From assembly GCA_014055465.1 (NCBI GenBank), contig WIAF01000007.1:186001-250000 (forward strand): DNA of 64,000 bases, read 5' to 3'. A program made the translations under genes and the position numbers. Below are positions 1 through 64,000 of this stretch, piece after piece (position 1 is the first letter of the stretch; every line of letters begins with the position of its first letter). The notes beneath the pieces were generated by a model. That model was not told the DNA's origin. It searched no databases and saw only the letters and a program-made list of their open reading frames with translations. The DNA comes from Nitrospira sp. CR1.1 (GTDB lineage Bacteria; Nitrospirota; Nitrospiria; Nitrospirales; Nitrospiraceae).

Positions 1-548
1 TCATCATTCCGGACGATGTAGTAATACTCGCGATAGCTCCAGACCTCTTCCTTGGCCTTCTGCAGGCGCCGCTGAATTTCTTCCGGCGAGTCCCCGGCTC
101 TGTTTTGGAGCCTGGTTCGCAAGGTATCAAATGACGGCGGGAGAATGAAAATATAGACGCCGTCCTCGAATTTCTTCTTCACTGACCGGGCGCCCTGCAC
201 GTCGATTTCGAGCAGGACATCGATGCCCTGTTCCATTTTTTCCGTCAATTCCTTGCGGGGCGTTCCGTATAGATTGCCGTAGACGTGGGCCCATTCCACG
301 AATTCGTTTCGATCAATCATCTGCCGGAATGAGGCTTCATCCAGGAAATGATAGTCCTGCCCATCCACCTCTCCGGGGCGCGGCTTGCGGGTGGTGTAAG
401 AAATGGAATGCCACAAGCCTGGAACATTGGCCGTGATCTGTTTGCACAGCGTCGTTTTCCCGCTCCCTGACGGGGCGGAAATGATGAACAGGATGCCCCG
501 CCGTACTTGAGCCGGTTTCTCGTGAGATGGAACGGGCGCAGTGTTCAT
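1..548 (-). CDS. gmk: Guanylate kinase (3' end cut off by the window edge)
   Basis: Guanylate kinase phosphorylates GMP (or dGMP) to GDP with ATP in the cytoplasm. Translation from the ATG at 548 gives a short leader and then the P-loop SAPSGSGKTT at about residues 26-35, followed by the GMP-binding stretch with YTTRKPRPGE and the DYHFL segment, and the EIDVQGA block typical of the family. The frame stays open to base 1, so about 182 residues are present and the C-terminus is missing. It lies 30 bases downstream of the yicC stop codon, as the last visible gene of a minus-strand operon. The yicC-gmk order is common in bacteria. The start is the first ATG that keeps the whole P-loop domain; no strong ribosome binding site was resolved. 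Confidence 0.95.
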   Translation of the reverse strand, partial: MNTAPVPSHEKPAQVRRGILFIISAPSGSGKTTLCKQITANVPGLWHSISYTTRKPRPGEVDGQDYHFLDEASFRQMIDRNEFVEWAHVYGNLYGTPRKELTEKMEQGIDVLLEIDVQGARSVKKKFEDGVYIFILPPSFDTLRTRLQNRAGDSPEEIQRRLQKAKEEVWSYREYYYIVRND

Positions 549-578
549 AGATGATTCTGTGCCGGCTCGGCGCCGACG

Positions 579-1457
579 TTACTCCACATTTTGAACTTGT
601 TCGCGCAATTTTTCCAGTTCGGCTTTCATGCGGACGACCAGCGCGGCGATCTCCGCATCATTGGCTTTCGAGCCGATGGTGTTCACTTCACGCCCCATTT
701 CCTGAAGGAGAAACTCCAGCGTTTTCCCCACGGACTCCTCGCTGCGGAGTGTCTGGTCGAACTGTATCATATGTGACTCAAGTCTGACCAATTCTTCCGA
801 GATGTCAGAACGGTCCGCATACACAGCCAGTTCCTGGTTGAGACGGGCCGGATCCGGCAGCTCGCTTTGCAGGAGGGCCTCGATCCGTGCTTTCATGCGT
901 TCAAAGGAGATTCTGGAGAGTTCCGGAGCCTTTTCCGCCACGGTTGATTTGGCTGACCGGATCGCGTCCAAGTGAACAGCCAAGTCCTTCGCCAGCGCGT
1001 CCCCTTCGCGCTTGCGCATCTTCTCCAGGTCGGTCAGGGCTCCGCCAAGCACGCGCAACACGGTTTTCCCAAGATGGTCGGTATCGACCGGTTCATCTGT
1101 AATGGAGACGATGTCGCGAAACCCGGCGACTATGGACATCTCTACCGCGCCCCGCAATCCGAGGGTCTTCTGCAGCTTTTTGAGGGCCGCATGGTATTGT
1201 TTGGCGAGCGCGTGATCGATCTGAACGGTTTTCAGGCTGCCGCCGGCGGCCTGTACCGACACCGACACATCGACTCTCCCGCGAAGGCAGCGCTGTTGAA
1301 CGGCCTTGCGAATGTGGTCCTCCAACTGCGCCAGGGATCGAGGGACCCTGACCGCCACCTCCAGAAACCGGTGGTTGACGGAGCGAATTTCTACGGTGAC
1401 GCCGGCCTTCTGCGAGGTGCCGTCTTTTTTCCCATACCCGGTCATACTTCGGATCAT
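579..1457 (-). CDS. yicC: YicC/YloC family endoribonuclease
   Basis: The 292-residue protein starts with MIRSMTGYG, the signature beginning of the YicC family, and ends with a conserved helical tail (residues GREVNTIGSKAND and KAELEKLREQVQNVE). YicC proteins are endoribonucleases involved in RNA turnover and stationary-phase survival. A longer frame begins at 1577, but the family start is clearly the ATG at 1457, and this ATG overlaps the stop codon of nth in an ATGA junction, which points to translational coupling. It sits between nth and gmk in one operon. Assignment to the family is firm; the exact RNA target here is unknown. Confidence 0.93.
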   Translation of the reverse strand: MIRSMTGYGKKDGTSQKAGVTVEIRSVNHRFLEVAVRVPRSLAQLEDHIRKAVQQRCLRGRVDVSVSVQAAGGSLKTVQIDHALAKQYHAALKKLQKTLGLRGAVEMSIVAGFRDIVSITDEPVDTDHLGKTVLRVLGGALTDLEKMRKREGDALAKDLAVHLDAIRSAKSTVAEKAPELSRISFERMKARIEALLQSELPDPARLNQELAVYADRSDISEELVRLESHMIQFDQTLRSEESVGKTLEFLLQEMGREVNTIGSKANDAEIAALVVRMKAELEKLREQVQNVE

Positions 1458-2125
1458 CGTGCGAGTTTCCCTTCCCAATGGCAATCGGTGTAGAGCGCGC
1501 AGAGCCCGCATTTCGGCGCGCGCGCCAGGCAGACATACCGCCCGTGCAAGAGGAGTCGCTGCGAGCCTTCCGTCCATTCCTCTGCGGGCAGCAACCGCTG
1601 CAGGTCCATCTCGATTTTTTCCGGATCCGTATGGCGGGTGAGGTGCAGTCGCCCCGCCACTCGTTTCACGTGGGTATCGACCACCACGGCCGGCTTATCA
1701 AACGCATTGCCGAGCAGGACGTTGGCGGTTTTACGCCCGACCCCCGGCAGTCCCGTGAGCGCCTCCATTGTATCCGGCACCTTGCCTTGAAACGTTTCGA
1801 CCACGGCTTTCGCACAGTGCATGAGATGTTTGGCCTTGGTCTTAAAAAAACCGGTCGGACGGATGAACGCCTCCAACTCCGCAGGGTCAGCCGCCGCATA
1901 GTCGCGCGGCTGCCGATACCGCCGAAAGAGAGCCGGAGTGACCTGGTTCACGCGCTGGTCCGTGCATTGCGCCGAGAGAATCGTGGCGACCAACAGCTCC
2001 CACGGCGTGTGATAGTCCAGCTCGACTTTCAGGGCGGGCGCGGTTGTCCGTAACGCGTCAAGCATTCGCGCAAGGCGGCGCTTGCCGGTCTGAGCAGACG
2101 CGTGATGTGAGGCGGCGGCTTTCAT
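1454..2125 (-). CDS. nth: Endonuclease III (DNA glycosylase/AP lyase)
   Basis: Base-excision repair enzyme that removes oxidised pyrimidines and cleaves at AP sites. The protein shows the helix-hairpin-helix LPGVGRKTAN with the catalytic lysine, the VDTHVKR segment with the catalytic aspartate, and a C-terminal [4Fe-4S] cluster motif C-X6-C-X2-C-X5-C. With the ATG at 2125 the protein has 223 residues, close to the family length. An upstream ATG at 2176 would extend it by 17 residues into the end of hflX and adds nothing conserved, so the shorter start is preferred. Its stop overlaps the yicC start (ATGA). Confidence 0.95.
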   Translation of the reverse strand: MKAAASHHASAQTGKRRLARMLDALRTTAPALKVELDYHTPWELLVATILSAQCTDQRVNQVTPALFRRYRQPRDYAAADPAELEAFIRPTGFFKTKAKHLMHCAKAVVETFQGKVPDTMEALTGLPGVGRKTANVLLGNAFDKPAVVVDTHVKRVAGRLHLTRHTDPEKIEMDLQRLLPAEEWTEGSQRLLLHGRYVCLARAPKCGLCALYTDCHWEGKLAR

Positions 2126-2159
2126 GATGCGCGGCTGGTGGCGGCCAATTGTGCAGTGG

Positions 2160-4001
2160 TCAGGGGTGAGATGCAAGTGCCAGGTCCTGAGGCGGCTGGC
2201 CGGGGTCTGTTTCGAGCGAAGCGGGGCTGGAAACGGTTGGTAACAGAGTTTCCAGGTGCGCGATCAAGGGCCGCAAGGTCTCCCGGTCCAGTGCCGAAAT
2301 GGCAATGCCATGATACCGTTGGCAGAGCGCCTCAGCCTCTCGCGCCGAGAGTCGATCACATTTGTTCAGCACCATGATGCGCGGTATCGTATCCATCTGG
2401 AGCGATTGCAGGACGGTATCAACCGCCGTCACCTGCTGGTCGAGATTGGGTGCGGAGGCATCGACGATGTGCAGCAGCATGTCGGCATCACGCAATTCAT
2501 CCAGCGTGGTGCGAAAGGCGCCGACCAAATCTTTGGGAAGGTCACGGATAAACCCGACGGTATCGGTCACAATAACTTCGCGATCATGCGGAAAGCGCAG
2601 GCGGCGGCTGGTGGTGTCCAGCGTTTCAAACAGGCGGTCCTGCGCCGGGATCTGGCTGTGGGTCAGCGTGTTGAGCAGAGTCGATTTGCCGGCGTTGGTA
2701 TAACCGACGATGGAGAGAATCGGTAATCCTTGCCGGAGGCGCCTGGACCGCCGCTGATCCTGATGCCGAGCCACGTCATCGATCTCGCGCTCCAGATGGG
2801 CGATCCGGTCGCGGATGCGGCGGCGGTCGGTTTCCAATTTGGTTTCGCCAGGTCCGCGTGTGCCGATTCCTCCGCCGAGCCGTGACAATGAGGCGCCATG
2901 TCCGGAAAGCCTCGGCAGCAGATACCGGAGCTGGGCCAATTCGACTTGGACCTTGCCTTCCCGCGTGTGCGCGCGGCGGGCAAAAATATCCAGAATGAGT
3001 TGGGTGCGATCGATGATCTTCAGGTCGGTCACTTCGGAAATCGCCCGTGCCTGTGCCGGAGCTAGGTCCTGGTCGAAGATGATAAGGTCGGCGCCCTTTT
3101 GCAGCGCGCGCATAACGACTTCTTTGAGTTTGCCCTTGCCCAGCAAATACCGCTCATAGCCCTCATGGGTGCGTTGCGCAACACGATCCAATACGCGTAC
3201 CCCCGCTGACCGGGCGAGTTCGTTCAATTCCTCCAAGTGCTCTTCCTGTTCGGCGTGGCCCTTTGGTGCGGCGCTCACCAATATGGCCGACTCCTGGCCT
3301 GCCGCGACGGTATGCTGCGTGTCCGATCGCTGGAAGTCGCTTTCAAGCGCATGGAGGAAGGTATCCAGTTGCAGATCCAGATCATGGAACGGGACCGGTT
3401 TCAGAATGCGGCAGACCTCGCCTTGTTGATTCGGCGGCAGCAGGTGCGCAAGGTGCAGCCGGCTTGGTTCGCCCGTTTCCGTCACGCCCAGGACTCCGAT
3501 CATGTCCAGTCGCAGGAGCGCCAAGTGCGTGAGATCGTCCTGGCTGAGCGGCTCGTCATGAAGATGCGTTCGGATGAGCCTCAGGCCGCGCAATGAATGG
3601 GGGCCGCCCCTGAACTTCGCAAGCGACTCGAACGTCGGCGCGCAGCCGGCCCCCACCAATACCTGCTCAACGACTCCGCGGCGCGTGATGAGGAGTCCGA
3701 TCGGACGGCGAAGGTCACGCGACAGCAGGGTTGTGGTTCGGGCCAACTCGGCAGTGAGCACGTTCGAGGCAGGGATGCGGCGGCGATACAATCGTTCCAG
3801 CGCTGCGAGATGGCTGGCCTTCAGGCCGTTGACATGTCCATAGACGGTTGGGATAGTCCTGCTCCTTGCGACGGGAAGGTTAAGATGGGTGGCGGACGGC
3901 GCCGCTCCCCGACCAGACCGGCAATGCACAGTCGGGCATAGCCTCGCAGTCGAAAGACGCGACGTTGCCTTGAAGGAGCGCTCGCTGCCCTGCAGTGGCA
4001 A
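2160..4001 (-). CDS. hflX: GTPase HflX (ribosome-associated)
   Basis: HflX binds and splits 70S ribosomes and 50S subunits under stress. The protein has an N-terminal HflX nucleotide-binding-like domain, a central coiled region with the glycine-rich GHGASLSRLGGGIGTRGPGE stretch, and a G domain with GYTNAGKST (G1), DTVGFIRDLP (G3) and NKCD (G4). The open frame begins at an ATG at 4001, which overlaps the end of tsaD by about 120 bases. The family-like sequence only begins near residue 50, so a GTG at 3929 is an alternative start; neither has a convincing ribosome binding site. The protein is longer than the E. coli one because of an N-terminal domain found in many non-proteobacterial HflX proteins. 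Confidence 0.93.
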   Translation of the reverse strand: MPLQGSERSFKATSRLSTARLCPTVHCRSGRGAAPSATHLNLPVARSRTIPTVYGHVNGLKASHLAALERLYRRRIPASNVLTAELARTTTLLSRDLRRPIGLLITRRGVVEQVLVGAGCAPTFESLAKFRGGPHSLRGLRLIRTHLHDEPLSQDDLTHLALLRLDMIGVLGVTETGEPSRLHLAHLLPPNQQGEVCRILKPVPFHDLDLQLDTFLHALESDFQRSDTQHTVAAGQESAILVSAAPKGHAEQEEHLEELNELARSAGVRVLDRVAQRTHEGYERYLLGKGKLKEVVMRALQKGADLIIFDQDLAPAQARAISEVTDLKIIDRTQLILDIFARRAHTREGKVQVELAQLRYLLPRLSGHGASLSRLGGGIGTRGPGETKLETDRRRIRDRIAHLEREIDDVARHQDQRRSRRLRQGLPILSIVGYTNAGKSTLLNTLTHSQIPAQDRLFETLDTTSRRLRFPHDREVIVTDTVGFIRDLPKDLVGAFRTTLDELRDADMLLHIVDASAPNLDQQVTAVDTVLQSLQMDTIPRIMVLNKCDRLSAREAEALCQRYHGIAISALDRETLRPLIAHLETLLPTVSSPASLETDPGQPPQDLALASHP

Positions 4002-4950
4002 TCATGGCCGCATTATCGGTGCAGTACGAAAGTGCCGGAAGCCCCAATTCAATCCCCTCCTTGACGGCTCGCTCGGCCAAACGAGCGCGAAGCCGCGAAT
4101 TGGCCGACACGCCGCCCACGACGGCGAGCGCGGATACCCCCGCACGTTTGACTGCGGCGAAGGCCTGGCCGACAAGCACATCCACGATCGCCTCCTGATA
4201 GGCGGCAGCCAGGTCGGCCTGTTGTTGGGCAATCGCATCAAGACTCATGTCCCGGAGGTGATACAGCAGCGCGGTTTTGAGCCCGCTGAAACTGAAATCA
4301 AACTGGCCCGTTCTGACGCGTGAGCGGGGAAATCGCACGGCCGTTGGTCGCCCGTTCCGGGCTGCGGCATCGATGAGCGGCCCGCCCGGGTACCCGAGGC
4401 CGAGCATCTGCGCGCCTTTATCGAAGGCCTCGCCTGCGGCGTCATCGATGGTGCGTCCCAGGAGGTGGAATCCGCCTTTCTCTTCCGCGTGGAAGAGATG
4501 CGTGTGCCCCCCCGATGCAATCAGCACAACGCAGGTTCTCGGAAATGCCGGGCGGTTGATCCAGGCCGACGCGATATGCCCCTCCAGGTGACTCACGCCG
4601 ACCAGCGGAATCCCCAGAGCATACGCCGTGGATTTGGCATAACTGAGGCCGACCAGAAGGGCGCCTGCCAGACCAGGCCCCTGCGTGACGGCGACGGCTC
4701 GCAAATTTCTCCAGCCAAGACCTGCTTCGTCAAGCGCCCTGCGAGTTACCTGGTCTATATTCTGAATATGCGCCCGCGACGCGAGTTCCGGGACCACTCC
4801 GCCGAATCGTTCGTGCACGGCTTGTTGCGACGAAATGATGTTGGAAAGAACCTGTCCGTTCCCATCAAGAACGGCGGCGGCAGTTTCATCACAGGAGGTT
4901 TCGATGCCGAGGATGGGACCGAGGAGTGTTGCCGAAGTAGCCCTATTCAT
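3880..4950 (-). CDS. tsaD: tRNA N6-threonylcarbamoyladenosine transferase TsaD
   Basis: TsaD transfers the threonylcarbamoyl group onto A37 of ANN-decoding tRNAs, in the cytoplasm, together with TsaB and TsaE (not seen here). The 356-residue protein shows GIETSCDET near residue 15, the metal-binding HLEGH motif (His121 and His125), and the ASNAR-like ATP-binding blocks GGHTHL, FDKGAQMLGLGYPGGP and VVGGVSANS. Length fits the family. It is the first gene of the minus-strand operon continuing into hflX, nth, yicC and gmk. Confidence 0.96.
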   Translation of the reverse strand: MNRATSATLLGPILGIETSCDETAAAVLDGNGQVLSNIISSQQAVHERFGGVVPELASRAHIQNIDQVTRRALDEAGLGWRNLRAVAVTQGPGLAGALLVGLSYAKSTAYALGIPLVGVSHLEGHIASAWINRPAFPRTCVVLIASGGHTHLFHAEEKGGFHLLGRTIDDAAGEAFDKGAQMLGLGYPGGPLIDAAARNGRPTAVRFPRSRVRTGQFDFSFSGLKTALLYHLRDMSLDAIAQQQADLAAAYQEAIVDVLVGQAFAAVKRAGVSALAVVGGVSANSRLRARLAERAVKEGIELGLPALSYCTDNAAMIATAGQRALLQGNVASFDCEAMPDCALPVWSGSGAVRHPS

Positions 4951-5094
4951 ATGGCGGACAGGCGCAACCTTTCCGGAATGACAAGCCGTTTGATCGGCTG
5001 TGATGACAGTGATGAGTCACGTGGACTTATGGCAAGGAGCCTCGGGAGTCAACCTGCTCGGTACTGGATGAATTTCGCAATTCACTCCATCGTG

Positions 5095-5136
5095 AAAAAC
5101 GACAACCCCCGGATCCGGTTGGGACCGCGGGGGTTG
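5095..5136 (-). terminator. Rho-independent terminator of clpC
   Basis: On the minus strand an inverted repeat CAACCCCC ... GGGGGTTG (arms at 5129-5136 and 5103-5110) is followed by TCGTTTTTC. It lies about 60 bases after the clpC stop codon and before tsaD, so it separates the clpC transcript from the tsaD operon. Confidence 0.85.
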
Positions 5137-5196
5137 CCGGGTAGTGTACAGGATCTCAAATATCAATCGATCCTATTGTGACAGGCGCTCGTGAGG

Positions 5197-7626
5197 TTAC
5201 ACGCCCGCCATGGCTTCCTGTTCGATGAAGGCCGGCGCGCCGTCGCGGAGGACGACTTTGATTTTCCGGTTGTCCTTGAACCGGCCCTTGATGAGCTCTT
5301 CGGACAGCGGATCGCCGATGGCCCGCTGAATGATGCGCCGCATGGGGCGCGCGCCGTACAGCGGTTCGTATCCTTCCTTGATCAGCCACTGTTTGACCTC
5401 ATCATCCACCTCGATGCTGACGCTCTTGTCGATGAGGCGGAGATTCAGCTCGTGCAGCAGAATATCCAGGATATGGATGAGGTGTTCCTTCTCCAGTGAG
5501 TGGAAGACCACGATCTCGTCGATGCGGTTCAAGAATTCCGGGCTGAAGGAGCGGCGGAGCTCGCCCATCACTTCATCCTTCTTGCGCAACGCTTGTCCGC
5601 TCTTTTCGTCGTTTTGGAATCCTAGCGAGACTCCTTTTTGAATCAACTTGGTGCCGATGTTGGACGTCATGATGACGACCGTGTTCTTGAAATCGACTTT
5701 TCTGCCTAAGCTATCGGTGAGCACGCCGTCGTCCAACACCTGCAACAGGACGTTAAACACATCCGGATGCGCCTTTTCGATTTCGTCGAACAGCACCACG
5801 GAATAGGGCCGGCGGCGAACTTTCTCCGTCAGCTGGCCGCCTTCCTCATACCCGACATAACCGGGAGGCGCCCCGAAGAGCCGCGAACTGGTGAATTTCT
5901 CCTGGTATTCGGACATATCAATCCGGATGAGCGCATCTTCGCTATTGAAGAGGAACTCCGCCAGAGTTCTCGCCAACTCCGTTTTTCCGACTCCGGTCGG
6001 ACCGAGGAAAATAAAGGAACCGATGGGTTTCTTTGCTTCCTTGAGCCCGGCCCTGGATCGACGGATGGCGCGAGCAACCGCCGAGATGGCTTCGTTTTGC
6101 CCAATGACCCGCTTGTGGAGGAATTCTTCCATGCGGAGCAGTTTATTGGATTCTTCTTCTTCCAGCTTGAAGAGCGGAATGCCGGTCATTTTCGACACGA
6201 CATACGCGACTTCTTCCTTGCCGATGGTCGGTTTGTGCTTTTCCTGGTTCTTCTTCCATTCGCGCTTGGACTCGTCGAGCAGTTTCCGCAGACGCTCTTC
6301 TTCCTCCCGGTGACGAACAGCTTCTTCGAAATTTTGCATCGAGATGGCCAGTTCTTTTTCCCGCGAGATCTTCTTGAGCTCCTGCTCCAGCGCTTTGAGT
6401 TCGGACGGAAGCGCGTAGGTCTGCAACTTCGCCCGGGAGCCGGTTTCGTCGATCAGATCGATGGCCTTATCCGGCAGGAACCGGTCGGTGATGTAGCGAT
6501 CCGCTAACTTGACCGCCTCCACAATGGCGTCTTCGGTGATCTCTACGCCATGGTGTTCCTCGTACCGATCACGCAAGCCCTGAATGATGCGCACCGTTTC
6601 ATCTGTGCTTGGCGGTTGCACATGAATGGGTTGGAAGCGGCGCTTGAGGGCCCCGTCCTTCTCAATGTGCTTGCGGTATTCGTCCAGCGTCGTGGCGCCG
6701 ATACATTGAATTTCTCCGCGCGACAACGCCGGCTTGAGCATATTGGAGGCGTCGATCGAACCTTCAGCAGCGCCGGCGCCGACCAGCGTGTGCAATTCGT
6801 CGATGAAGATAATAATGTTGCCAGCCTGCACGATCTCTTTCATCACCACTTTCAAGCGCTCTTCGAACTGGCCGCGGTATTTGGTGCCGGCGACCAGCGA
6901 GCCCAGGTCCAGCGCGATGACGCGACGGGACAGCAAATTGTCCGGGACTTCCGACGCGATGATGCGCTGCGCGAGCCCTTCGACAATGGCCGTCTTGCCG
7001 ACGCCGGATTCCCCGATGAGTACAGGATTGTTCTTCGAGCGTCGGCTGAGGATCTGAAGCACCCGTTCGATTTCATCCGCCCGTCCGATGACGGGATCCA
7101 ACTGCCCCTCTTGGGCGAGTTGTGTCAAATCACGTCCGAACTCGTCGAGCGCCGGGGTGTTGCTCTTGCGGTCCCGCTCGCGAGGGGCGGACTTCCGCAG
7201 GAAGGTCACCGTGAGCTGCCTGGCGGTCAAGAGGTTGGCGCCAAGACTCCGCAGAATCTTTCCGCCGATGCCTTCCTCTTCACGCAGAAGTCCGAGCAAT
7301 AAGTGCTCACTGCCGATATGGTTATGACCGAGGAGCCGGGCTTCTTCCACCCCGTACTCGATGACTTTCTTGACCCGCGGACTGAAAGGAATTTCTCCGA
7401 AGGTCATTGTCGTGCCGCCGCCCGGTAGGTTGCGCTCGATTTCGAGGCGAATCTGTTCGGTCGAGAGGCCCATTTTTTTCAGGATCATCAGCGCAATCCC
7501 ATCCGTCTCGCGAAGGATGGCCAACACCAGGTGCTCGGTGCCCAGGTAATCGTTCTGATGGCGCTCGGCTTCTTCACGTGCCAGGATGATGATCTTGCGA
7601 CCCTTGTCCGTGAACCGTTCGAACAT
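5197..7626 (-). CDS. clpC: ATP-dependent Clp protease ATP-binding subunit ClpC
   Basis: Hsp100 unfoldase that feeds substrates to ClpP. The 809-residue protein has a double Clp N domain (residues about 1-140), a first AAA+ module with Walker A GESGVGKT at 205-212, a UVR-containing middle domain near residues 415-450 ([19 protein letters not shown]), and a second AAA+ module with GPTGVGKTE and DMSEYQEK, then the C-terminal D2-small domain. The UVR motif and the short middle domain mark it as ClpC and not ClpB or ClpA. A strong ribosome binding site (GGAGG) lies just before the ATG, and a near-consensus sigma70 promoter is found at 7716-7744. No CtsR/McsA/McsB genes are next to it. Confidence 0.97.
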
Positions 7627-7715
7627 CCCGCCTCCTTATGGTGATGGGGCCTGTAAGAGAAGCCTTAGCTGAGTGAATAGATGCAGGTCAAAGGCTCGAA
7701 AATACTGATGTTGTG

Positions 7716-7744
7716 ATTCTAACTACCACAATATGGGGTGTCAA
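7716..7744 (-). promoter_or_regulatory. Sigma70-type promoter of clpC
   Basis: Read on the minus strand: TTGACA (7744-7739), a 17-bp spacer, then TAGAAT (7721-7716). The predicted transcript would have a 5' leader of about 80 bases before the clpC start at 7626. The match to the consensus in sequence and spacing is very good. Confidence 0.85.
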
Positions 7745-7833
7745 GGTATTGAGCGAATCGCGGACGACGCGCTGCGATTGGGGAAACGCGCGCTTGGGAG
7801 ACCTGGCGTCGCAGGATTATCTTGCGCGCCGGT

Positions 7834-7863
7834 TTGACAGTAAAAGAACCATCCCGATACAAT
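7834..7863 (+). promoter_or_regulatory. Sigma70-type promoter of nadK
   Basis: TTGACA at 7834-7839, an 18-bp spacer, and TACAAT at 7858-7863, about 50 bases upstream of the nadK start. It is divergent from the clpC promoter; the two -35 elements are about 90 bases apart. Confidence 0.75.
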
Positions 7864-7912
7864 CCCGCACCTTTCAACCGGCTCCTCATCTCAGCGCGAC
7901 GCGGTCTCACGT

Positions 7913-8773
7913 ATGAAAAGCAAGAGCATCGGCATTCTCACCAAACCCAAATTTCCTGAAGTGAAGGCTACGGTGCAAGCCGTGGTGAGTTGGTTACGCT
8001 CGCGGAACATCGACGTGCTCCTGGATACGACTTCGACGACCTTGCTCGGAGAACAGGGCGGGTTTCAAAAAACTCAATTAGCCAGCAAGGCCGATGTGCT
8101 GCTCGTTCTGGGGGGCGACGGGACGATGCTCAACGCGGCGCGATTGGCCGGCGAACGCGGCATTCCAATTCTCGGAGTCAATATGGGCGGCCTCGGATTT
8201 CTGACCGAAGTCGTCCTGGAGAATTTGTATCCGTCCCTGGAGCGCGTGTTTGCCAATGACTTTGTGCTCGATGAACGGTTGATGCTGAGGACGCACGTGC
8301 ACCGGCACGGAGAAACAGTTGCGCGAGGGGTCGTGTTGAACGACGTGGTCATCAGCAAGGGCACTCTGGCCAGGATGATTGAACTCAAAATTGCCATTCA
8401 AGGGCAGTTCGTCACGAACCTGCGCGGCGACGGTCTGATCATTAGCACGCCTACGGGGTCGACGGCCTATTCGCTGTCAGCCGGAGGACCCATCATCAAT
8501 CCTGCCGTCCCGTCATTGATCTTAACGCCAGTCTGTCCGCATACGCTGACACATCGCCCATTGATCGTGCCGGCCAGCGCGGAAATCGAAGTCGTGTTGA
8601 CCAGCAAAGATGACGGGGCGATGGCAACGCTCGATGGCCAGGTCGGTGTGGCCCTGACTCAGGGCGACACGGTGGAAATTCAAGCCTCCGAGCACCTGAC
8701 CAGGCTGATCCGATTTCCAGAGAGCAGTTATTATGAGGTGTTGCGGGAAAAGCTGAAGTGGGGCGATGGCTAA
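7913..8773 (+). CDS. nadK: NAD kinase (ATP or polyphosphate dependent)
   Basis: Phosphorylates NAD to NADP. The 286-residue protein carries the GGDG motif at residues 67-70 followed by TMLNAAR, the conserved NE/D region (VLNDVVI), and the GSTAYSLSAGGPI substrate-binding block, then TLDGQ near the C-terminus. The length is standard. It is monocistronic, driven by its own promoter at 7834-7863, and its stop codon lies 15 bases from the convergent end of the next gene. Confidence 0.96.
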   Translation: MKSKSIGILTKPKFPEVKATVQAVVSWLRSRNIDVLLDTTSTTLLGEQGGFQKTQLASKADVLLVLGGDGTMLNAARLAGERGIPILGVNMGGLGFLTEVVLENLYPSLERVFANDFVLDERLMLRTHVHRHGETVARGVVLNDVVISKGTLARMIELKIAIQGQFVTNLRGDGLIISTPTGSTAYSLSAGGPIINPAVPSLILTPVCPHTLTHRPLIVPASAEIEVVLTSKDDGAMATLDGQVGVALTQGDTVEIQASEHLTRLIRFPESSYYEVLREKLKWGDG

Positions 8774-8779
8774 ATAGAA

Positions 8780-8801
8780 GCGGGCGCGTTAGACGCGCCC
8801 G
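8780..8801. terminator. Hairpin between convergent nadK and the FAD reductase gene
   Basis: Inverted repeat GCGGGCGCG / CGCGCCCGC with a short loop, which includes the stop codon of the minus-strand gene. Downstream T runs are weak on both strands (TTCTATTTA on the minus strand), so this may be a shared, imperfect bidirectional terminator. Confidence 0.5.
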
Positions 8802-10138
8802 CGCTCGATGTGAGACAGCATATCGGCGTTCGACGCAAACTTGAATTCTCCGATGGCATCTGGCGATGTGGCGTGAGCTTTCTCCACCGTATCCAGCACT
8901 TTCAGGCCGTCGAGGTCGACTGGCTTGCTCTTCCGTTCTTTCAGGATCGCGTGCAATTTTGACAGAATCTGGTCTACCGGAGCGCCGGATTGTGAAGACT
9001 TGGTCGTCAGGTAGCGCGAGATCACTTCCGCGCACCAGTCGCCGTCCCGCTTGGCGATGCCCACAAGACCTTCACTCGCCTTGCGCGCCCATCCGGCGAG
9101 AAACACTCCGTCCACCACCTGCCCTGATTTTTCATCATAGGCCTGAAACAACGAATCGTCCGGATCATTGCCGGTCTTGGTCGGATTCGTGACGTACACG
9201 CCGTTCTTGTAGGGCAATCCTACCGTGTCATCTACCCGATCGCCCACGGCGAATACGACGCTGTCCACCGGGAACTCATACAGCTGTTTGAGCCCCACCG
9301 CGGCAGTGTCTTCGCCTTTCGGTTCCAGCTTATTTTCTTCCATCTCGAGGGCGCGCACACGGTTGTTGGCATCAACGAGGACGCGCTTCGGCGAAGCGAG
9401 AAACCGGAATCCCATTTTGGAGGAACTATCTGTCGACTCGCACTTCGTAAATTCCGCCGTCAGGCCGGCCAGGACTTCGTCGGCATTTTGTCCGACTGCC
9501 GCCAGCCGTTCTTTGATGCGGGCGAATTCTTTGGCGATGCCATCGTGATCCATATTTGAGCAGACGGCTCGAATCTCTTTTGGATTATATTTGCGCTCGA
9601 CGGGACCGCGGCGGGCAATAGCGGTCACCCGCTCCACTTTCTTGTAGCGAATCAGCCAATGCGCGATATCGACCATGACGTCGCCCACCCCAATAATGGC
9701 GACATGTTTGCCCATGTCGAACGGACGATCACCGAAACCGGGCAGGCGATTGAAGTGATACACCACATCCTTGGCATGGAAGACGCCTTTGGCGGAATCA
9801 CCTTCGACGCCGATCGCTTTGGTGCCCTGGGCGCCGATGGAGAAGGCCACGGCACAGGCGCCCAATCCGCGCAACTCCTCGACCGTCAGATCCTTCCCCT
9901 GTCCCACCGAGACGTTTCCAAAATAATGCACATTGGGCTGTTCGAGCATCTCCCAATACTGTTTTTTCAAACCGCCGCGCAGTTTCAACTTGCTGGGGAA
10001 AATCCCATACTCGGCCAGTCCGCCGAACTTGATGTCCCGATTGAGTATGATGACCTCGTGGCCCGCATCCGCCATCTTTTTTGCCAAGGCCATTCCCGCA
10101 GGGCCTGCGCCGACAACAATGACTACATGTCCGCTCAT
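8789..10138 (-). CDS. FAD-dependent pyridine nucleotide oxidoreductase (adrenodoxin/ferredoxin reductase-like)
   Basis: The 449-residue protein has an N-terminal FAD-binding Rossmann motif (VVGAGPAGMALAKKM, residues 8-22), a second dinucleotide site (IIGVGDVMVDIAHWL, residues 148-162) in the place where ferredoxin-NADP reductases of the adrenodoxin-reductase type bind NADP, and the late FAD contact FLAGWARK. There is no CxxC redox-active disulfide, so it is not a thioredoxin or lipoamide reductase. A role in passing electrons between NAD(P)H and a ferredoxin-like partner is plausible, but the partner is not encoded here. Single gene, convergent with nadK. Confidence 0.75.
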   Translation of the reverse strand: MSGHVVIVVGAGPAGMALAKKMADAGHEVIILNRDIKFGGLAEYGIFPSKLKLRGGLKKQYWEMLEQPNVHYFGNVSVGQGKDLTVEELRGLGACAVAFSIGAQGTKAIGVEGDSAKGVFHAKDVVYHFNRLPGFGDRPFDMGKHVAIIGVGDVMVDIAHWLIRYKKVERVTAIARRGPVERKYNPKEIRAVCSNMDHDGIAKEFARIKERLAAVGQNADEVLAGLTAEFTKCESTDSSSKMGFRFLASPKRVLVDANNRVRALEMEENKLEPKGEDTAAVGLKQLYEFPVDSVVFAVGDRVDDTVGLPYKNGVYVTNPTKTGNDPDDSLFQAYDEKSGQVVDGVFLAGWARKASEGLVGIAKRDGDWCAEVISRYLTTKSSQSGAPVDQILSKLHAILKERKSKPVDLDGLKVLDTVEKAHATSPDAIGEFKFASNADMLSHIERGRV

Positions 10139-10341
10139 TATCTATCCTTCAATCTATATCGACAATGGATGAATCGTGGTCACAGGGACCCTCCGCGGAT
10201 CGTGACGGTCAGACGGCTAAAGTCCCCAAAATTTTTCGCACGTTAGCATAGGGCTCCTCGGGCTGTCAAAAGCCGAGCGCAGCCGGCGGTGTGCTCCTGC
10301 CCTGCTGACACGAAATTCCGGCGATCCGCTTTGCCCGCTCT

Positions 10342-11796
10342 CTACCCGCCTGCGCTCCCGACCGGTCCTCCGGCCTGAGTCATGCGCCAAGGATCAAGCA
10401 GTTGAGTGAGTCGCTTTTCAGGCAAAACGTTTTGTTCTCGAGCCACCTGGCGGACGGTCTTGCCGGACTTATATGCGTCTTTGGCCAGTTTTGCGGCGGC
10501 TTCGTAGCCAATGACCGGCGCGAGTGCTGTGCACATGGCCAGGCTTTCCTCAATGAGGCTCTTGCAGCGCTCTTCATTTGCCTTGATGCCCGCAATGCAC
10601 TTCACAGCAAAGTTTGTCGAAGCCGTCGCAAGCAATTCGATAGACTGCAGCAGATTGTAGGCCATCACCGGCAACATCACGATCAATTCAAAGTTGGCGG
10701 CCTGCCCCCCGACCGTGATGGTCACGTCATTGCCGATCACCTGAGCGCAGACCATGGTGACGGATTCTGCAATCACGGGGTTCACTTTGCCCGGCATGAT
10801 GGAGGACCCCGGTTGGGTTTCCGGCAGATTGATCTCGCCGAGGCCGCACCGCGGACCGGAACCGAGCCAGCGGATGTCGTTCGCAATCTTCATCAGGCTG
10901 ACGGCCAAGGTGCGCAATGCCCCGCTCGCTTCGACCAGTGAATCTTGCGCCGACTGTCCTTCGAAGTGATTAGCCGCTTCCTTGAAGGTGCACCCGGTTT
11001 CCTTTGAAATAAGCGTCATCACCTTGCCGGCAAATTTGGGGTGACAGTTCAGGCCAGTGCCGACCGCAGTGCCGCCGAGAGCGACTTCGGACAGGGCCGC
11101 CTGTGCCTGCTTCATCCTGGCTATCCCCAGTTCGATTTGCCTGGCGTAGCCTCCGAATTCCTGCCCCAATCGGACCGGTGTCGCATCCTGCAAATGCGTG
11201 CGGCCGATCTTGACGATCTTGTCGAATTCGCGCGCCTTGCCGCTCAGCGCCTTATGGAGTTGGGTCAGCGCGGGAATGAGTTGCCGCTGGATGGTTTCCG
11301 AGGCGGCAATATGAATGGCGGTCGGAATGACGTCATTGCTCGATTGGCCGAGGTTCACATGGTCGTTCGGGTGCACGAGTTTGCTGCCTCTGGCGCCGCC
11401 GAGCAGTTCCGTTGCCCGGTTTGAGATGACCTCGTTCGTATTCATGTTCGTGGAAGTGCCGGAGCCGGTCTGAAAAATATCCACCGGAAATTCGACATCC
11501 AAACGACCGTCGACGACTTCGGTCGCGGCGCGAATGATGGCGTCTGCCGGTTTTTTGTCGAGCAGCTTCAGCGAGTGATTGACTGAGGCGGCGGCGCGTT
11601 TGATGAGTCCCATCGCCCGGATCATGGCGCGAGGAATGCGCAGCGAACTGATCGGAAAGTTTTCGATCGCGCGGGCCGTTTGCACCCCGTAATAGGCGTT
11701 GGAGGGGACCGGGAGTTCCCCCATCGTGTCGCGCTCCATGCGCGTGGCGGTCGTCGCTGATGCGGGGCTCTTGGGCATGCGCGAAGCGTTCTTCAT
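10342..11796 (-). CDS. fumC: Class II fumarate hydratase
   Basis: Interconverts fumarate and malate (oxidative or reductive TCA cycle). With the ATG at 11796, which has a GAGGAG ribosome binding site, the protein is 484 residues. Diagnostic motifs are TGSGTSTNMNTNEV, GRTHLQDATPVRLGQE, and the fumarase/aspartase signature GSSIMPGKVNP. The stretch AYYGVQTARAIENFPIS near the N-terminus resembles aspartate ammonia-lyase, but GPRCGLGEI and the TGSGTST block favour fumarase. A long in-frame extension up to 12006 runs through the hsp20 terminator and is not coding. Confidence 0.9.
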   Translation of the reverse strand: MKNASRMPKSPASATTATRMERDTMGELPVPSNAYYGVQTARAIENFPISSLRIPRAMIRAMGLIKRAAASVNHSLKLLDKKPADAIIRAATEVVDGRLDVEFPVDIFQTGSGTSTNMNTNEVISNRATELLGGARGSKLVHPNDHVNLGQSSNDVIPTAIHIAASETIQRQLIPALTQLHKALSGKAREFDKIVKIGRTHLQDATPVRLGQEFGGYARQIELGIARMKQAQAALSEVALGGTAVGTGLNCHPKFAGKVMTLISKETGCTFKEAANHFEGQSAQDSLVEASGALRTLAVSLMKIANDIRWLGSGPRCGLGEINLPETQPGSSIMPGKVNPVIAESVTMVCAQVIGNDVTITVGGQAANFELIVMLPVMAYNLLQSIELLATASTNFAVKCIAGIKANEERCKSLIEESLAMCTALAPVIGYEAAAKLAKDAYKSGKTVRQVAREQNVLPEKRLTQLLDPWRMTQAGGPVGSAGG

Positions 11797-11950
11797 CGTT
11801 GAATCTCCTCGAATGACTGGCGGTTGAGCTGCTTGACGCGCGCATAATAAACGCTCGCCCTTCAGAAGCACAAGCGTGGCCTTGAGCAACCGCACGATGG
11901 GCGATTGGTCAAGGACCGTTCGGAGGGGAATGGGTGGCAGGTGACGCGAT

Positions 11951-11986
11951 GAAAAAAAGAAAAGGCCCGCCGGGGGGGCGGGCCTT
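11951..11986 (-). terminator. Rho-independent terminator of hsp20
   Basis: On the minus strand a 10-bp stem AAGGCCCGCC / GGCGGGCCTT is followed by TTCTTTTTTT. It starts about 25 bases after the hsp20 stop codon. Confidence 0.9.
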
Positions 11987-12011
11987 GCTTCCTGACCGGG
12001 ACGCACTCTGC

Positions 12012-12467
12012 TCAGCCGATTTTCACATCGATCTGTTTCGGTTTCGCCTTTTCTGATTTGGGCAGGTGCAGGTGCAGCACGCCATCCGTATATTCAGCCT
12101 TCACCTTGCTCTCGTCCACTGAATCGGGAAGTGTGAAACTCCGGACAAACCGGCCGTACGACCGTTCGATCCGATGATACTTCTTCGCCTTCTCTTCCTT
12201 CTCCTGCTTCCGCTCGCCCTGCAACGTAAGGACTCCGTCTTCGACCGTCACCTTCACGTCTTCTTTTTTGATCTCGGGAAGCTCGGCCTTGATGGCATAT
12301 TCGGCTTCGGTTTCGCTGATGTCGACCGTCGGCGCCCAATCGGTCACCGTCATCACTTCCTTGCCCTGGGTGGCGGTTTGAGCGGCTCCCGGTCGTGTGA
12401 TCATCCGGTTCAGCCGGTCGGACATTTCTTCCAATTCCCGAAATGGATCCCATCGTACGATCGCCAT
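12012..12467 (-). CDS. Hsp20/alpha-crystallin family small heat shock protein
   Basis: ATP-independent holdase chaperone. The 151-residue protein starts with MAIVRWDPFRELEEM, the usual beginning of Hsp20 class proteins, and has an alpha-crystallin domain at about residues 45-140 with the A-x-x-x-n-GVL motif (TDGVLHLHLPK) and a C-terminal I-x-V/I motif (IDVKIG). The ATG at 12467 is preceded by a strong AGGAGG; an upstream ATG at 12515 lacks one. It has its own terminator and so appears monocistronic. Confidence 0.95.
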   Translation of the reverse strand: MAIVRWDPFRELEEMSDRLNRMITRPGAAQTATQGKEVMTVTDWAPTVDISETEAEYAIKAELPEIKKEDVKVTVEDGVLTLQGERKQEKEEKAKKYHRIERSYGRFVRSFTLPDSVDESKVKAEYTDGVLHLHLPKSEKAKPKQIDVKIG

Positions 12468-12596
12468 TGTGGAACCTCCTTGTGTGGATGTCTTGATGGT
12501 CTTCACTTGAGCCATCCTACTTACAATAGGGGAGGTAATCTCCGCGCCGGCGAAGTCAAGGGCGCGGCCTCGAGAGTTATGGTCGTAGCCGGGGCC

Positions 12597-12624
12597 TTGA
12601 CATTGGAACCCTCGGCATTATTTA
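12597..12624 (+). promoter_or_regulatory. Possible promoter of the 29-residue membrane protein gene
   Basis: A perfect TTGACA at 12597-12602 is followed after 16 bp by TATTTA (12619-12624), about 30 bases upstream of the small ATG at 12655. The -10 match is only moderate. Confidence 0.5.
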
Positions 12625-12654
12625 GTAGCCCCCTTCATACAGGAGACATTCGCC

Positions 12655-12744
12655 ATGTTGGAATTCATTTCCTATGCATTGCTCGGCGTCATCATGATGG
12701 TTACGTCCGTGGTGTTGTGGTGGTTCATCGGCCGAACCGAATAA
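12655..12744 (+). CDS. 29-residue single-span membrane protein
   Basis: A short gene with ATG at 12655, a GGAG ribosome binding site at suitable distance (AGGAGACATTCGCC before the ATG), and a TTGACA element upstream. The product begins MLEFISYALLGVIMM, continues as one hydrophobic helix of roughly 20 residues ending in VVLWWFIG, and closes with the charged tail RTE. This is the architecture of small membrane subunits such as CydX, KdpF or CcoQ-like peptides, but I cannot assign it to any of them. It lies between divergent hsp20 and convergent gltA, with no membrane enzyme next to it. Not a shadow of another gene: no gene lies on either strand at this place. Confidence 0.6.
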   Translation: MLEFISYALLGVIMMVTSVVLWWFIGRTE

Positions 12745-12756
12745 TCCGCCGTCAGC

Positions 12757-13890
12757 CTATCGTCGATCGATCGGCACGTAATGCCGATCATGTTCCCCGG
12801 AATAGATCTGATCGGGCCGGTAGAGTTTGTTTTCCCGCAATTGCTCCAGCCAATGCGCCAGCCATCCGCTCACCCGCGCCATGGCGAAGAGCGGCGTAAA
12901 CAGATCGACCTCGATGCCCATCTTGTCGTAGATGATGCCCGAATAGAAATCGACGTTCGGGTAAATGCCCTTTCCTTGTAAGTGTTCGCCGGCGAGTTGT
13001 TCCACCGCCACCGCGACCTCATAGAGCGGAGACGTTCCGCAGACATTGAACAGTCGCATGCAGAGATCCTGCAGCACGGTTGCGCGAGGATCTTTCACCT
13101 TATAGACGCGGTGTCCGAATCCCATCAATTTGTGTTTCCCCTTGAGACGCGCATCCACCGCCGCGCGGGCCTGCGCCGGAGTGCCGATTTCTTTCAGCAT
13201 CGTCACCACTTCTTCGTTTGCGCCTCCGTGCAACGGGCCTTTCAGGGCCCCAATCGAGGAGGCCACAACGGTATACGGATCAGCCAGCGTGGAAGCCGTG
13301 ACCATGCCGGCGAAGGTCGAGGCGTTCATGGTGTGTTCGGCGTGGAGAATCAGGCAGTCATCAAAGACCTCGCTCCACAGGGGATGCGGGACGGTTTCCG
13401 TCAGCATGTACAGAAAGTTCTCGGCAAAGGGCAGATCGTCCCGAGGAGGAATATATTCGTCCCCACGCCGCAGCCGCGCCCAGGCCGCGACGATGGTGGG
13501 CAGTTTGGCGATCAGGCGTACCGCCGACCAGTAGTTGTTGTCGACATCCTTGACGTTGCGGCCCGGGTAAAACATGCCGAGCGCCGCCACCGCCGCCTGC
13601 AAGGCGTCCATCGGGTGCCCATGTTCAGGCATGACCTTCAGCAGGTCCACAATGCGGAACTTGATCCGCCGGTGGTGGGTGACGTCATCCACCCACCGCG
13701 TGAGTTCAGTTGCAGTCGGCAGCCGAGCGAACAAGAGCAGGTAACTGGTTTCGAGAAAGGACGAATGCTGACACAGTTCCTCCACCCGAATGCCGCGATA
13801 CTCGAGCACTCCTCGCAGTCCATCCACGTCGCTGATCGCTGATTTTGCGGCAGGAACACCGGCAAGACCCGGCATGAAGTCATGCGGCAT
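12757..13890 (-). CDS. gltA: Citrate synthase
   Basis: Condenses oxaloacetate and acetyl-CoA to citrate. The 377-residue protein has the expected active-site residues: His186 (HAEHTMNAS), His221 in GPLHGGANE, His260 in GFGHRVYK, and Asp314 in NVDFYSG. Its length is that of the shorter type found in Bacteria and Archaea with two-domain dimeric enzymes, shorter than E. coli GltA, which has an N-terminal extension. A homopolymeric run of nine G (13981-13989) lies about 90 bases upstream of the start. Monocistronic as far as can be seen. Confidence 0.95.
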   Translation of the reverse strand: MPHDFMPGLAGVPAAKSAISDVDGLRGVLEYRGIRVEELCQHSSFLETSYLLLFARLPTATELTRWVDDVTHHRRIKFRIVDLLKVMPEHGHPMDALQAAVAALGMFYPGRNVKDVDNNYWSAVRLIAKLPTIVAAWARLRRGDEYIPPRDDLPFAENFLYMLTETVPHPLWSEVFDDCLILHAEHTMNASTFAGMVTASTLADPYTVVASSIGALKGPLHGGANEEVVTMLKEIGTPAQARAAVDARLKGKHKLMGFGHRVYKVKDPRATVLQDLCMRLFNVCGTSPLYEVAVAVEQLAGEHLQGKGIYPNVDFYSGIIYDKMGIEVDLFTPLFAMARVSGWLAHWLEQLRENKLYRPDQIYSGEHDRHYVPIDRR

Positions 13891-14082
13891 AGAGTCTGTC
13901 TCCTCTCTTCAACAATTCTATGGGGCATCACGCGTGATGCGATGGATTCCACGAACGGCCCTCGCGTCCCGGGTTCCTGAGGGGGGGGGCCGCATGGCGT
14001 CAGCTTATCACGATCGATAGGATGGACTCAGCCGTCACCTTGAATTGAGCGGAGTCGCTTGGCATACTACCTCGAAACACGT

Positions 14083-14364
14083 ATGACGGTCGACTGTGGA
14101 GAATACACTGTGAGGCGACTCGCGCGAATGCTTCTGCTGGCCGGGCTGTTGGCGGCAGGCGTCGCGCTGGTGATGCTGCAGGTTGGGGAGCGGCCGGATG
14201 CGCACGAGAATGCCGCCGCCTCTCCGGGATCACATCGGGCGGGACGCAGCACCTTGAGTCATGGAGGCCCGGCTGCCGGGGCCGTTCCCGGCAATTCCGA
14301 ACGGCTGCCTGCCAGCGGAAGCCACGAGCCGTCCACACAGTTTCCACCGGCAACAAAGAGGTAA
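14083..14364 (+). CDS. Small membrane-anchored or secreted protein of unknown function
   Basis: With the ATG at 14083 the product has 93 residues: a short basic N-terminus (VRRLARM), one hydrophobic segment (LLLAGLLAAGVALVML), and then a low-complexity Gly/Ser/Ala/Pro/His-rich tail of about 60 residues. It looks like a signal anchor with a disordered extracytoplasmic tail. It ends 3 bases before the start of the next plus-strand gene, which also encodes an exported protein, so the two are probably cotranscribed. The TTG at 14059 and an internal GTG are alternative starts. No family was recognised. Confidence 0.5.
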   Translation: MTVDCGEYTVRRLARMLLLAGLLAAGVALVMLQVGERPDAHENAAASPGSHRAGRSTLSHGGPAAGAVPGNSERLPASGSHEPSTQFPPATKR

Positions 14365-14367
14365 GGC

Positions 14368-14751
14368 ATGAGCTGGTTCCGTGGAATGGCGCTAGGAATG
14401 CTGATGGTATCTGCCCTAAGTATCACGGCCCGGGCTGATGACGACCAGATCTTCTTTGCCGTCGTCAGTGAGGTGCCGAAAGATAAAACGCGCATTTCTG
14501 CGAAAGTCCTCCAGGACAGCGCCTCTTCCGACATGAAACTCATTCCGAGCGAGACGGTGATCACGAATCCCGTCTGGCGCACGTTGGAAGTCTGTCATGC
14601 CCTCAAGATCGAGGGCGTGAAGATCGGCGAGGGCTTGAAGGTGATGTCTGCGCGCGTGTTGGATGCCAGCATGTTGCCGATGGCGCTACAAGGATTCGCG
14701 GGCGATTGTCTGATTAAGAAGGCCGTGGAGATTGCCCCGTTCGCAGAGTGA
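14368..14751 (+). CDS. Exported protein of unknown function
   Basis: The 127-residue product has a clear signal peptide (MSWFRGMALGMLMVSALSITARA, cleavage after ARA near residue 23). The mature part of about 104 residues has two cysteines (CHALK and GDC) that could form a disulfide and no recognised domain. The ribosome binding site AGAGGTAAGGC precedes the ATG. It follows the small membrane protein gene at 14083 by 3 bases. Predicted location is the periplasm. Function unknown. Confidence 0.7.
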   Translation: MSWFRGMALGMLMVSALSITARADDDQIFFAVVSEVPKDKTRISAKVLQDSASSDMKLIPSETVITNPVWRTLEVCHALKIEGVKIGEGLKVMSARVLDASMLPMALQGFAGDCLIKKAVEIAPFAE

Positions 14752-14829
14752 TATGAAACGGCGGTTAGTCGTGAGTTTGAAGTCACGAGAGGGGCCTCGC
14801 GGCTCAGGCCTGAGGAGTCACCACATTCG

Positions 14830-15207
14830 TCAGGACTGACAGTCCTGGCAGGTTGTCGGCTCTTCCTCCCTGTCGCATTCATCAGCCGTGAGGGGGAAAA
14901 ATTGCTCGCAGAGTCCGCAGGTGCGGATCTCGAAATAGGCGATCCCCTTGTCATCGATATCCGTGGGGAGCAGCAGTTCGAGCGGATCGTAGCCCAGCCG
15001 GACGTCGTCTTCGAACCGGATGATGGCCAAGCGGTCGTTGAAGACCTCAAACGTGGCTTCTTTTCCCTTCCGCTCCAACCGATGCCCCACGACAAACACC
15101 GGTTGGCCTTTGCGTTTGGTGCGCAGATCTTTCAAGGTGCGCTGCGTGGCGGTGGCGCAGGCGAATTTGCCGGTCTGATCGCTGGTGTCGGTTCCAAAGA
15201 TGGGCAT
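14830..15207 (-). CDS. Hypothetical protein with C-terminal Cys motifs
   Basis: 125 residues, cytoplasmic by appearance. The N-terminal two thirds is mixed alpha/beta with a repeated hydrophobic pattern (FVVGHRLERKGKEATFEVFNDRLAIIRFEDD). The C-terminus carries CGLC, then a single C, then CQDC, which is a pattern suited to binding one zinc ion. The opposite strand also has an open frame here, but the ordered cysteine pairs favour this strand. No family recognised. Confidence 0.55.
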   Translation of the reverse strand: MPIFGTDTSDQTGKFACATATQRTLKDLRTKRKGQPVFVVGHRLERKGKEATFEVFNDRLAIIRFEDDVRLGYDPLELLLPTDIDDKGIAYFEIRTCGLCEQFFPLTADECDREEEPTTCQDCQS

Positions 15208-15309
15208 CGGTGGTGACTATCGTGTTGAGATGAATGTCGTGTGTCCATGTAACACAGGTGAAAAATTTGCGTCAAGGGAACCCTGTTATGAGGGAGAAAG
15301 GCTGACGGC

Positions 15310-15660
15310 ATGCCGGAGATCACCATTTATCAGAAACCCACGTGTTCAACTTGTCGAGAGGCCGTGCGCCTGGTGCGGGAGAGCGGGCAGCCGTTCACGG
15401 CGGTCAATTATTACGAACAACCGTTCACGAAGAGCCGGCTCAAAGACCTGCTGAAAAAGGCCGGCCTCTCGGCGCGCGACGTGTTGCGCACGAAAGAAGA
15501 CCTCTATAAGTCACTGAAGCTTGCCGATCCCTCGCTGAGCGAGGACTATTTGCTCGATCAGATGCTTGCGCATCCTGATTTGATCCAGCGGCCCATCGTT
15601 GTCAAAGGCGACAACGTCATGCTGGCGCGCCCGGCCGATACGGTGACGGAGTTGCTCTGA
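15310..15660 (+). CDS. ArsC/Spx-family thioredoxin-fold protein (arsenate reductase-like)
   Basis: The 116-residue protein begins with the ArsC-type thioredoxin fold ITIYQKPTCSTCREAV, with a CxxC (Cys12 and Cys15) where glutaredoxin-dependent arsenate reductases have a single catalytic cysteine, and includes the conserved RPIVVKGDNVMLARP near the C-terminus (the Arg of the anion pocket). These features place it in the ArsC/YffB/Spx superfamily. No arsenic resistance genes are nearby, so a true arsenate reductase role is not supported by context; a general thiol role is possible. The ATG is preceded by GAGGGAGAAAGG. Confidence 0.85.
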   Translation: MPEITIYQKPTCSTCREAVRLVRESGQPFTAVNYYEQPFTKSRLKDLLKKAGLSARDVLRTKEDLYKSLKLADPSLSEDYLLDQMLAHPDLIQRPIVVKGDNVMLARPADTVTELL

Positions 15661-15730
15661 ACGATCCGGCTGAGACGATCGCGGAGACCCAGCCCGCAGT
15701 GGCGGGACGGTGAGATGGGGGGAGGCAGAG

Positions 15731-15973
15731 GTGTTTGCATCTAGCTCGATGGAACGGGTGTCACTGCTGGGGCGGGTTGTGCAGCGTCTGAATCTTCGAT
15801 TTCCATCCCTGTTCGTGGTATTCGCCTTCCTCACCTTGGCGGATCTTATCGTTCCTGATGTGATTCCGCTGGCTGACGAAATCGGGCTGGCGCTGTTGAC
15901 GCTGTTATTGGGAATGTGGAAAGACCGTCGCTCGCTCCATCGGGAGGGGCCTGCTCGCGGGGCATCCCGGTGA
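15731..15973 (+). CDS. Small membrane protein, resembles DUF6116
   Basis: 80 residues from a GTG at 15731, which has a GGGGGGAGG ribosome binding site 5 bases upstream; an in-frame GTG at 15710 is less well placed. The product has an amphipathic N-terminus, two hydrophobic segments (LFVVFAFLTLADLIV and IGLALLTLLLGMW) separated by the conserved-looking PDVIPLADE, and a basic tail. This arrangement resembles the DUF6116 family (PDPIPFVDE-like centre), from memory and not checked by search. Function unknown. It follows the ArsC-like gene by about 70 bases. Confidence 0.6.
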   Translation: MFASSSMERVSLLGRVVQRLNLRFPSLFVVFAFLTLADLIVPDVIPLADEIGLALLTLLLGMWKDRRSLHREGPARGASR

Positions 15974-16002
15974 TAGGCCACCTCTTCTCGATGTCTGCGT
16001 GT

Positions 16003-17208
16003 TTATGGATGGTCCAAATGTCCGAAACGGAGCTTGCCGATGTGCGGGTCGATCCACACTTTGAGATTCCCCGATAAGACGCTGAGCAGCGTTTCTCCCA
16101 CCAGTTGACGCCGCCATCCCCGCAGAACCGGAATATCGATTTCTTCCACCGGCGAGGCGCGTTCGACCAGGGCCTGCAAATCGCCGGTCGTGGCGATCAG
16201 GGTCGGCGCGATGTTCTCCATTGCGGCGCGGGACTTCAGCACGGCCTGCAGAAGTTCTAGCACTCCCGTGGATTCAGGATCCGGCTTTCGGTCTCGCGGC
16301 ACCTCCGGCCACTCGGACTCCGGCCGCGCCAAGGCTTGCTGCATGGTGGAGAGCAGCGCCTGGCCGTTCCGTTCGACTTCCGAGGAATACATCCCGCGCA
16401 TGCCGCGAAGTTGATCAAGCGTGCGTGGCGTTTGGCGGGCGAGCTGCACCAGCACCTCGTCGCGCATCACGCGTCCCCGCGGGACATTGCGGCGCCGGGC
16501 TTCCCCTTCACGCCAGGCGGCCAGATCGCGCAGAACGCCGGCGGCGCGCGGTTTAAGACTATCCCATCCGCGAATGCGTTGATATCGCTCCTGCGGATCG
16601 CGGGCTTGAGCGCCGAGTGAGATCTCCAGGCGGGAGAACTCTTCATCCACCCACTGTAGCCGCCCCATGACGGTCAGCTTTTGCCGCAGGTGCCGGTGGA
16701 CGGGCAGCAGAAATGTCACGTCGTCGAGGGCATAGACCAGTTGTTCCCGGCTCAGCGGGCGCTGGCTCCAGTTGGTGAAGGTATGGGCTTTATCGAGTTT
16801 CACGCCTTGCACCCGCTGCACCAGGTTGGCGTAGGCGGTTTGCGCGCCGTACCCGACCATCGCGGCGGCAATCTGCGTGTCGAAAAACGGCTTCGGCAGC
16901 CGCCCGGCATGGTGCGCAAACAGCTCCAGATCCTGACGACCCGCGTGAAGCACCTTCTCGATGCGGGTGTCGCAGACGAGCTCCCAGAACCGCGTCATGG
17001 GCGCGCTATCCTGCACGGCGGGGAAGTCGATGACGGCCGCGACCCCTTCCGCCGCCACCTGGATGAGTTCCAGGCGCGGAATGAAATGGTCTTCCCCCAT
17101 GAATTCGGTGTCGATGGCGATCACCGTACTCTCCGCCAGTTGGTCGCACAGGCGGTCAAGCATGTCCTCGGACGCAATCACAGTCTGGTCTGGTTCTACA
17201 ATAGCCAT
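16003..17208 (-). CDS. rnd: Ribonuclease D
   Basis: 3'-5' exoribonuclease for tRNA and small RNA maturation. The 401-residue protein shows the DEDDy catalytic set: Asp33 and Glu35 in IDTEFM, Asp93 in HAGRQDLELF, and Tyr159 with Asp163 in YALDDV. An HRDC domain follows (about residues 205-290), with RGMRGM. The length matches E. coli RNase D. The upstream gene is a J-domain protein whose stop lies 3 bases before the rnd start, so they form an operon. Confidence 0.95.
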   Translation of the reverse strand: MAIVEPDQTVIASEDMLDRLCDQLAESTVIAIDTEFMGEDHFIPRLELIQVAAEGVAAVIDFPAVQDSAPMTRFWELVCDTRIEKVLHAGRQDLELFAHHAGRLPKPFFDTQIAAAMVGYGAQTAYANLVQRVQGVKLDKAHTFTNWSQRPLSREQLVYALDDVTFLLPVHRHLRQKLTVMGRLQWVDEEFSRLEISLGAQARDPQERYQRIRGWDSLKPRAAGVLRDLAAWREGEARRRNVPRGRVMRDEVLVQLARQTPRTLDQLRGMRGMYSSEVERNGQALLSTMQQALARPESEWPEVPRDRKPDPESTGVLELLQAVLKSRAAMENIAPTLIATTGDLQALVERASPVEEIDIPVLRGWRRQLVGETLLSVLSGNLKVWIDPHIGKLRFGHLDHP

Positions 17209-17211
17209 GGA

Positions 17212-17841
17212 TTACTCGGTAGGACGATATTCCGCCCCGCGTGAAATCGGCGGTTCGGTGTTGCTCAGGCTCAGGTACTCTTTCAGAAACTGATAGGCTT
17301 CGAGAATGCGCCGGAGTTCAGGTTCGGAGCTGCGGTCTCCATTGCGGGCATCGGGATGCAATTCTTTGGCGCGTTGACGAAAGGCTGTGGTGACATCTGC
17401 GAGGGACGTGCCGAATTCCAGCCCCAGCAATTGGTACGCGTCGTAGGCGTTCGTGACTTCGCTAGACGTGCCGGTGGGATTTCCCTCCCCTCCCGCGGCT
17501 TTCAAGAAATCGGCCAGGTTGATTTTTCGCCGTCGCCTTCGCGGGCGCTCACGTATTTCGCTGTCCAGTTCATCCCAGCGATCCTCCACGAACTCCAGGC
17601 GCGATTCCAATCGAATGGCCCCGGACACATCCTTCACCAGGTCCAATTCGTCTTCAATCTGCCCCAGTGAACGTTCGATTTCTTCCAACGCCGGTTCGAC
17701 CCGGAAATAGCTGTCGACCCGTTCCTGCATCATGAAATCGACGGCAAACTCCATGCTGTCGATATTCTTGGCGCGCAACATGCCGATCCGGCGCCGCATG
17801 CCCCGCTGATATTTGAACAGGCGATTGGTTGAAAATGCCAC
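17212..17841 (-). CDS. J-domain protein (DnaJ-like) with N-terminal helical region
   Basis: 209 residues. The C-terminal part (about residues 130-195) is a J-domain: YDAYQLLGLEFGTSLADV, then the diagnostic HPD in KELHPDARNG, then the closing helix. It therefore probably stimulates the ATPase of a DnaK-type chaperone. The N-terminal 90 residues are rich in charged residues and predicted to be helical or coiled-coil, with an RPRRRRRK stretch between. There is no Gly/Phe or zinc-finger region, so it is a type III (specialised) J protein. It is cotranscribed with rnd. Confidence 0.85.
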   Translation of the reverse strand: MAFSTNRLFKYQRGMRRRIGMLRAKNIDSMEFAVDFMMQERVDSYFRVEPALEEIERSLGQIEDELDLVKDVSGAIRLESRLEFVEDRWDELDSEIRERPRRRRRKINLADFLKAAGGEGNPTGTSSEVTNAYDAYQLLGLEFGTSLADVTTAFRQRAKELHPDARNGDRSSEPELRRILEAYQFLKEYLSLSNTEPPISRGAEYRPTE

Positions 17842-17954
17842 GAGTCCTCGTTAGGCGCGCCTTCGCAGGCCTAAGGCCCAGTTGGCCGCATCTTAGCACA
17901 TCACTTTGGGCCGCGATAAGAGTCGATTGTTCGATTCGTGGCTGCGGTCACCGG

Positions 17955-19214
17955 CTACAGACACCAGAACATGACGGCGGCGATCAGCGTGGGTGGCAGC
18001 GCGGCCAGGAAGAGTCGGAACGGGTTGACTGTGTCCTCATCGCAATAACTTCGCAAGATGGCCACTCCAGCCGGATTTGGTGCATTGGCAATAATGGTCA
18101 AGCCGCCGCCCGTGACGGCGCCTGCCACCAGAGCATACTTAAATCGATCCGAGAGTCCATCCACGAGGGATCCGAGATAGGTCAGCGCCGCATTGTCGGT
18201 GAACGCAGTAAGAATGGTTGCCCCTACGAAGACCGTATCGGGGCCCATGCCCAGCAGGATTGGCTGCAGCCACCATTGCTGTTGCCCACCCAGGACCACC
18301 AAGCCCGCCAGGAAAAACGCCACGAGCAATCCTTCGCGGAGAATCAGACGATCCTGGTACTGTTCATAGGCCTGCGCGATTCCGAGAAACAGCAGCAGTA
18401 TCCCCAGGAACATCGCGGGATGGTGGGCGAATGCAACCACCATTGCGAGCAGGGCAAGGTGCGTCACGACCAGAGCTAGCGGTGCCCGGTCGTGCTCCCC
18501 TTGATCGATAGCGGTCGGGAGTCGGCAGAGTTCCCGACGGAAGATTATGGTCGCGGCGAATGCATTGATCACCACGGCCAGAGTGGCTTTCCAGCCGAAC
18601 ATTTCCATCATGAATCCAAGGTCCCAGTTCCAGGCGCCGGCGACCATCAGCACGGGCGGCGCAGCGAACGGGGTGAGCGTTCCACCGATGGACACATTCA
18701 CGAAGAGCACCCCTAAGGTGGCATATTTCAGCCGTGTGGATAGGCCATAGCGAAAAAATGCGTCACGCAACAGCAGTGCTCCCAATGTCATGGCGGCCGG
18801 TTCCGTGATGCAAGATCCTAATAGCGGAACAAGTGTCAGAACGGTGACATAGACGGACATGCCCTGCGGAAACGGGATGGCGCCGCTGACGATCCGGACC
18901 CCGGTCATGGCGGTTTGTAAAATCGGCCTGGTTCCGGCGATGACCATGATTGCGAAGACGAACATGGGTTCCGTAAAACTGCGGGAGTCGAGATACTCCG
19001 TTGCGGCGGCTGCGCCGTCGGTGACGAACATGATGATGATGAGCACAAAAGCCCAGAATCCGAACGCAATCTCTACTTCACCCAGCAAATGCCACAGCCC
19101 GGCGTGTGTGGGTCTGGTATGCGCCAGATGTTCGAAGAAGGTTGTCGCAAACGTGTGCAAAATTGCGACAGCGAACAGCAGGGTTCCGATCAGCTGAATG
19201 GTGGTTGGCGTCAC
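17955..19214 (-). CDS. Putative Na+/H+ antiporter (PF07399-like)
   Basis: 419 residues, strongly hydrophobic with about 11-12 predicted membrane segments. Characteristic stretches are SCITEPAAMTLGALLLRDAF in the first half and TAFTDNAALTYLGSLV followed by GGGLTIIANAPNPAG in the second half; the paired TEPAA and TDNAAL motifs are the inverted-repeat ion-binding loops of this putative antiporter family. It would act in the cytoplasmic membrane. The substrate cation is not proven by sequence. Single gene on the minus strand. Confidence 0.8.
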   Translation of the reverse strand: MTPTTIQLIGTLLFAVAILHTFATTFFEHLAHTRPTHAGLWHLLGEVEIAFGFWAFVLIIIMFVTDGAAAATEYLDSRSFTEPMFVFAIMVIAGTRPILQTAMTGVRIVSGAIPFPQGMSVYVTVLTLVPLLGSCITEPAAMTLGALLLRDAFFRYGLSTRLKYATLGVLFVNVSIGGTLTPFAAPPVLMVAGAWNWDLGFMMEMFGWKATLAVVINAFAATIIFRRELCRLPTAIDQGEHDRAPLALVVTHLALLAMVVAFAHHPAMFLGILLLFLGIAQAYEQYQDRLILREGLLVAFFLAGLVVLGGQQQWWLQPILLGMGPDTVFVGATILTAFTDNAALTYLGSLVDGLSDRFKYALVAGAVTGGGLTIIANAPNPAGVAILRSYCDEDTVNPFRLFLAALPPTLIAAVMFWCL

Positions 19215-19356
19215 TTTCGTTTCCGGGTGGTCATCACTGTGCAGATGCGTGGCGAAGATTCAACGGCGCCGGCATCAGGCGTTGGCCGTACTGTACATGG
19301 ATTGTGCGTATGGCGCCAATGGTCACGAAAATGAACTGGGGTGAAGGGGGCTCGGG

Positions 19357-20799
19357 TCAGCGCGGGTCGTCGTCGATTTTAGCCCGGCGTCGGGCGACAC
19401 CGGTCGCGCGGGCGGCGGCGGCCACGGCCTTGGCCACGCGCGGCACCACGTCGCGACCGAAGACGCTGGGGATGATGTAGTCTTCCGACAGCGCCTCGGT
19501 CGGAACACATTCCGCAATAGCCTGAGCCGCAGCCAGTTTCATGGCCTCGTTAATCTCGCTGGCTTGGACATCGAGGGCTCCCCGGAAAATTCCCGGAAAC
19601 GAGAGGGCATTGTTGATCTGATTGGGATAGTCGGAGCGGCCCGTGGCAAAAATGCGCGAGGCTTCATCGCCGATCTTCGGGTCGATTTCGGGATCGGGAT
19701 TGGCCATGGCGAATACGATACGATCGGGGTTCATGTTGTCGAGATCAGCTTTCTCGAGCACGTTGCCTACGGAAAGGCCGATAAACACATCGGCGCCGCG
19801 TAAGGCGTCGTGGATGGTCCCGCGCGGCTTGTCGCGTCGGATACACGTCTGAAGGTCGGTGCGGCAGGCGCGAAGTTCCTCTGCCTCCCCCACTAAGACA
19901 ATCCCTTCCCTATCGCATCCGACCAGATGACTCGCTCCGGCCGCCAGCAGGATGCGGCAGCAGGCGGTTCCTGCTGCACCGAGGCCGTTCACCACGATGC
20001 GCACGTCGTCCATTCGTTTCCCGACGACCTTGAGTGCGTTGGTCAACGCTGCAAGCAGGACCACGGCAGTGCCATGTTGGTCGTCGTGCATGACAGGAAT
20101 ATCGAGGGAGGTTTTGAGCGCGCGTTCGATCTCGAAACAGCGCGGGGCGCTGATATCCTCCAAATTGATTCCGCCGAACCCGGGAGCGATGCCGTGGACA
20201 ATGCGGATGATTTCCTCCGGGTCCTGCGTGCTGACGCAAATCGGCCAGGCGTCGATGCCGGCTAACTCCCGGAAGAGCATCACCTTCCCTTCCATCACGG
20301 GGAGCGCTGCCGCAGGGCCGAGGTTCCCGAGCCCCAGCACGGCGGACCCGTCGGTGACGACGGCCACGCTATTGCTCTTGCTGGTGAAGGCATAGGCTTT
20401 CGACGGATCTTTGGCGATAGCCTTGCAAACCCTCCCGACGCCGGGTGTGTAAATCATGGACAACACATTGCGGGTCGTGACCGGGACTTTGCTCTGAACC
20501 CTGATTTTCCCACCCAGGTGCAGGAGGAAGATCCGGTCCGACGCCGAGAGGACATTGACCTCTGGTAGCGCTTCCAGGTGTTCGAGCACCCGGTCGCAGT
20601 GCGCCTCATTCTGCACATCGAAGGTAATGTCCCTGATCATGCGTTCCGCATTGGCTGATACGATATCCACGGCTCCAAGATTCGCCCCATCCTCCGCGAG
20701 CAGGGCGGCCACTTTCGCGAAGATGCCGGGTTTGTTGAGGAGTGCGAGGCGGACGGTGAGGCGATAGTTCGAGTAAGGGCCGATGTCGTCGGTGGTCAT
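19357..20799 (-). CDS. NAD(P)-dependent malic enzyme with N-terminal ACT domain
   Basis: Oxidatively decarboxylates malate to pyruvate. The 480-residue protein has an N-terminal ACT-type regulatory domain (residues about 12-85, RLALLNKPGIFAKVAALLAE), then the malic enzyme N domain with YTPGVG and the catalytic lysine region (NSVAVVTDGSAVLGLGNLG), the metal site in the DDQHGT block, and the Rossmann motif VVNGLGAAGTA. The ACT domain suggests allosteric control by a small ligand, perhaps an amino acid. Fits the metabolic set with fumC and gltA in this window. Monocistronic. Confidence 0.93.
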   Translation of the reverse strand: MTTDDIGPYSNYRLTVRLALLNKPGIFAKVAALLAEDGANLGAVDIVSANAERMIRDITFDVQNEAHCDRVLEHLEALPEVNVLSASDRIFLLHLGGKIRVQSKVPVTTRNVLSMIYTPGVGRVCKAIAKDPSKAYAFTSKSNSVAVVTDGSAVLGLGNLGPAAALPVMEGKVMLFRELAGIDAWPICVSTQDPEEIIRIVHGIAPGFGGINLEDISAPRCFEIERALKTSLDIPVMHDDQHGTAVVLLAALTNALKVVGKRMDDVRIVVNGLGAAGTACCRILLAAGASHLVGCDREGIVLVGEAEELRACRTDLQTCIRRDKPRGTIHDALRGADVFIGLSVGNVLEKADLDNMNPDRIVFAMANPDPEIDPKIGDEASRIFATGRSDYPNQINNALSFPGIFRGALDVQASEINEAMKLAAAQAIAECVPTEALSEDYIIPSVFGRDVVPRVAKAVAAAARATGVARRRAKIDDDPR

Positions 20800-21211
20800 A
20801 GACTAGCTCTGCGAACGTGAGGAGCACTCAGCAAGAGTGTATCACAGCGCGGCATATCAGACGCTCTGCGAACGTAGCGGCTCCCGAGATCATACACCTC
20901 GTCTGACTGCTGGCTGCATAGCACGGCGCATCGCCCGTGTGTCGGGGGATGTTCTCGTGGAGCGGCGTAGGCCATCTGTCTGACAACAGGGCGACTCTTT
21001 TGAATCCGCCTTATTCATGAGCGCTTCTGTCGCATGTGCCGATTCACGGCTGCGACGGGCCTTCGGACGGCGGGCTCTCCCCCTCTGTCCCTCAACATCC
21101 TGCACGGGTACGCCACGGGTCCCCTCGGCTCCGCGAGCCGGTCTTGCAAAATGACGCGGCGATTGCATGACGAACCGGTATGAGTCAGGTGGCTAAGGCC
21201 TTAAAATAAAA
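20800..21211. other. Intergenic stretch, no gene seen
   Basis: About 410 bases upstream of the malic enzyme gene with no convincing coding sequence. It contains a 12-base direct repeat CTCTGCGAACGT at 20807-20818 and 20864-20875, 57 bases apart, close to the malic enzyme start. A 92-codon minus-strand frame (20890-21168) has no ribosome binding site and an Arg-rich composition typical of chance frames. Confidence 0.5.
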
Positions 21212-21264
21212 GGAACATCACCCAGTTTCTGAGGGTGGGCAGAAGTCCCGCGGGCGGAATGTCC
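21212..21264 (+). ncRNA. Candidate structured RNA element upstream of the Lys-rich protein gene
   Basis: A 53-base stretch can fold into two hairpins closed by a shared stem: GGAACAT at 21212 pairs with ATGTCC ending at 21264 (one bulged A), enclosing CACCC/GGGTG (21219-21223 and 21233-21237) and a CCCGCGGG palindrome. It ends 30 bases before the -35 element of the next gene, so it is not in that leader, unless transcription starts further upstream. No known riboswitch consensus was recognised. Low confidence. Confidence 0.2.
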
Positions 21265-21293
21265 TGCTGCTGAAATATACGCAAAGAGTTTCG

Positions 21294-21322
21294 TTGACTT
21301 TTTTTGACAGGTTGGCTACCCT
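21294..21322 (+). promoter_or_regulatory. Likely promoter of the Lys-rich exported protein gene
   Basis: TTGACT (21294-21299), 17-bp spacer, TACCCT (21317-21322). A second TTGACA occurs at 21304-21309 without a well-placed -10. The start codon lies about 50 bases downstream. Confidence 0.5.
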
Positions 21323-21375
21323 CGGGCGCCCTTGTGGTGGGCACTTATATTCTCAACCTTTCAAGGAGGGGTTCC

Positions 21376-21600
21376 ATGAAGCGTGCTCTATTCGCATTCG
21401 TAGCGGCAGCTATTCTCGTTGCGTTCACCGCTCCGTCTTTCGCCGGAGATGACAAGAAGAAGGAAGAGAAGAAGGGCGGCCACTTCTCCCAGACCCTCTT
21501 CGGTGACGACAAGAAGAAGGAAGAGAAGAAGGGTGGACACCTGTCCCAGACCGTGTTCGGCGAAGAGAAGAAAAAGGACGAAAAGAAGGGCGGCCACTGA
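21376..21600 (+). CDS. Lys-rich exported protein with three 19-residue repeats
   Basis: 74 residues from the ATG at 21376, which follows a strong AAGGAGG. The N-terminus is a clear signal peptide (MKRALFAFVAAAILVAFTAPSFA). The mature part of about 51 residues is three copies of one module: GDDKKKEEKKGGHFSQTLF, then nearly the same with HLSQTVF, then a shortened GEEKKKDEKKGGH. It is highly charged with an acidic/basic alternation and one His per repeat, and has no cysteine. No family recognised. It has its own promoter and a strong terminator, so it is a stand-alone unit, probably well expressed. Function unknown; binding of polyanions or metals can only be guessed. Confidence 0.75.
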   Translation: MKRALFAFVAAAILVAFTAPSFAGDDKKKEEKKGGHFSQTLFGDDKKKEEKKGGHLSQTVFGEEKKKDEKKGGH

Positions 21601-21630
21601 GCCCCGCTTCCGACGTTCAGTCGTAGGATA

Positions 21631-21673
21631 AAATTGGCTCGCGATTCCGGATGCCGGCGCGGGCCAATTTTTT
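21631..21673 (+). terminator. Rho-independent terminator of the Lys-rich protein gene
   Basis: Stem AAATTGGCTCGCG / CGCGGGCCAATTT followed by a run of T (ATTTTTTAT). It begins 30 bases after the stop codon. Confidence 0.9.
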
Positions 21674-21711
21674 ATGCCCTCTGCGCCCTCCCTGCTCGAC
21701 TCCCCGTTTCA

Positions 21712-21741
21712 TTGACCCGTTAAGTTAGCCCGTGTTACGGT
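21712..21741 (+). promoter_or_regulatory. Possible promoter giving a leaderless mRNA
   Basis: TTGACC (21712-21717), 18-bp spacer, TACGGT (21736-21741). The start codon of the next gene is at 21748, 6 bases after the -10, and no ribosome binding site lies between, so transcription would begin at or next to the ATG. Confidence 0.45.
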
Positions 21742-21747
21742 TCGCGA

Positions 21748-24700
21748 ATGACTGAACACCACGCGAATCGCACAGCCAATCGCCTCGTTCGAGAAACCAG
21801 TCCCTATCTGTTGCAGCATGCGTACAATCCCGTGGATTGGTATCCCTGGGGGCCTGAAGCCTTGGCCCAGGCCGCGAAACTGAGGCGGCCGATCCTGCTC
21901 TCCATCGGCTACTCCTCCTGTCACTGGTGCCACGTGATGGAGCGGGAGTCGTTCGAAAATGCGGCGATTGCCGCGTTGATGAACCAACACTTCATCTGCG
22001 TGAAGGTCGATCGCGAAGAGCGGCCAGATCTGGATGAAATCTACATGCAGGCGACCTTGGCGCTGAATCGGAACCAAGGCGGCTGGCCGATGACCGTGTT
22101 TCTCACTCCGGACCAGAAGCCGTTTTTTGCCGGCACCTATTTCCCTCCCACGGATCGCTACGGACGGCCGGGCTTCCCTACGCTCCTGAAGAAGATCGCC
22201 GAGTACTGGGAAAAGGATCATGACGGCGTGGTTGCGCAGGCGGTGAATCTGACGGCGCGGCTTCAAGAGGGGGCTCACGCTCCTTCACCGACGACGGTCG
22301 GCGAAGCGGAACTCGATGTGGCCGTGACCCAGTTTGCGGAAGATTTTGACGCGAAACTTGGCGGGTTCGGCGGGGCGCCGAAGTTTCCACCGGCCACGGG
22401 TTTGTCGTTGTTGCTCCATTGTTATCATCGGACGAAGGACCCCCATACCCTCACTATGGTGCGGACCACGCTGGATGCCATGGCCGCCGGCGGAATCTAC
22501 GATCACATCGGCGGCGGGTTTGCCCGGTATTCCACGGATGAGCGCTGGCTGGTGCCGCATTTTGAGAAGATGCTCTATGACAATGCGTTACTGGCGCGCG
22601 TCTATGTGGAAGGCTACCAGGTCACGGCAGATGAGAATTACCGCCGTGTTGCTTGCGAGACGCTGGACTATATCCTCAAGGAAATGACCTCGCCTGAGGG
22701 AGGGTTTTACTCCGCCACCGATGCCGATTCCGAGGGCGTCGAGGGGAAGTTCTTCGTGTGGACGCCGGAAGACGTGCGAGCGGCGGTCGACCATGATGAA
22801 GATGCTCGCCGCATCTGCGCCTATTACGATGTGACGTCGGCCGGCAATTGGGAACACACGAATGTGCTCCATACCGCGAAGAGCGTCGAGGCCGTCGCCA
22901 AAGAATTGGGGATCAGCGCCGGCGAGTTGCGGGACACCATCACGCGCCTGAGACCTAAACTTTATGCAGCGCGCACGAAACGGATTGCGCCGGGGCTCGA
23001 TGATAAGGTCATTACGGCCTGGAACGGGATGATGATCAGCGCCATGGCGGAGGCCGGACGGGTGTTTGGCCTGCCGCGGTATCGCGAAGCCGCCGAACGG
23101 GCCTGCGATTTTCTCCTGAAGACGCTCTCCACATCGGATGGCCGGCTCTTGCGGACCTATCGTGCGGGTACGGCCCACTTGAATGCGTACCTGGAAGACT
23201 ATGCCTATTTCGCGGAAGGATTGATCGACACCTATGAAGCCGGGGGCGAGGAGCGTTATCTGCTCGCGTCCGTTCGCCTCGCCGAGCGGATGCTGGCGGA
23301 TTTTGCCGACAGCCAGCATGGCGGCTTCTTCACCACCGCCACCGGGCATGAGGCGTTGATCATGCGCAGCAGGGAAAGTCCTGACGGAGCCACACCGAGC
23401 GGGAATGCCGTGGCTGCCTCCGTACTCGGGCGACTGTCCTATCACTTTGCGCGGGAGGAGTTCCGGCAGGCCGCGACCGCGGCGGTTCGAGCGTACGGGC
23501 GTCAGATTGCGCGCTATCCACGAGCCTTTGCCAAGAGTCTGATCGTCGTCGATCTCCTCATGAACGGTCCCGTGGAGATCGCGCTGGTCGGTCGGCCCGG
23601 GGAGTCCGGAACGCAGTCCTTGCGCGCCGCCGTCAATGGAACCTATCTTCCGAACCGCGTGCTGGCCTACCGCGACCCAGGACAAACCGAAACACACCAT
23701 CCGCTGTTGCAGGGAAAGACTCTGGTCAACGGAAAGGCGGCGTTGTACGTGTGCCGGAATTTCGCCTGCGGCCGGCCGATCACCGATCCAGCGGAATTTC
23801 CCGCCCTGCTCGATCCTACACCACAGGCGTCACTGTCTCCCACGTCTGAGCAAAAGGTGCTACGCGGGATATTATGCCCTGGCCATGCAACCGTGCAGGG
23901 AACGGCGGCCTATGCTGCGCGAAACATCCACGACGGCAACGAGGCCCTGGCCAATGGATTCGGTCTCTTCGGTGCGACGGGCCTGACAGTCAATCGATTG
24001 GGTTTCGGAACCTATCGGGTCGGACAACGCGAGGGCGAGCATCGCGAGGCGTTACGCACCGCGCTTCGCCGGGGCTGCAATCTGATCGACACCTCGACGA
24101 ATTACATGGATGGTGAGAGCGAACAGCTGGTCGGGTCGGTCCTGCGGGACATGATGCGCGCAGGTGATCTGGCCCGTGAAAGCGTCATCGTGGTGTCGAA
24201 GATCGGCTATGTGCAGGGTCAGAATTTGACGCAGGCCCAGGCGCGGGAAAAATCGGGCAAACCCTACCCGGAGATGGTGAAGTACGGCGACGACATCTGG
24301 CACTGCATCCATCCGGATTTTCTGGCGGATCAATTGACGTTGTCCCTGGACCGGCTGGGGTTGGCTACGCTCGATGTGTGCCTGCTTCACAATCCGGAGT
24401 ATTTCCTCTCTCATGCGACGCGTCTTGGCGGGAATGAGCCGCGGGACCTGTCTGTCTTGCGCAAGGAATTCTATGCCCGACTGCAACGGGCATTCGAATA
24501 TTTTGAGACGCAAGTTCAGGCGGGCCGATTGTGTGGGTACGGCGTCTCGTCGAACACGGCCACCTCGCCTCCCGACGATCCGGGCGCCACCTCCCTCTCT
24601 TGGATGATCGATGCGGCCAAATCGGCGGCCACCACCGTCGGAACCGCGTCGCATCACTTTCACGTTCTCCAATGTCCGATGAATCTGTACGAGTCCGGCG

Positions 24701-25437
24701 CCGCGCTGATCAAAAACACCGGAACTCACCACGGCAGCACGCTGTTAGAGGAAGCGATGCGGGAACGGATCGCCGTGTTGGTCAATCGTCCATTAAATGC
24801 CATGCCTGTCCAGCGGGGCGGCGTTGTCCGGTTGGCGGATGTGCCGGTGCCGCCCCCGGAGGCCGAATGTGAGGCACAGCAGCGCAAGGTTGCAGCCTTA
24901 GAAGAAGAATATCGCAGCAGTCTTGCCCCCGCCGTGGCCCATAGCGGGCAAGGGATGCTTCCCGCCGACTTTTTCCGATGGGCCGATGAACTGACGCGCA
25001 TACGGGGTCAGGTGCAAGGATTGGAGCATTGGGAACAAATCGAACAACAAATGATCGCGCCGCATGTGAACCAGGTGCTTCGCGCGCTGGCGGAAGCCTT
25101 TACCGGCACTGTGGCTGAACAGTGGGAGTCCTGGCGGGATCGGTATGTGCCGGAACTGCTGGCCCTCTTGCGAACCCTGCATCGGGAGGCCTCCGAAAAA
25201 AGCCGCCTGCGTTCGGATGAACTCCATCGAACCCTCAATCCGCTCTTGCCGGATGAACGGCGCACGGCGACCTTGTCGCAGAAAGCGCTGTGGGTGCTTG
25301 CCAGCACGCCGGGTGTCACATCCGTGCTCAACGGTATGCGTACGCCCGCCTACGTGGAAGATGCGCTACACATTTTGCGGTGGCCACCGTTGCCGGATTG
25401 GAAACCGGTCTACGATCGTTGTGCCGGGAAGAAGTAA
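21748..25437 (+). CDS. Fusion: DUF255 (YyaL) thioredoxin-fold protein + aldo-keto reductase
   Basis: A 1229-residue two-part protein. Residues 1 to about 690 form a full YyaL/SPATA20-type protein: an N-terminal thioredoxin-like domain with the DUF255 hallmark [10 protein letters not shown] (Cys58, Cys61) and GGWPM, followed by an alpha/alpha-toroid glycosidase-like domain ([15 protein letters not shown] near residue 420). From about residue 748 a complete aldo-keto reductase begins ([12 protein letters not shown]) with its full catalytic tetrad: Asp781 and Tyr786 in DTSTNY, Lys818 in VSKIGY, His881 in LLHNP. The C-terminal 180 residues are helical, ending in the AKR-like GVTSVLNGM and YVEDAL. 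No stop or shift interrupts the frame. The joint role is unknown; DUF255 proteins themselves have no firmly known reaction. Possibly leaderless. Confidence 0.92.
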
Positions 25438-25511
25438 CTTGCCTCGTTCGCAGGTTTTGATTATTCTGTCCCTCGTCTAGTCCAGGAACTCACCTAGCGC
25501 CGGAGGTTTTC

Positions 25512-26087
25512 ATGATGTGTTTGCGTCCGTTTGCCCTGCTCGGACTGCTGGCCGTTGTCGCTCCCCTTGTGCTTGACGGCTGCTCGAGCAAGGCGGGAAC
25601 CAGCGGAGGAGTGACCGTGACTCCTTCCAAACCCCGTGTGGAGGAGCGTATCGCCGCTGCCCCAGTTCAGGAAATTGCTCCGCCTCCGGAACCGGCGCCG
25701 GTTCCCTTGCGATCAGTGGAAATGGCCGCCCGGAACGCGACCGGAGAGCAAAATATTCTCTTCCCCGACGTGTTATTCGATTTCGATCAGTATGTGCTGC
25801 GGGACGATGCCCTCAACGCGGTCGAGGCCAATGCCCAACGTTTGAAGGACAATCGGGTCACCAAGGTGTTGTTGGAGGGGCGTTGCGATGAAATCGGCAC
25901 CGCCGAGTACAACCTCGTTCTGGGTGAACGCCGCGCCTTGTCCGTCAAGCGCTACCTGGAATCGTTGGGGATGAGCCAGGTGCAGGTGGATGTGACGAGT
26001 TACGGCAAAGATCGGCCGTTGTGTTTGCAACATAATCCGGTCTGTTGGCAAAAGAATCGCAGTGTGCACTTCGTGGTCAAAGAGTAA
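25512..26087 (+). CDS. pal: Peptidoglycan-associated lipoprotein (OmpA/Pal family)
   Basis: 191 residues with a signal peptide ending in a lipobox LDGC (Cys24), a Pro-rich linker (PPPEPAPVP), and an OmpA-like peptidoglycan-binding domain at about residues 85-190, with DFDQYVLRDDA, LEGRCDEIGTAEYNLVLGERRA and the meso-DAP-contacting Asp and Arg of this motif. It would tether the outer membrane to peptidoglycan. Unlike the usual tol-pal cluster, no tolQRAB or ybgF genes flank it. ATG 25512 or the adjacent ATG 25515 can serve as start, after GGAGG. Confidence 0.88.
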   Translation: MMCLRPFALLGLLAVVAPLVLDGCSSKAGTSGGVTVTPSKPRVEERIAAAPVQEIAPPPEPAPVPLRSVEMAARNATGEQNILFPDVLFDFDQYVLRDDALNAVEANAQRLKDNRVTKVLLEGRCDEIGTAEYNLVLGERRALSVKRYLESLGMSQVQVDVTSYGKDRPLCLQHNPVCWQKNRSVHFVVKE

Positions 26088-26109
26088 TCGCGCCTCGCAT
26101 CGTTTGGAT

Positions 26110-26148
26110 TCCACGCGGCATGGGCAGCTGTTGTCCATGCCGCGTGGA
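26110..26148. terminator. Strong hairpin after pal
   Basis: Inverted repeat of 14 bp, TCCACGCGGCATGG paired with CCATGCCGCGTGGA, loop of 11 bases. It has no downstream T run, so it may stabilise the pal mRNA 3' end or act with Rho. Confidence 0.5.
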
Positions 26149-26188
26149 GCTCGCTTACGTCCGACTCCCCGTCGATCGTAACAAAGAG

Positions 26189-26216
26189 TTTACCTGCCCA
26201 TAACGCAGTCTCAACA
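26189..26216 (+). promoter_or_regulatory. Pho-box-like operator upstream of the CBS protein gene
   Basis: Three hexamers at an exact 11-bp period: TTTACC (26189-26194), ATAACG (26200-26205), TCAACA (26211-26216). Same design as the sites before the phosphate genes. The -10 is weaker here (GATAGA, 19 bases downstream). Confidence 0.55.
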
Positions 26217-26290
26217 CACCCGGTCTACTCTTGCCGATAGAGACTCAGGATGTTTCACTGAGTCGACTCATCTAACAAGGAGGATCAAGC

Positions 26291-26674
26291 ATGGTGACGG
26301 TCAGCGATCTCATGACCAAGAAACTGGTGACGGTACCGGTTGGCACGTCGACGGCCGAGGCCGCCAAGGTGATGAACGAGTGTCATGTCGGTAGCGTGTT
26401 TATCGAGCAGAACAATCGTGTGGTGGGCATAGTCACCGAATCCGACATTGTTCGAAAGGTCGTCGGGGAAAACAAACCAGTACATTTTGTTCCGGTCGAA
26501 TCCATCATGAGTAGCCCTGTCATCAGTCTCGACGAGCGGCGATCGATTACGGAAGCCGCCGATTTGATGCAGTGCCATCACACCCGTCATTTGGGCGTGT
26601 TACAAAGCGGCGCGATCGTTGGTGTGCTGTCGGTGCGCGACCTGTTGCAACCGGTCGCGGTGGACGAGTTTTAG
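26291..26674 (+). CDS. CBS-domain pair protein
   Basis: 127 residues made almost wholly of two CBS domains (residues about 1-60 with VSDLMTKKLVTVP and GIVTESDIVRKV, and about 68-127 with VESIMSSPVISL and GVLSVRDLL). Such Bateman modules bind adenosine nucleotides and act as regulators. Here no partner domain is fused. A strong AAGGAGG precedes the ATG. Its upstream region carries an 11-bp-period Pho-box-like site, so it may belong to the phosphate regulon and sense energy charge during phosphate limitation; that is inference from position. Confidence 0.88.
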   Translation: MVTVSDLMTKKLVTVPVGTSTAEAAKVMNECHVGSVFIEQNNRVVGIVTESDIVRKVVGENKPVHFVPVESIMSSPVISLDERRSITEAADLMQCHHTRHLGVLQSGAIVGVLSVRDLLQPVAVDEF

Positions 26675-26737
26675 TCGGCATCCGGCAGGTATTCATGCCG
26701 GGTGCGTGCCAGTCTATCAGCCCTCAGACGCCAGTAT

Positions 26738-26765
26738 TTAACACACCCGTAACATGCCAGTGATG
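26738..26765 (+). promoter_or_regulatory. Pho-box-like operator and promoter of the first pstS
   Basis: Hexamers TTAACA (26738-26743), GTAACA (26749-26754) and GTGATG (26760-26765), each separated by 5 bp. A -10 element TAGGAT (26786-26791) follows the last hexamer after 20 bp. About 70 bases upstream of the pstS ATG. Confidence 0.75.
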
Positions 26766-26836
26766 TGCCAGCAATCATCGGTTTGTAGGATGAGTCGACT
26801 ACGGACGATACCACTACTCTAGCGGAGGAGAGGAAC

Positions 26837-27955
26837 ATGTTGAGTCAGGGACAGAGGCAGCGATGGGGACGGCGAGCAGTCGTTGTGGGCCTGGCGGGAG
26901 TCCTGGCTACGACTGGTTCGTTGGCCGTGTTTCCGACAGGAGTGGCGCGGGCCGAGAACGCGGGGCCTGCGGCGAGTCTGGCAACTGAAGAAGGATTGGT
27001 GCAATACAATCCGCAGGCTCAAGTGGCGGGAAGTCTTCGCGTTCAAGGCTCCGAGACAATGTCGCTCCTCATGAGTCGTCTTGCGGGTGAGTTCCAACGG
27101 CGCCAGCCAAATGTCTCGATCACTGTGAGCGGGGGCGGTTCAACGAAGGCCGTGAACGAGTTCGTCCAACCCCCGGCAAAGTTGAGCGGGAAAATCGCCC
27201 TCAAGGAAGAACGCCCGACCTATGTGTCTCTGGTGGCCTCCTCGCGGGAATTGCTTGATGCGGAAATCAAACAATTTGTTGCACAGCATGGATATGAACC
27301 GACCGGCATCCCTGTCGCGGTCGATGCTGTGGCGCTCTACGTCCACCGTGATAATCCCATTCAGGGCCTGACGCTCGACCAGGTCGATGCCATGTTTTCA
27401 ACCACGCACAATCGCGGATTAAAAACGAACCTCTCCCAATGGGGTGCTCTGGGCCTGCAAGACGGGTGGGAGAAGGCTCCCGTCAGACTGTACGGTCGGG
27501 ATCGGCGATCTGGGACGCGCGCCTTCTTTCAGGAACATTGTTTAGCCGGCGGTGAATTCGCGCCGACCCTTCGGGAGGAACCGGGAGCCGCGTCGGTCAT
27601 TCTTGGCCTGACGCGCGATCAATTGGGTATCGGCTACAGCGGATTAGGTCTGGAGACTTCCAATGTACGGATCGTTCCACTCGCGGAGAATCAAGGGATG
27701 CCCTTTGTCGCTCCCACGGCAGCAACCGTATCCGACCAAACGTACCCTCTTCGCCGGATGCTGTATCTGTATATCGATAAATCCCGGAAGGCTCCTCTTG
27801 CCCCTGCCGTGCAGGAATTTCTGACCTTTGTAACGAGTCGCGAAGGCCAGGAAGCCGTGATGAAGGCGGGGTTTTTCCCGCTTCCGATGAACCAGGTCAA
27901 GAAGAATTTCCTGGCTCTCGGCCTTGCCGGTCAGGATACTCCTCTCCCGAATTGA
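26837..27955 (+). CDS. pstS: Phosphate ABC transporter substrate-binding protein PstS (first copy)
   Basis: 372 residues. A long N-terminal signal peptide (QRWGRRAVVVGLAGVLATTGSLAVFPTGVARA, twin-arginine-like RR plus hydrophobic core, no lipobox) is followed by a PstS-like fold: RVQGSETMSLLMSRLAGEF near residue 67, SGGGSTKA, and the phosphate-pocket block YGRDRRSGTRAFFQEH. This copy is separate from the pstCAB operon and lies 9 kb upstream of it. Ser/Gly/Thr residues that bind phosphate in the family are present. A Pho-box-like site at 26738-26765 and a GGAGG before the ATG support its expression under phosphate limitation. Confidence 0.9.
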   Translation: MLSQGQRQRWGRRAVVVGLAGVLATTGSLAVFPTGVARAENAGPAASLATEEGLVQYNPQAQVAGSLRVQGSETMSLLMSRLAGEFQRRQPNVSITVSGGGSTKAVNEFVQPPAKLSGKIALKEERPTYVSLVASSRELLDAEIKQFVAQHGYEPTGIPVAVDAVALYVHRDNPIQGLTLDQVDAMFSTTHNRGLKTNLSQWGALGLQDGWEKAPVRLYGRDRRSGTRAFFQEHCLAGGEFAPTLREEPGAASVILGLTRDQLGIGYSGLGLETSNVRIVPLAENQGMPFVAPTAATVSDQTYPLRRMLYLYIDKSRKAPLAPAVQEFLTFVTSREGQEAVMKAGFFPLPMNQVKKNFLALGLAGQDTPLPN

Positions 27956-28468
27956 TCCCGCGTGAGGTAGAACAAGCGCTAGAGCCGCAGGTCATCGAGG
28001 CGATTTCCTCCGATGCCTGCGGCGAGAAGCCGTGATCCTCCTCCTCGTTTTGATGAATGACGGCCCGCGTTCGCATCTCCACGCGATCCTCCCGCCTTTC
28101 TCGAATTATCGTCCCTCCGAACGCTCGTCGTTCGTGGTATACTCCACGGTTATCCTCCCGACGCTTCTCTCCGTCCGGCAGAATTGGTCCGGATCCATGG
28201 TTACCGAACCTCGGCGTCATGCGAGCAGCCATAAGGCTTGCGTCGCACATGACGATACGGGCGTTTGCCGATCCGGGGAGGATGACGCACAGCACATGCA
28301 CAAAAACCAGCTTGTCGGGAGTCAGTGGAGCGACGATGCGGAACTTGGGCGGGCGCCTTAGCAGATGGGGCATGGCCATCCAGCACCCGCAAGGCCGCAG
28401 CGTTCTCCCGGGTGACAGGAACCGTCATGCCTCACGACCCGAGTGATTGAGACTTCTCCGGGGTGTCG
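27956..28468. other. Intergenic stretch, no gene seen
   Basis: About 510 bases between the first pstS and the convergent lipoprotein gene. Frames of 100-160 codons exist on both strands, but their products show no signal peptide, no domain and biased Arg/Ser content, and none has a good ribosome binding site. No repeat or tRNA-like structure was noticed. Confidence 0.5.
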
Positions 28469-29428
28469 CTATTGAGTGGTGGACCTGCGGGGTGTTTTGC
28501 TTTTCGCGCGAGCGGAGTCGAGGTCTTGCTGGATTTGTGTGAGCTGATCCTGCAACGCCTGCATCTGTTTACGTTGATTGTCCAGGCGGTTCCGAAGTTC
28601 AAGATTTGAGGTGGTCAGCTCACGGACTTGAAGGCGAAGCTCCTCTGCCTGACTGCCTGTGGCATCCACCGGTACGCTGCCCTTTACGCCGGTTTCTGTT
28701 GAATTTTCCGCAGGGAGCGGGATTGAATGTGACCCTTCAGGCGAGGGGGCTGCTGGACGGTTTCGCAGCGCGAGAACCTCCTTGGCATTGAGCGAGAGAT
28801 GGACTTTCTCAAAGTACGCCCAGCGTGGTTCTTCTGCGTCGGGCACCATAGCTGCCGTTGCCGGCGCCGCGGCCCACAACTTCATTCCTTTGGTATCCCG
28901 TAGATCCTTCACCTCGCCTCCGGCCGTATCAGCCCGGGTGAAGGCGGAGTGATCCGTGAGCACGATATGAAGATACCGGCCACGCAGAAACAGCGCGCCG
29001 GTTGTGCGTTCCTCGCTATAGCTCGTCTGCGATTTGGGCAAGGAGAAAAACACGCGCTCGGTTGGACTCACTTGTTGAAAAGCCTGTGCGAGCGGCGCGG
29101 CGATACGGTTCAACTCGATATCAGTGAAGACCGGAACCGGCCGTGGCTGTTCCAGGAGGCCGACGAGGGTTCCGCTCCACCCGCTCACCATCAACGAACC
29201 GAGAAGCACTCGAACCTCCTCGGTCGTCACCTGCGCAGGATGATTGTTCTCTGCCGGAGAAGGCCCGCGGTGGACGGTGGGATCTGTTTGAATCCCCACC
29301 TGGCTGTTCTGTTGGTCGAACAACACCTTGCCCCCGCTGAGTAGTGAGCAGGCGGAGGTCAGGCACATGAGCGCGACGAGGCAGAGACTGCGGCGCAATT
29401 TCACGAGCGGGGCTGCTGTGGTGCCCAT
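28469..29428 (-). CDS. Lipoprotein with C-terminal coiled coil
   Basis: 319 residues from the ATG at 29428 (AGGG about 8 bases upstream); ATG at 29443 and 29560 are less likely because they overlap the upstream gene. The signal peptide ends in a lipobox, CLTSAC. The middle is globular with no recognised family, and the last 60 residues are a coiled coil (AEELRLQVRELTTSNLELRNRL and on). It is the third gene of a minus-strand group with the two lipoproteins upstream, all with lipoboxes, which points to a cell-envelope complex. Function unknown. Confidence 0.75.
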   Translation of the reverse strand: MGTTAAPLVKLRRSLCLVALMCLTSACSLLSGGKVLFDQQNSQVGIQTDPTVHRGPSPAENNHPAQVTTEEVRVLLGSLMVSGWSGTLVGLLEQPRPVPVFTDIELNRIAAPLAQAFQQVSPTERVFFSLPKSQTSYSEERTTGALFLRGRYLHIVLTDHSAFTRADTAGGEVKDLRDTKGMKLWAAAPATAAMVPDAEEPRWAYFEKVHLSLNAKEVLALRNRPAAPSPEGSHSIPLPAENSTETGVKGSVPVDATGSQAEELRLQVRELTTSNLELRNRLDNQRKQMQALQDQLTQIQQDLDSARAKSKTPRRSTTQ

Positions 29429-29433
29429 GGACC

Positions 29434-29796
29434 CTACTGGCATATGAACTGAATTCCCCACAATCTCTCGCCTCCCATTTGCCCTCGCCATGCTCGATCC
29501 GCGGCGCGGCTCACCTTTGGTATCTCGCCTTCTTTCTGGACTTTGGATCCAGCCGGGCATTTCCGGTTGATAAGCTCCATGGCGTCTCGCCGCTCGCTTG
29601 ATGTGAGGACATCGACTTCATTTTGAAATGGGTATGTGACGAGCCCTCCTGTCGGCGTGTCGCGGACCAGCGTCACGCCTCCTCCGCAGGCGCTGCAGGC
29701 CCACACCAGCGCGAGTGCGACGGTGCCGTTGAGCAAACCACTCCGCCCTCGCGCCGGTCGGATCCTCTCGAAGACTGTCAGCGGGACTCGGCGCAA
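29434..29796 (-). CDS. Small putative lipoprotein
   Basis: 120 residues with a hydrophobic stretch LLNGTVALALVWAC that ends in cysteines (WACSACGGG), fitting a lipobox. The mature part has two further cysteines (RKCPAG and the C-terminal FICQ). The start at 29796 overlaps the end of the Slp gene by 19 bases, and the stop lies 5 bases before the next gene, so translation is probably coupled. The mature sequence (SSERRDAMELINRKCPAGSK) recalls small lipoproteins of unknown function in other Gram-negatives. Function unknown. Confidence 0.65.
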   Translation of the reverse strand: MRRVPLTVFERIRPARGRSGLLNGTVALALVWACSACGGGVTLVRDTPTGGLVTYPFQNEVDVLTSSERRDAMELINRKCPAGSKVQKEGEIPKVSRAADRAWRGQMGGERLWGIQFICQ

Positions 29797-30317
29797 TAGG
29801 TCTCCTCCTCAAGCGGCTGATATCCTGCCCCAAAGTTCGGGAAATCAGCAATCTCTTTTCCTCCGGTGTTCCAAATGTGAAGGCACTGGGCCGTAAGGGC
29901 CGGAAGACTGCGTTGACTATCCTCAATGGCGACCACCGCGGCGTGTTGCGTGGTCCCGATGGCAATGACGCGATTCCCGGGCTGCAAATGGTTTGCGGGA
30001 ACTTTGCCGTTGAAATAGACGAGGAATTCCCCCCTGCCTCGTTCCGTATCAGTCGGACCATAGGCCGGGTGCTCGACGATCGGCAGTTGAGTCAGGACCA
30101 TAGTCACCAGGCCATCTTTTTGGGGAGCCTGTAGGATTCGACCACCCAGTTGAACTTTTTTCCCTACTTTGCCATTCGGAGCCATGCGCCAGTCCGTAAA
30201 GTCGAAATTCTGATCCGCCCCCTCCAGAACCTGGGGCGAGAAGATGCGTTGTGGTCCGCATCCGCTGAGTACCATGCCGATCAGCACACCCACGATCGCT
30301 CCTCGGTATATCTTCAT
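29778..30317 (-). CDS. slp: Slp-family outer membrane lipoprotein
   Basis: 179 residues from the ATG at 30317, which has AAAGG upstream; ATG at 30332 is an alternative. The signal peptide ends in the lipobox LSGC. The mature part fits the Slp/YeaY family: VLEGADQNFDF, GGRILQ, and the VPANHLQPGNRVIAIGT block. Slp proteins are outer membrane lipoproteins induced by starvation or stationary phase in E. coli. First gene of the three-gene lipoprotein group, downstream of the porin gene on the same strand but with its own start. Confidence 0.82.
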   Translation of the reverse strand: MKIYRGAIVGVLIGMVLSGCGPQRIFSPQVLEGADQNFDFTDWRMAPNGKVGKKVQLGGRILQAPQKDGLVTMVLTQLPIVEHPAYGPTDTERGRGEFLVYFNGKVPANHLQPGNRVIAIGTTQHAAVVAIEDSQRSLPALTAQCLHIWNTGGKEIADFPNFGAGYQPLEEETYCAESR

Positions 30318-30385
30318 TGCAGGCCTTTCCATTTTCTAGAGACCGGTTCGGTGAACGATGCGTGACGACGTCTGCATTCGTGTCG

Positions 30386-31930
30386 TTACATGAATCGTAT
30401 TTGCCACTGTACCAAGAAGGCATTCTGGGCGAAAGGGTCGCCCACGCCGCGTGTCGGATCGACGACGTTGTTGGGTCCGTTGCCGGAGTGATGGCGGAAC
30501 TCGTAGTTGACTTGGAGCTTGGACTGCACCTTGGGCGGGAAATTTTCGAAATAGTAGCTCAGGCCGATAATGGTTCTGGTGTACAGATCATTACTGATCC
30601 TGGTATTGGGATCGAATTGTTCGTACATAATGACCGGCTCAAAGTTTTCGAGCGGTCCGTCAGTAATCAAATACTTGGCCAGCACATACCAGGTGCGTCG
30701 TTGCACCCCTGGTGCGCCGGAGCCGCCGCAGATAAGTTGGACATCGCAGGCGCCGTTGGCCGGTCGTCCAACCGTGGTCTGGTTCGCTCCGTCGTGCCCC
30801 TGCCAGATTTCTCCCTGCACCATGAAGCCGGGCAGAATTTTAGAGGTATAACGAAAGTCCAATCCGTAGCGATCAAAAGCTCCTTTCCCGCGACCGTTGA
30901 TATTGGTATTGGCGTTGTTCGATTCGCCTTGAATGGTGGTGAAACTGATAAAGGACACGTCGCTTCCGAACAAGCGTATCCGCGAGTAGAAGCTTTTGGG
31001 GGCGTTTGATCCGGTCGCGTTGGCCTCATAATTGTTGTTGTTCATAATACCGACCACATACTCCAGCCGGTTGAACAGTTTGCCTCGCATATCGAGGAAA
31101 TAGTCACGCTCTTGGAGAAACTCGACTGTCCCGGCGGACCCGGTACGATTGCCGACTCCGGAGCCGACCGACGTGAGGTATGGCGAACTGATGATATCGC
31201 GCAACCCGCCGGAGGTTTCCGTGAAAATACCGAAGGGCATTCGAAAGATACCCATACGGAAATAATTCACATTCGGCGCCCATGACTGCACGGGTCGTAT
31301 GTCGAGATAGGCTTCCCGAAAGAAGGTCGACGAGGTCGGCACTCCACCGGTGGCGGCGCTGCCTCCCGTCGGCGTGTTGTTCAAGAGATTGATGCTTTGA
31401 AATTCCATTAATGTGTGCCATCGCGGCAGGGTATCGCTAATACGGCCCCAGAAGAGAATTTCCGACCGCCGGATGGAGAGGTTGTCCTGACTTCGCCCTT
31501 CGGGCACATGCGCATCCTGATGGGTGTATAACCATTGGAGCGCGTTCAGTCCGAAATTCACCTTGTCCTTGAGAATCGGCAGCAACTCCGCCTTCGACTT
31601 CCATTCCTCCAGGCCGTCGACTCGTTTGTCCCGCTCTCCGCTCTTGTATTCCTGTTCGGCCCGGATCTGAATCCACTCCTCTTTACTGATCGTGCCCTTC
31701 TGCATCAGGAGGTCTTCGATTGACGTGCCGCCGAGAGGAATATCCGTCGCGGGAGGCGGCGTTCCGCTTCCACCCGGAGAAGGGCCCATTGCCTGGGCGA
31801 CCACCGTGTGTGTCTGCGGGGCCACTGGGCCTAACCGTGAATCGCCGGCCCAGGACGCAGTCGCGCACAGACTGAACATTGCGGTTCCGATGAGGCCGCT
31901 GATAGATGCAACCAACGGACGTATTTCCAT
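30386..31930 (-). CDS. Phosphate-selective porin O/P-like protein
   Basis: 514 residues from the ATG at 31930 (AAGGAGG 9 bases upstream; an ATG at 31939 would touch the ribosome binding site). It has a signal peptide (MEIRPLVASISGLIGTAMFSLCATASWA), a periplasmic helical stretch (DKRVDGLEEWKSKAELL), and then alternating beta-strand sequence ending in an aromatic C-terminal strand (QWQIRFM), as in outer membrane porins. Several strands (RMGIFRMPFGIF, FNRLEYVVGIMNN) recall the OprO/OprP family. The Pho-box-like site at 32002-32029 and the neighbouring phosphate genes support phosphate or polyphosphate uptake. Confidence 0.75.
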   Translation of the reverse strand: MEIRPLVASISGLIGTAMFSLCATASWAGDSRLGPVAPQTHTVVAQAMGPSPGGSGTPPPATDIPLGGTSIEDLLMQKGTISKEEWIQIRAEQEYKSGERDKRVDGLEEWKSKAELLPILKDKVNFGLNALQWLYTHQDAHVPEGRSQDNLSIRRSEILFWGRISDTLPRWHTLMEFQSINLLNNTPTGGSAATGGVPTSSTFFREAYLDIRPVQSWAPNVNYFRMGIFRMPFGIFTETSGGLRDIISSPYLTSVGSGVGNRTGSAGTVEFLQERDYFLDMRGKLFNRLEYVVGIMNNNNYEANATGSNAPKSFYSRIRLFGSDVSFISFTTIQGESNNANTNINGRGKGAFDRYGLDFRYTSKILPGFMVQGEIWQGHDGANQTTVGRPANGACDVQLICGGSGAPGVQRRTWYVLAKYLITDGPLENFEPVIMYEQFDPNTRISNDLYTRTIIGLSYYFENFPPKVQSKLQVNYEFRHHSGNGPNNVVDPTRGVGDPFAQNAFLVQWQIRFM

Positions 31931-32001
31931 TACGGACATCCTCCTTGTGTCTGGTGATTTCGTGAACGCGGGGGGATTGTAGTCAAGAGGCGTCACACTC
32001 A

Positions 32002-32029
32002 CGTTCACACTGTGTTACCGATGTGTAAA
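32002..32029 (-). promoter_or_regulatory. Pho-box-like operator and promoter of the porin gene
   Basis: On the minus strand: TTTACA (32029-32024), GTAACA (32018-32013), TGAACG (32007-32002), all with 5-bp gaps. A -10 element TACAAT (31981-31976) follows after 20 bp. The porin ATG is at 31930. Confidence 0.8.
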
Positions 32030-32090
32030 ACCATGGCGTGGATTGCTCGATGAGTCAGATTTTTTGCGACACCGATCCTCTTGCAGTTAG

Positions 32091-32801
32091 TCAGTCTGAC
32101 GACAGTTTGTAGCCAACGCCCCTGACCGTGACAATCCATTGCGGGACCGACGGCTTGTATTCCAGTTTCTGGCGGAGCGCGTGGATATGCACGTCCAATG
32201 CGTGTTCTTCAAGCGCGTAGTCTTCTCCCCAGACAAGATTGAGCAGCGCCTGGCGCGTCAGCACGCGTCCCGGGTTTTGCAAGAGCACACGGAGAATCTG
32301 GAACTCCTTCGGCGTCAGTTGAATCGATTTTCCCTCGACCCTGACCTCGTGTCGATCGAGATTCATGGACAGCGCACGGACTCGAAATTCCCTGGCAGGC
32401 GCGGATTGAAATTCCTGTCTCCGGAGGAGCGCCTTGATGATGGCCAGCCATTCGCGATGACGGTACGAATCGACCACGATATCGAATCCTGCGGCAAGGT
32501 CCTCTACGGTGTCTTCTTCCGTGCACGCTTCTCCCCGTGGTTGAAGCGCAATCATGGGGATGTGCTGGAACGCATGGCTTTGCCGTAATACAGAAATGAT
32601 CTTGTGCCGCCGGTCAATCAGCGCCAGTTTGAAGGCGGCTCGAGGAGCGAGGGACAGGGCGATCTCAGCCGTCGGCGCAAGGGACACCTGATACCCGTTC
32701 GGTCGCAGCACATGCAGGACGACCGCTGCGAAGTTCTCGTCCTTGGTCACGAACAGCACCGCGATGCCGTGAGGATGTCCCGATTCCGTCGCCAGCTGCA
32801 T
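32091..32801 (-). CDS. PhoB-like OmpR-family regulator with a degenerate receiver domain
   Basis: 236 residues. The C-terminal winged helix (about residues 140-234) is of the OmpR/PhoB type and ends in the classical VTVRGVGYKL. The N-terminal receiver keeps acidic residues (Asp21, Glu22) and a possible phospho-acceptor Asp63, but the conserved Thr is replaced by Gln87 and the conserved Lys by Asp111 (VVDSYRH where active receivers have VVKPF). Control by a classical phosphorelay may therefore be altered. It has a Pho-box-like site just upstream, placed to autoregulate it, and lies between the porin and psiE. No histidine kinase gene is adjacent. The -10 of that promoter is 6 bases before the ATG, so the mRNA may be leaderless. 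Confidence 0.85.
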   Translation of the reverse strand: MQLATESGHPHGIAVLFVTKDENFAAVVLHVLRPNGYQVSLAPTAEIALSLAPRAAFKLALIDRRHKIISVLRQSHAFQHIPMIALQPRGEACTEEDTVEDLAAGFDIVVDSYRHREWLAIIKALLRRQEFQSAPAREFRVRALSMNLDRHEVRVEGKSIQLTPKEFQILRVLLQNPGRVLTRQALLNLVWGEDYALEEHALDVHIHALRQKLEYKPSVPQWIVTVRGVGYKLSSD

Positions 32802-32833
32802 GACCCGATGCTACCGGCGCTCCGTTGCAGGCT

Positions 32834-32861
32834 TGTATCCCGATTGTTACGCCGGTGTAAA
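32834..32861 (-). promoter_or_regulatory. Pho-box-like operator and promoter of the PhoB-like regulator gene
   Basis: On the minus strand: TTTACA (32861-32856), GTAACA (32850-32845), GATACA (32839-32834), 11-bp period. A -10 element TAGCAT (32813-32808) follows after 20 bp; the ATG at 32801 is then almost at the transcription start. Confidence 0.75.
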
Positions 32862-32912
32862 TACCGCGACGCGAGCGACGTATAGTGGCGACTGCCGTTC
32901 GATTCGCCAAAA

Positions 32913-32940
32913 CGTAACGTAGTTGTAATGCCGTTGTGAA
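32913..32940 (-). promoter_or_regulatory. Second Pho-box-like site in the regulator-psiE intergenic region
   Basis: On the minus strand: TTCACA (32940-32935), ATTACA (32929-32924), GTTACG (32918-32913), 11-bp period. No -10 lies 20 bp downstream in this orientation. On the plus strand TAGATT occurs 21 bases past the site, so it may serve psiE in inverted orientation, or strengthen binding at the regulator promoter. Confidence 0.55.
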
Positions 32941-33063
32941 TGCCATGGAACAATAGCGAGATAGATTTGCGCTGGAGGTCGTGGTTCACAGGATTCGGGA
33001 AGGATCCGCGGGCAAACGGCTCAGCCATGACTCCTATCATTCGCAAGGAGGCGTATACAGATT

Positions 33064-33573
33064 ATGACGTTCACCAATTTTCCGGTTCGAGTGCCACGTG
33101 TCGCAGACGTCGCAGATCGCATCATTGAAACGGATCTCACCGACCTCTGGATGAAAGGAATTAAAGGCGTACTGAGTCTCCTGATTCTGACGATCCTTCT
33201 CGCCCTGACGGGAGGCGTTATCAAGACGTTTCTAGATATCCGATTGTTACTTGATGCGCCGGTTGAGGTCGGGCTTCGGCAGATCATTGTGGATACGCTG
33301 ATTCTCCTCGCGGTGGTCGAAGTCTTCAAGACGACGCTGACCTATTTCTCAGAAGGACGCGTGAAGGTGACCTTTATCGTCGATACGATTCTGGTCGTCA
33401 TGCTGACGGAGATCATTTCGCTGTGGTTCAAGGAAGCCGATCAGACCAAGCTCCTGTCGCTAGGAGCCATTGTCTTGGCATTGGGAGCGGTACGGATTGT
33501 TGCCGTGCGTTGCTCGCCCGCACAAGGAGAAGCCAGCGGGAAATGCGCGGGCTCTTGCCGGGAGGGAATCTAG
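33064..33573 (+). CDS. psiE: PsiE-like phosphate-starvation-inducible membrane protein
   Basis: 169 residues with about four hydrophobic segments (LSLLILTILLALTGGVI, IIVDTLILLAVVEVFKTTL, VKVTFIVDTILVVMLTEII, LLSLGAIVLALGAVRIVAV). The block with VVEVFKTTLTYFSEGRVKVTFIVDT resembles the PsiE family, which is induced by phosphate starvation in E. coli. The context (next to the PhoB-like regulator and Pho-box-like sites) supports this. An AAGGAGG lies 12 bases before the ATG, a longer gap than usual. Function of the family is not known. The C-terminus is Cys/Ser rich. Confidence 0.78.
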   Translation: MTFTNFPVRVPRVADVADRIIETDLTDLWMKGIKGVLSLLILTILLALTGGVIKTFLDIRLLLDAPVEVGLRQIIVDTLILLAVVEVFKTTLTYFSEGRVKVTFIVDTILVVMLTEIISLWFKEADQTKLLSLGAIVLALGAVRIVAVRCSPAQGEASGKCAGSCREGI

Positions 33574-33730
33574 CCCCCTGTCGCCACAGGGATACGTTCA
33601 CGCCATTGTCAGGCCTCGCTGAGGACGTGGACATAGAGAAACCACAAGGTGAGAGGCCTATGTTGCCACGGCCCTCCGGTTCTACGGTTCATCGGTTCGG
33701 AAACTTGGAAACATTCAACAAGGAGGTTCT

Positions 33731-33973
33731 ATGATGGTTCATCACGTTGCACTGCCGAGCAGCGAGTACAAAGTTCTAGAATTAGTGCACCTGAAGAAAT
33801 CTCTCACGCTGGAGCAGGTGGTGGCCCTGCTTCCTGAACTGAGCTGGAATCAGGTCTTTAAGACGGTTGATGAGTTGAGTCGGCGAGGAAAGATTATTCT
33901 GCTGCGAAAAGGGTTTGACTACGAAGTCGAGCGGGTTTCTCCCAGGCAGCCTGCATTGTCCTGCGTTGGATGA
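33731..33973 (+). CDS. Small winged-helix-like protein
   Basis: 80 residues, ATG at 33731 (or the next ATG, 33734) after an AAGGAGG. The predicted fold is helix-helix-helix-strand-strand: VLELVHLKKSLTLEQVVALL, then NQVFKTVDELSRRGKIILLRKGFDYEVERV. This fits a DNA-binding winged helix with Ser/Thr-rich start and a typical wing (RRGKIILLRKG). No exact family was recognised. It lies between psiE and a response regulator, so a regulatory role in this phosphate region is possible but unproven. Confidence 0.65.
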   Translation: MMVHHVALPSSEYKVLELVHLKKSLTLEQVVALLPELSWNQVFKTVDELSRRGKIILLRKGFDYEVERVSPRQPALSCVG

Positions 33974-34014
33974 TGACGTGACCGGGATCGTTTGATCCGT
34001 TCACGCACGAGCCG

Positions 34015-34707
34015 TCAGAGGCGCGAGCTCAATCGATACCGAAATCCCGGCAGTATTTCGAGAACCCCCGCCCCACTGTTTTCAAGCTTTCGACGAAGCC
34101 CGCGTATGTCGCGATCCAACTCCTGAAGCGTTATTTCCGGCCACTCCCCGAACAGAGGAGCCAGTAATGCGTCCGCCTTCAACAGGGTGTGTTCGCGACC
34201 GAGCAGGCAGCGGAGCAGCACCGTCTCTTTCCGTGACAGTGTGAGTTCTCGTTTCCCCAGCAGGACGACAAAATACGGACCCTGCGCTGTCACCGTCGCA
34301 TTTGGAACGGCGCTGACCTCCGCGGATGAATCTTCGCGTCGGCGAAGAACGGCTCGTACGCGGGAGGCAACCTCTCTTGGGCTAAACGGCTTCACCACAT
34401 AATCGTCGGCGCCCATATCCAGGCCGGCGATCCGTTCGGCTTCACCTCCGACCGCCGTCAGCATGATGATCGGGATGCCTCGCGTTGCAGGGCTTTGGCG
34501 CACCATCCGGCAGATCTCATGACCACTGAGTCCGGGCAACATGAGGTCGAGCAGAATGAGCGCTGGTCGGCGGCCTTGAATGTCCCGCCACCCGCTATGG
34601 CCATCGGTGGACAGCCACGTATGAAATCCGGCATGGCGAAGTGCGCGATCGAGCAGTTCGGCGTGAAGAGGTTCGTCTTCAATGATGTGCACGGTTGGAA
34701 TGGTCAT
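34015..34707 (-). CDS. OmpR-like response regulator (orphan)
   Basis: 230 residues from the ATG at 34707; ATG 34719 and TTG 34749 are possible too, and no clear ribosome binding site decides. The receiver is complete: IIEDEP acidic pair, phospho-acceptor Asp in LILLDLMLPG, Thr in IIMLTA, Lys in DDYVVKPFSP. The C-terminal part is a winged-helix-like domain (SRKETVLLRCLLGRE, DIRGLRRKLE, ILPGFRYRL). No kinase is adjacent. It converges with the small winged-helix gene; its C-terminal domain resembles that of the regulator at 44471-45193, so the two may be paralogues. Confidence 0.88.
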   Translation of the reverse strand: MTIPTVHIIEDEPLHAELLDRALRHAGFHTWLSTDGHSGWRDIQGRRPALILLDLMLPGLSGHEICRMVRQSPATRGIPIIMLTAVGGEAERIAGLDMGADDYVVKPFSPREVASRVRAVLRRREDSSAEVSAVPNATVTAQGPYFVVLLGKRELTLSRKETVLLRCLLGREHTLLKADALLAPLFGEWPEITLQELDRDIRGLRRKLENSGAGVLEILPGFRYRLSSRL

Positions 34708-34820
34708 ACGGTGTGACATGCTATGGAGCAATTGTTTCAGGTTCCTCAACGCTTGTTGTTGGTGCTGTTAATTTCACCATGAGATCGGCGCTCGTTGCTG
34801 AGAAGGCGCGGCAAGGAAAG

Positions 34821-34848
34821 TTAACATGCTGTTTACACTGGGTTGATG
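34821..34848 (+). promoter_or_regulatory. Pho-box-like operator and promoter of the pst operon
   Basis: TTAACA (34821-34826), TTTACA (34832-34837), TTGATG (34843-34848), each with a 5-bp gap. A -10 element TATGCT (34869-34874) follows after 20 bp. It precedes the second pstS by about 75 bases. Confidence 0.8.
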
Positions 34849-34921
34849 GCGTGGAAATGCCACAATCCTATGCTGAGCAGTGCAACGGTACAGGGCCGCT
34901 TTAACCGGAGGAATTGTGTCT

Positions 34922-35932
34922 ATGGTCATCTCACGTCAGATTTGCTTGAGTCTCACACTGGCCATGTTGGGGTTATTGATGACGGCGTGTCTGGTCAGCG
35001 CCGCACCGGGTGATGCTTCCGCGAGCGAAACCATCATCGTTGATGCGGAAATCAAGTCCTATGCGAAGGTCAGCGGCGTGTCTGGGACGATCAACAGCAT
35101 CGGATCGGATACCCTCAACAATCTCATGACGTTGTGGGCGGAGGGATTTCGGAAGCAATACCCCAATGTCAAAATTCAAGTGGAAGGGAAGGGATCGAGT
35201 ACGGCCCCGCCCGCGTTGATCGAAAATACGGCTCAACTGGGTCCCATGTCACGCACGATGAAATCCAGTGAGATTGACGCCTTCGAAGGCAAGTTCGGGT
35301 ATCCCCCCACCGCGTACCCCGTCGCGGTAGATGCGCTGGCGTTGTTCGTGAATAAAGACAATCCGGTTGCAGGGGTCACCATTGCAGAAGTGGACGCCTT
35401 GTTTTCGAAGTCGCGACGCCAGGGGCATACCACAGACTTGACCCGTTGGGGCCAGCTCGGTCATCGCGGCGATTGGGTCAATGCACCGGTGAGTCTCTAC
35501 GGTCGCAACTCGGCATCGGGCACCTACGGATTTTTCAAAGAACACGCGTTGAAGAACGGCGACTTTAAGGATCAGGTGAAGGAGCAGCCGGGATCGGCCT
35601 CGGTGGTGCAAGGCATCAGCGAGGATCGGTACGGCATCGGCTATAGCGGAATCGGATACAGCACATCGGGGGTGAGAATGGTTCCGCTGGCGGCAAAGCC
35701 GGGACAGCCGTTTATTGAACCGACCCATGCGAATACGAAGAATGGAACCTATCCGCTCTGGCGGTATTTGTATATCTATGTGAACCAGGCTCCTGGCAAA
35801 CCTCTCTCCCCCATCGTGAAAGAATTTCTTGCGTACGTCTACAGCAAGGAGGGGCAGTCCGACGTGCTCAGGGATGGATACTTTCCCGTCCCCGGGGCAC
35901 TGGCAGAGAAACAACTCGCCAAGATTCACTAA
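34922..35932 (+). CDS. pstS: Phosphate ABC transporter substrate-binding protein PstS (second copy)
   Basis: 336 residues from the ATG at 34922 (GGAGG 10 bases upstream; GTG at 34916 is also possible). The signal peptide ends with LLMTACLVSA, which contains a possible lipobox (MTAC), so this copy may be lipid-anchored unlike the first. The mature part has IGSDTLNNLMTLWAEGF, KGSSTAPPA, and the phosphate-binding stretch YGRNSASGTYGFFKEH, and the GIGYSGIGY block, similar to the first pstS and to the PstS-like family. Its stop codon overlaps the pstC start (TAATG), so it is the first gene of the pstSCAB-phoU-ppx operon. Confidence 0.92.
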   Translation: MVISRQICLSLTLAMLGLLMTACLVSAAPGDASASETIIVDAEIKSYAKVSGVSGTINSIGSDTLNNLMTLWAEGFRKQYPNVKIQVEGKGSSTAPPALIENTAQLGPMSRTMKSSEIDAFEGKFGYPPTAYPVAVDALALFVNKDNPVAGVTIAEVDALFSKSRRQGHTTDLTRWGQLGHRGDWVNAPVSLYGRNSASGTYGFFKEHALKNGDFKDQVKEQPGSASVVQGISEDRYGIGYSGIGYSTSGVRMVPLAAKPGQPFIEPTHANTKNGTYPLWRYLYIYVNQAPGKPLSPIVKEFLAYVYSKEGQSDVLRDGYFPVPGALAEKQLAKIH

Positions 35933-38160
35933 TGAAGACGAACCCCCTAAGATATTTTTTTGCGCCCGTACGTGTGCGGTCGCTGATCGACCGGGTTGCC
36001 CGCGCTGTCATTACGGTGGGTGGGTTGGCCACCATTGTCAGTATTCTCGGCATGTTCTTTTTTCTGTTTCGCGAAGTCACTCCGCTCTTCACGGCACCGA
36101 GCGCGAAGTTAAGCCAACGCCTGAATGTGCCTGCCTTGCTGGCAGACGAAGGCCCCGCGCAGGTGGCCGTGGATGAACATCGGGAAATCGCGCAGATTTT
36201 CACGTCCGGTGCGATTCAATTTTTTGACCTGGCTTCGGGCCGGCCCATCTTGGTGGAGACACCGGCGCAGCTGACGTCAAGGCAGGTGACGGCCATGGCC
36301 TCGGGAGGCGGCCACACTTCGCGTCTTGCCGTGGGGACGGCTGACGGCGAACTCATAGTGTTAAAGATCGGCACCATGACGGAATTTTCCGAGCAGGGCG
36401 AACGACGGAAACGTCCGCAGATTCACGCCGGTCCACCCATTCCCGTGGCGAAGAGCCCGATTGTTCGCCTGGCCTATCGATCCAACGACCAGGGCAGTCT
36501 CCTTGCCCTTGCTACGAAGGCGGGGCGGCTGTTTCTCGCGAGGATTGCTCCGGATGATCCGGGGGGAGCCGACATGGTTATCACCGAGCTGCCTCAGCCG
36601 CCCAGCGCCGTCACGTCTCTGGCGCTGGACGCATCGCATGAACATCTGTTTGTCGGCACCGCCGACGGGCACGTTGTTCATGTCGGACTGTCAGAGGCCC
36701 AGCCGCCTGAGGTGAGGGGTTCCTACGTGGTCGCTGCGCCCACGACGGCAGTCACCATGTTAGGATTTCTCAGTGGTGATCGCAGTCTGGTGGTCATGGC
36801 GGCTGACGGGGTCGTGTCAACGTGGGGGCTCGTCCGGCGCGCCGACGCGCCATCGGGCTGGAAGCTCACGCAAATGCATACGTTCCGCTCTCATCCCTCG
36901 CCGGTGACCGCATTCGCCCCGTCGCAACGAGTTAAAGGATTTATCACCGGAGATGCGAAGGGAAATGTGTTCCTGCACCACGCCACATCTTCTCAAACAT
37001 TGTTGCGGCTGACCGTCGGCGAGTTTCCCATTCGTGCCGTCTCATTTGCGCCGAAGGGAGATGGGGTGATCGCTCTGGATGAAGCCGGGCAACTGTCGCT
37101 CTATCAGGTCCAGAACCCCTATCCGGAAGTCACATGGGAAACGCTCTTCGGCAAGGTCTGGTATGAGGGGTACGATCAGCCGGCGTATGTCTGGCAATCG
37201 TCTTCTGGGTCGGATGATGTGGAACCGAAACTGGGTTTGCTGCCGCTGGCGTTCGGAACTCTTAAGGGAACAATCTATGCCCTGTTCCTTGCCGTCCCGA
37301 TTGCGATCCTTGCCGCGATCTGCACCTCCCAGTTCATGCATCACGATCTTCGCGCAAAAGTTAAACCGATTATTGAAGTCATGGCGGCCTTGCCGACCGT
37401 GGTACTTGGCTTCCTGGCCGGACTCTGGTTAGCGCCTCTGCTGGAGCGCATGCTCCCGGCTCTCGCTGGCATGGTGCTGGTGTTGCCCATGCTTGTCATC
37501 ACGGCCTCCTTTTTCTGGCACCTCTGTCCCTTGTCGGTTAAACGGCGCCTCTCCCCGGGCAACGAAGCATTGATGTTGATGCCCATTCTGGCGCTCGGGA
37601 TCGGCGGGTGCCTCTGGGCTCATTCCTTTTTTGAAGTTTGGTGGTTCGACGGAAACATCAAAGCCTGGCTTACGAATCGGCTCGGCATCCAATATGATCA
37701 GCGCAACGCCCTGGTCGTCGGCATCGTGATGGGGTTTGCTATCGTGCCGGTGATCTACAGTATTGCCGAGGAGGCGCTCTCCAACGTGCCGAGATCCCAC
37801 ATCGCCGGATCTCTTGCGCTGGGCGCCACCCGTTGGCAAACCGTATGGCATCTGGTGTTGTTATCCGCCAGCCCCGGGATATTTTCCGCTGTGATGATCG
37901 GGTTCGGCCGCGCAATCGGAGAAACCATGATTGTGCTGATGGCCACGGGGAATACCCCGATTCTGGATTGGAATTGGGCAAACGGCTTCCGCACCCTGTC
38001 GGCCAATATTGCCGTCGAAATTCCGGAGGCGCCGCATGGGGGAAGTCTATACCGGGTGCTGTTCTTGGCCGCGCTCCTGTTGTTCATTGTGACGTTCGTC
38101 ATCAATTCATTGGCTGAACTCGTTCGCCAGCGGCTCCGGGATAAATATAGTCATGGGTAA
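35932..38160 (+). CDS. pstC: Phosphate ABC transporter permease PstC with long N-terminal domain
   Basis: 742 residues. One membrane segment (about 25-48, AVITVGGLATIVSILGMFFFLF) is followed by about 390 residues that look like repeated beta-propeller blades (VGTADGELIVLKIG, VGTADGHVVHVGL, GDAKGNVFLHHAT), predicted to be periplasmic. The permease domain starts near residue 442 (TLKGTIYALFLAVPIAILAAI) and includes the ABC coupling motif region SLALGATRWQTVWHLVLLSA near residue 625 and GFGRAIGETM. The long form also occurs in pseudomonads. It overlaps pstA by 8 bases. Confidence 0.93.
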   Translation: MKTNPLRYFFAPVRVRSLIDRVARAVITVGGLATIVSILGMFFFLFREVTPLFTAPSAKLSQRLNVPALLADEGPAQVAVDEHREIAQIFTSGAIQFFDLASGRPILVETPAQLTSRQVTAMASGGGHTSRLAVGTADGELIVLKIGTMTEFSEQGERRKRPQIHAGPPIPVAKSPIVRLAYRSNDQGSLLALATKAGRLFLARIAPDDPGGADMVITELPQPPSAVTSLALDASHEHLFVGTADGHVVHVGLSEAQPPEVRGSYVVAAPTTAVTMLGFLSGDRSLVVMAADGVVSTWGLVRRADAPSGWKLTQMHTFRSHPSPVTAFAPSQRVKGFITGDAKGNVFLHHATSSQTLLRLTVGEFPIRAVSFAPKGDGVIALDEAGQLSLYQVQNPYPEVTWETLFGKVWYEGYDQPAYVWQSSSGSDDVEPKLGLLPLAFGTLKGTIYALFLAVPIAILAAICTSQFMHHDLRAKVKPIIEVMAALPTVVLGFLAGLWLAPLLERMLPALAGMVLVLPMLVITASFFWHLCPLSVKRRLSPGNEALMLMPILALGIGGCLWAHSFFEVWWFDGNIKAWLTNRLGIQYDQRNALVVGIVMGFAIVPVIYSIAEEALSNVPRSHIAGSLALGATRWQTVWHLVLLSASPGIFSAVMIGFGRAIGETMIVLMATGNTPILDWNWANGFRTLSANIAVEIPEAPHGGSLYRVLFLAALLLFIVTFVINSLAELVRQRLRDKYSHG

Positions 38161-39802
38161 ACACTCCACGCGCATGAAAAATTTTTGGCGAGGCGGAGAG
38201 CTCTTCGTCTGGATGACGGCGTCAGGCGTGGCGATCAGTTTGCTGATGGTAGCCGGGATGCTTGCCCTGATCATGTTCAATGGCCTGGGGCAGTTCTGGC
38301 CAAGGACGCTGCAGCAGGTGACGCTGAACACGCAGGAGACGCTGATCGGACAGCTCGTGGGCGAAGAGACAATCCCTCACTCTGGCACGACTGATGCCCG
38401 ATCGGGACAACGCCGCTTTCGGTATCGCGTCGGCAATCGGGATCAATTCGGCTCCGAGTATCGGTGGATCAACGAAGCCGACATCGTGTCGACGTCTTCT
38501 CCAGACGATCTGACGTTCGTGGAGCGGCGCGAATGGGGCCCTGCCTACGGCCGTATCGGCCTGGAGGAAGAAGGCAGCACCGCAACGACTCATGACCAAA
38601 GCACCTGGTCTACCATCGTCAGGCTTGTGGATCGAGCAAACCAGCTGCGCCAGCAAATCGAACATCTCGAGCGCGAGGACATCGGATCAATCAACTATCG
38701 TATCGAAAAGGCCAGGCTTGCGCGGCAGGCTCTAGTGTTGAAAGGTGGAGTTGCTGCAACCACTGCCGAAGCCGACCGGCGTCTCGTCGATGAGATTGCC
38801 GGGCTTGAGCGCGAATACCTCTCCAAGACCCAAGCGTTGGAGCGCTTGCACAAAGAGGCAAGCCAGGACGTGGTGTTCCTCACCCTCTCCACCGGGCGAT
38901 CGGTGCGTCTGCCGCTCGATCAGATCGTGGCCGTCAGCCGGCCGAACGCGATGAATTGGGTTGAGAAGATGATGGCCTATGTCCGTAATCTGTGGCTCTT
39001 TGTTTCAGGCGAACCTCGAGAGGCGAACACGGAGGGCGGGATCTTTCCGGCCATCTTCGGCACGGTCCTGATGGTGTTCTTGATGACGTTGGCGGTCATG
39101 CCCTTCGGTGTCATGGCGGCGGTGTATTTACGGGAGTATGCGAAGCAAGGACCGCTCGTCAGGCTGGTCAGGATTGCGGTGAACAACCTGGCCGGGGTGC
39201 CCTCGATTGTGTTCGGCGTGTTTGGTTTGGCGTTTTTCGTCTATGCGCTCGGAGGAACCATCGACCAGCTTCTGTTTCCTGAATCCTTGCCGAATCCCAC
39301 GTTCGGCACGGGCGGGATTCTCTGGGCCTCCCTGACCCTCGCGCTGCTCACGGTTCCTGTGGTGATCGTCGCAACCGAGGAAGGCCTGTCAGCGGTGCCG
39401 CGCGATTTTCGCGAGGGGTCGGTGGGCCTGGGCGCTACGAAATTCGAGACGATCCGGCATGTCGTTCTACCCTGCGCCTTGCCGGGAATTCTGACGGGAT
39501 TGATTCTCGCCATGGCCAGAGCCGCAGGCGAAGTGGCGCCGCTGATGCTGACGGGCGTCGTCAAGTTAGCCCCGGCGCTTCCACTGGACGAGTATCTTCC
39601 CTTTCTGCATCTCGAACGAAAGTTCATGCATTTGGGTTTTCATATTTACGACGTGGGATTTCAGTCGCCGAACGTCGAGGCGGCAAAGCCGATGGTGTAT
39701 ATGACTACCTTCATTTTGATTCTGGTAGTGGTGCTGTTGAATCTGGCCGCGGTGATGTTGCGCAATCGCTTACGCAAACGCTTCGCGGCGTCGGCGGTGT
39801 GA
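38153..39802 (+). CDS. pstA: Phosphate ABC transporter permease PstA with large insert
   Basis: 549 residues. A first membrane segment (about 20-45) precedes a large extracytoplasmic region of about 250 residues with a coiled-coil part (NQLRQQIEHLEREDIGSINY, ... REYLSKTQALERLHKEA). The permease domain runs from about residue 295 to the end, with TLALLTVPVVIVATEEGLSAV and the coupling helix SVGLGATKFETIRHVVLP. Its start lies within the last codons of pstC. Compared with short E. coli PstA the extra region is unusual but matches the long PstC, suggesting the two extra domains work together. Confidence 0.93.
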   Translation: MGKHSTRMKNFWRGGELFVWMTASGVAISLLMVAGMLALIMFNGLGQFWPRTLQQVTLNTQETLIGQLVGEETIPHSGTTDARSGQRRFRYRVGNRDQFGSEYRWINEADIVSTSSPDDLTFVERREWGPAYGRIGLEEEGSTATTHDQSTWSTIVRLVDRANQLRQQIEHLEREDIGSINYRIEKARLARQALVLKGGVAATTAEADRRLVDEIAGLEREYLSKTQALERLHKEASQDVVFLTLSTGRSVRLPLDQIVAVSRPNAMNWVEKMMAYVRNLWLFVSGEPREANTEGGIFPAIFGTVLMVFLMTLAVMPFGVMAAVYLREYAKQGPLVRLVRIAVNNLAGVPSIVFGVFGLAFFVYALGGTIDQLLFPESLPNPTFGTGGILWASLTLALLTVPVVIVATEEGLSAVPRDFREGSVGLGATKFETIRHVVLPCALPGILTGLILAMARAAGEVAPLMLTGVVKLAPALPLDEYLPFLHLERKFMHLGFHIYDVGFQSPNVEAAKPMVYMTTFILILVVVLLNLAAVMLRNRLRKRFAASAV

Positions 39803-39820
39803 TCACAGGGAGGAGTTCGT

Positions 39821-40684
39821 ATGGAAGTTCACTCAGACAGAGTCACGGCGACGGCGTCAATGGCACCGTTTCGCCCAGCCATCTCCCCGTCCAGAGTCGT
39901 GCCATCCCAGCGGGATCTCGGGTTGCCCGTGCAGGCAAAAATCTCGGTGCGCGATCTCGACTTTTATTACGGGCACCGACAGGCTCTGTTTCACGTGGGA
40001 TTGACGGTGCGGAGCCATTCCGTGACGGCCTTCATCGGCCCTTCCGGTTGCGGAAAATCCACCCTGCTCCGGTGCTTGAATCGCATGAACGACCTGGTGG
40101 AAGGCGCGCGAGCGGCAGGCCGTGTGGAACTGGACGGCGTCGATATCTACGATGCAGCCATTGATGTCACGGATCTCCGGAAGCGCGTGGGCATGGTGTT
40201 TCAGAAATCGAATCCTTTCCCTAAATCGATCTACGACAATGTGGCCTATGGTCCGCGTCTGCACGGGACGAAAGACAAGCGGTCGTTGGACGAGCTCGTG
40301 CAGGACAGCTTGCAAGGAGCGGGTCTCTGGGATGAGGTGAAGGATCGCCTTCAGCACAGCGCCGTCGGACTCTCAGGCGGCCAGCAGCAACGGCTGTGTA
40401 TCGCCCGCGCCCTGGCGGTGCAACCGGAGGTCATCCTCATGGATGAGCCCTGCTCCGCGCTGGACCCCATTGCGACGGGTAAAATTGAGGAGCTCATCTA
40501 TAACTTGAAGGATAGGTACACGGTCGTCATTGTGACGCATAATATGCAACAGGCGGCGCGAGTGTCCGATCAGTGCGGGTTTTTTCTCATGGGGGAGTTA
40601 GTGGAATTTGGCGACACCAAGACCATTTTCACCACGCCTCGCGACAAACGAACCGAAGATTACATCACCGGGCGATTCGGATAA
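39821..40684 (+). CDS. pstB: Phosphate ABC transporter ATP-binding protein PstB
   Basis: ATPase subunit of the Pst transporter. 287 residues: Walker [10 protein letters not shown] at 73-81, ABC signature LSGGQQQRL at 184-192, Walker B VILMDEP at 204-210, plus the PstB-specific [19 protein letters not shown]. About 35 residues longer than the E. coli protein at the N-terminus. It lies 18 bases after pstA, with GGAGG before the ATG. Confidence 0.97.
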
Positions 40685-40705
40685 ATCGCGAGAGGAGTTG
40701 GCATC

Positions 40706-41374
40706 ATGCAACGACACTTCGATCAAGACCTCGCACATCTCAAGCAGCAGTTGCTCCGCATGGGCGGCCTGGTCGAATCGCAGATTCAGCAGGCCCTGCA
40801 GGCGCTGGTGGATCGGGATTCCGATCTGGCGGTCGACGTCATCAAGCAGGATCACGACGTCAATGGGTTGGATGTCGAGATCGACGAATTGTGCGTTCAA
40901 TTATTGGCTCTTCAGCAACCCACGGCCCGCGACCTGCGATTTGTCACAACCGGGATGAAGATTTCTTCCGAACTGGAACGGATGGGTGATCTGGCCGACA
41001 ACATCGCCCAGCGCGCATTGGAATTGAACGGCGAGCCCCAGCTCAAACCCTATATCGATATTCCACGCATGGCCAATTGGACCATGCGCATGGTCAAGGA
41101 GTGCCTGGACGCCTTCGTGAATTCCGATCCGGTGTTGGCGCGGAAGGTCTGCGCCGACGACGATTTCGTCGATGAGGTGAACGAACAGTTGTTTCGAGAA
41201 CTGCTCTCCTTTATGCTGGAGGACACGCGCACCATCACGCGCGCGATCCGCCTGACGTTCGTGGCCAAGTCGCTCGAACGTATTGCCGATCACGCCACCA
41301 ATATTGCGGAACTTGTCGTCTATATGGTTGAAGGCAAGAACATCCGGCACGTCGCTCCTACCGCGAGTTTGTAG
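40706..41374 (+). CDS. phoU: Phosphate transport system regulator PhoU
   Basis: 222 residues with two PhoU helical repeats, each with the E/D-rich metal-binding motif (MKISSELERMGDLADNIAQRA, and a second LTFVAKSLERIADHATNIAELV). PhoU couples Pst transport to PhoR/PhoB control and to polyphosphate level. The gene follows pstB by 21 bases and is followed at once by ppx (TAG then ATG with no gap), which is unusual and suggests coupled translation. Confidence 0.96.
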   Translation: MQRHFDQDLAHLKQQLLRMGGLVESQIQQALQALVDRDSDLAVDVIKQDHDVNGLDVEIDELCVQLLALQQPTARDLRFVTTGMKISSELERMGDLADNIAQRALELNGEPQLKPYIDIPRMANWTMRMVKECLDAFVNSDPVLARKVCADDDFVDEVNEQLFRELLSFMLEDTRTITRAIRLTFVAKSLERIADHATNIAELVVYMVEGKNIRHVAPTASL

Positions 41375-42928
41375 ATGCCCAAGCTGGCCGTCCTCGATAT
41401 CGGCACCAATTCCATTCACATGGTGTTAGCCGAGGTCCAGCCGGACTACTCTTATAAAATCCTGGATCGTTTTAAAGATATGACGCGCCTGGGCGACGGG
41501 GTCTTCACGTCCCGGCGCCTGTCGGACCAGGCCATGATGCGAGGGTTGGAAGTGATCCGGACACTCGTGACCCTGGCCCGGAACAAGGGATACGAGCAGA
41601 TTGAAGGCGTCGCGACCAGCGCGGTGCGGGAGGCGCGAAACGGCGGCGAGTTTTTAGATCACGTCCTACAGCAAACCGGCCTGACCGTGCGCGTCATTAC
41701 AGGCGCGGAAGAAGCACGGTTGATTTTTCTTGGCGTGCAGAACAGCGTGGCCCTGCCTGAGCAGCCGACGTTGGTCATTGATATCGGCGGCGGCTCGGTC
41801 GAGGTGATCGTTGGGAACCGCGAGGCCATTTTTCAGGCCAGGAGTCTCAAGCTTGGCGCGATCCGGTTAAAAGATCTCTACCTGTCCAAAACGCCGCCGT
41901 CGAAGACGATGCTCCGGGAATTGGAAGCCGCCGTGACCGTTCAACTGAAGAATGCCTTGGGTTCGTACAAGACCAAGCGGGTGGAACAGATCATCGCGAC
42001 GTCCGGCATGGCGGGAAACCTGGCGGAGGTCATCCATCTGCAACGCACCGGCCGGCCGCTTCCGCAGCTCAATCTGGCCAAGGTGTCGGCAAAGGACATC
42101 GCTGCCGTCGAAAAGCGCCTGGCCGAGGCCTCCTTGAAGACGCGTCTGGCCATGCCGGGACTTGATCCCAAGCGTGTGGATACCCTGCTCCCGGCCGCCA
42201 TGGTGTTCAGGATCCTGCTTGAGGTATTACAGAAGTCCGAACTCACCATCTGCGATAAGGCCATCCGCGAAGGCATTATTTACGATTTCATTCAACGGCA
42301 TCACGAACGTATCCAGGCGGAACGGGATATTCCCGACGTTCGTAGACGGAACATCCTGGCCCTCGCCCATCGATGCCATGTCTCCGAGACCCATGCCCTC
42401 CACGTCGCGGGATTGGCCTTGCGCCTCTTTGATCAGACGAAGGCGTTGCATGGATTCGGGCAACGGGAACGCGAGTGGCTGGAATGTGCCGCGATCCTGC
42501 ATGATATCGGGTATCTCATCAACTCACGGCAACATCACAAACATGCCTATTACCTGATCAAGAACAGCGATCTCTCGGGGTTTACCGCTGAGGAAATCGA
42601 TCTGATCGCGAATGTCGCCCGGTACCATCGGCGCTCGGTTCCCACCCGCAAGCATGATGAATTTACGGCCTTGCCGGAAGGCTCTCAGCGCGTCATCAAT
42701 GTCCTGTCGGCGCTGCTGCGAATCGCGGACGGATTGGACCGAAGCCAGTTTTCAGTCGTGCAGAGTATCGATGTCAAGCTCGGGAAAACCGTGGTCATTA
42801 CCGCGCAGGTCTCAGGTGATGCTGAACTGGAAATTTGGGCGGCGCGCGGCCGCAGCGATCTGTTTGAGAAAGTCTTCAAGCGGCCGCTGCAGTTTATTAC
42901 GACTACCCGGGATGACGAGGCATCCTGA
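41375..42928 (+). CDS. ppx: Exopolyphosphatase / pppGpp phosphohydrolase (Ppx/GppA family)
   Basis: 517 residues. The N-terminal part has the ASKHA fold of the family: LAVLDIGTNSIHMVLAE (residues 4-20), SAVREARN, GAEEARLIFLGV and VIDIGGGSVEVIVG (about 131-144). The C-terminal part is an HD-type domain with HDIGYLIN (His376, Asp377). Chain-shortening of polyphosphate or hydrolysis of pppGpp would be expected. It ends the pst operon directly after phoU, so release of phosphate from polyphosphate seems linked to phosphate supply. Confidence 0.93.
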   Translation: MPKLAVLDIGTNSIHMVLAEVQPDYSYKILDRFKDMTRLGDGVFTSRRLSDQAMMRGLEVIRTLVTLARNKGYEQIEGVATSAVREARNGGEFLDHVLQQTGLTVRVITGAEEARLIFLGVQNSVALPEQPTLVIDIGGGSVEVIVGNREAIFQARSLKLGAIRLKDLYLSKTPPSKTMLRELEAAVTVQLKNALGSYKTKRVEQIIATSGMAGNLAEVIHLQRTGRPLPQLNLAKVSAKDIAAVEKRLAEASLKTRLAMPGLDPKRVDTLLPAAMVFRILLEVLQKSELTICDKAIREGIIYDFIQRHHERIQAERDIPDVRRRNILALAHRCHVSETHALHVAGLALRLFDQTKALHGFGQREREWLECAAILHDIGYLINSRQHHKHAYYLIKNSDLSGFTAEEIDLIANVARYHRRSVPTRKHDEFTALPEGSQRVINVLSALLRIADGLDRSQFSVVQSIDVKLGKTVVITAQVSGDAELEIWAARGRSDLFEKVFKRPLQFITTTRDDEAS

Positions 42929-43039
42929 TTCGGGATCGCTGGTAACGCCCTGCCCTTTCTGTGCCGGCCGGCGTGCGCCGCATCATCGACGGGATATCAT
43001 CGTTTGCCTGAGCAGCAGTCTCCGCGCCGATGCGCAGGT

Positions 43040-43537
43040 TCATGCAAGTGCGCGTAACTGAGATGCCGTGAGCCACCAATCAAGCCGGCCTCTTGCCGGA
43101 CGTACGGATCCTTCGAGATGAAGAAGGCAGGCGCCTGCCTTCTTAAGCGAGAACCCTTTGCAAGGCTTACCCGTGAGGAGAATTCCGGCCGTCGCGCTCA
43201 GGTGCGGCTCGTGGCCTACACACAATACGACCCCGTCGGACGGCAGTGTATTGAGCAGGGAAATCAGCGCGCGCGGGGCGACCTCGGGCTTGAGTTCCGG
43301 GCAGATCCGTAGCGGTGGCGTTGCGGGAATCAACGATGTGAAGATCCTGGCTGTTTCAAGCGCGCGCGTCAGCGGGCTAGAAAGGATATGCGTCGGAATG
43401 AGGCCCAGAGTCAGGAGGCCTTTGATCGATTGCCGGGCGCGGACCAGCCCTTTCTCCGTGAGCGGCCGGTCATGGTCATTTCCGCGCCAGTCCTCACGAT
43501 CGTACGCAATGCCATGTCGAAATAAGAGGCAATCCAT
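43040..43537 (-). CDS. sixA: Phosphohistidine phosphatase SixA
   Basis: 165 residues from the ATG at 43537 (GGAGG 6 bases upstream). It has the RHG motif (LLFRHGIAYD) at the N-terminus, the LTEKGLVRAR block, SSPLTRALETA, and the late GHEPHLSATAG with the second catalytic histidine, so it belongs to the histidine phosphatase superfamily, SixA type, which removes phosphate from phosphohistidine. Cytoplasmic. It is divergent from the CHAD gene; the two starts are about 100 bases apart. Both adjoin the ppx gene. Confidence 0.88.
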   Translation of the reverse strand: MDCLLFRHGIAYDREDWRGNDHDRPLTEKGLVRARQSIKGLLTLGLIPTHILSSPLTRALETARIFTSLIPATPPLRICPELKPEVAPRALISLLNTLPSDGVVLCVGHEPHLSATAGILLTGKPCKGFSLKKAGACLLHLEGSVRPARGRLDWWLTASQLRALA

Positions 43538-43639
43538 CAGCATCCTCCATCGAGACAGACTCGAGCAGTTCGGTAGCGCGATTATTCACGCGATAGGTGA
43601 TGTCCGGTCGCCTCATCGCACAGACATGGACTGACCGCT

Positions 43640-44503
43640 ATGGCAGGCGCGCGACGATCTATTCATACAGGAGCGCAGTCCCCTACTCAAGGGTTGGTCG
43701 ACATGGCCGCGTCCAGTCAGGCCACGGTCCTCAGGTTGTTGCGGCAGGTGATTGCCGGCGACGAGCATGCAGGCACGATCCACGCCATTCGTACGCATTG
43801 CCGAAGACTTCAAGCATTACTGGAATTGTATGGGGAGGCGAGACGCGCCGGCGCAATGGCGGATTGTGTCCGAAGTTTAAGCAAGCTCCGAGCGCTCCAG
43901 GTGTTCCGTCACTATCTGGTCACCCGCGATGCTCCGCAGCAGGATCTGGCCTTGGTGGATGACCGGCTCATCAAAAGGATCAGGAAGCTGAACCGCACAA
44001 AGATCTATCACCGGATCGAGCAAGTTGTCTGGAAGCAGGGGCTTCCCAGGATCACCTCCCCTGCGTATTCCTTGACCGATCGGCTCGACGGGTTGCGTCA
44101 TGAGCACGAATGCCTGCTCAAACGGCTCATCGCAGCCGCATCGGACAACCCCCGGCGAAAGCGCCTTCATGCCTTGCGCCTGGCCCTGAAGACGATCCGG
44201 TATCAGACGGAATGGTTGCCGGGGCGAACGGCAGCAAAACAGGACTTGCTCTCCCAACTCAAACGGGTTCAGGCCCTAATGGGAAAGTATGAGGAACTGG
44301 CTGATTTTCATCGCTGGGGCAAGAAGCTGAGTCCGCCGGTGCAGGCACGCATTAGAAAGGACTGGAGGCGAGCGAGGAAACGGGCCCGGCTTGTTCCCGG
44401 GGAGATGTCGTGGTTATTGGATGCATTGGCAGCCGGGCATGTGTGGACTGCGGCGGGTCATCCCGATGCGTTATTGAACCGGAGGTCCGCCGGAACTCTC
44501 TGA
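43640..44503 (+). CDS. CHAD domain protein (polyphosphate binding)
   Basis: 287 residues. It is all alpha-helical with conserved histidines and basic residues: TIHAIRTHCRRLQALLELYG in the first half and RLHALRLALKTIRYQTEWL in the second, the double CHAD repeat. CHAD proteins bind inorganic polyphosphate and occur at polyphosphate granules. Its place 0.7 kb from ppx and the pst operon supports this. No CYTH domain is fused. Its 3' end overlaps the convergent response regulator gene by 33 bases. Confidence 0.85.
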   Translation: MAGARRSIHTGAQSPTQGLVDMAASSQATVLRLLRQVIAGDEHAGTIHAIRTHCRRLQALLELYGEARRAGAMADCVRSLSKLRALQVFRHYLVTRDAPQQDLALVDDRLIKRIRKLNRTKIYHRIEQVVWKQGLPRITSPAYSLTDRLDGLRHEHECLLKRLIAAASDNPRRKRLHALRLALKTIRYQTEWLPGRTAAKQDLLSQLKRVQALMGKYEELADFHRWGKKLSPPVQARIRKDWRRARKRARLVPGEMSWLLDALAAGHVWTAAGHPDALLNRRSAGTL

Positions 44504-45193
44504 GGTTGATGTCGCCAGACGAAAACCGCCCGGCACGGTTTTAATGCAAGCCGCAGGCGGGGCTTCGTCCGTCAACTTCCGATTCAGCTGTTCTATGCAC
44601 CGGTCGAGCTCCCTGTCGTGCATGAGGCTCTCGTCTTCCCACAGCAAGGATTTGAGTTCCTCGCGAGGAACGACGCTCCCGGCCGTACTCGCCAACCGGC
44701 GCAGCGCTTTCCACTCCTGCGCGGAGAGCGTCAGGTGTTTTCCCCGGTACACCGCGACATACAGGTTTTCAGTGAGGGCGAGATCCTCGGCGAGTTCCTC
44801 GTCTTGCGCCTGGCTCTGCCGGCAACGGCGGAGCAGCGCCCGCACGCGAGCCAGGAGTTCCGCGCCTGAATAGGGCTTGACGATAACATCGTCAGCTCCC
44901 GCATCTAAGGCTTCCGCTCGGCGCTCCTCGGAGGAAAATCCCGACATGACGATAATCGGGATGTGTTTGGTGGAGGGGTCCTGCCGCAAGCGCTTGCACA
45001 TCTCCCTGCCGGTCAGTCCGGGAAGATTGTCATCGGCCATGATCAAGGATGGTTTGATGCGCCAGACATCCTGCATGCCGGCCGGCCCGTCGAACGCGAC
45101 ATTGGTGCGGAACGACGCTTGCCGCAGAATCTGATCCAACAACTTGGCCTGGCTCTGGTCGTCCTCGACAATTTCAATGATTTCTAAGGCCAT
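44471..45193 (-). CDS. OmpR-like response regulator (orphan)
   Basis: 240 residues from the ATG at 45193 (GGGGAG upstream); an ATG at 45211 would add six residues. The receiver domain is complete: EIVEDDQ acidic pair, acceptor Asp in LIMADDNLPG, Ser in IIVMSG, Lys in DDVIVKPYSG. The C-terminal domain (about 135-225) is winged-helix-like (LSAQEWKALRRLAS, RCIEQLNRKL, TVPGGFRLA) and close to the one at 34015-34707. No kinase is adjacent. A 34-bp dyad with a perfect core palindrome lies about 70 bases upstream. It is downstream of the ATPase gene on the same strand. Confidence 0.88.
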   Translation of the reverse strand: MALEIIEIVEDDQSQAKLLDQILRQASFRTNVAFDGPAGMQDVWRIKPSLIMADDNLPGLTGREMCKRLRQDPSTKHIPIIVMSGFSSEERRAEALDAGADDVIVKPYSGAELLARVRALLRRCRQSQAQDEELAEDLALTENLYVAVYRGKHLTLSAQEWKALRRLASTAGSVVPREELKSLLWEDESLMHDRELDRCIEQLNRKLTDEAPPAACIKTVPGGFRLATSTSESSGGPPVQ

Positions 45194-45263
45194 GAAGACA
45201 CTCCCCTGCACTCCTCATCGGTCGGCGCAGGGGTAAACTTGAGGGCGATGTGATCGAGCCGAC

Positions 45264-45297
45264 GCGAGCTGCGTCCAAATCGATTTGGAGGGCTCGC
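45264..45297. promoter_or_regulatory. Extended palindrome, candidate operator
   Basis: A perfect 16-bp palindrome TCCAAATCGATTTGGA (45274-45289) is nested in a second pair of arms GCGAGC (45264-45269) and GCTCGC (45292-45297). It is between the ATPase and response regulator genes. No T run follows on either strand, so an operator is more likely than a terminator. Confidence 0.45.
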
Positions 45298-45333
45298 GCT
45301 TGGTTTGGTCAAAATACCACGGGTGGTAGGTGG

Positions 45334-46758
45334 TTACTTGGATGCGCCGAGAATACGCTGCAGTTGCGTCACCCAGGAGGATCCGTCGCTGCTCGGTGCC
45401 TCCTCGCGAGTAGGTCGGGCCTGTCCGCCGCTGAGTCGGTCGAGTCGTTCGGCGACATCCTTGAAGTTGGGATCTTCTCGTCCGATCCAACGGTATTGTT
45501 CCAGCGCATCGTCGGTTCGACCTAAGGACTCAAGGGTGCGCGCAAGCAGGTATCGCACTTGGATCGTATCTGCGGAGGAAGAACGCTTCGCTTGCAAAGC
45601 CTTTTGAAGTGCCATGACGGCGTCTTCCGGCAGAGCGAGCGATTTCAAGCAAATCCCGACCTGTGCCATCGCTTTAAATGCGAACGCCGCATCCCGGGCG
45701 GCGAGAGAAAATTGTTCCAGTGCGTCTCTATAGGAACCGCTCTTCTTGAGCGCGAGGCCCTGCTCGTAGGCCTCTTGCCCGTCTCGGCTGGGCGGATGTA
45801 GGGGCGCGGACGCCCGCGCGTTGTCGGCTGACCGCTTGCCGCGACTTGACGCGGAAGAGATTTGTGATGCGAAGGTAGCGATCTGAGTCTGTTCAGCCGT
45901 TTCCTGTTCGGGTGTCGACTCCGTCAGCGCGTCAGTGTCCGAGAGCGGGAAAATGCCTCCTTTACTCCGGTCTTTCGCAGCCTCCGCCACCGTCTTGGTC
46001 GAAAGAAATTGGGAGTCCTCTGCGAACCCATAGGTCAGGGCGGTATCGCACAGCTGGTTAATCAGGCGTGGAATGCCGCCGGTGAGCCGGTGAATCATGC
46101 GGACGGCCTGGTCGGTGAAAAGTGGCTCCTCTCGTCCCGCAATCCGCAGACGATGCGCAATGTAACCCAGGCTGTCTTCTTCCTTGAATGGTTCGAGGTT
46201 GTAGTCCACCATGACACGCTGGGCGAACTGGGCCAGGTCCTTGCGTTGGAGGAGTTGTCGTAAATCCGGCTGGCCTGAGAGAATGATCTGAAGGACAGGA
46301 GCTTTGTCTCGATTGAGATTCGATAACAACCTGAGCTCCTCCAGGAGCGCGACGTCGAGATTCTGCGCCTCATCTACGATCAGCAGCACCCGCCTATGTG
46401 CGGCAGCTTCCTTGCCAAGGAATTGTTGAAATGCATGGAAGGCTTCGAGCTTCTCCAGCTTCTTTTCATTTTGGCCGAATGCAAGCAGAATCCAGGGCAG
46501 GAGGCTGTCCATTGCCCCATGGGTATTGGTAATCAGTCCGATGGTGAAATGGTCACGACGCTCTGACAAGAGTTGCTGAAGCAATGTGGTCTTGCCCATC
46601 CCAGGGTTCCCGGTCAGCACAACGAATCCGGCCTCATTGAGGATTCCATATTCAAGCGTTGCCATAGCCAACCGGTGGGTCTCTCCGCGATAGAGAAACT
46701 CCGGATTCGGGATTAAGGTGAAGGGCTTGAATTGTAGGCCATAGTACGACTCGTACAT
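45334..46758 (-). CDS. ExeA-like AAA ATPase with C-terminal TPR region
   Basis: 474 residues. The N-terminal part (1 to about 270) begins MYESYYGLQFKPFTLIPNPEFLY, typical of the GspA/ExeA-like ATPases that accompany XrtA/PEP-CTERM exopolysaccharide loci; Walker A GNPGMGKT is at 50-57 and Walker B LLIVDEAQ at 125-132. A Ser/Glu-rich linker follows, and the last 130 residues look like TPR repeats (YEQGLALKKSGSYRDALEQFSLAARD). The usual protein of the family has no TPR part or a peptidoglycan-binding one, so this is a variant. It precedes the polysaccharide cluster but points away from it. No exosortase was seen in the window. Confidence 0.82.
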   Translation of the reverse strand: MYESYYGLQFKPFTLIPNPEFLYRGETHRLAMATLEYGILNEAGFVVLTGNPGMGKTTLLQQLLSERRDHFTIGLITNTHGAMDSLLPWILLAFGQNEKKLEKLEAFHAFQQFLGKEAAAHRRVLLIVDEAQNLDVALLEELRLLSNLNRDKAPVLQIILSGQPDLRQLLQRKDLAQFAQRVMVDYNLEPFKEEDSLGYIAHRLRIAGREEPLFTDQAVRMIHRLTGGIPRLINQLCDTALTYGFAEDSQFLSTKTVAEAAKDRSKGGIFPLSDTDALTESTPEQETAEQTQIATFASQISSASSRGKRSADNARASAPLHPPSRDGQEAYEQGLALKKSGSYRDALEQFSLAARDAAFAFKAMAQVGICLKSLALPEDAVMALQKALQAKRSSSADTIQVRYLLARTLESLGRTDDALEQYRWIGREDPNFKDVAERLDRLSGGQARPTREEAPSSDGSSWVTQLQRILGASK

Positions 46759-46812
46759 ACCCTCCTATTACAAGACAACAACGAACAGGTCAACTGCAAT
46801 TAACGGTATACC

Positions 46813-48496
46813 CTACTCAGAAGCAACGAGCCATGGCTTGGCCGGCGTGATGACCATCGGAGCAAGTTCACGCGGTTGTCGACACGGGCTGCTATGTAAG
46901 TCACTGCATTGGAGGTGATAAACAGCGCCGTTCTGCAGATTTTCCACAGCAAGAACGCAGGTGCGCATAACCGTTTTAGTGTTCTCGAAGGGAATGATTG
47001 GCGGGAGCCTCTGCTCGACGGCTCGTAGTAATTCGGTCATTTCCTCTGGAAACCTTTCTCTCGAATAACCGTCTTGTAGACCTGTTCCTTGAACCGGCAA
47101 GCATCCGAGTCCCCGTGAAGTCGTCCGTACGAGGGGATTTCCCTCGGCATGGCTTCAAACCGCTCCTTTGGAAGGCTCCAGATGCTCTCAGTCGAATCGC
47201 CAATCATGCCGATGAATCCTTCGCCCAACGTCAGGTCAACGCCGCGTTGATCGTCTGTGATGCCTGAGCGATGAAGCTGATACGTCCGGCAAAGACTGAG
47301 GTAGGCAGGGCTCCACAGGGCGCCTGCATGCAATCGACGAAATGACAGATTTCTCCTATCCGACTGCCTCCCCTGACCGCAGGATTCCTCGGTCAGCGGT
47401 TCCGTGGAATCCGCGTGATCAAACATGACAAACGGATCCTTACGGGAAGCAAGGGAGGATTGGGACTACATCGCATGGGAAGAACACCGTCGATTGAACC
47501 CCAGCGTTAAACGTCGCCCGGTGGGAGTTGTCTTCTCACAGGCGGCACGTAGGTCGTGTAGCCTCCTCCTCTGTCAGGCTGAGGGTTTCTCCACGAACGC
47601 AAGTGTGTCTGCCGGAAGACTTTTCACCACGAGTGATGCATGGCTGTCATGACGTGTGTCGATCAGGACGCTGTTGATCGTGGGGTTCTCCAAGATCGAC
47701 CGCGCGTCGCTGGGGCAGCAGGCCGTGTGGATTTTTCCGGCCAGGGTATTCGCGGAAATGCTTGCGGCGGTGCAGATACTTGGAAGCGAGACTCCGCTCA
47801 TGGCCTGCAGCGGCGGGAGTAGCATCTCCTGTATGTGGTTTCCCGCGCCGCTGATGCCCATCGTGATGGCCCGCCCTGCTTGGCCCTTTCACGAGGTGAT
47901 GGCGCGTGACAAGGAGCCCGCGCGATCCGAAGGATAGGTGATGAGCAGCGCGATGTAAGGGGCCTTGCCAGCCATCATCAAGGCGTAGGCTGACGCTGCC
48001 GGTTCGATAGGCACTCGAGGGGTGATCAGCGGCTTGAGGCGCACCTTCCTTGCTGCGACGAGTTTGGGAACCGTCTGCAAGACAGGTTGCTCTCTGCAGC
48101 GCTCGTCTTCGAACGGGTATTTGAGCCTCTGATTTTCATGCGCGTGACATATCAGCTAGGGGGTAGGAGATGGACATGAGTATGTCTAACTCATTCTGAT
48201 AGTACGGTTTTGCAAGGTATATTCATTCCCACCGCGGCGACCAGTAGCACCCGACCATTCTGGCAAGGGCTCGAGCCAGCCATTTCGATGGGGCTGTCGT
48301 CTTGAGTACTTCCTGTAATGATCACGATATTCACGCCATGGCCTTCTGGAAACATGCCAGCGGCTTCGATCAGGACGTTCGTGGCGATCGTGAGGTTCGC
48401 AGCGAACTCCGGAGTAGGCGGCGGACAAATACCTTTGCCTGAGTATGCGAGGGACGGATGATGAATGGTTTTCCGCGACTCATTTTTGAGAGCCAA
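46813..48496 (-). pseudogene. Decayed bi-domain oxidoreductase (zinc-type ADH + Gfo/Idh/MocA)
   Basis: No single long frame exists, but pieces in shifting minus-strand frames line up in order with one bi-domain dehydrogenase of polysaccharide clusters. 48496-48191: the ADH Rossmann part (IVIITGSTQDDSPIEMAG, VLLVAAVGMNIP). 48080-47889: the ADH end (VRLKPLITPRVPIEPAASAY, YIALLITYPS). 47861-47574: start of the Gfo/Idh/MocA part (GISGAGNHIQEMLLPPLQ, IDTRHDSHASLVVKSL, AFVEKPSA). Near 47510, another frame gives LGFNRR. 47100-46813: EEMTELLRAVEQRLPPIIPFEN and the last helices. The N-terminal ADH part is missing. At least four frameshifts and in-frame stops show an old remnant. No gene with this function survives in the window. 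Confidence 0.75.
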
Positions 48497-48771
48497 ACTT
48501 GCACCGGCTGGTTAGTATACGTAGTTAAACTGAATGCAGAAACAATCACTTGTGCGCCAATCATGTTCCAAATTCATGCAACCTATTATTTTTCTGTACG
48601 TAAGTAGTCAATGCTATGACATGGCGCTAAACGATCCACTGACGTTTGTTGTTCCTAGGGCCGAATGGGCATGGCCATTATTTTGGTGGCGATCACCATG
48701 CATTTATGGGAGACACTTGCTACGCGTTGATAGCGGACCGTTCCTCCTCTGCGACTCTAAAAGGATGTTCT
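48497..48771 (+). other. Upstream region of the polysaccharide cluster
   Basis: About 275 bases between the pseudogene and the first cluster gene. The frame of the glycosyltransferase is open back to 48646, but this part lacks family-like sequence. No clear sigma70 or sigma54 element was recognised. Confidence 0.4.
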
Positions 48772-50211
48772 GTGCAGTTTCGTCGAAAGCTTCTGTCAAA
48801 AGCACTTAAGCTTGCCGATCTACTTCTGTTGGGATCCACATTCTTTCTTGTGACGTGGTTTTTCTACGCTCAGGAAAATGATTTGTATGCCTTCGAGCAA
48901 TTCTTGGCGATGCGAATCAAAATTGAAAATGCCATCCTGATTGGAGTCTTAATCGTAGCTTGGTATCTGATCTTCTCCGCATTCGGACTCTATGGATCGA
49001 AGCGCCTGTCCAGCCGGCGGGACGAACTGAGCGATATCGTCAAGGCGACAAGTGTGGGGACCCTGTCGATGGCGGTCGCCACCGTTCTCTTCGATATTGA
49101 AATGGTGTCCCGGGGGTTTTTCCCGGCGTTCTGGATCATTGTCACCGGGGTGACTTGCGCGGGTCGATCAAGTCTGCGCGCGCTTGTTGGATGGGTCAGG
49201 CGAAATGGAAGAAATTTGCGAAATGTTCTGATCGTAGGAACCAATCAGCGAGCCGTGAAGTTTGCGCATGAAATTGGCGCGAAGGCCGAGTTGGGCTATC
49301 GGCTCATCGGGTTTGCCGATGAGCCCTGGCATGGTCTTGACGCTCGGAACCACAAGCAGTTTCCCGTCGTTACGTCATTGAACAGTTTGCCGGCATTTCT
49401 AAGATCCTGCGAAGTGGACGAAGTCCTCATTGCATTGCCCATGCGGTCATTTCACCAGGCGGCCGCACATATTGTTGCCCAGTGTGAAGAACAGGGCATC
49501 TTAGTTCGTGTGTTGGGCGATTTATTCACGCCAAAACTTGCCAGGTCTACGTTTGACATCCTGGGACAGCATTCCACGGTCACTCTTCATACCGGTGCGA
49601 TAGGAGAGAAGGCCATTTTACTTAAAAGAGGAATTGATATCTTCATCGCGTTACCGGCGCTCATCCTTCTCTTGCCCTGGTTCGGCATTATCGCCGGCGC
49701 AATCAAACTTACCTCCGCCGGTCCTGTATTTTTTGTTCAAGAACGAATTGGCCTCAACAAACGACGCTTCCGGTGTCTGAAGTTTCGAACCATGGTTTCG
49801 GGAGCCGAGCACATGCAATCTCAGTTGGAACATCTGAATGAGATGCACGGCGCTGCGTTTAAGATTTCGAATGACCCTCGGATCACACCAATCGGCAGGT
49901 TTCTCCGCAAGACCAGCCTGGACGAATTGCCTCAGCTGATCAACGTACTTCAAGGGGATATGAGTCTCGTTGGACCACGTCCACTCCCCGTTCGGGACTT
50001 TCATGAATTTAATGAAGACTGGCACCGGCGCAGGTTCAGCGTACGGCCTGGCCTCACATGTCTCTGGCAAGTAAATGGACGCAGCTCCCTTTCATTCGAG
50101 AAGTGGATGGAGCTGGACTTGGAGTATATCGATCAATGGTCGTTGTTGTTGGACCTCAAAATTATCTTCAAGACCATTCCGGTCGTGATAAAAGGCTCGG
50201 GGGCGGCATAA
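48772..50211 (+). CDS. Exopolysaccharide polyprenyl glycosylphosphotransferase
   Basis: 479 residues from a GTG at 48772 that has AAAGGA 6 bases upstream; ATG at 48706 or 48646 would add non-conserved residues. The N-terminal half has about four membrane segments and a CoA-binding-like domain (NVLIVGTNQRAVKFAHEIG). The C-terminal half is the bacterial sugar transferase domain: KRGIDIFIALPALI, KFRTM, the conserved DELPQLINVLQGDMSLVGPRP, and a closing YIDQWSLLLDLKII. This WcaJ/PssZ-type enzyme moves a sugar phosphate to undecaprenyl phosphate and starts repeat-unit assembly at the inner membrane. First gene of the plus-strand cluster. Confidence 0.93.
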   Translation: MQFRRKLLSKALKLADLLLLGSTFFLVTWFFYAQENDLYAFEQFLAMRIKIENAILIGVLIVAWYLIFSAFGLYGSKRLSSRRDELSDIVKATSVGTLSMAVATVLFDIEMVSRGFFPAFWIIVTGVTCAGRSSLRALVGWVRRNGRNLRNVLIVGTNQRAVKFAHEIGAKAELGYRLIGFADEPWHGLDARNHKQFPVVTSLNSLPAFLRSCEVDEVLIALPMRSFHQAAAHIVAQCEEQGILVRVLGDLFTPKLARSTFDILGQHSTVTLHTGAIGEKAILLKRGIDIFIALPALILLLPWFGIIAGAIKLTSAGPVFFVQERIGLNKRRFRCLKFRTMVSGAEHMQSQLEHLNEMHGAAFKISNDPRITPIGRFLRKTSLDELPQLINVLQGDMSLVGPRPLPVRDFHEFNEDWHRRRFSVRPGLTCLWQVNGRSSLSFEKWMELDLEYIDQWSLLLDLKIIFKTIPVVIKGSGAA

Positions 50212-50243
50212 TCGAATCAATGTGATCCCAGGATACAGGTCGA

Positions 50244-51101
50244 ATGTTACAGCCGCCACGGCAGAAGATTGCAGAGATGTTACATCACTCGGTTCCCCCA
50301 GTCGTAAAACGCTCGATACCATCTGGGCCGCTTCTCCGATCCGGGTTACCCCCCAAGCACAACCTCTTCGGGGTGAGCGTTAGCCAAACATCTTATGAGG
50401 AAGCGACAGCTCTGATCATGCAGGCCGCGAAGGAACGAATTCCCATGCTGGTGGACCACCTGCCGGTGCATGGCCTAATTGAAGCGTGTCAGGACCCGTC
50501 CTTGAATGAAAAAATACAACACTTCGACATTGTGGCACCGGATGGGCAGCCGGTACGATGGGCGCTGAACCGATTCTACGGAGCAGGTCTGTCTGATCGT
50601 GTCTATGGCCCGGAGCTGATGTTGCGGCTATGCAGACAGGCGGCGCAGGAAGGTGTGGGCGTGTATCTGTATGGCAGTCAACAATCAGTGTTGGAGCAAT
50701 TACAACACAACCTTCTCCGTCAATTTCCCAACCTTCGAATACTTGGTGCCGAATCTCCACCCTTTCGCGCCCTCACACCGGAGGAAGACCGGGAGGCGAT
50801 AGCGCGCATTAATCGCAGTGGCGCCGGGCTTATATTCTTGGGGCTTGGTTGTCCTAAACAAGAGCATTTTGCTTACGATCACCGGCAACAGATCAAAGGC
50901 GTACAGCTCTGTGTGGGAGCCGCGTTTGATTTCCATGCGGGCTGCAAGAGAATGGCTCCTCAATGGATGCAGCGAAATGGGCTGGAGTGGGCGTTTCGTT
51001 TGATGACAGAACCTGGAAGGTTGTGGCGTCGATATTTTAGGACGAATTCACTCTTTGTCCTCAAAGTGCTGCAGCACGAACTTGCGGCTCATACGCGCTA
51101 A
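50244..51101 (+). CDS. WecB/TagA/CpsF family glycosyltransferase
   Basis: 285 residues (GT26). Characteristic sequence: FGVSVSQTSYEEA, DGQPVRWALN, RVYGPELMLRLC, GVGVYLYGSQQSVLEQL, GLIFLGLGCPKQEHF, and VGAAFDFHAG near the end, with the basic C-terminal helix LMTEPGRLWRRYF that docks to the membrane. It would transfer a sugar such as ManNAcA or a glucose-type residue to the lipid-linked primer made by the preceding enzyme. ATG 50244 or 50277 may be the start. Confidence 0.92.
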   Translation: MLQPPRQKIAEMLHHSVPPVVKRSIPSGPLLRSGLPPKHNLFGVSVSQTSYEEATALIMQAAKERIPMLVDHLPVHGLIEACQDPSLNEKIQHFDIVAPDGQPVRWALNRFYGAGLSDRVYGPELMLRLCRQAAQEGVGVYLYGSQQSVLEQLQHNLLRQFPNLRILGAESPPFRALTPEEDREAIARINRSGAGLIFLGLGCPKQEHFAYDHRQQIKGVQLCVGAAFDFHAGCKRMAPQWMQRNGLEWAFRLMTEPGRLWRRYFRTNSLFVLKVLQHELAAHTR

Positions 51102-51222
51102 AACTCTGTAACCATATTGAACTTTGGCGATCCTGGGTTGTTCGGGTTTGCTTTAAAGCTTAGGTGGGAGAGTGACGGGCTCTAATCACTGTGGTTGACG
51201 AGCAATTGGGACACCTACTCTC

Positions 51223-52509
51223 ATGAAGAGATCATGGCCCTTTAGTGCTGCGGCCAATCATCTTGCCCACGTTAAGTGGTCCATTGCTGATCAGGCGCTG
51301 GTAAGCGGGACAAATTTCTTGACTGGAATTTTACTAGTTCGTTCCATGGGCATGAGTGTATTCGGGATGTTCACGTTGGCTTGGATGTTGGTTCAGTTTT
51401 TGAACAACCTTCAGACGGCTATAATCACATCACCAATGCTCAGCATTGGGCCGAAGCAAGTCGCAGAGGATCGACCGACTTATTATGGGGCGGTACTAGC
51501 CGAACAGCTTGTTTTCTCCACTGGCTCCTTCGTTTTTGTGTACACCAGCATGGCTTTGAGTCAGGTGATGTTTCCAGCGTCGCAGGGGGAGCTGCTTGCC
51601 CTACCACTGGCCACCACGGCGGCAACATTCCAGCTGCAAGACTTTATTAGGCGATACTTTTTTGCCATTGGCCGGGCTGCAAGCGCACTGCTTAATGACT
51701 CCATCAGCTATCTGGGTCAGCTGGTTGCCATAATCTTGCTGATTCGGCTTAACCTCGTAGATGCGGTGAACGCACTATGGGTAATTTCTGTCACATCTGG
51801 GCTTGCGGCAGTCCTTGGCCTGTGCAGCATGCAGGCTATCGCGGTCGACTTCCATGTATCAAAGCGAGTCTTGATCCGTCACTGGCATTTTTCCAAATGG
51901 CTATTGATTAAAACCCATCTCAATCAGTTGACCACTTATCCTCTGATTTGGGCATTGGGTTTCTTCAGAGGAAGTGAGGCAGTCGGCATTCTTACTGCGT
52001 GCAGAAATGTCGTAGGCGTTCTCCATGTTGCCTTTTTGAGCCTAGATAATATTATTCAACCTCGCGCCTCGAGGGTCATTGCGACCGAAGGACTGGAAAC
52101 CGCCATCCGCTTTATTCAACATATTACTAAGTGGGCAGCCATACCGGTGATTACCATTTGTTTGGCCGCAGCAATATTTCCAGACAAATTAATCTCGGTC
52201 TTTTACGGCAATGTCCTAGTCGGCCATGAAGAAGTGCTCATACTTTTTGCGGCTGCGTACTTTCTTACTTTCCTTGAAAAGCCTTTTTCTTATGTCTTGC
52301 TCGCTCTTGAAAAGACCCGGACGCTAGCCATTGTAGACGGTGTCAAATTTCTAATATCGATCACGTTATGCATCCCGATCGTCCAATCTTATGGGACCAC
52401 TGGTGTTATGGCTTTGGTTGTCTTCCTGAATCTGTCGGGCATCGCAATTCTCTTAAACGGCTGCGCCAAATCTGTTAGCAGTCATCTTGATGGTCTTAAG
52501 CCGGCATGA
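51223..52509 (+). CDS. Polysaccharide flippase (MOP superfamily, Wzx-like)
   Basis: 428 residues, hydrophobic, with about 12 predicted membrane segments, starting with WSIADQALVSGTNFLTGILLVRSMGMSVFGMFTLAW, a beginning typical of the polysaccharide-synthesis members of the MOP/MATE-like family. Expected to flip lipid-linked repeat units across the inner membrane. Its stop overlaps the start of the next gene (ATGA at 52506-52509). Sequence in this part of the window is visibly richer in A and T than the housekeeping part. Confidence 0.85.
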   Translation: MKRSWPFSAAANHLAHVKWSIADQALVSGTNFLTGILLVRSMGMSVFGMFTLAWMLVQFLNNLQTAIITSPMLSIGPKQVAEDRPTYYGAVLAEQLVFSTGSFVFVYTSMALSQVMFPASQGELLALPLATTAATFQLQDFIRRYFFAIGRAASALLNDSISYLGQLVAIILLIRLNLVDAVNALWVISVTSGLAAVLGLCSMQAIAVDFHVSKRVLIRHWHFSKWLLIKTHLNQLTTYPLIWALGFFRGSEAVGILTACRNVVGVLHVAFLSLDNIIQPRASRVIATEGLETAIRFIQHITKWAAIPVITICLAAAIFPDKLISVFYGNVLVGHEEVLILFAAAYFLTFLEKPFSYVLLALEKTRTLAIVDGVKFLISITLCIPIVQSYGTTGVMALVVFLNLSGIAILLNGCAKSVSSHLDGLKPA

Positions 52510-53390
52510 GAGCAACGTCTCTACAGAAGATGACCAGAAATCTCCCATTACCCGGAAGATTAGTCCGGCTCTTCCTTCATCTGGTCACTGCTCAGATCGA
52601 ATATCCGGACCGCCCTATTGTCACTACCTCGTGCTACGGCGCTGGAAAATTTGAAATTACTGATTGCCGAGAATACTCGCAGCAATCGATTTTTTTTCTT
52701 GGTTATTATGAGATGCGAGAATCAAATCTGGTTCGCCGACTTCTCCGGCCAGGAGATACTTTTATCGATGTCGGTGCAAACTTGGGCTGGTTCTCGGTAC
52801 TGGCAGCTATGCAAGTAGGAAGCGGTGGACGAGTAGTTGCTTTCGAACCATCATCCTCGATGCGAATAAGACTGCTCCGTTCCATAAGTCTTAACCAAGT
52901 AAATAATGTCCGAGTAGAAGCAGCAGCATTATCCGATGAGGATGGGACTGCCTTTCTTACAGGTGCAACAACAGAAAATTCTGGCCTTGCAACCATAATG
53001 AATGGGAATGTTTTCTCTGACAATGACATGCCTGAAGAGGTGGCGACGATTAGGTTCGATGACTATTGGCGCAGTCATATTAGTGGGCAAATACGGCTCA
53101 TCAAGATCGATGTCGAGGGTGCCGAGTTGAAGGTTTTGCAAGGTATGACCGAGCTATTGCAAAGTGGGCTATGCGATTCCCTAATGGTGGAAATTAGTGA
53201 TGCACGGTTACGAAATGCTGGCATGTCGGCCAAGCAAACTATGCAATTGTTGCGCAGCTTTGGATACCAGCTGTTCCACATTGGAATGTTCGGCCTCAAG
53301 CTGATTACGGACGATGAAAATTTACAGTTTGCGAACATACTAGCCCAGAGGACCACTAAGGACCCACGGCACAAAATCGAAATATCATGA
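52506..53390 (+). CDS. FkbM family methyltransferase
   Basis: 294 residues. The SAM-binding motif I is FIDVGANLGWFSVLAA, then VVAFEPSSSMRIRLLRSISLN, and IRLIKIDVEGAELKVLQGM, which is the FkbM signature. It probably O-methylates a sugar in the polysaccharide. Overlaps the flippase stop by 4 bases. The ATG at 52506 has no strong ribosome binding site, in keeping with translational coupling. Confidence 0.9.
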   Translation: MRATSLQKMTRNLPLPGRLVRLFLHLVTAQIEYPDRPIVTTSCYGAGKFEITDCREYSQQSIFFLGYYEMRESNLVRRLLRPGDTFIDVGANLGWFSVLAAMQVGSGGRVVAFEPSSSMRIRLLRSISLNQVNNVRVEAAALSDEDGTAFLTGATTENSGLATIMNGNVFSDNDMPEEVATIRFDDYWRSHISGQIRLIKIDVEGAELKVLQGMTELLQSGLCDSLMVEISDARLRNAGMSAKQTMQLLRSFGYQLFHIGMFGLKLITDDENLQFANILAQRTTKDPRHKIEIS

Positions 53391-53485
53391 TTTTTCTTGG
53401 GACGCTCGACAGGCAACCTGGTCGACAGTCATTCAAAGACTTGTAGTGTGTGATTTGCACACATCATTTTACCTAACCTGTCCGG

Positions 53486-54379
53486 ATGGATGCTGATATG
53501 CGCAAGCGATTATGTCGGGGACACCTCTATCAGGAAACGGGAGATGCCGGGATCTTATGTCGTCGATGCGTGATCTCCTATCCAACACTTCGTAAGCGGA
53601 AATTAGGGGCCCGCCGGATCCGACACGAACTGCGGCGCCATCATGAGCCCAGCCTTTCGCTCAATTTCAGTCACAAGGTCCTGGTCACCAGTCACATGCC
53701 TCCACCGGTTCGTCCTCTTCGGCGGGAGACGCGATATCGGTATGCCAGATTGACTCCGGGGGACCGCGTACAACTCGACCCGTGCAAGATTGCCCTGGGC
53801 TGCTATCAATACACTGCCGTTGGTGACAGCCTACGGTATCGCGTGCTGGCCATGTTCCCTCGGCGCACCGCGGCCAATACGCTGCTCTTCTTGGAGCGGC
53901 TCATCGAAGAAATTCCGTTTCCCGTGCAGCCGGTCCAAACTGACCGTGGCCGAAAATTCTTCGCGGTGGCGGTGCAGCCGTGGCTCATGCATTACTGCAT
54001 CACATTCCGTCCCAATCGACCGGCCTCTCCGCATTTGAATGGCAAAGTCGAACGCTCGCAGAAAACCGACTGAGAGGAATCCTTGACGGTGACTGATCCT
54101 CGAACACCTGACGTGGAGTGCCGGTTGACCGAGTGGCAACACGATTACAACTGGGCGCGACCTCACGGCTCTTTGAACGGCCACACACCCCTCGAAGCCT
54201 TCTGTGCCAAGCAGGAAGCCACGCCAGTTTGGGATGAGGTTGAAACCAAGTATGACCTGACTGGTGAGCGATTTCAGGTTGCTCACTACCAAACAGACGT
54301 AGCTCTCAGACGGCATATGGAAGCGAGGTTTCATCTCAAGAAAAGTAAAACGATGTCTCTGAATCGAAAACTTGTATAG
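53486..54379 (+). pseudogene. IS481-like transposase remnant
   Basis: Two pieces in the same frame, split by a TGA at 54071-54073. The first (53486-54073) has the N-terminal helix-turn-helix-like ILCRRCVISYPTLRK, then jumps into KLGARRIRHELRRHH, so about 30 residues usually between them are missing. The rve core keeps its DDE residues: Asp in RVQLDP, Asp in VQTDRG, Glu in NGKVERSQKTD. The second piece (54083-54379) has EWQHDYNWARPHGSLNGHTPLEAF. Because the halves are in frame, a single point change could have made the stop. Terminal inverted repeats were not found. It interrupts the cluster between the FkbM and GT4 genes but breaks neither. Confidence 0.85.
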
Positions 54380-55516
54380 ATGATGAAAATGAAGCTTATC
54401 TTCTACTTAGGACATTACCCTCCTTTTGGCACCCCACTGGTTGGTGGAACCGCGACTGCAGTCGACGGGCTTGTAAAAGGACTTGGTCGACTTCATCAAG
54501 ATGTCACTATTTTATGCGAGGGAGACTCTGCCAGTAATTATACGACCAGCGATGGAATAAGGATCATTTCATTTAGACGAAACACTAGCCGAAATCCATT
54601 TTCCATATCACCAGACTTAAAGCAGTTTTTGTCCGCGGGATCAGAAAAGCCGGACATCATCATTCTGAACGGCTGTTTCAATCCTGCTCTGTTTACAGTG
54701 GCTCGTATTGCCTGCGCAGCTGGCATTCCCTATGTAGCAGCGTCTCACACACATTATCATCCAGCACTGTTTAATCGACGCCCCTACCTGAAATGGCCGT
54801 ATTGGCATTTAATAGAGAAGCGATTTCTTGCCCGCGCCAAAGCTGTCCAGGTATACGACATGGGACACACTGAATATCTGAAAGGACTTGGATTAAAGAC
54901 CATCTACCTCGCCGTACCTAACGGCTTTTTCCCTGAAAATGCACCAGCTAGCATGAATCACCGGCCTCAGAAGAAAGGCCCCGTCCGCATAGTATTCCGA
55001 GGTAGACTCGATGCTTATCACAAAGGACTTGACCTGCTGTTTCGTGCCATCGCGCAACTTCGCTCAGATCATGCCATGCAAGTATTCATCCAAGGTCCTG
55101 ATCTAGGAGACAAAGTACGCCTTGTAAAGTTAGCTCAGCAATTATCGATCTCGTCAAACGTCACCTTTGTTGAACCGGACTATTCACCGCCTTATTCGTT
55201 TCTTGTACAACAAGATGTCTTTGTCCTAACTTCGAGATTTGAAGGGTTTGGGATCGCTGCTCTGGAAGCCATGTTAGCGGGTCTGGTGGTATTGGCAACC
55301 GATTCGGCAGGGATTGCTCCCTATGTTCAACGGAGCGGCTGTGGTGTTCTTGTAAAAGCAGATGGTGGCTCTATTGCCGCAGGACTGCGGCACTTGATTT
55401 CAATGAGAGACGATTGGAGTGAAATGGGACGTAAGGGGCGGCAATATGTCATGGAGCACCTGACTTGGACACAGATCGCAGACAAAGCGCTGAACGACTA
55501 CCGCCAACTCAGCTAA
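54380..55516 (+). CDS. Glycosyltransferase family 4
   Basis: 378 residues (ATG 54380 or 54386). GT-B fold: N-terminal GHYPPFGTPLVGGTATAV with the sugar-acceptor domain, and a C-terminal nucleotide-sugar domain with VFRGRLDAYHKGLDLLFRAI and the GT4 motif RFEGFGIAALEAMLAG (two Glu residues, E-x7-E). A cytoplasmic enzyme that adds one sugar to the growing repeat unit. It begins directly after the transposase remnant, whose last codon adjoins its ATG, so its original upstream sequence may have been lost. Confidence 0.88.
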   Translation: MMKMKLIFYLGHYPPFGTPLVGGTATAVDGLVKGLGRLHQDVTILCEGDSASNYTTSDGIRIISFRRNTSRNPFSISPDLKQFLSAGSEKPDIIILNGCFNPALFTVARIACAAGIPYVAASHTHYHPALFNRRPYLKWPYWHLIEKRFLARAKAVQVYDMGHTEYLKGLGLKTIYLAVPNGFFPENAPASMNHRPQKKGPVRIVFRGRLDAYHKGLDLLFRAIAQLRSDHAMQVFIQGPDLGDKVRLVKLAQQLSISSNVTFVEPDYSPPYSFLVQQDVFVLTSRFEGFGIAALEAMLAGLVVLATDSAGIAPYVQRSGCGVLVKADGGSIAAGLRHLISMRDDWSEMGRKGRQYVMEHLTWTQIADKALNDYRQLS

Positions 55517-55521
55517 CATCA

Positions 55522-56850
55522 ATGCCAAGCTCCAGGCTAGACATGGCAGAGAGGCTAATGCGGTACTTGGATTCAAGCGATGTCGCCTACGTGGTCGTTG
55601 GTGACTATAGGTTCTACCTAGATAGTCTTCAAGGCGACCTCGATTTTATTGTGGCCCCGGACTCCTTGCGTACTCTAAGAAAGAACCTGTTTTCCTTTTT
55701 CCGCAATCATCACTTCCCTATTGTTCAAATGCTGCAGCATGAGCAAACAGCCTGGTACCTCGCCTGCGTCCATAGAGATGCCACGGGAACTCTCCACTTC
55801 TTCCATCCCGACATCTGCGGTAATTACTTCCGTTCCGGGAGCCTGTTACTTGCGGCGGACCCAATTCTCAAAAATCGAATCCAGATAGCGACCCAATCCG
55901 ATCATTTTCGGAACATGTGGATTCCATCACCACGCCATGCCTTTATCTATTACCTTCTAAAGAAGATTGACAAGGGACGGTTAGAGGATCGCCATGAGCG
56001 CTATCTTTACCTGGAGTGGCAAAAGGACCCGACAGGCTGTGCAGATCAACTAACCAGGTTCTGGGGCCAAAGTGACACCGAGTTGATCAGGGACGCTGTT
56101 TCGCGAAATGACTGGGCAAAGTTACAGGGGCAATTGCCTCGACTTAGTTCCGAGATCAGAAGACGCGTTCCATTTTCTTTAGGTCATACTATGTTTGAAT
56201 GGATCCGGATAGGCAGACGGATTCTTCGGCCGACTGGAATCCATGTTGCCTTCCTGGGTCCGGATGGTGTGGGAAAGTCTACTGTCATTGAAAAAATCGC
56301 ACGACACTTGGCGCCAGCTTTTCGTCGTAAGAACGTCTACCACCTTCGCCCCTTCTTTGGACATCGACAGGCAAGCGTGCGTTGTAACCCGCATCCACAG
56401 CGAGCGGTACCACGCGGTCTCTTCAGTTCCCTCACGAAACTTGCGTTGTGGTGGCTCGATTTCACTGTCGGATACTTCATGACAGCGTTTCTAGATAAAA
56501 TCCAATCAACGTTGGTGTTGTCCGATCGATACTATCACGACATTCTAGTCGACCCGAAGCGATACCGCTACGGTGGTCCGCTCTGGCTGGCACGCTGGGT
56601 TGGAAAACTCGTTCCACAACCGGATCTCACTATCATTTTAGATGCAGAACCCGTGGTTGTGCAGTCGAGAAAGCAGGAAGTCCCACTCGAAGAAACATGT
56701 CGACAGCGGGTCGCATACAGGAAGCTTCTGGCAGAACTTCGCCACACAAGTATCATCGACGCAAGCAAGCCACTGAGTGAAGTCGTCCAGAAAGTTGAAG
56801 CAGTGATACTCGACTATATGGGAAAACGCGCATTGAACCGCAATATCTAG
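55522..56850 (+). CDS. Thymidylate-kinase-like P-loop protein with N-terminal nucleotidyltransferase-like region
   Basis: 442 residues from the ATG at 55522 (6 bases after the previous stop). The first 230 residues have a pattern (VAYVVVGDYRFYLDSLQGDLDFIV, with GD and DLDF acidic pairs) recalling the nucleotidyltransferase fold. The second part is a P-loop kinase: GPDGVGKST at residues 246-254, later DRYYHD with the acidic-Arg pair, as in thymidylate kinases, and a lid rich in Arg (RKQEVPLEETCRQRVAYRKLL). Proteins of this type are known from capsule and LPS clusters. The acceptor is unknown; a sugar-modifying phosphotransferase is one possibility. Confidence 0.7.
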   Translation: MPSSRLDMAERLMRYLDSSDVAYVVVGDYRFYLDSLQGDLDFIVAPDSLRTLRKNLFSFFRNHHFPIVQMLQHEQTAWYLACVHRDATGTLHFFHPDICGNYFRSGSLLLAADPILKNRIQIATQSDHFRNMWIPSPRHAFIYYLLKKIDKGRLEDRHERYLYLEWQKDPTGCADQLTRFWGQSDTELIRDAVSRNDWAKLQGQLPRLSSEIRRRVPFSLGHTMFEWIRIGRRILRPTGIHVAFLGPDGVGKSTVIEKIARHLAPAFRRKNVYHLRPFFGHRQASVRCNPHPQRAVPRGLFSSLTKLALWWLDFTVGYFMTAFLDKIQSTLVLSDRYYHDILVDPKRYRYGGPLWLARWVGKLVPQPDLTIILDAEPVVVQSRKQEVPLEETCRQRVAYRKLLAELRHTSIIDASKPLSEVVQKVEAVILDYMGKRALNRNI

Positions 56851-56863
56851 ATCAACTACTGAC

Positions 56864-57883
56864 ATGAATCCGCTTGCCTTTCTCCCTCCTTCATGCTCGC
56901 TTTACCCTCTTCCTTCTCGGAGGAATGCCCGCCTCTACATAACGGGGTCGAGCTTCCTGCAACGTTGGAAGGAAAGCGCATTCTATCCCGCGTTTCGTGA
57001 TACAGCAAAACTCTACCGCTTTTATTTGCGGGTAAAGTCCATGACGGGAACCGGTAGGTTGACAGGCGACAGCAGCCACTTCTGGCCCATTAGGGAATTT
57101 GTCGAGGAATGTTTTCCAAAGGTGGTATCACAGGCCATTCTCATTGGAACACCAGGCCCTGCGCAAAAGCTTGTCGTACAACTTTGGGACAGGCAACATA
57201 TCGTTGGATACCTCAAGTACGGCGAGGCACCACAAGCACAGGAGCATATAATCCGGGAGGCGGAGGTGTTGCGCGCGTTGCCATCGGGCATCGCGCCCGC
57301 CCTTCTGAAATCTGGTCAACTCGGCGCAGGGCAAGCATTAGTGCTGGCGCCAATTCCTGGACGGCCCGTGAAGGCGGCTTTTCCTCTGCACGACGGCATC
57401 CTTCCTCTCCTCTGCTCTTTTGTCAGCTCATCGCCGGTCGAGTTAAGAGATCATCCTTGGATACAAGACATCGAAGAACACCTGCCGAATGAGTCTTGGC
57501 TATCATCGCTAAGCCACCAGAACTGGCCCGTCGTATTTCACCATGGCGACTTTGCTCCCTGGAACATTATAGAGAGGCCCGATAAAAGCCTTGCCGTCAT
57601 TGATTGGGAATATGGTACATGCCATGGATTTCCTCTTTTGGATCTCTCATTCTATTTGCTACAGGTCGGTCGTTTGATATATCGCTGGCCACCAATAAAA
57701 GCCAAGAACCATGCGATAACGGTTCTATTCCGGCAGCAGTTGCTCCGCCTTACTTACAACGAATCTGAGGCGCTTATTTGCTTGTGTGCCTATCAGCACC
57801 ATCGGAGAATTCGGCGTCAAGGGCTATGCCCCGATTCGGATACGGAAGCTTGGTGGGGTGCCGTTTGGGAAAGTGGAAAATGA
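56864..57883 (+). CDS. Aminoglycoside phosphotransferase-like (APH) protein
   Basis: 339 residues. The kinase-like fold carries the catalytic block HGDFAPWN (His227, Asp229, Asn234) and the metal-binding Asp247 in VIDWEYG, in the C-terminal lobe; the N-lobe has the weaker ATP-binding stretch VGYLKYGEAPQAQEHIIREAEVL with a Lys and a Glu in suitable positions. It probably phosphorylates a small molecule or sugar, not an antibiotic, given its cluster. It starts 13 bases after the thymidylate-kinase-like gene and shares an ATGA overlap with the next glycosyltransferase. Confidence 0.78.
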   Translation: MNPLAFLPPSCSLYPLPSRRNARLYITGSSFLQRWKESAFYPAFRDTAKLYRFYLRVKSMTGTGRLTGDSSHFWPIREFVEECFPKVVSQAILIGTPGPAQKLVVQLWDRQHIVGYLKYGEAPQAQEHIIREAEVLRALPSGIAPALLKSGQLGAGQALVLAPIPGRPVKAAFPLHDGILPLLCSFVSSSPVELRDHPWIQDIEEHLPNESWLSSLSHQNWPVVFHHGDFAPWNIIERPDKSLAVIDWEYGTCHGFPLLDLSFYLLQVGRLIYRWPPIKAKNHAITVLFRQQLLRLTYNESEALICLCAYQHHRRIRRQGLCPDSDTEAWWGAVWESGK

Positions 57884-59166
57884 AGCGGTTGAAGGTTTTG
57901 ATTTCGGCTTACGCCTGCGAACCGGGGAAAGGATCGGAGCCTGGAGTCGGTTGGAATGTCGCCCACCAGATGGCCCGATATCACGACGTCTGGGTTATCA
58001 CCCGAACCAGCAATGCGTCGGCCATTAAAGCCGAGCTTGCCCGCCACCCTTCTCCAAACTTGCGGTTCCTCTACTACGACTTTCCGCAATGGACACGATT
58101 CTGGAAGCGCGGAGCGCGAGGGGTTCAGATTTACTACTATCTTTGGCAGTTGGGAATTTTTTTTGTCGCGAAGAAAGCGCACAAGCACATAGGTTTTGAG
58201 TTGATCCATCACGCTACATTCGTGAAGTACTGGGCGCCTAGTTTTCTTTCTTTGCTGTCTGTTCCATTTATTTGGGGTCCAATCGGTGGCGGCGAGTCTG
58301 CGCCAGAAGATTTTATGCAAGACTTCAGCCTAAAGGGGAAGGTTTACGAACGATGTAGAAATGTTGCTCGTTGGTTGGGTGAACACGATCCGTTTGTACG
58401 TCTCACTGCGAAGCGCAGCAGTATAATCCTGGCGACAACTAAAGAAACGGCCATGCGGATAAGCTCTTTTAGCCTCAAGGAAGCTAGGTTGCTTGGTGAA
58501 TCGAGCCTCAGTGAATCAGATCTTAAGTCTGCACCCTTGCTCCCAGCCGACGATGAGCCGTTTCGGTTTATAGCAATCGGCCGACTTCTCCACTGGAAAG
58601 GGATCCACCTGGGATTGCGAGCATTCTCGTTATCCCGCGTGTCTCGTGCCGAATTCTGGGTAGTAGGCGACGGGCCTGAACGACAATACCTCGAGGCATT
58701 GGCTAGAAGTCTGCACGTAGCCGAGCGGGTTCGGTTTTTCGGGCGCCTTTCGCGCGAAAACAGTATGGAAAGATTAATGCGATGCCAGGTTCTTGTGCAT
58801 CCAAGTTTGCACGATTCTGGGGGCTGGGTCTGCCTTGAAGGCATGGCCGCGGGACGACCAGTGATTTGCCTCGACATCGGTGGCCCTGGCGTCCAGGTGA
58901 CCATGGAATCGGGTTTTAAGATACCGGCTGTGAATCCGCTACAGGCCGTCAGAGACATGGCAGATGCGATGAAACAGCTGGCCGCTGACAGATCCCTTCT
59001 GGTCCGCATGGGGAAGGCGGGACAGGAAAGAATCCGCGGGCACTATACCTGGAATCGAAGAGGGCAGGATCTGAATTTTTTGTATTCTAAGGTAACGGTT
59101 GCCCCAGCTACTGGAGGGAAAGAGGGTGCTACAGCCAAAATAAGAGAGACACTGCTGCGTGACTAA
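57880..59166 (+). CDS. Glycosyltransferase family 4
   Basis: 428 residues from the ATG at 57880, which overlaps the APH stop (ATGA); an upstream frame extension to 57778 lies inside the previous gene. The N-terminal domain starts KRLKVLISAYACEPGKGSEPGVGWNVA, a beginning typical of GT4 proteins of exopolysaccharide clusters, and the C-terminal domain has FIAIGRLLHWKGIHLGLRAF and DSGGWVCLEGMAAGRPVIC. A cytoplasmic sugar transferase. Its stop overlaps the start of the next gene by 8 bases. Confidence 0.88.
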   Translation: MKRLKVLISAYACEPGKGSEPGVGWNVAHQMARYHDVWVITRTSNASAIKAELARHPSPNLRFLYYDFPQWTRFWKRGARGVQIYYYLWQLGIFFVAKKAHKHIGFELIHHATFVKYWAPSFLSLLSVPFIWGPIGGGESAPEDFMQDFSLKGKVYERCRNVARWLGEHDPFVRLTAKRSSIILATTKETAMRISSFSLKEARLLGESSLSESDLKSAPLLPADDEPFRFIAIGRLLHWKGIHLGLRAFSLSRVSRAEFWVVGDGPERQYLEALARSLHVAERVRFFGRLSRENSMERLMRCQVLVHPSLHDSGGWVCLEGMAAGRPVICLDIGGPGVQVTMESGFKIPAVNPLQAVRDMADAMKQLAADRSLLVRMGKAGQERIRGHYTWNRRGQDLNFLYSKVTVAPATGGKEGATAKIRETLLRD

Positions 59167-60625
59167 AGACAACTCTATCCTCAATGGGTATTCCACTATT
59201 CTCGCAGCGCTATTGGGCGGGGCAATGGGAATGTTGATTTTGCGTTACGAACGCGCGGCACTTAGCCTGATTGCACTCCCGTTTGGGGTGATGGCAGTCC
59301 GTGCGCTCACCCCTGCGCTTGCTAAATCCCTGCGCTTGCTGAAAGAACTCTCGTGGTGGCACGCCCTGTGGTTTTGCATGATGTTGAGTGGGCTTGTGTT
59401 CCGCATTCGTACCAGCGAGGCGGCAAATACGAACCCTCTCGACTTCCTCGCTGTGTTCCGACTTGGGCTCGTAGCCGTCATGGGCTTTGTCTTACTTTAC
59501 CGCTTGATGCTGCGTAAGCCAGACTGGGTTCACTTCTTGATCAAAGGACTACCAGGCTTACTCACCGCATACACAGTCACCTGTCTGCTTTCTGTGATGT
59601 GGTCAACTTATCCACTGTGGACGTTCTACAAGTCGACCGAGTATTTAGTCGATATTGCATTGCTTGCTGCAGTGATAGCCTCAATTCACAGCATCCATGA
59701 CATCAAAACATTTTTTGATTGGACCTGGTTGCTATTGTCTTCTTTGATCGTCACCGTATGGATCGGAGTTCTGATCTGGCCGGATTTGGCGGTATTGCAC
59801 GACGTAGGAATGCTAGGCTTTGCGATCAGAGGCGTTTTCCCCGCATTCGAAACCAATGGTGTAGGGGAACTAAGCGCCATTTTGGCTAGTGTAGCCATCA
59901 CGCGAATAATTTTCCATCCACACCACCGAGCGCTTTACTTCTTAGTGCTTCTCGTTGCTTTAACAACCTCTATTTTGACTCAGAGCCGGTCCCCACTTCT
60001 CGGCCTGTGTGTCGCAGCAGTACTCATCCTCTTTGCTAGCAGGCGAGTCGGCCTTCTGGTTGCGATTCCGGTTGCTGTATCAGCCATTTTTATGCTGACT
60101 TCGTCCTTGGATCAGCTAGGGACATTTCTTCTTCGAGGACAAAGGGATGAAGATTTTACCTCTCTCTCGGGGAGAACAAATTTGTGGGTATTGGGTTGGG
60201 AAATGTTCAAAATTCGACCTTTTCTCGGATACGGAGCATACGCGGGAGGCCGCTTCACAGGGATTGCCGATACGATGGCCGCAGGGAATTCCTCAATACT
60301 TAACACTTGGTTGGAAATCGTCCTTGGTGTAGGTTTACCGACCGGTCTCTTGATGGTTGCTGCCTTCGTCATGGCATGGGCGATCTTAATAAAGCAGGTC
60401 TGCACGACGACGCAAGACGACGTGACGCATTGTCTGACGGTAGAAGCTCTTGGGGTCTTGGCTATCATATCGGTACGATCGATGTTTACGGTGCACTTGA
60501 TCTGGCATCCCCCCATCGCGTTCTTCCTCGTGGTGGGATATGCAGAATACCTTCGTCGCACATGCACAAAAAGTCTCCATGAGAATACTGTTAGTCCACA
60601 ATTTCTATTTGCAGCCAGGCGGTGA
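59159..60625 (+). CDS. O-antigen ligase / polymerase family membrane protein (Wzy-like)
   Basis: 488 residues from a GTG at 59159 inside the end of the previous gene. It has about 11-12 hydrophobic segments and a large periplasmic loop. The Wzy_C/RfaL signature is visible in SRSPLLGLCVAAVLIL and, further on, LSGRTNLWVLGWEMFKIRPFLGYGAYAGG (GR...W......P..G.G). Expected to polymerise or ligate the sugar repeat units at the periplasmic face. Overlaps the next gene by about 47 bases. Confidence 0.82.
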   Translation: MTKDNSILNGYSTILAALLGGAMGMLILRYERAALSLIALPFGVMAVRALTPALAKSLRLLKELSWWHALWFCMMLSGLVFRIRTSEAANTNPLDFLAVFRLGLVAVMGFVLLYRLMLRKPDWVHFLIKGLPGLLTAYTVTCLLSVMWSTYPLWTFYKSTEYLVDIALLAAVIASIHSIHDIKTFFDWTWLLLSSLIVTVWIGVLIWPDLAVLHDVGMLGFAIRGVFPAFETNGVGELSAILASVAITRIIFHPHHRALYFLVLLVALTTSILTQSRSPLLGLCVAAVLILFASRRVGLLVAIPVAVSAIFMLTSSLDQLGTFLLRGQRDEDFTSLSGRTNLWVLGWEMFKIRPFLGYGAYAGGRFTGIADTMAAGNSSILNTWLEIVLGVGLPTGLLMVAAFVMAWAILIKQVCTTTQDDVTHCLTVEALGVLAIISVRSMFTVHLIWHPPIAFFLVVGYAEYLRRTCTKSLHENTVSPQFLFAARR

Positions 60626-61745
60626 AGATGAGGTTTTCGTTAGGGAGCGAAACCTTCTTCGGAAGAAAGGTCACCAAATCATTGAATATACCTCGAGTAA
60701 TGCTGACATCTTACGGAATGGCAGTCTAACACTTCTGAAAAACACGATTTGGAACAGGTCTGTCCACGAGCGACTGCGTCGTCTAATCAAACATGATTCC
60801 ATTGATATCGTACATTTCCATAACACCTTCCCACTCATATCACCATCAGCATATTATGCGGCTAGTTCAGAGGGTATTCCTGTTATTCAGACCTTACACA
60901 ACTACAGGTTGCTGTGTCCGGCGGCCATATTTTTCCGTGACGGCCACGTTTGCGAATCCTGTGTTGGCAAGAATATCCCATGGCCGGGCATTATTCATCG
61001 GTGCTATAGGCAGAGTCTGGCATCCACGGTAGCAGTCAGCGCCATGTTAACCACTCATCGATGGCTGAAAACGTGGGGAAAAAAGGTCTCGGCGTATATC
61101 GCTCCGACTCAATTCGCGAGAAGCAAATTTATTGAAGGAGGGCTTTCGGCTGACCGCATCCGGGTTAAGCCGCATTTTCTTGATCACGACCCCGGCGTTG
61201 GTAGAGGGGAAGGACATTTTGCGATTTTTGTTGGGAGACTCTCACAAGAGAAAGGCCTTAGCCTATTGCTCAAAGCATGGGAAGAATTGGACGGCACGAT
61301 CCAGTTAATCATTGTGGGAGACGGACCCCTAGCTCCTATGGTGGAAGAGGCTGCAGGTTACGATACGACTATCAGGTGGTTAGGAAGGAAGAACAAGAGC
61401 GAGACATACAAATTAATTGGCAGTGCAAGTTGTTTGATTTTTCCTTCCGAAGTTTATGAGACATTTGGGCTTACCATTATAGAGGCATATGCCGGTGGGA
61501 CACCAGTCATAGCGTCTGATGTTGGCGCGGCAGCTGAACTTGTTAGAAACGGTCAGACGGGTTTTCATTTTCGGAATGGTTCAGTCGATGACCTGGTGAG
61601 AAAGACGCGTTTCTTTTTTGAGAATTCCGATATAGGTGCTGAGATGCGACAAAATGCCCGTACAGAGTATGAGCTAAAGTATTCGGCCGAACGCAACTAT
61701 TCCTCTCTTATGGAGATATACAATCACTCCTTCTCGCTGAAATAG
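60579..61745 (+). CDS. Glycosyltransferase family 4
   Basis: 388 residues from the ATG at 60579; the frame opens earlier but MRILLVHNFYLQPGGEDEVF is the clear family start. The acceptor domain has a Cys-rich part (PAAIFFRDGHVCESCVG) also known in related GT4 proteins of sugar clusters, and the donor domain shows FVGRLSQEKGLSLLLKAWEEL and SEVYETFGLTIIEAYAGGTPVIASDVGAAAELV, with the E-x7-E pair. It overlaps the end of the polymerase gene. No strong ribosome binding site, again suggesting coupling. Confidence 0.88.
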   Translation: MRILLVHNFYLQPGGEDEVFVRERNLLRKKGHQIIEYTSSNADILRNGSLTLLKNTIWNRSVHERLRRLIKHDSIDIVHFHNTFPLISPSAYYAASSEGIPVIQTLHNYRLLCPAAIFFRDGHVCESCVGKNIPWPGIIHRCYRQSLASTVAVSAMLTTHRWLKTWGKKVSAYIAPTQFARSKFIEGGLSADRIRVKPHFLDHDPGVGRGEGHFAIFVGRLSQEKGLSLLLKAWEELDGTIQLIIVGDGPLAPMVEEAAGYDTTIRWLGRKNKSETYKLIGSASCLIFPSEVYETFGLTIIEAYAGGTPVIASDVGAAAELVRNGQTGFHFRNGSVDDLVRKTRFFFENSDIGAEMRQNARTEYELKYSAERNYSSLMEIYNHSFSLK

Positions 61746-61801
61746 CTACCTTTCACACACAAGAACCACATGAGTATTTCTTAAGTCTCAAAGAGGTTAC
61801 C

Positions 61802-62569
61802 GTGGGAGCATTATCTTATCTTTTCCGTTCTCCAACCATCGCGGAAGAGCGCGAATTTGAGAGAGCGCACATAGCGAACAGAAAAGACTGGTATTTTCAA
61901 ACCAATCCACTAGATCGCATGAAAAATGATCCGGCCTATGAAGCTAAGGTCAACCTCATACGGAAGCATCTACCTGTTTCACCAGGACTCATCCTCGATA
62001 TTGGAGGGAACGTCGCGGGAGAAGCGATTGTGCTGCAGCAATTCGGGAGGAGATTTTTAGTTGGGGATATTAATGACGTTGCGCTGGGTGTCTCAAAAAA
62101 AAGATGCGAGGTATTTGACCTGAAACAGCCACACTATCTTACGATGGATGTCCACAATCTCCCAATCAGGAGCGATTCCCTCAGCACTGTGACCGTGATA
62201 GAAGCACTTCATCATTTTTATAGTTACGAGCAGGCCCTATCAGAGATATTTCGAATTCTAGAACCCGGGGGAAAATTCGTTTCGCTAGAACCAAACGGGT
62301 GGGATCCAATACGGCGATTGTCCGAGGTCCGAGACAGGTTCCGAGGCACAATAGAGAAAAGCTTTTATCAGAGACAGATAAGAAGACTGTGCCAGAATGT
62401 TGGTTTTGAAAGTGTTCGGATCTACCCTGTATCTCTCCTGAAATCCGCTTCCAAATTCTCTAACCGCCCCCCCTGGAGAAAAAGCATTTCCTCGTTCTAT
62501 GCTCGGCTTTCCCATAGGTATCCAGTTGTCTTTGGAAACTTATTAATTGAAGCGTATAAACCTCAGTGA
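61802..62569 (+). CDS. SAM-dependent class I methyltransferase
   Basis: 255 residues from a GTG at 61802 (AGAGG 6 bases upstream). Motif I is LILDIGGNVAGEAIVL, then FLVGDIND, MDVHNLPIRSDSLSTVTVIEALHHF, and ILEPGGKFVSLEPN, which is the ordinary class I methyltransferase order. The target may be a sugar in the polysaccharide. It is the last plus-strand gene of the cluster in view. Confidence 0.88.
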   Translation: MGALSYLFRSPTIAEEREFERAHIANRKDWYFQTNPLDRMKNDPAYEAKVNLIRKHLPVSPGLILDIGGNVAGEAIVLQQFGRRFLVGDINDVALGVSKKRCEVFDLKQPHYLTMDVHNLPIRSDSLSTVTVIEALHHFYSYEQALSEIFRILEPGGKFVSLEPNGWDPIRRLSEVRDRFRGTIEKSFYQRQIRRLCQNVGFESVRIYPVSLLKSASKFSNRPPWRKSISSFYARLSHRYPVVFGNLLIEAYKPQ

Positions 62570-62579
62570 GTTAGAAAGT

Positions 62580-64000
62580 TTACGGCTCGGTGCAGGACAC
62601 TGAGGAAACTTGATGCGGATCAAATCCGTTTTTGGAAAAGTGTGTATTGTCTTCTTGCCCGACCAGTTTTCTCCACTCAGGGAAAGGAAGGCGGGAACTC
62701 TCTACTTTGAAAGGTTTTTCTAGTACTGAACCAGCCCACGCATTTTGATAGAATATGAGGCTTTCGAAAAAATGTGGCCAGGAACCAGTTTCCAGGAGTA
62801 GCCCGCTGGACGAACCATCGAATAGGCTCCGGCGCACTGTCCAATGACCCGCCTGCAAAGCGAGTCTCGTTTTAGTCTCCCAGTTTGTTACCTCTCGTTC
62901 TGCGCTGCCAACAATCCTAATTTCGGAGGTTCCATTCTGCTGAAACAGGCTATCCTCAATAGTTACATAGCGCGAATTTGTAGAGAAAATTCCGCTGCCT
63001 TTGTTGTAACCTATTTGACTTCTTTTAATTGAGATAGGACCTTGTGAGGCTTCGATATCGATTCCATCACCTAAATTTCCACGGACACATACTTCCTCCA
63101 AAAGTATGTTCGAATTATCAAAATCAAGCCATAAACCTCTCGTATTGTTTTTGACCGCCACGTGCCTTCGGTATGTTGCGTCATGAATTTGGAGGTGCTT
63201 CACCCCAGCCACACCCCAACCAAGAAACCCGCCTTTCTGGCCCCTCCAGTTATTGAAGGAGGTTTCGTTTTCTTCGGACAGCAGTCCCTTTACTCTCCAG
63301 GCTGTCCACCCAGCTCCCCCATTCTCGTTCAATCTAGTTCTCCGAACAGTTGCGTGCTGCACATTATTGAAACTTAAACCAGTCCATGAATTCCATCTAA
63401 GTATGCAGTCCTCAATCAGAATATTACGCGAATTAGTGATGATCACCGCACCGCCCTGAACAGGAGTCGCGTCATGCTGAAACACTAAGCCCCGCAACAC
63501 AATGTTATCGCTCGATGTAGCAGTGAAAAGACCTGAACGGATCGCCACTTCGACCCGAGCACTGGACATGTGTGTATTGATTGGCACAGCAATAAATAGC
63601 TCTTGAGTAGACTCTGAAACAAAAAAGCTTCTTTCACTGAGGTCGGAAAAGGATAGTCTCTGATCGAGGGACTTCCCATCAATGAATACCATTTCCCTCC
63701 TTCGCACGATCGGAGCTAATTTGACATGATCTTGCCAGCCTGGAGGATACGGTGCCAACCCCCACTCGAAGGGCCATGAATGCACATAGATATGGCCTTG
63801 CTTAGGCTGCCACTCTGTCCAAATATCCGAACCCGAAATAATGACTTTTCCTGGCTCACTAGCTTCGAACACAATAGGAACATTTCCCCTGTGTATGTCG
63901 GGTTTCAAGGTTATCTGTTCGCGATAGATTCCTGCAGCAATTACGATTCTGCTGCTGAGTCCGGCTTTGCGATTTCTTTGGGCTAAATTGGCAGCTGCAG
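62580..64000 (-). CDS. Right-handed parallel beta-helix repeat protein (5' end outside the window)
   Basis: The frame is open from 62580 to the end of the window (about 473 residues), so the N-terminus is missing. The visible start (NLAQRNRKAGLSSRIVIAAG, then IYREQITL) is the turn typical of secreted carbohydrate-active beta-helix proteins. Repeats of 20-25 residues follow, with stacked turns (NSRNILIEDCILRWNSWTGL, NSNILLEEVCVRGN, GIDIEASQGPISIKRSQIG, NSRYVTIEDSLFQQN). Such proteins act as polysaccharide lyases or epimerases, or bind sugars. It converges with the methyltransferase gene; the stops are 10 bases apart. No catalytic residues can be assigned. Confidence 0.8.
   Translation of the reverse strand, partial: AAANLAQRNRKAGLSSRIVIAAGIYREQITLKPDIHRGNVPIVFEASEPGKVIISGSDIWTEWQPKQGHIYVHSWPFEWGLAPYPPGWQDHVKLAPIVRRREMVFIDGKSLDQRLSFSDLSERSFFVSESTQELFIAVPINTHMSSARVEVAIRSGLFTATSSDNIVLRGLVFQHDATPVQGGAVIITNSRNILIEDCILRWNSWTGLSFNNVQHATVRRTRLNENGGAGWTAWRVKGLLSEENETSFNNWRGQKGGFLGWGVAGVKHLQIHDATYRRHVAVKNNTRGLWLDFDNSNILLEEVCVRGNLGDGIDIEASQGPISIKRSQIGYNKGSGIFSTNSRYVTIEDSLFQQNGTSEIRIVGSAEREVTNWETKTRLALQAGHWTVRRSLFDGSSSGLLLETGSWPHFFESLIFYQNAWAGSVLEKPFKVESSRLPFPEWRKLVGQEDNTHFSKNGFDPHQVSSVSCTEP

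Follow-up and report, generated by a model that had tools for sequence, protein, structure and literature searches.

RR1, a gene on the minus strand (32091..32801) in the pst cluster of Nitrospira sp. CR1.1, within the 64,000-nucleotide stretch of DNA analysed here (the window), is by its sequence a pseudo-receiver paralogue of PhoB without a kinase neighbour. On balance, we favour the interpretation that it would be induced by the Pho system and, independently of phosphorylation, exert feedback on the local Pho promoters, most likely as an activator. The gene is conserved throughout its family and is preceded by a Pho-type promoter of its own.

With regard to domain structure, the reading frame is real and encodes 236 amino acids, which Pfam, NCBIfam, a PDB sequence search and an AlphaFold model resolve into a pseudo-receiver (residues 14-128) and a PhoB-type winged helix (residues 157-233). 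The latter, already recognized in a first-pass annotation of this DNA, matches Trans_reg_C (PF00486) at 1.7e-29, with 102.1 bits against a cut-off of 26.2, and ends in VTVRGVGYKL. The N-terminal half yielded no Response_reg (PF00072) match at 1e-3 in Pfam, and the PhoB equivalog TIGR02154 of NCBIfam scored the protein at 125.5 bits, below the curated cut-off of 296.2. RegX3 (2oqr) was the best solved relative by sequence (E 7.7e-32). AlphaFold2 predicted a complete receiver fold (pLDDT 86.8, mostly near 90) with which the fold of a second model agreed, and a fold search retrieved whole OmpR-family regulators, including the atypical CosR, HP1043 (2hqr) and RitR. A predicted receiver fold without key catalytic residues assigns RR1 to the pseudo-receivers or atypical response regulators, a class usually defined from domains that software calls receivers, a call that Pfam does not make for RR1.

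In an alignment with the PhoB of E. coli, RR1 has no acidic Mg2+ pocket, E9/D10 of PhoB being replaced by Thr19/Lys20, and Gln87 stands at the position of Thr83, as the first-pass annotation had stated. Asp63, at the phospho-Asp position, is the sole catalytic residue left of the canonical receiver set (acidic pair, Asp, Thr, Lys). Comparison with the fetched PhoB of the same genome gave an identical result. An hhalign alignment with that protein verified that Lys105 is missing; the earlier placement of Asp111 in its stead corresponds to the ungapped reading, the other being that the Lys falls within an adjacent one-residue deletion. As judged from these alignments, the loss of the pocket, which had gone unmentioned, is a stronger ground to doubt phosphorylation than Gln87 and Asp111. 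Receivers that are altered at the pocket, the Thr or the Lys do not necessarily lose all phosphorylation (PMC12632262).

RR1 relatives from Nitrospira genomes, 40-84% identical, were aligned together with the window copy (n=47), and essentially all members belong to the Nitrospiraceae. Inspection of the Asp63, Gln87 and Asp111 columns, proposed earlier as a check, revealed that the pocket, Thr and Lys have been lost family-wide, a few members carrying Ser at the Thr position, and that 40/47 sequences keep Asp63, whereas six of the remaining seven carry Glu and one has Gly. The suggestion that RR1 is controlled in another way than by classical phosphorylation thus gains support. A weak PF00072 match was obtained for 20 of the 47 members (best 2.2e-4). 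Mean pairwise identity rises from 41% in the receiver to 72% for the winged helix as a whole and 94% for its recognition helix. Both halves are under purifying selection, because dN/dS among close relatives is 0.10-0.29 for the receiver and, where calculable, 0.05-0.11 for the winged helix; these values and the conservation rule out a decaying pseudogene. In a tree built with a quick method and containing some long branches, the 47 members formed one clade (SH-aLRT 84), canonical PhoB of Nitrospira formed another (100), and a wider branch comprising RR1 and pseudo-receiver relatives received a value of 99. L065, a record labelled Nitrosospira, is a metagenome-assembled genome that groups inside Nitrospira. 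As far as seen, the lineage is confined to the Nitrospiraceae.

The earlier statement that RR1 has no kinase partner holds for the 64-kb window, in which no PhoR-like kinase was found, but not for the genome. PhoR is encoded at C2:332728-333759 (TIGR02966, E 6.5e-94, 315 bits, just under the curated cut-off of 334), in a position immediately after an intact phoB, with a PiT-type phosphate permease, named by eye, adjoining. The genome's own PhoB is encoded at L001:14-730, and intact PhoB proteins (74-98% identity) were present in 22/22 other RR1-bearing genomes searched. At the 48 RR1 loci searched, some of them with short flanks, no PhoR-like kinase was detected. As PhoR lies beside a separate, intact PhoB, RR1 is an extra paralogue and not the PhoB of the organism. 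The phoR gene that was to be looked for elsewhere therefore exists; a PhoR that phosphorylates RR1 would speak against the proposed uncoupling, but its presence alone does not, because PhoR has an intact partner of its own and the RR1 pocket lacks the Mg2+ ligands.

The Pho-box-like site that had been noted upstream of RR1 proved to be real. Where chance would give 0.08 copies of the pattern TGTWAN6TGTWA, the window contains four, and all four sites lie in promoters of pho genes. The same pattern occurs six times in 4.44 Mb, and the E. coli-type TGTCAN6TGTCA, of which there is none in the window, seven times in the genome. Genome-wide counts of the box say little, since reversed-pattern controls are as high or higher. 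On the sense strand, the four promoters read TWACAN6TWACA-N31-TANNNT, with the -10 hexamer exactly 31 nt downstream of the box, an architecture common to five promoters of the pst cluster including that of RR1, the psiE box being weaker. The RR1 box (TTACACCGGCGTAACA in sense orientation; 32845..32860, minus strand) is conserved in L047-L050 and is followed after 31 nt by the hexamer TAGCAT (32808..32813, minus strand). The gene for a porin of the phosphate-selective Porin_O_P family (30386..31930, minus strand, start ATG 31930; Pfam 1.4e-05) has its box at 32013..32028 (minus strand) and its -10 element TACAAT at 31976-31981. For the second pstS-like gene (26837-27955), box and -10 element TAGGAT lie at 26739..26754 (plus strand) and 26786-26791, respectively. 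Those of pstS (34922..35932, plus strand; TIGR02136 1.2e-75), the first gene of pstSCAB-phoU-ppx, are located at 34822..34837 (plus strand) and 34869-34874 (TATGCT). The start of this gene was reassigned: the longest frame begins with GTG 34880, which the -10 element precedes by a mere 5 nt, and ATG 34922 with GGAGG upstream is likelier. The weaker box (GTAACG..GTAATG; 32914..32930, plus strand) precedes a psiE-like gene divergent from RR1 (33064..33573, plus strand; Pfam PsiE 1.9e-12), again 31 nt from its -10 element TAGATT (32962-32967).

All 18 exact boxes in the window and four close relatives obey the 31-nt spacing, as do 36 of 69 boxes in other RR1-bearing loci, the background rate of TANNNT being 0.0048 per position. 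Weaker repeats at 11-bp steps between box and -10 element were seen by eye. PHO boxes are tandem 11-nt repeats (PMC4415409), and four window promoters, as well as psiE in weaker form, have direct repeats of 11 bp followed by a -10 element; judged by this pattern, the layout is that of a Pho-type operator. The looser pattern GTAAC-N32-TANNNT matched 16 sites, of which the window holds three, against control counts of 54 and 41, and no further regulon members can be named for that reason.

The RR1 mRNA had been suspected to be leaderless, and at the sequence level this prediction is well supported. In the window and four close relatives, 6 nt separate the end of the -10 hexamer (TAGCAT; one relative has TACCAT) from the ATG, and no Shine-Dalgarno sequence was found near the RR1 start in these five genomes. 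At the other promoters of the cluster the leader measures some 40 nt or more, with GGAGG-like sites, and some more distant RR1 genes also possess a leader and GGAGG (L056).

Several further genes of the window deserve mention. The regulator encoded at 34015-34749 (minus strand) is the opposite of RR1 in that its receiver residues are intact (E, D, E, D, T, K) and its winged helix is divergent (Trans_reg_C 1.9e-7); its counterpart in L051 has a Pho box and a -10 element ending 6 nt before the ATG. Relatives of a third OmpR-type regulator (44471-45211, minus strand) lie close to a Pho box in genomes where RR1 was not found (L140, L142, L149). PstC (742 aa) and PstA (549 aa), encoded at 35932-39802 (plus strand), are far longer than usual, and the PstC model matches the C-terminal part of the pstC product, which places the extra sequence N-terminally. 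By eye, a 1229-aa frame (21748-25437, plus strand) seems to fuse a thioredoxin-like (DUF255-type) part to an aldo-keto reductase-like part.

RR1 cannot be the exclusive reader of the boxes: the same TWACAN6TWACA boxes, some with the same spacing, occur upstream of pstS-like genes and in the vicinity of porin or RR3 genes in genomes of the family where RR1 was not found, the full 31-nt architecture being present in five of 14 cases, and most of the examined genomes of this kind encode canonical PhoB-PhoR. The box is thus a general Pho element of the family, with PhoB as the likeliest common reader. Binding of RR1 to it is not assured, because residues with which PhoB contacts DNA are changed, Arg193, Thr194, Arg200 and Arg201 being His, Ala, His and Ala/Ser in RR1 (recognition helix H-A-x-D-V-H-x-H-[AS] versus R-T-x-D-V-H-x-R-R in PhoB). 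In PhoB, thymines are contacted by Thr194 and a guanine by Arg201 (PMC3973317). The preference of RR1 among these boxes may therefore differ from that of PhoB.

Under the interpretation favoured here, RR1 would be made when the Pho system is on, by way of the box in its own promoter and a leaderless mRNA, would fold and pair through a retained receiver face without Asp phosphorylation, and would exert feedback by binding the 11-bp direct repeats in the local Pho promoters, its activity being set by its amount and not by phosphorylation. Mapping by hhalign onto the genome's PhoB indicates that RR1 has retained a part of the PhoB dimer face (D107, E117, K123, R128); two further positions of this face, D101 and R115 of PhoB, are both changed in the window copy, which counts against this explanation. 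The family has kept the Trp and Gly of the PhoB-type transactivation loop along with an acidic pair (W191, G192, E198, E199); the role of this loop is described for PhoB (PMC3973317). Retention of these residues favours activation over competition, for a pure competitor would not need them. That RR1 competes with phosphorylated PhoB for Pho boxes and damps the response by negative feedback consequently appears unlikely, even though the boxes are common to genomes where RR1 was not found, RR1 would not easily be switched off by dephosphorylation and its own promoter is a Pho promoter.

A different mode of control is suggested by three cysteines near the dead active site of most relatives (C93-x4-C98-x12-C111), situated in beta4-alpha4 and, in the case of Cys111, at the end of beta5 on the site of the old Lys. 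All three are present in 29/47 sequences, and each occurs in 33-35 of 41 distant relatives. Pseudo-receivers with a single redox-active Cys are known from RitR, whose structures are among the fold matches of RR1, and HP1021 (PMC12632262); RitR carries its Cys in the linker and HP1021 in the alpha1-beta2 loop, whereas three are typical of RR1 relatives, two of which are missing from the window copy. The family may possess a redox or metal switch, yet this cannot fully account for the window copy, because Cys93 alone is kept in that lineage. Joint loss of the cysteines on the tree is suggestive but fell short of significance (3 of 5 pairs, p 0.25), and co-loss was rejected as proof of joint function, the events being too few. 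A role of RR1 as redox or metal sensor across most of the family, of which the window copy would be a reduced form, is in our view improbable.

The nearest sister group of RR1 (L202-L215) consists of longer open frames with the same pseudo-receiver and winged helix. Most of them start with a signal-peptide-like sequence followed by an exported region, a PEP-CTERM-like anchor (VPLPAGIILFGSGLCGIVGIVIRR), the pseudo-receiver, the PhoB-type winged helix and a basic tail, most clearly so in L210:7996-9582 (plus strand), L212:8064-9707 (plus strand) and L213:8059-9702 (minus strand). Matches to PEP-CTERM (PF07589) stay under the Pfam cut-off (best 19.4 bits versus 20.7). By eye, L212 lies within an array of PEP-CTERM-like genes, one of which is related to its N-terminal part. 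From its sequences, this clade looks like a group of membrane-anchored transcription factors. A far-reaching scenario, doubtful at present, would have PhoB paralogues specific to the Nitrospiraceae give up phosphorylation in favour of a redox or metal switch of three cysteines over phosphate uptake, later reduced in the window lineage, and the sister lineage join this pseudo-receiver and winged helix to an exported anchor of PEP-CTERM type, so that membrane-bound transcription factors arose.

Still less probable is a switch by a partner protein, be it the CBS protein, PhoU, or PhoB or the adjacent regulator (34015-34749) in a heterodimer. The CBS-domain gene (26291..26674, plus strand; Pfam and locus survey) lies within 10 kb of 42/48 RR1 orthologues, RR1 retains some residues of the PhoB dimer face, and BldM-WhiI provides a heterodimer precedent (PMC4125116). 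Against it, the CBS gene is 5.4 kb away in the window, and PhoU is found near 10/48 loci. Of the two controllers named in the first-pass annotation, CBS has backing from genomic context. Least probable of all is weak phosphorylation of Asp63 by PhoR or acetyl phosphate, which we consider very improbable in spite of the frequent retention of Asp63 and the presence of PhoR in the genome, given that the Mg2+ pocket, Thr and Lys are all gone, that seven members have Glu or Gly at this position and that PhoR has its own PhoB.

Compared with known systems, the proposed feedback activator RR1 resembles PhoB of E. coli and of its own genome in the winged helix, in the Trp/Gly of the transactivation loop and in the 11-bp direct-repeat boxes at phosphate genes, and differs from it in the lack of acidic pocket, Thr and Lys. 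It shares a degenerate receiver with ChxR, HP1043 and CosR, atypical members of the OmpR family. Known representatives of this kind work without phosphorylation (PMC3960148, PMC8345958). Proteins such as ChxR and HP1043 form the 'free' subclass, defined by dimerisation and DNA binding in the unphosphorylated state, to which RR1 may belong. These proteins stem from Chlamydia, Helicobacter and Campylobacter, whereas RR1 resides in a pst cluster and its genome encodes a separate, intact PhoB-PhoR pair. Pseudo-receivers are common; a survey of bacterial receivers put their share at about 6% (PMC12632262). The kind of protein that RR1 represents is therefore known; new are its place in the pst cluster alongside intact PhoB and the cysteine triad of its family. 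Among open-access papers on Nitrospira with PhoB, we found no study of a Pho regulon or of an RR1-type system. The on/off switching of pseudo-receivers is an open problem (PMC12632262), and RR1 offers a conserved pseudo-receiver in a known nutrient pathway with sharply defined promoters, which makes both signal and effect directly testable. For nitrite-oxidising Nitrospira, the analysis also provides a usable definition of Pho promoters.
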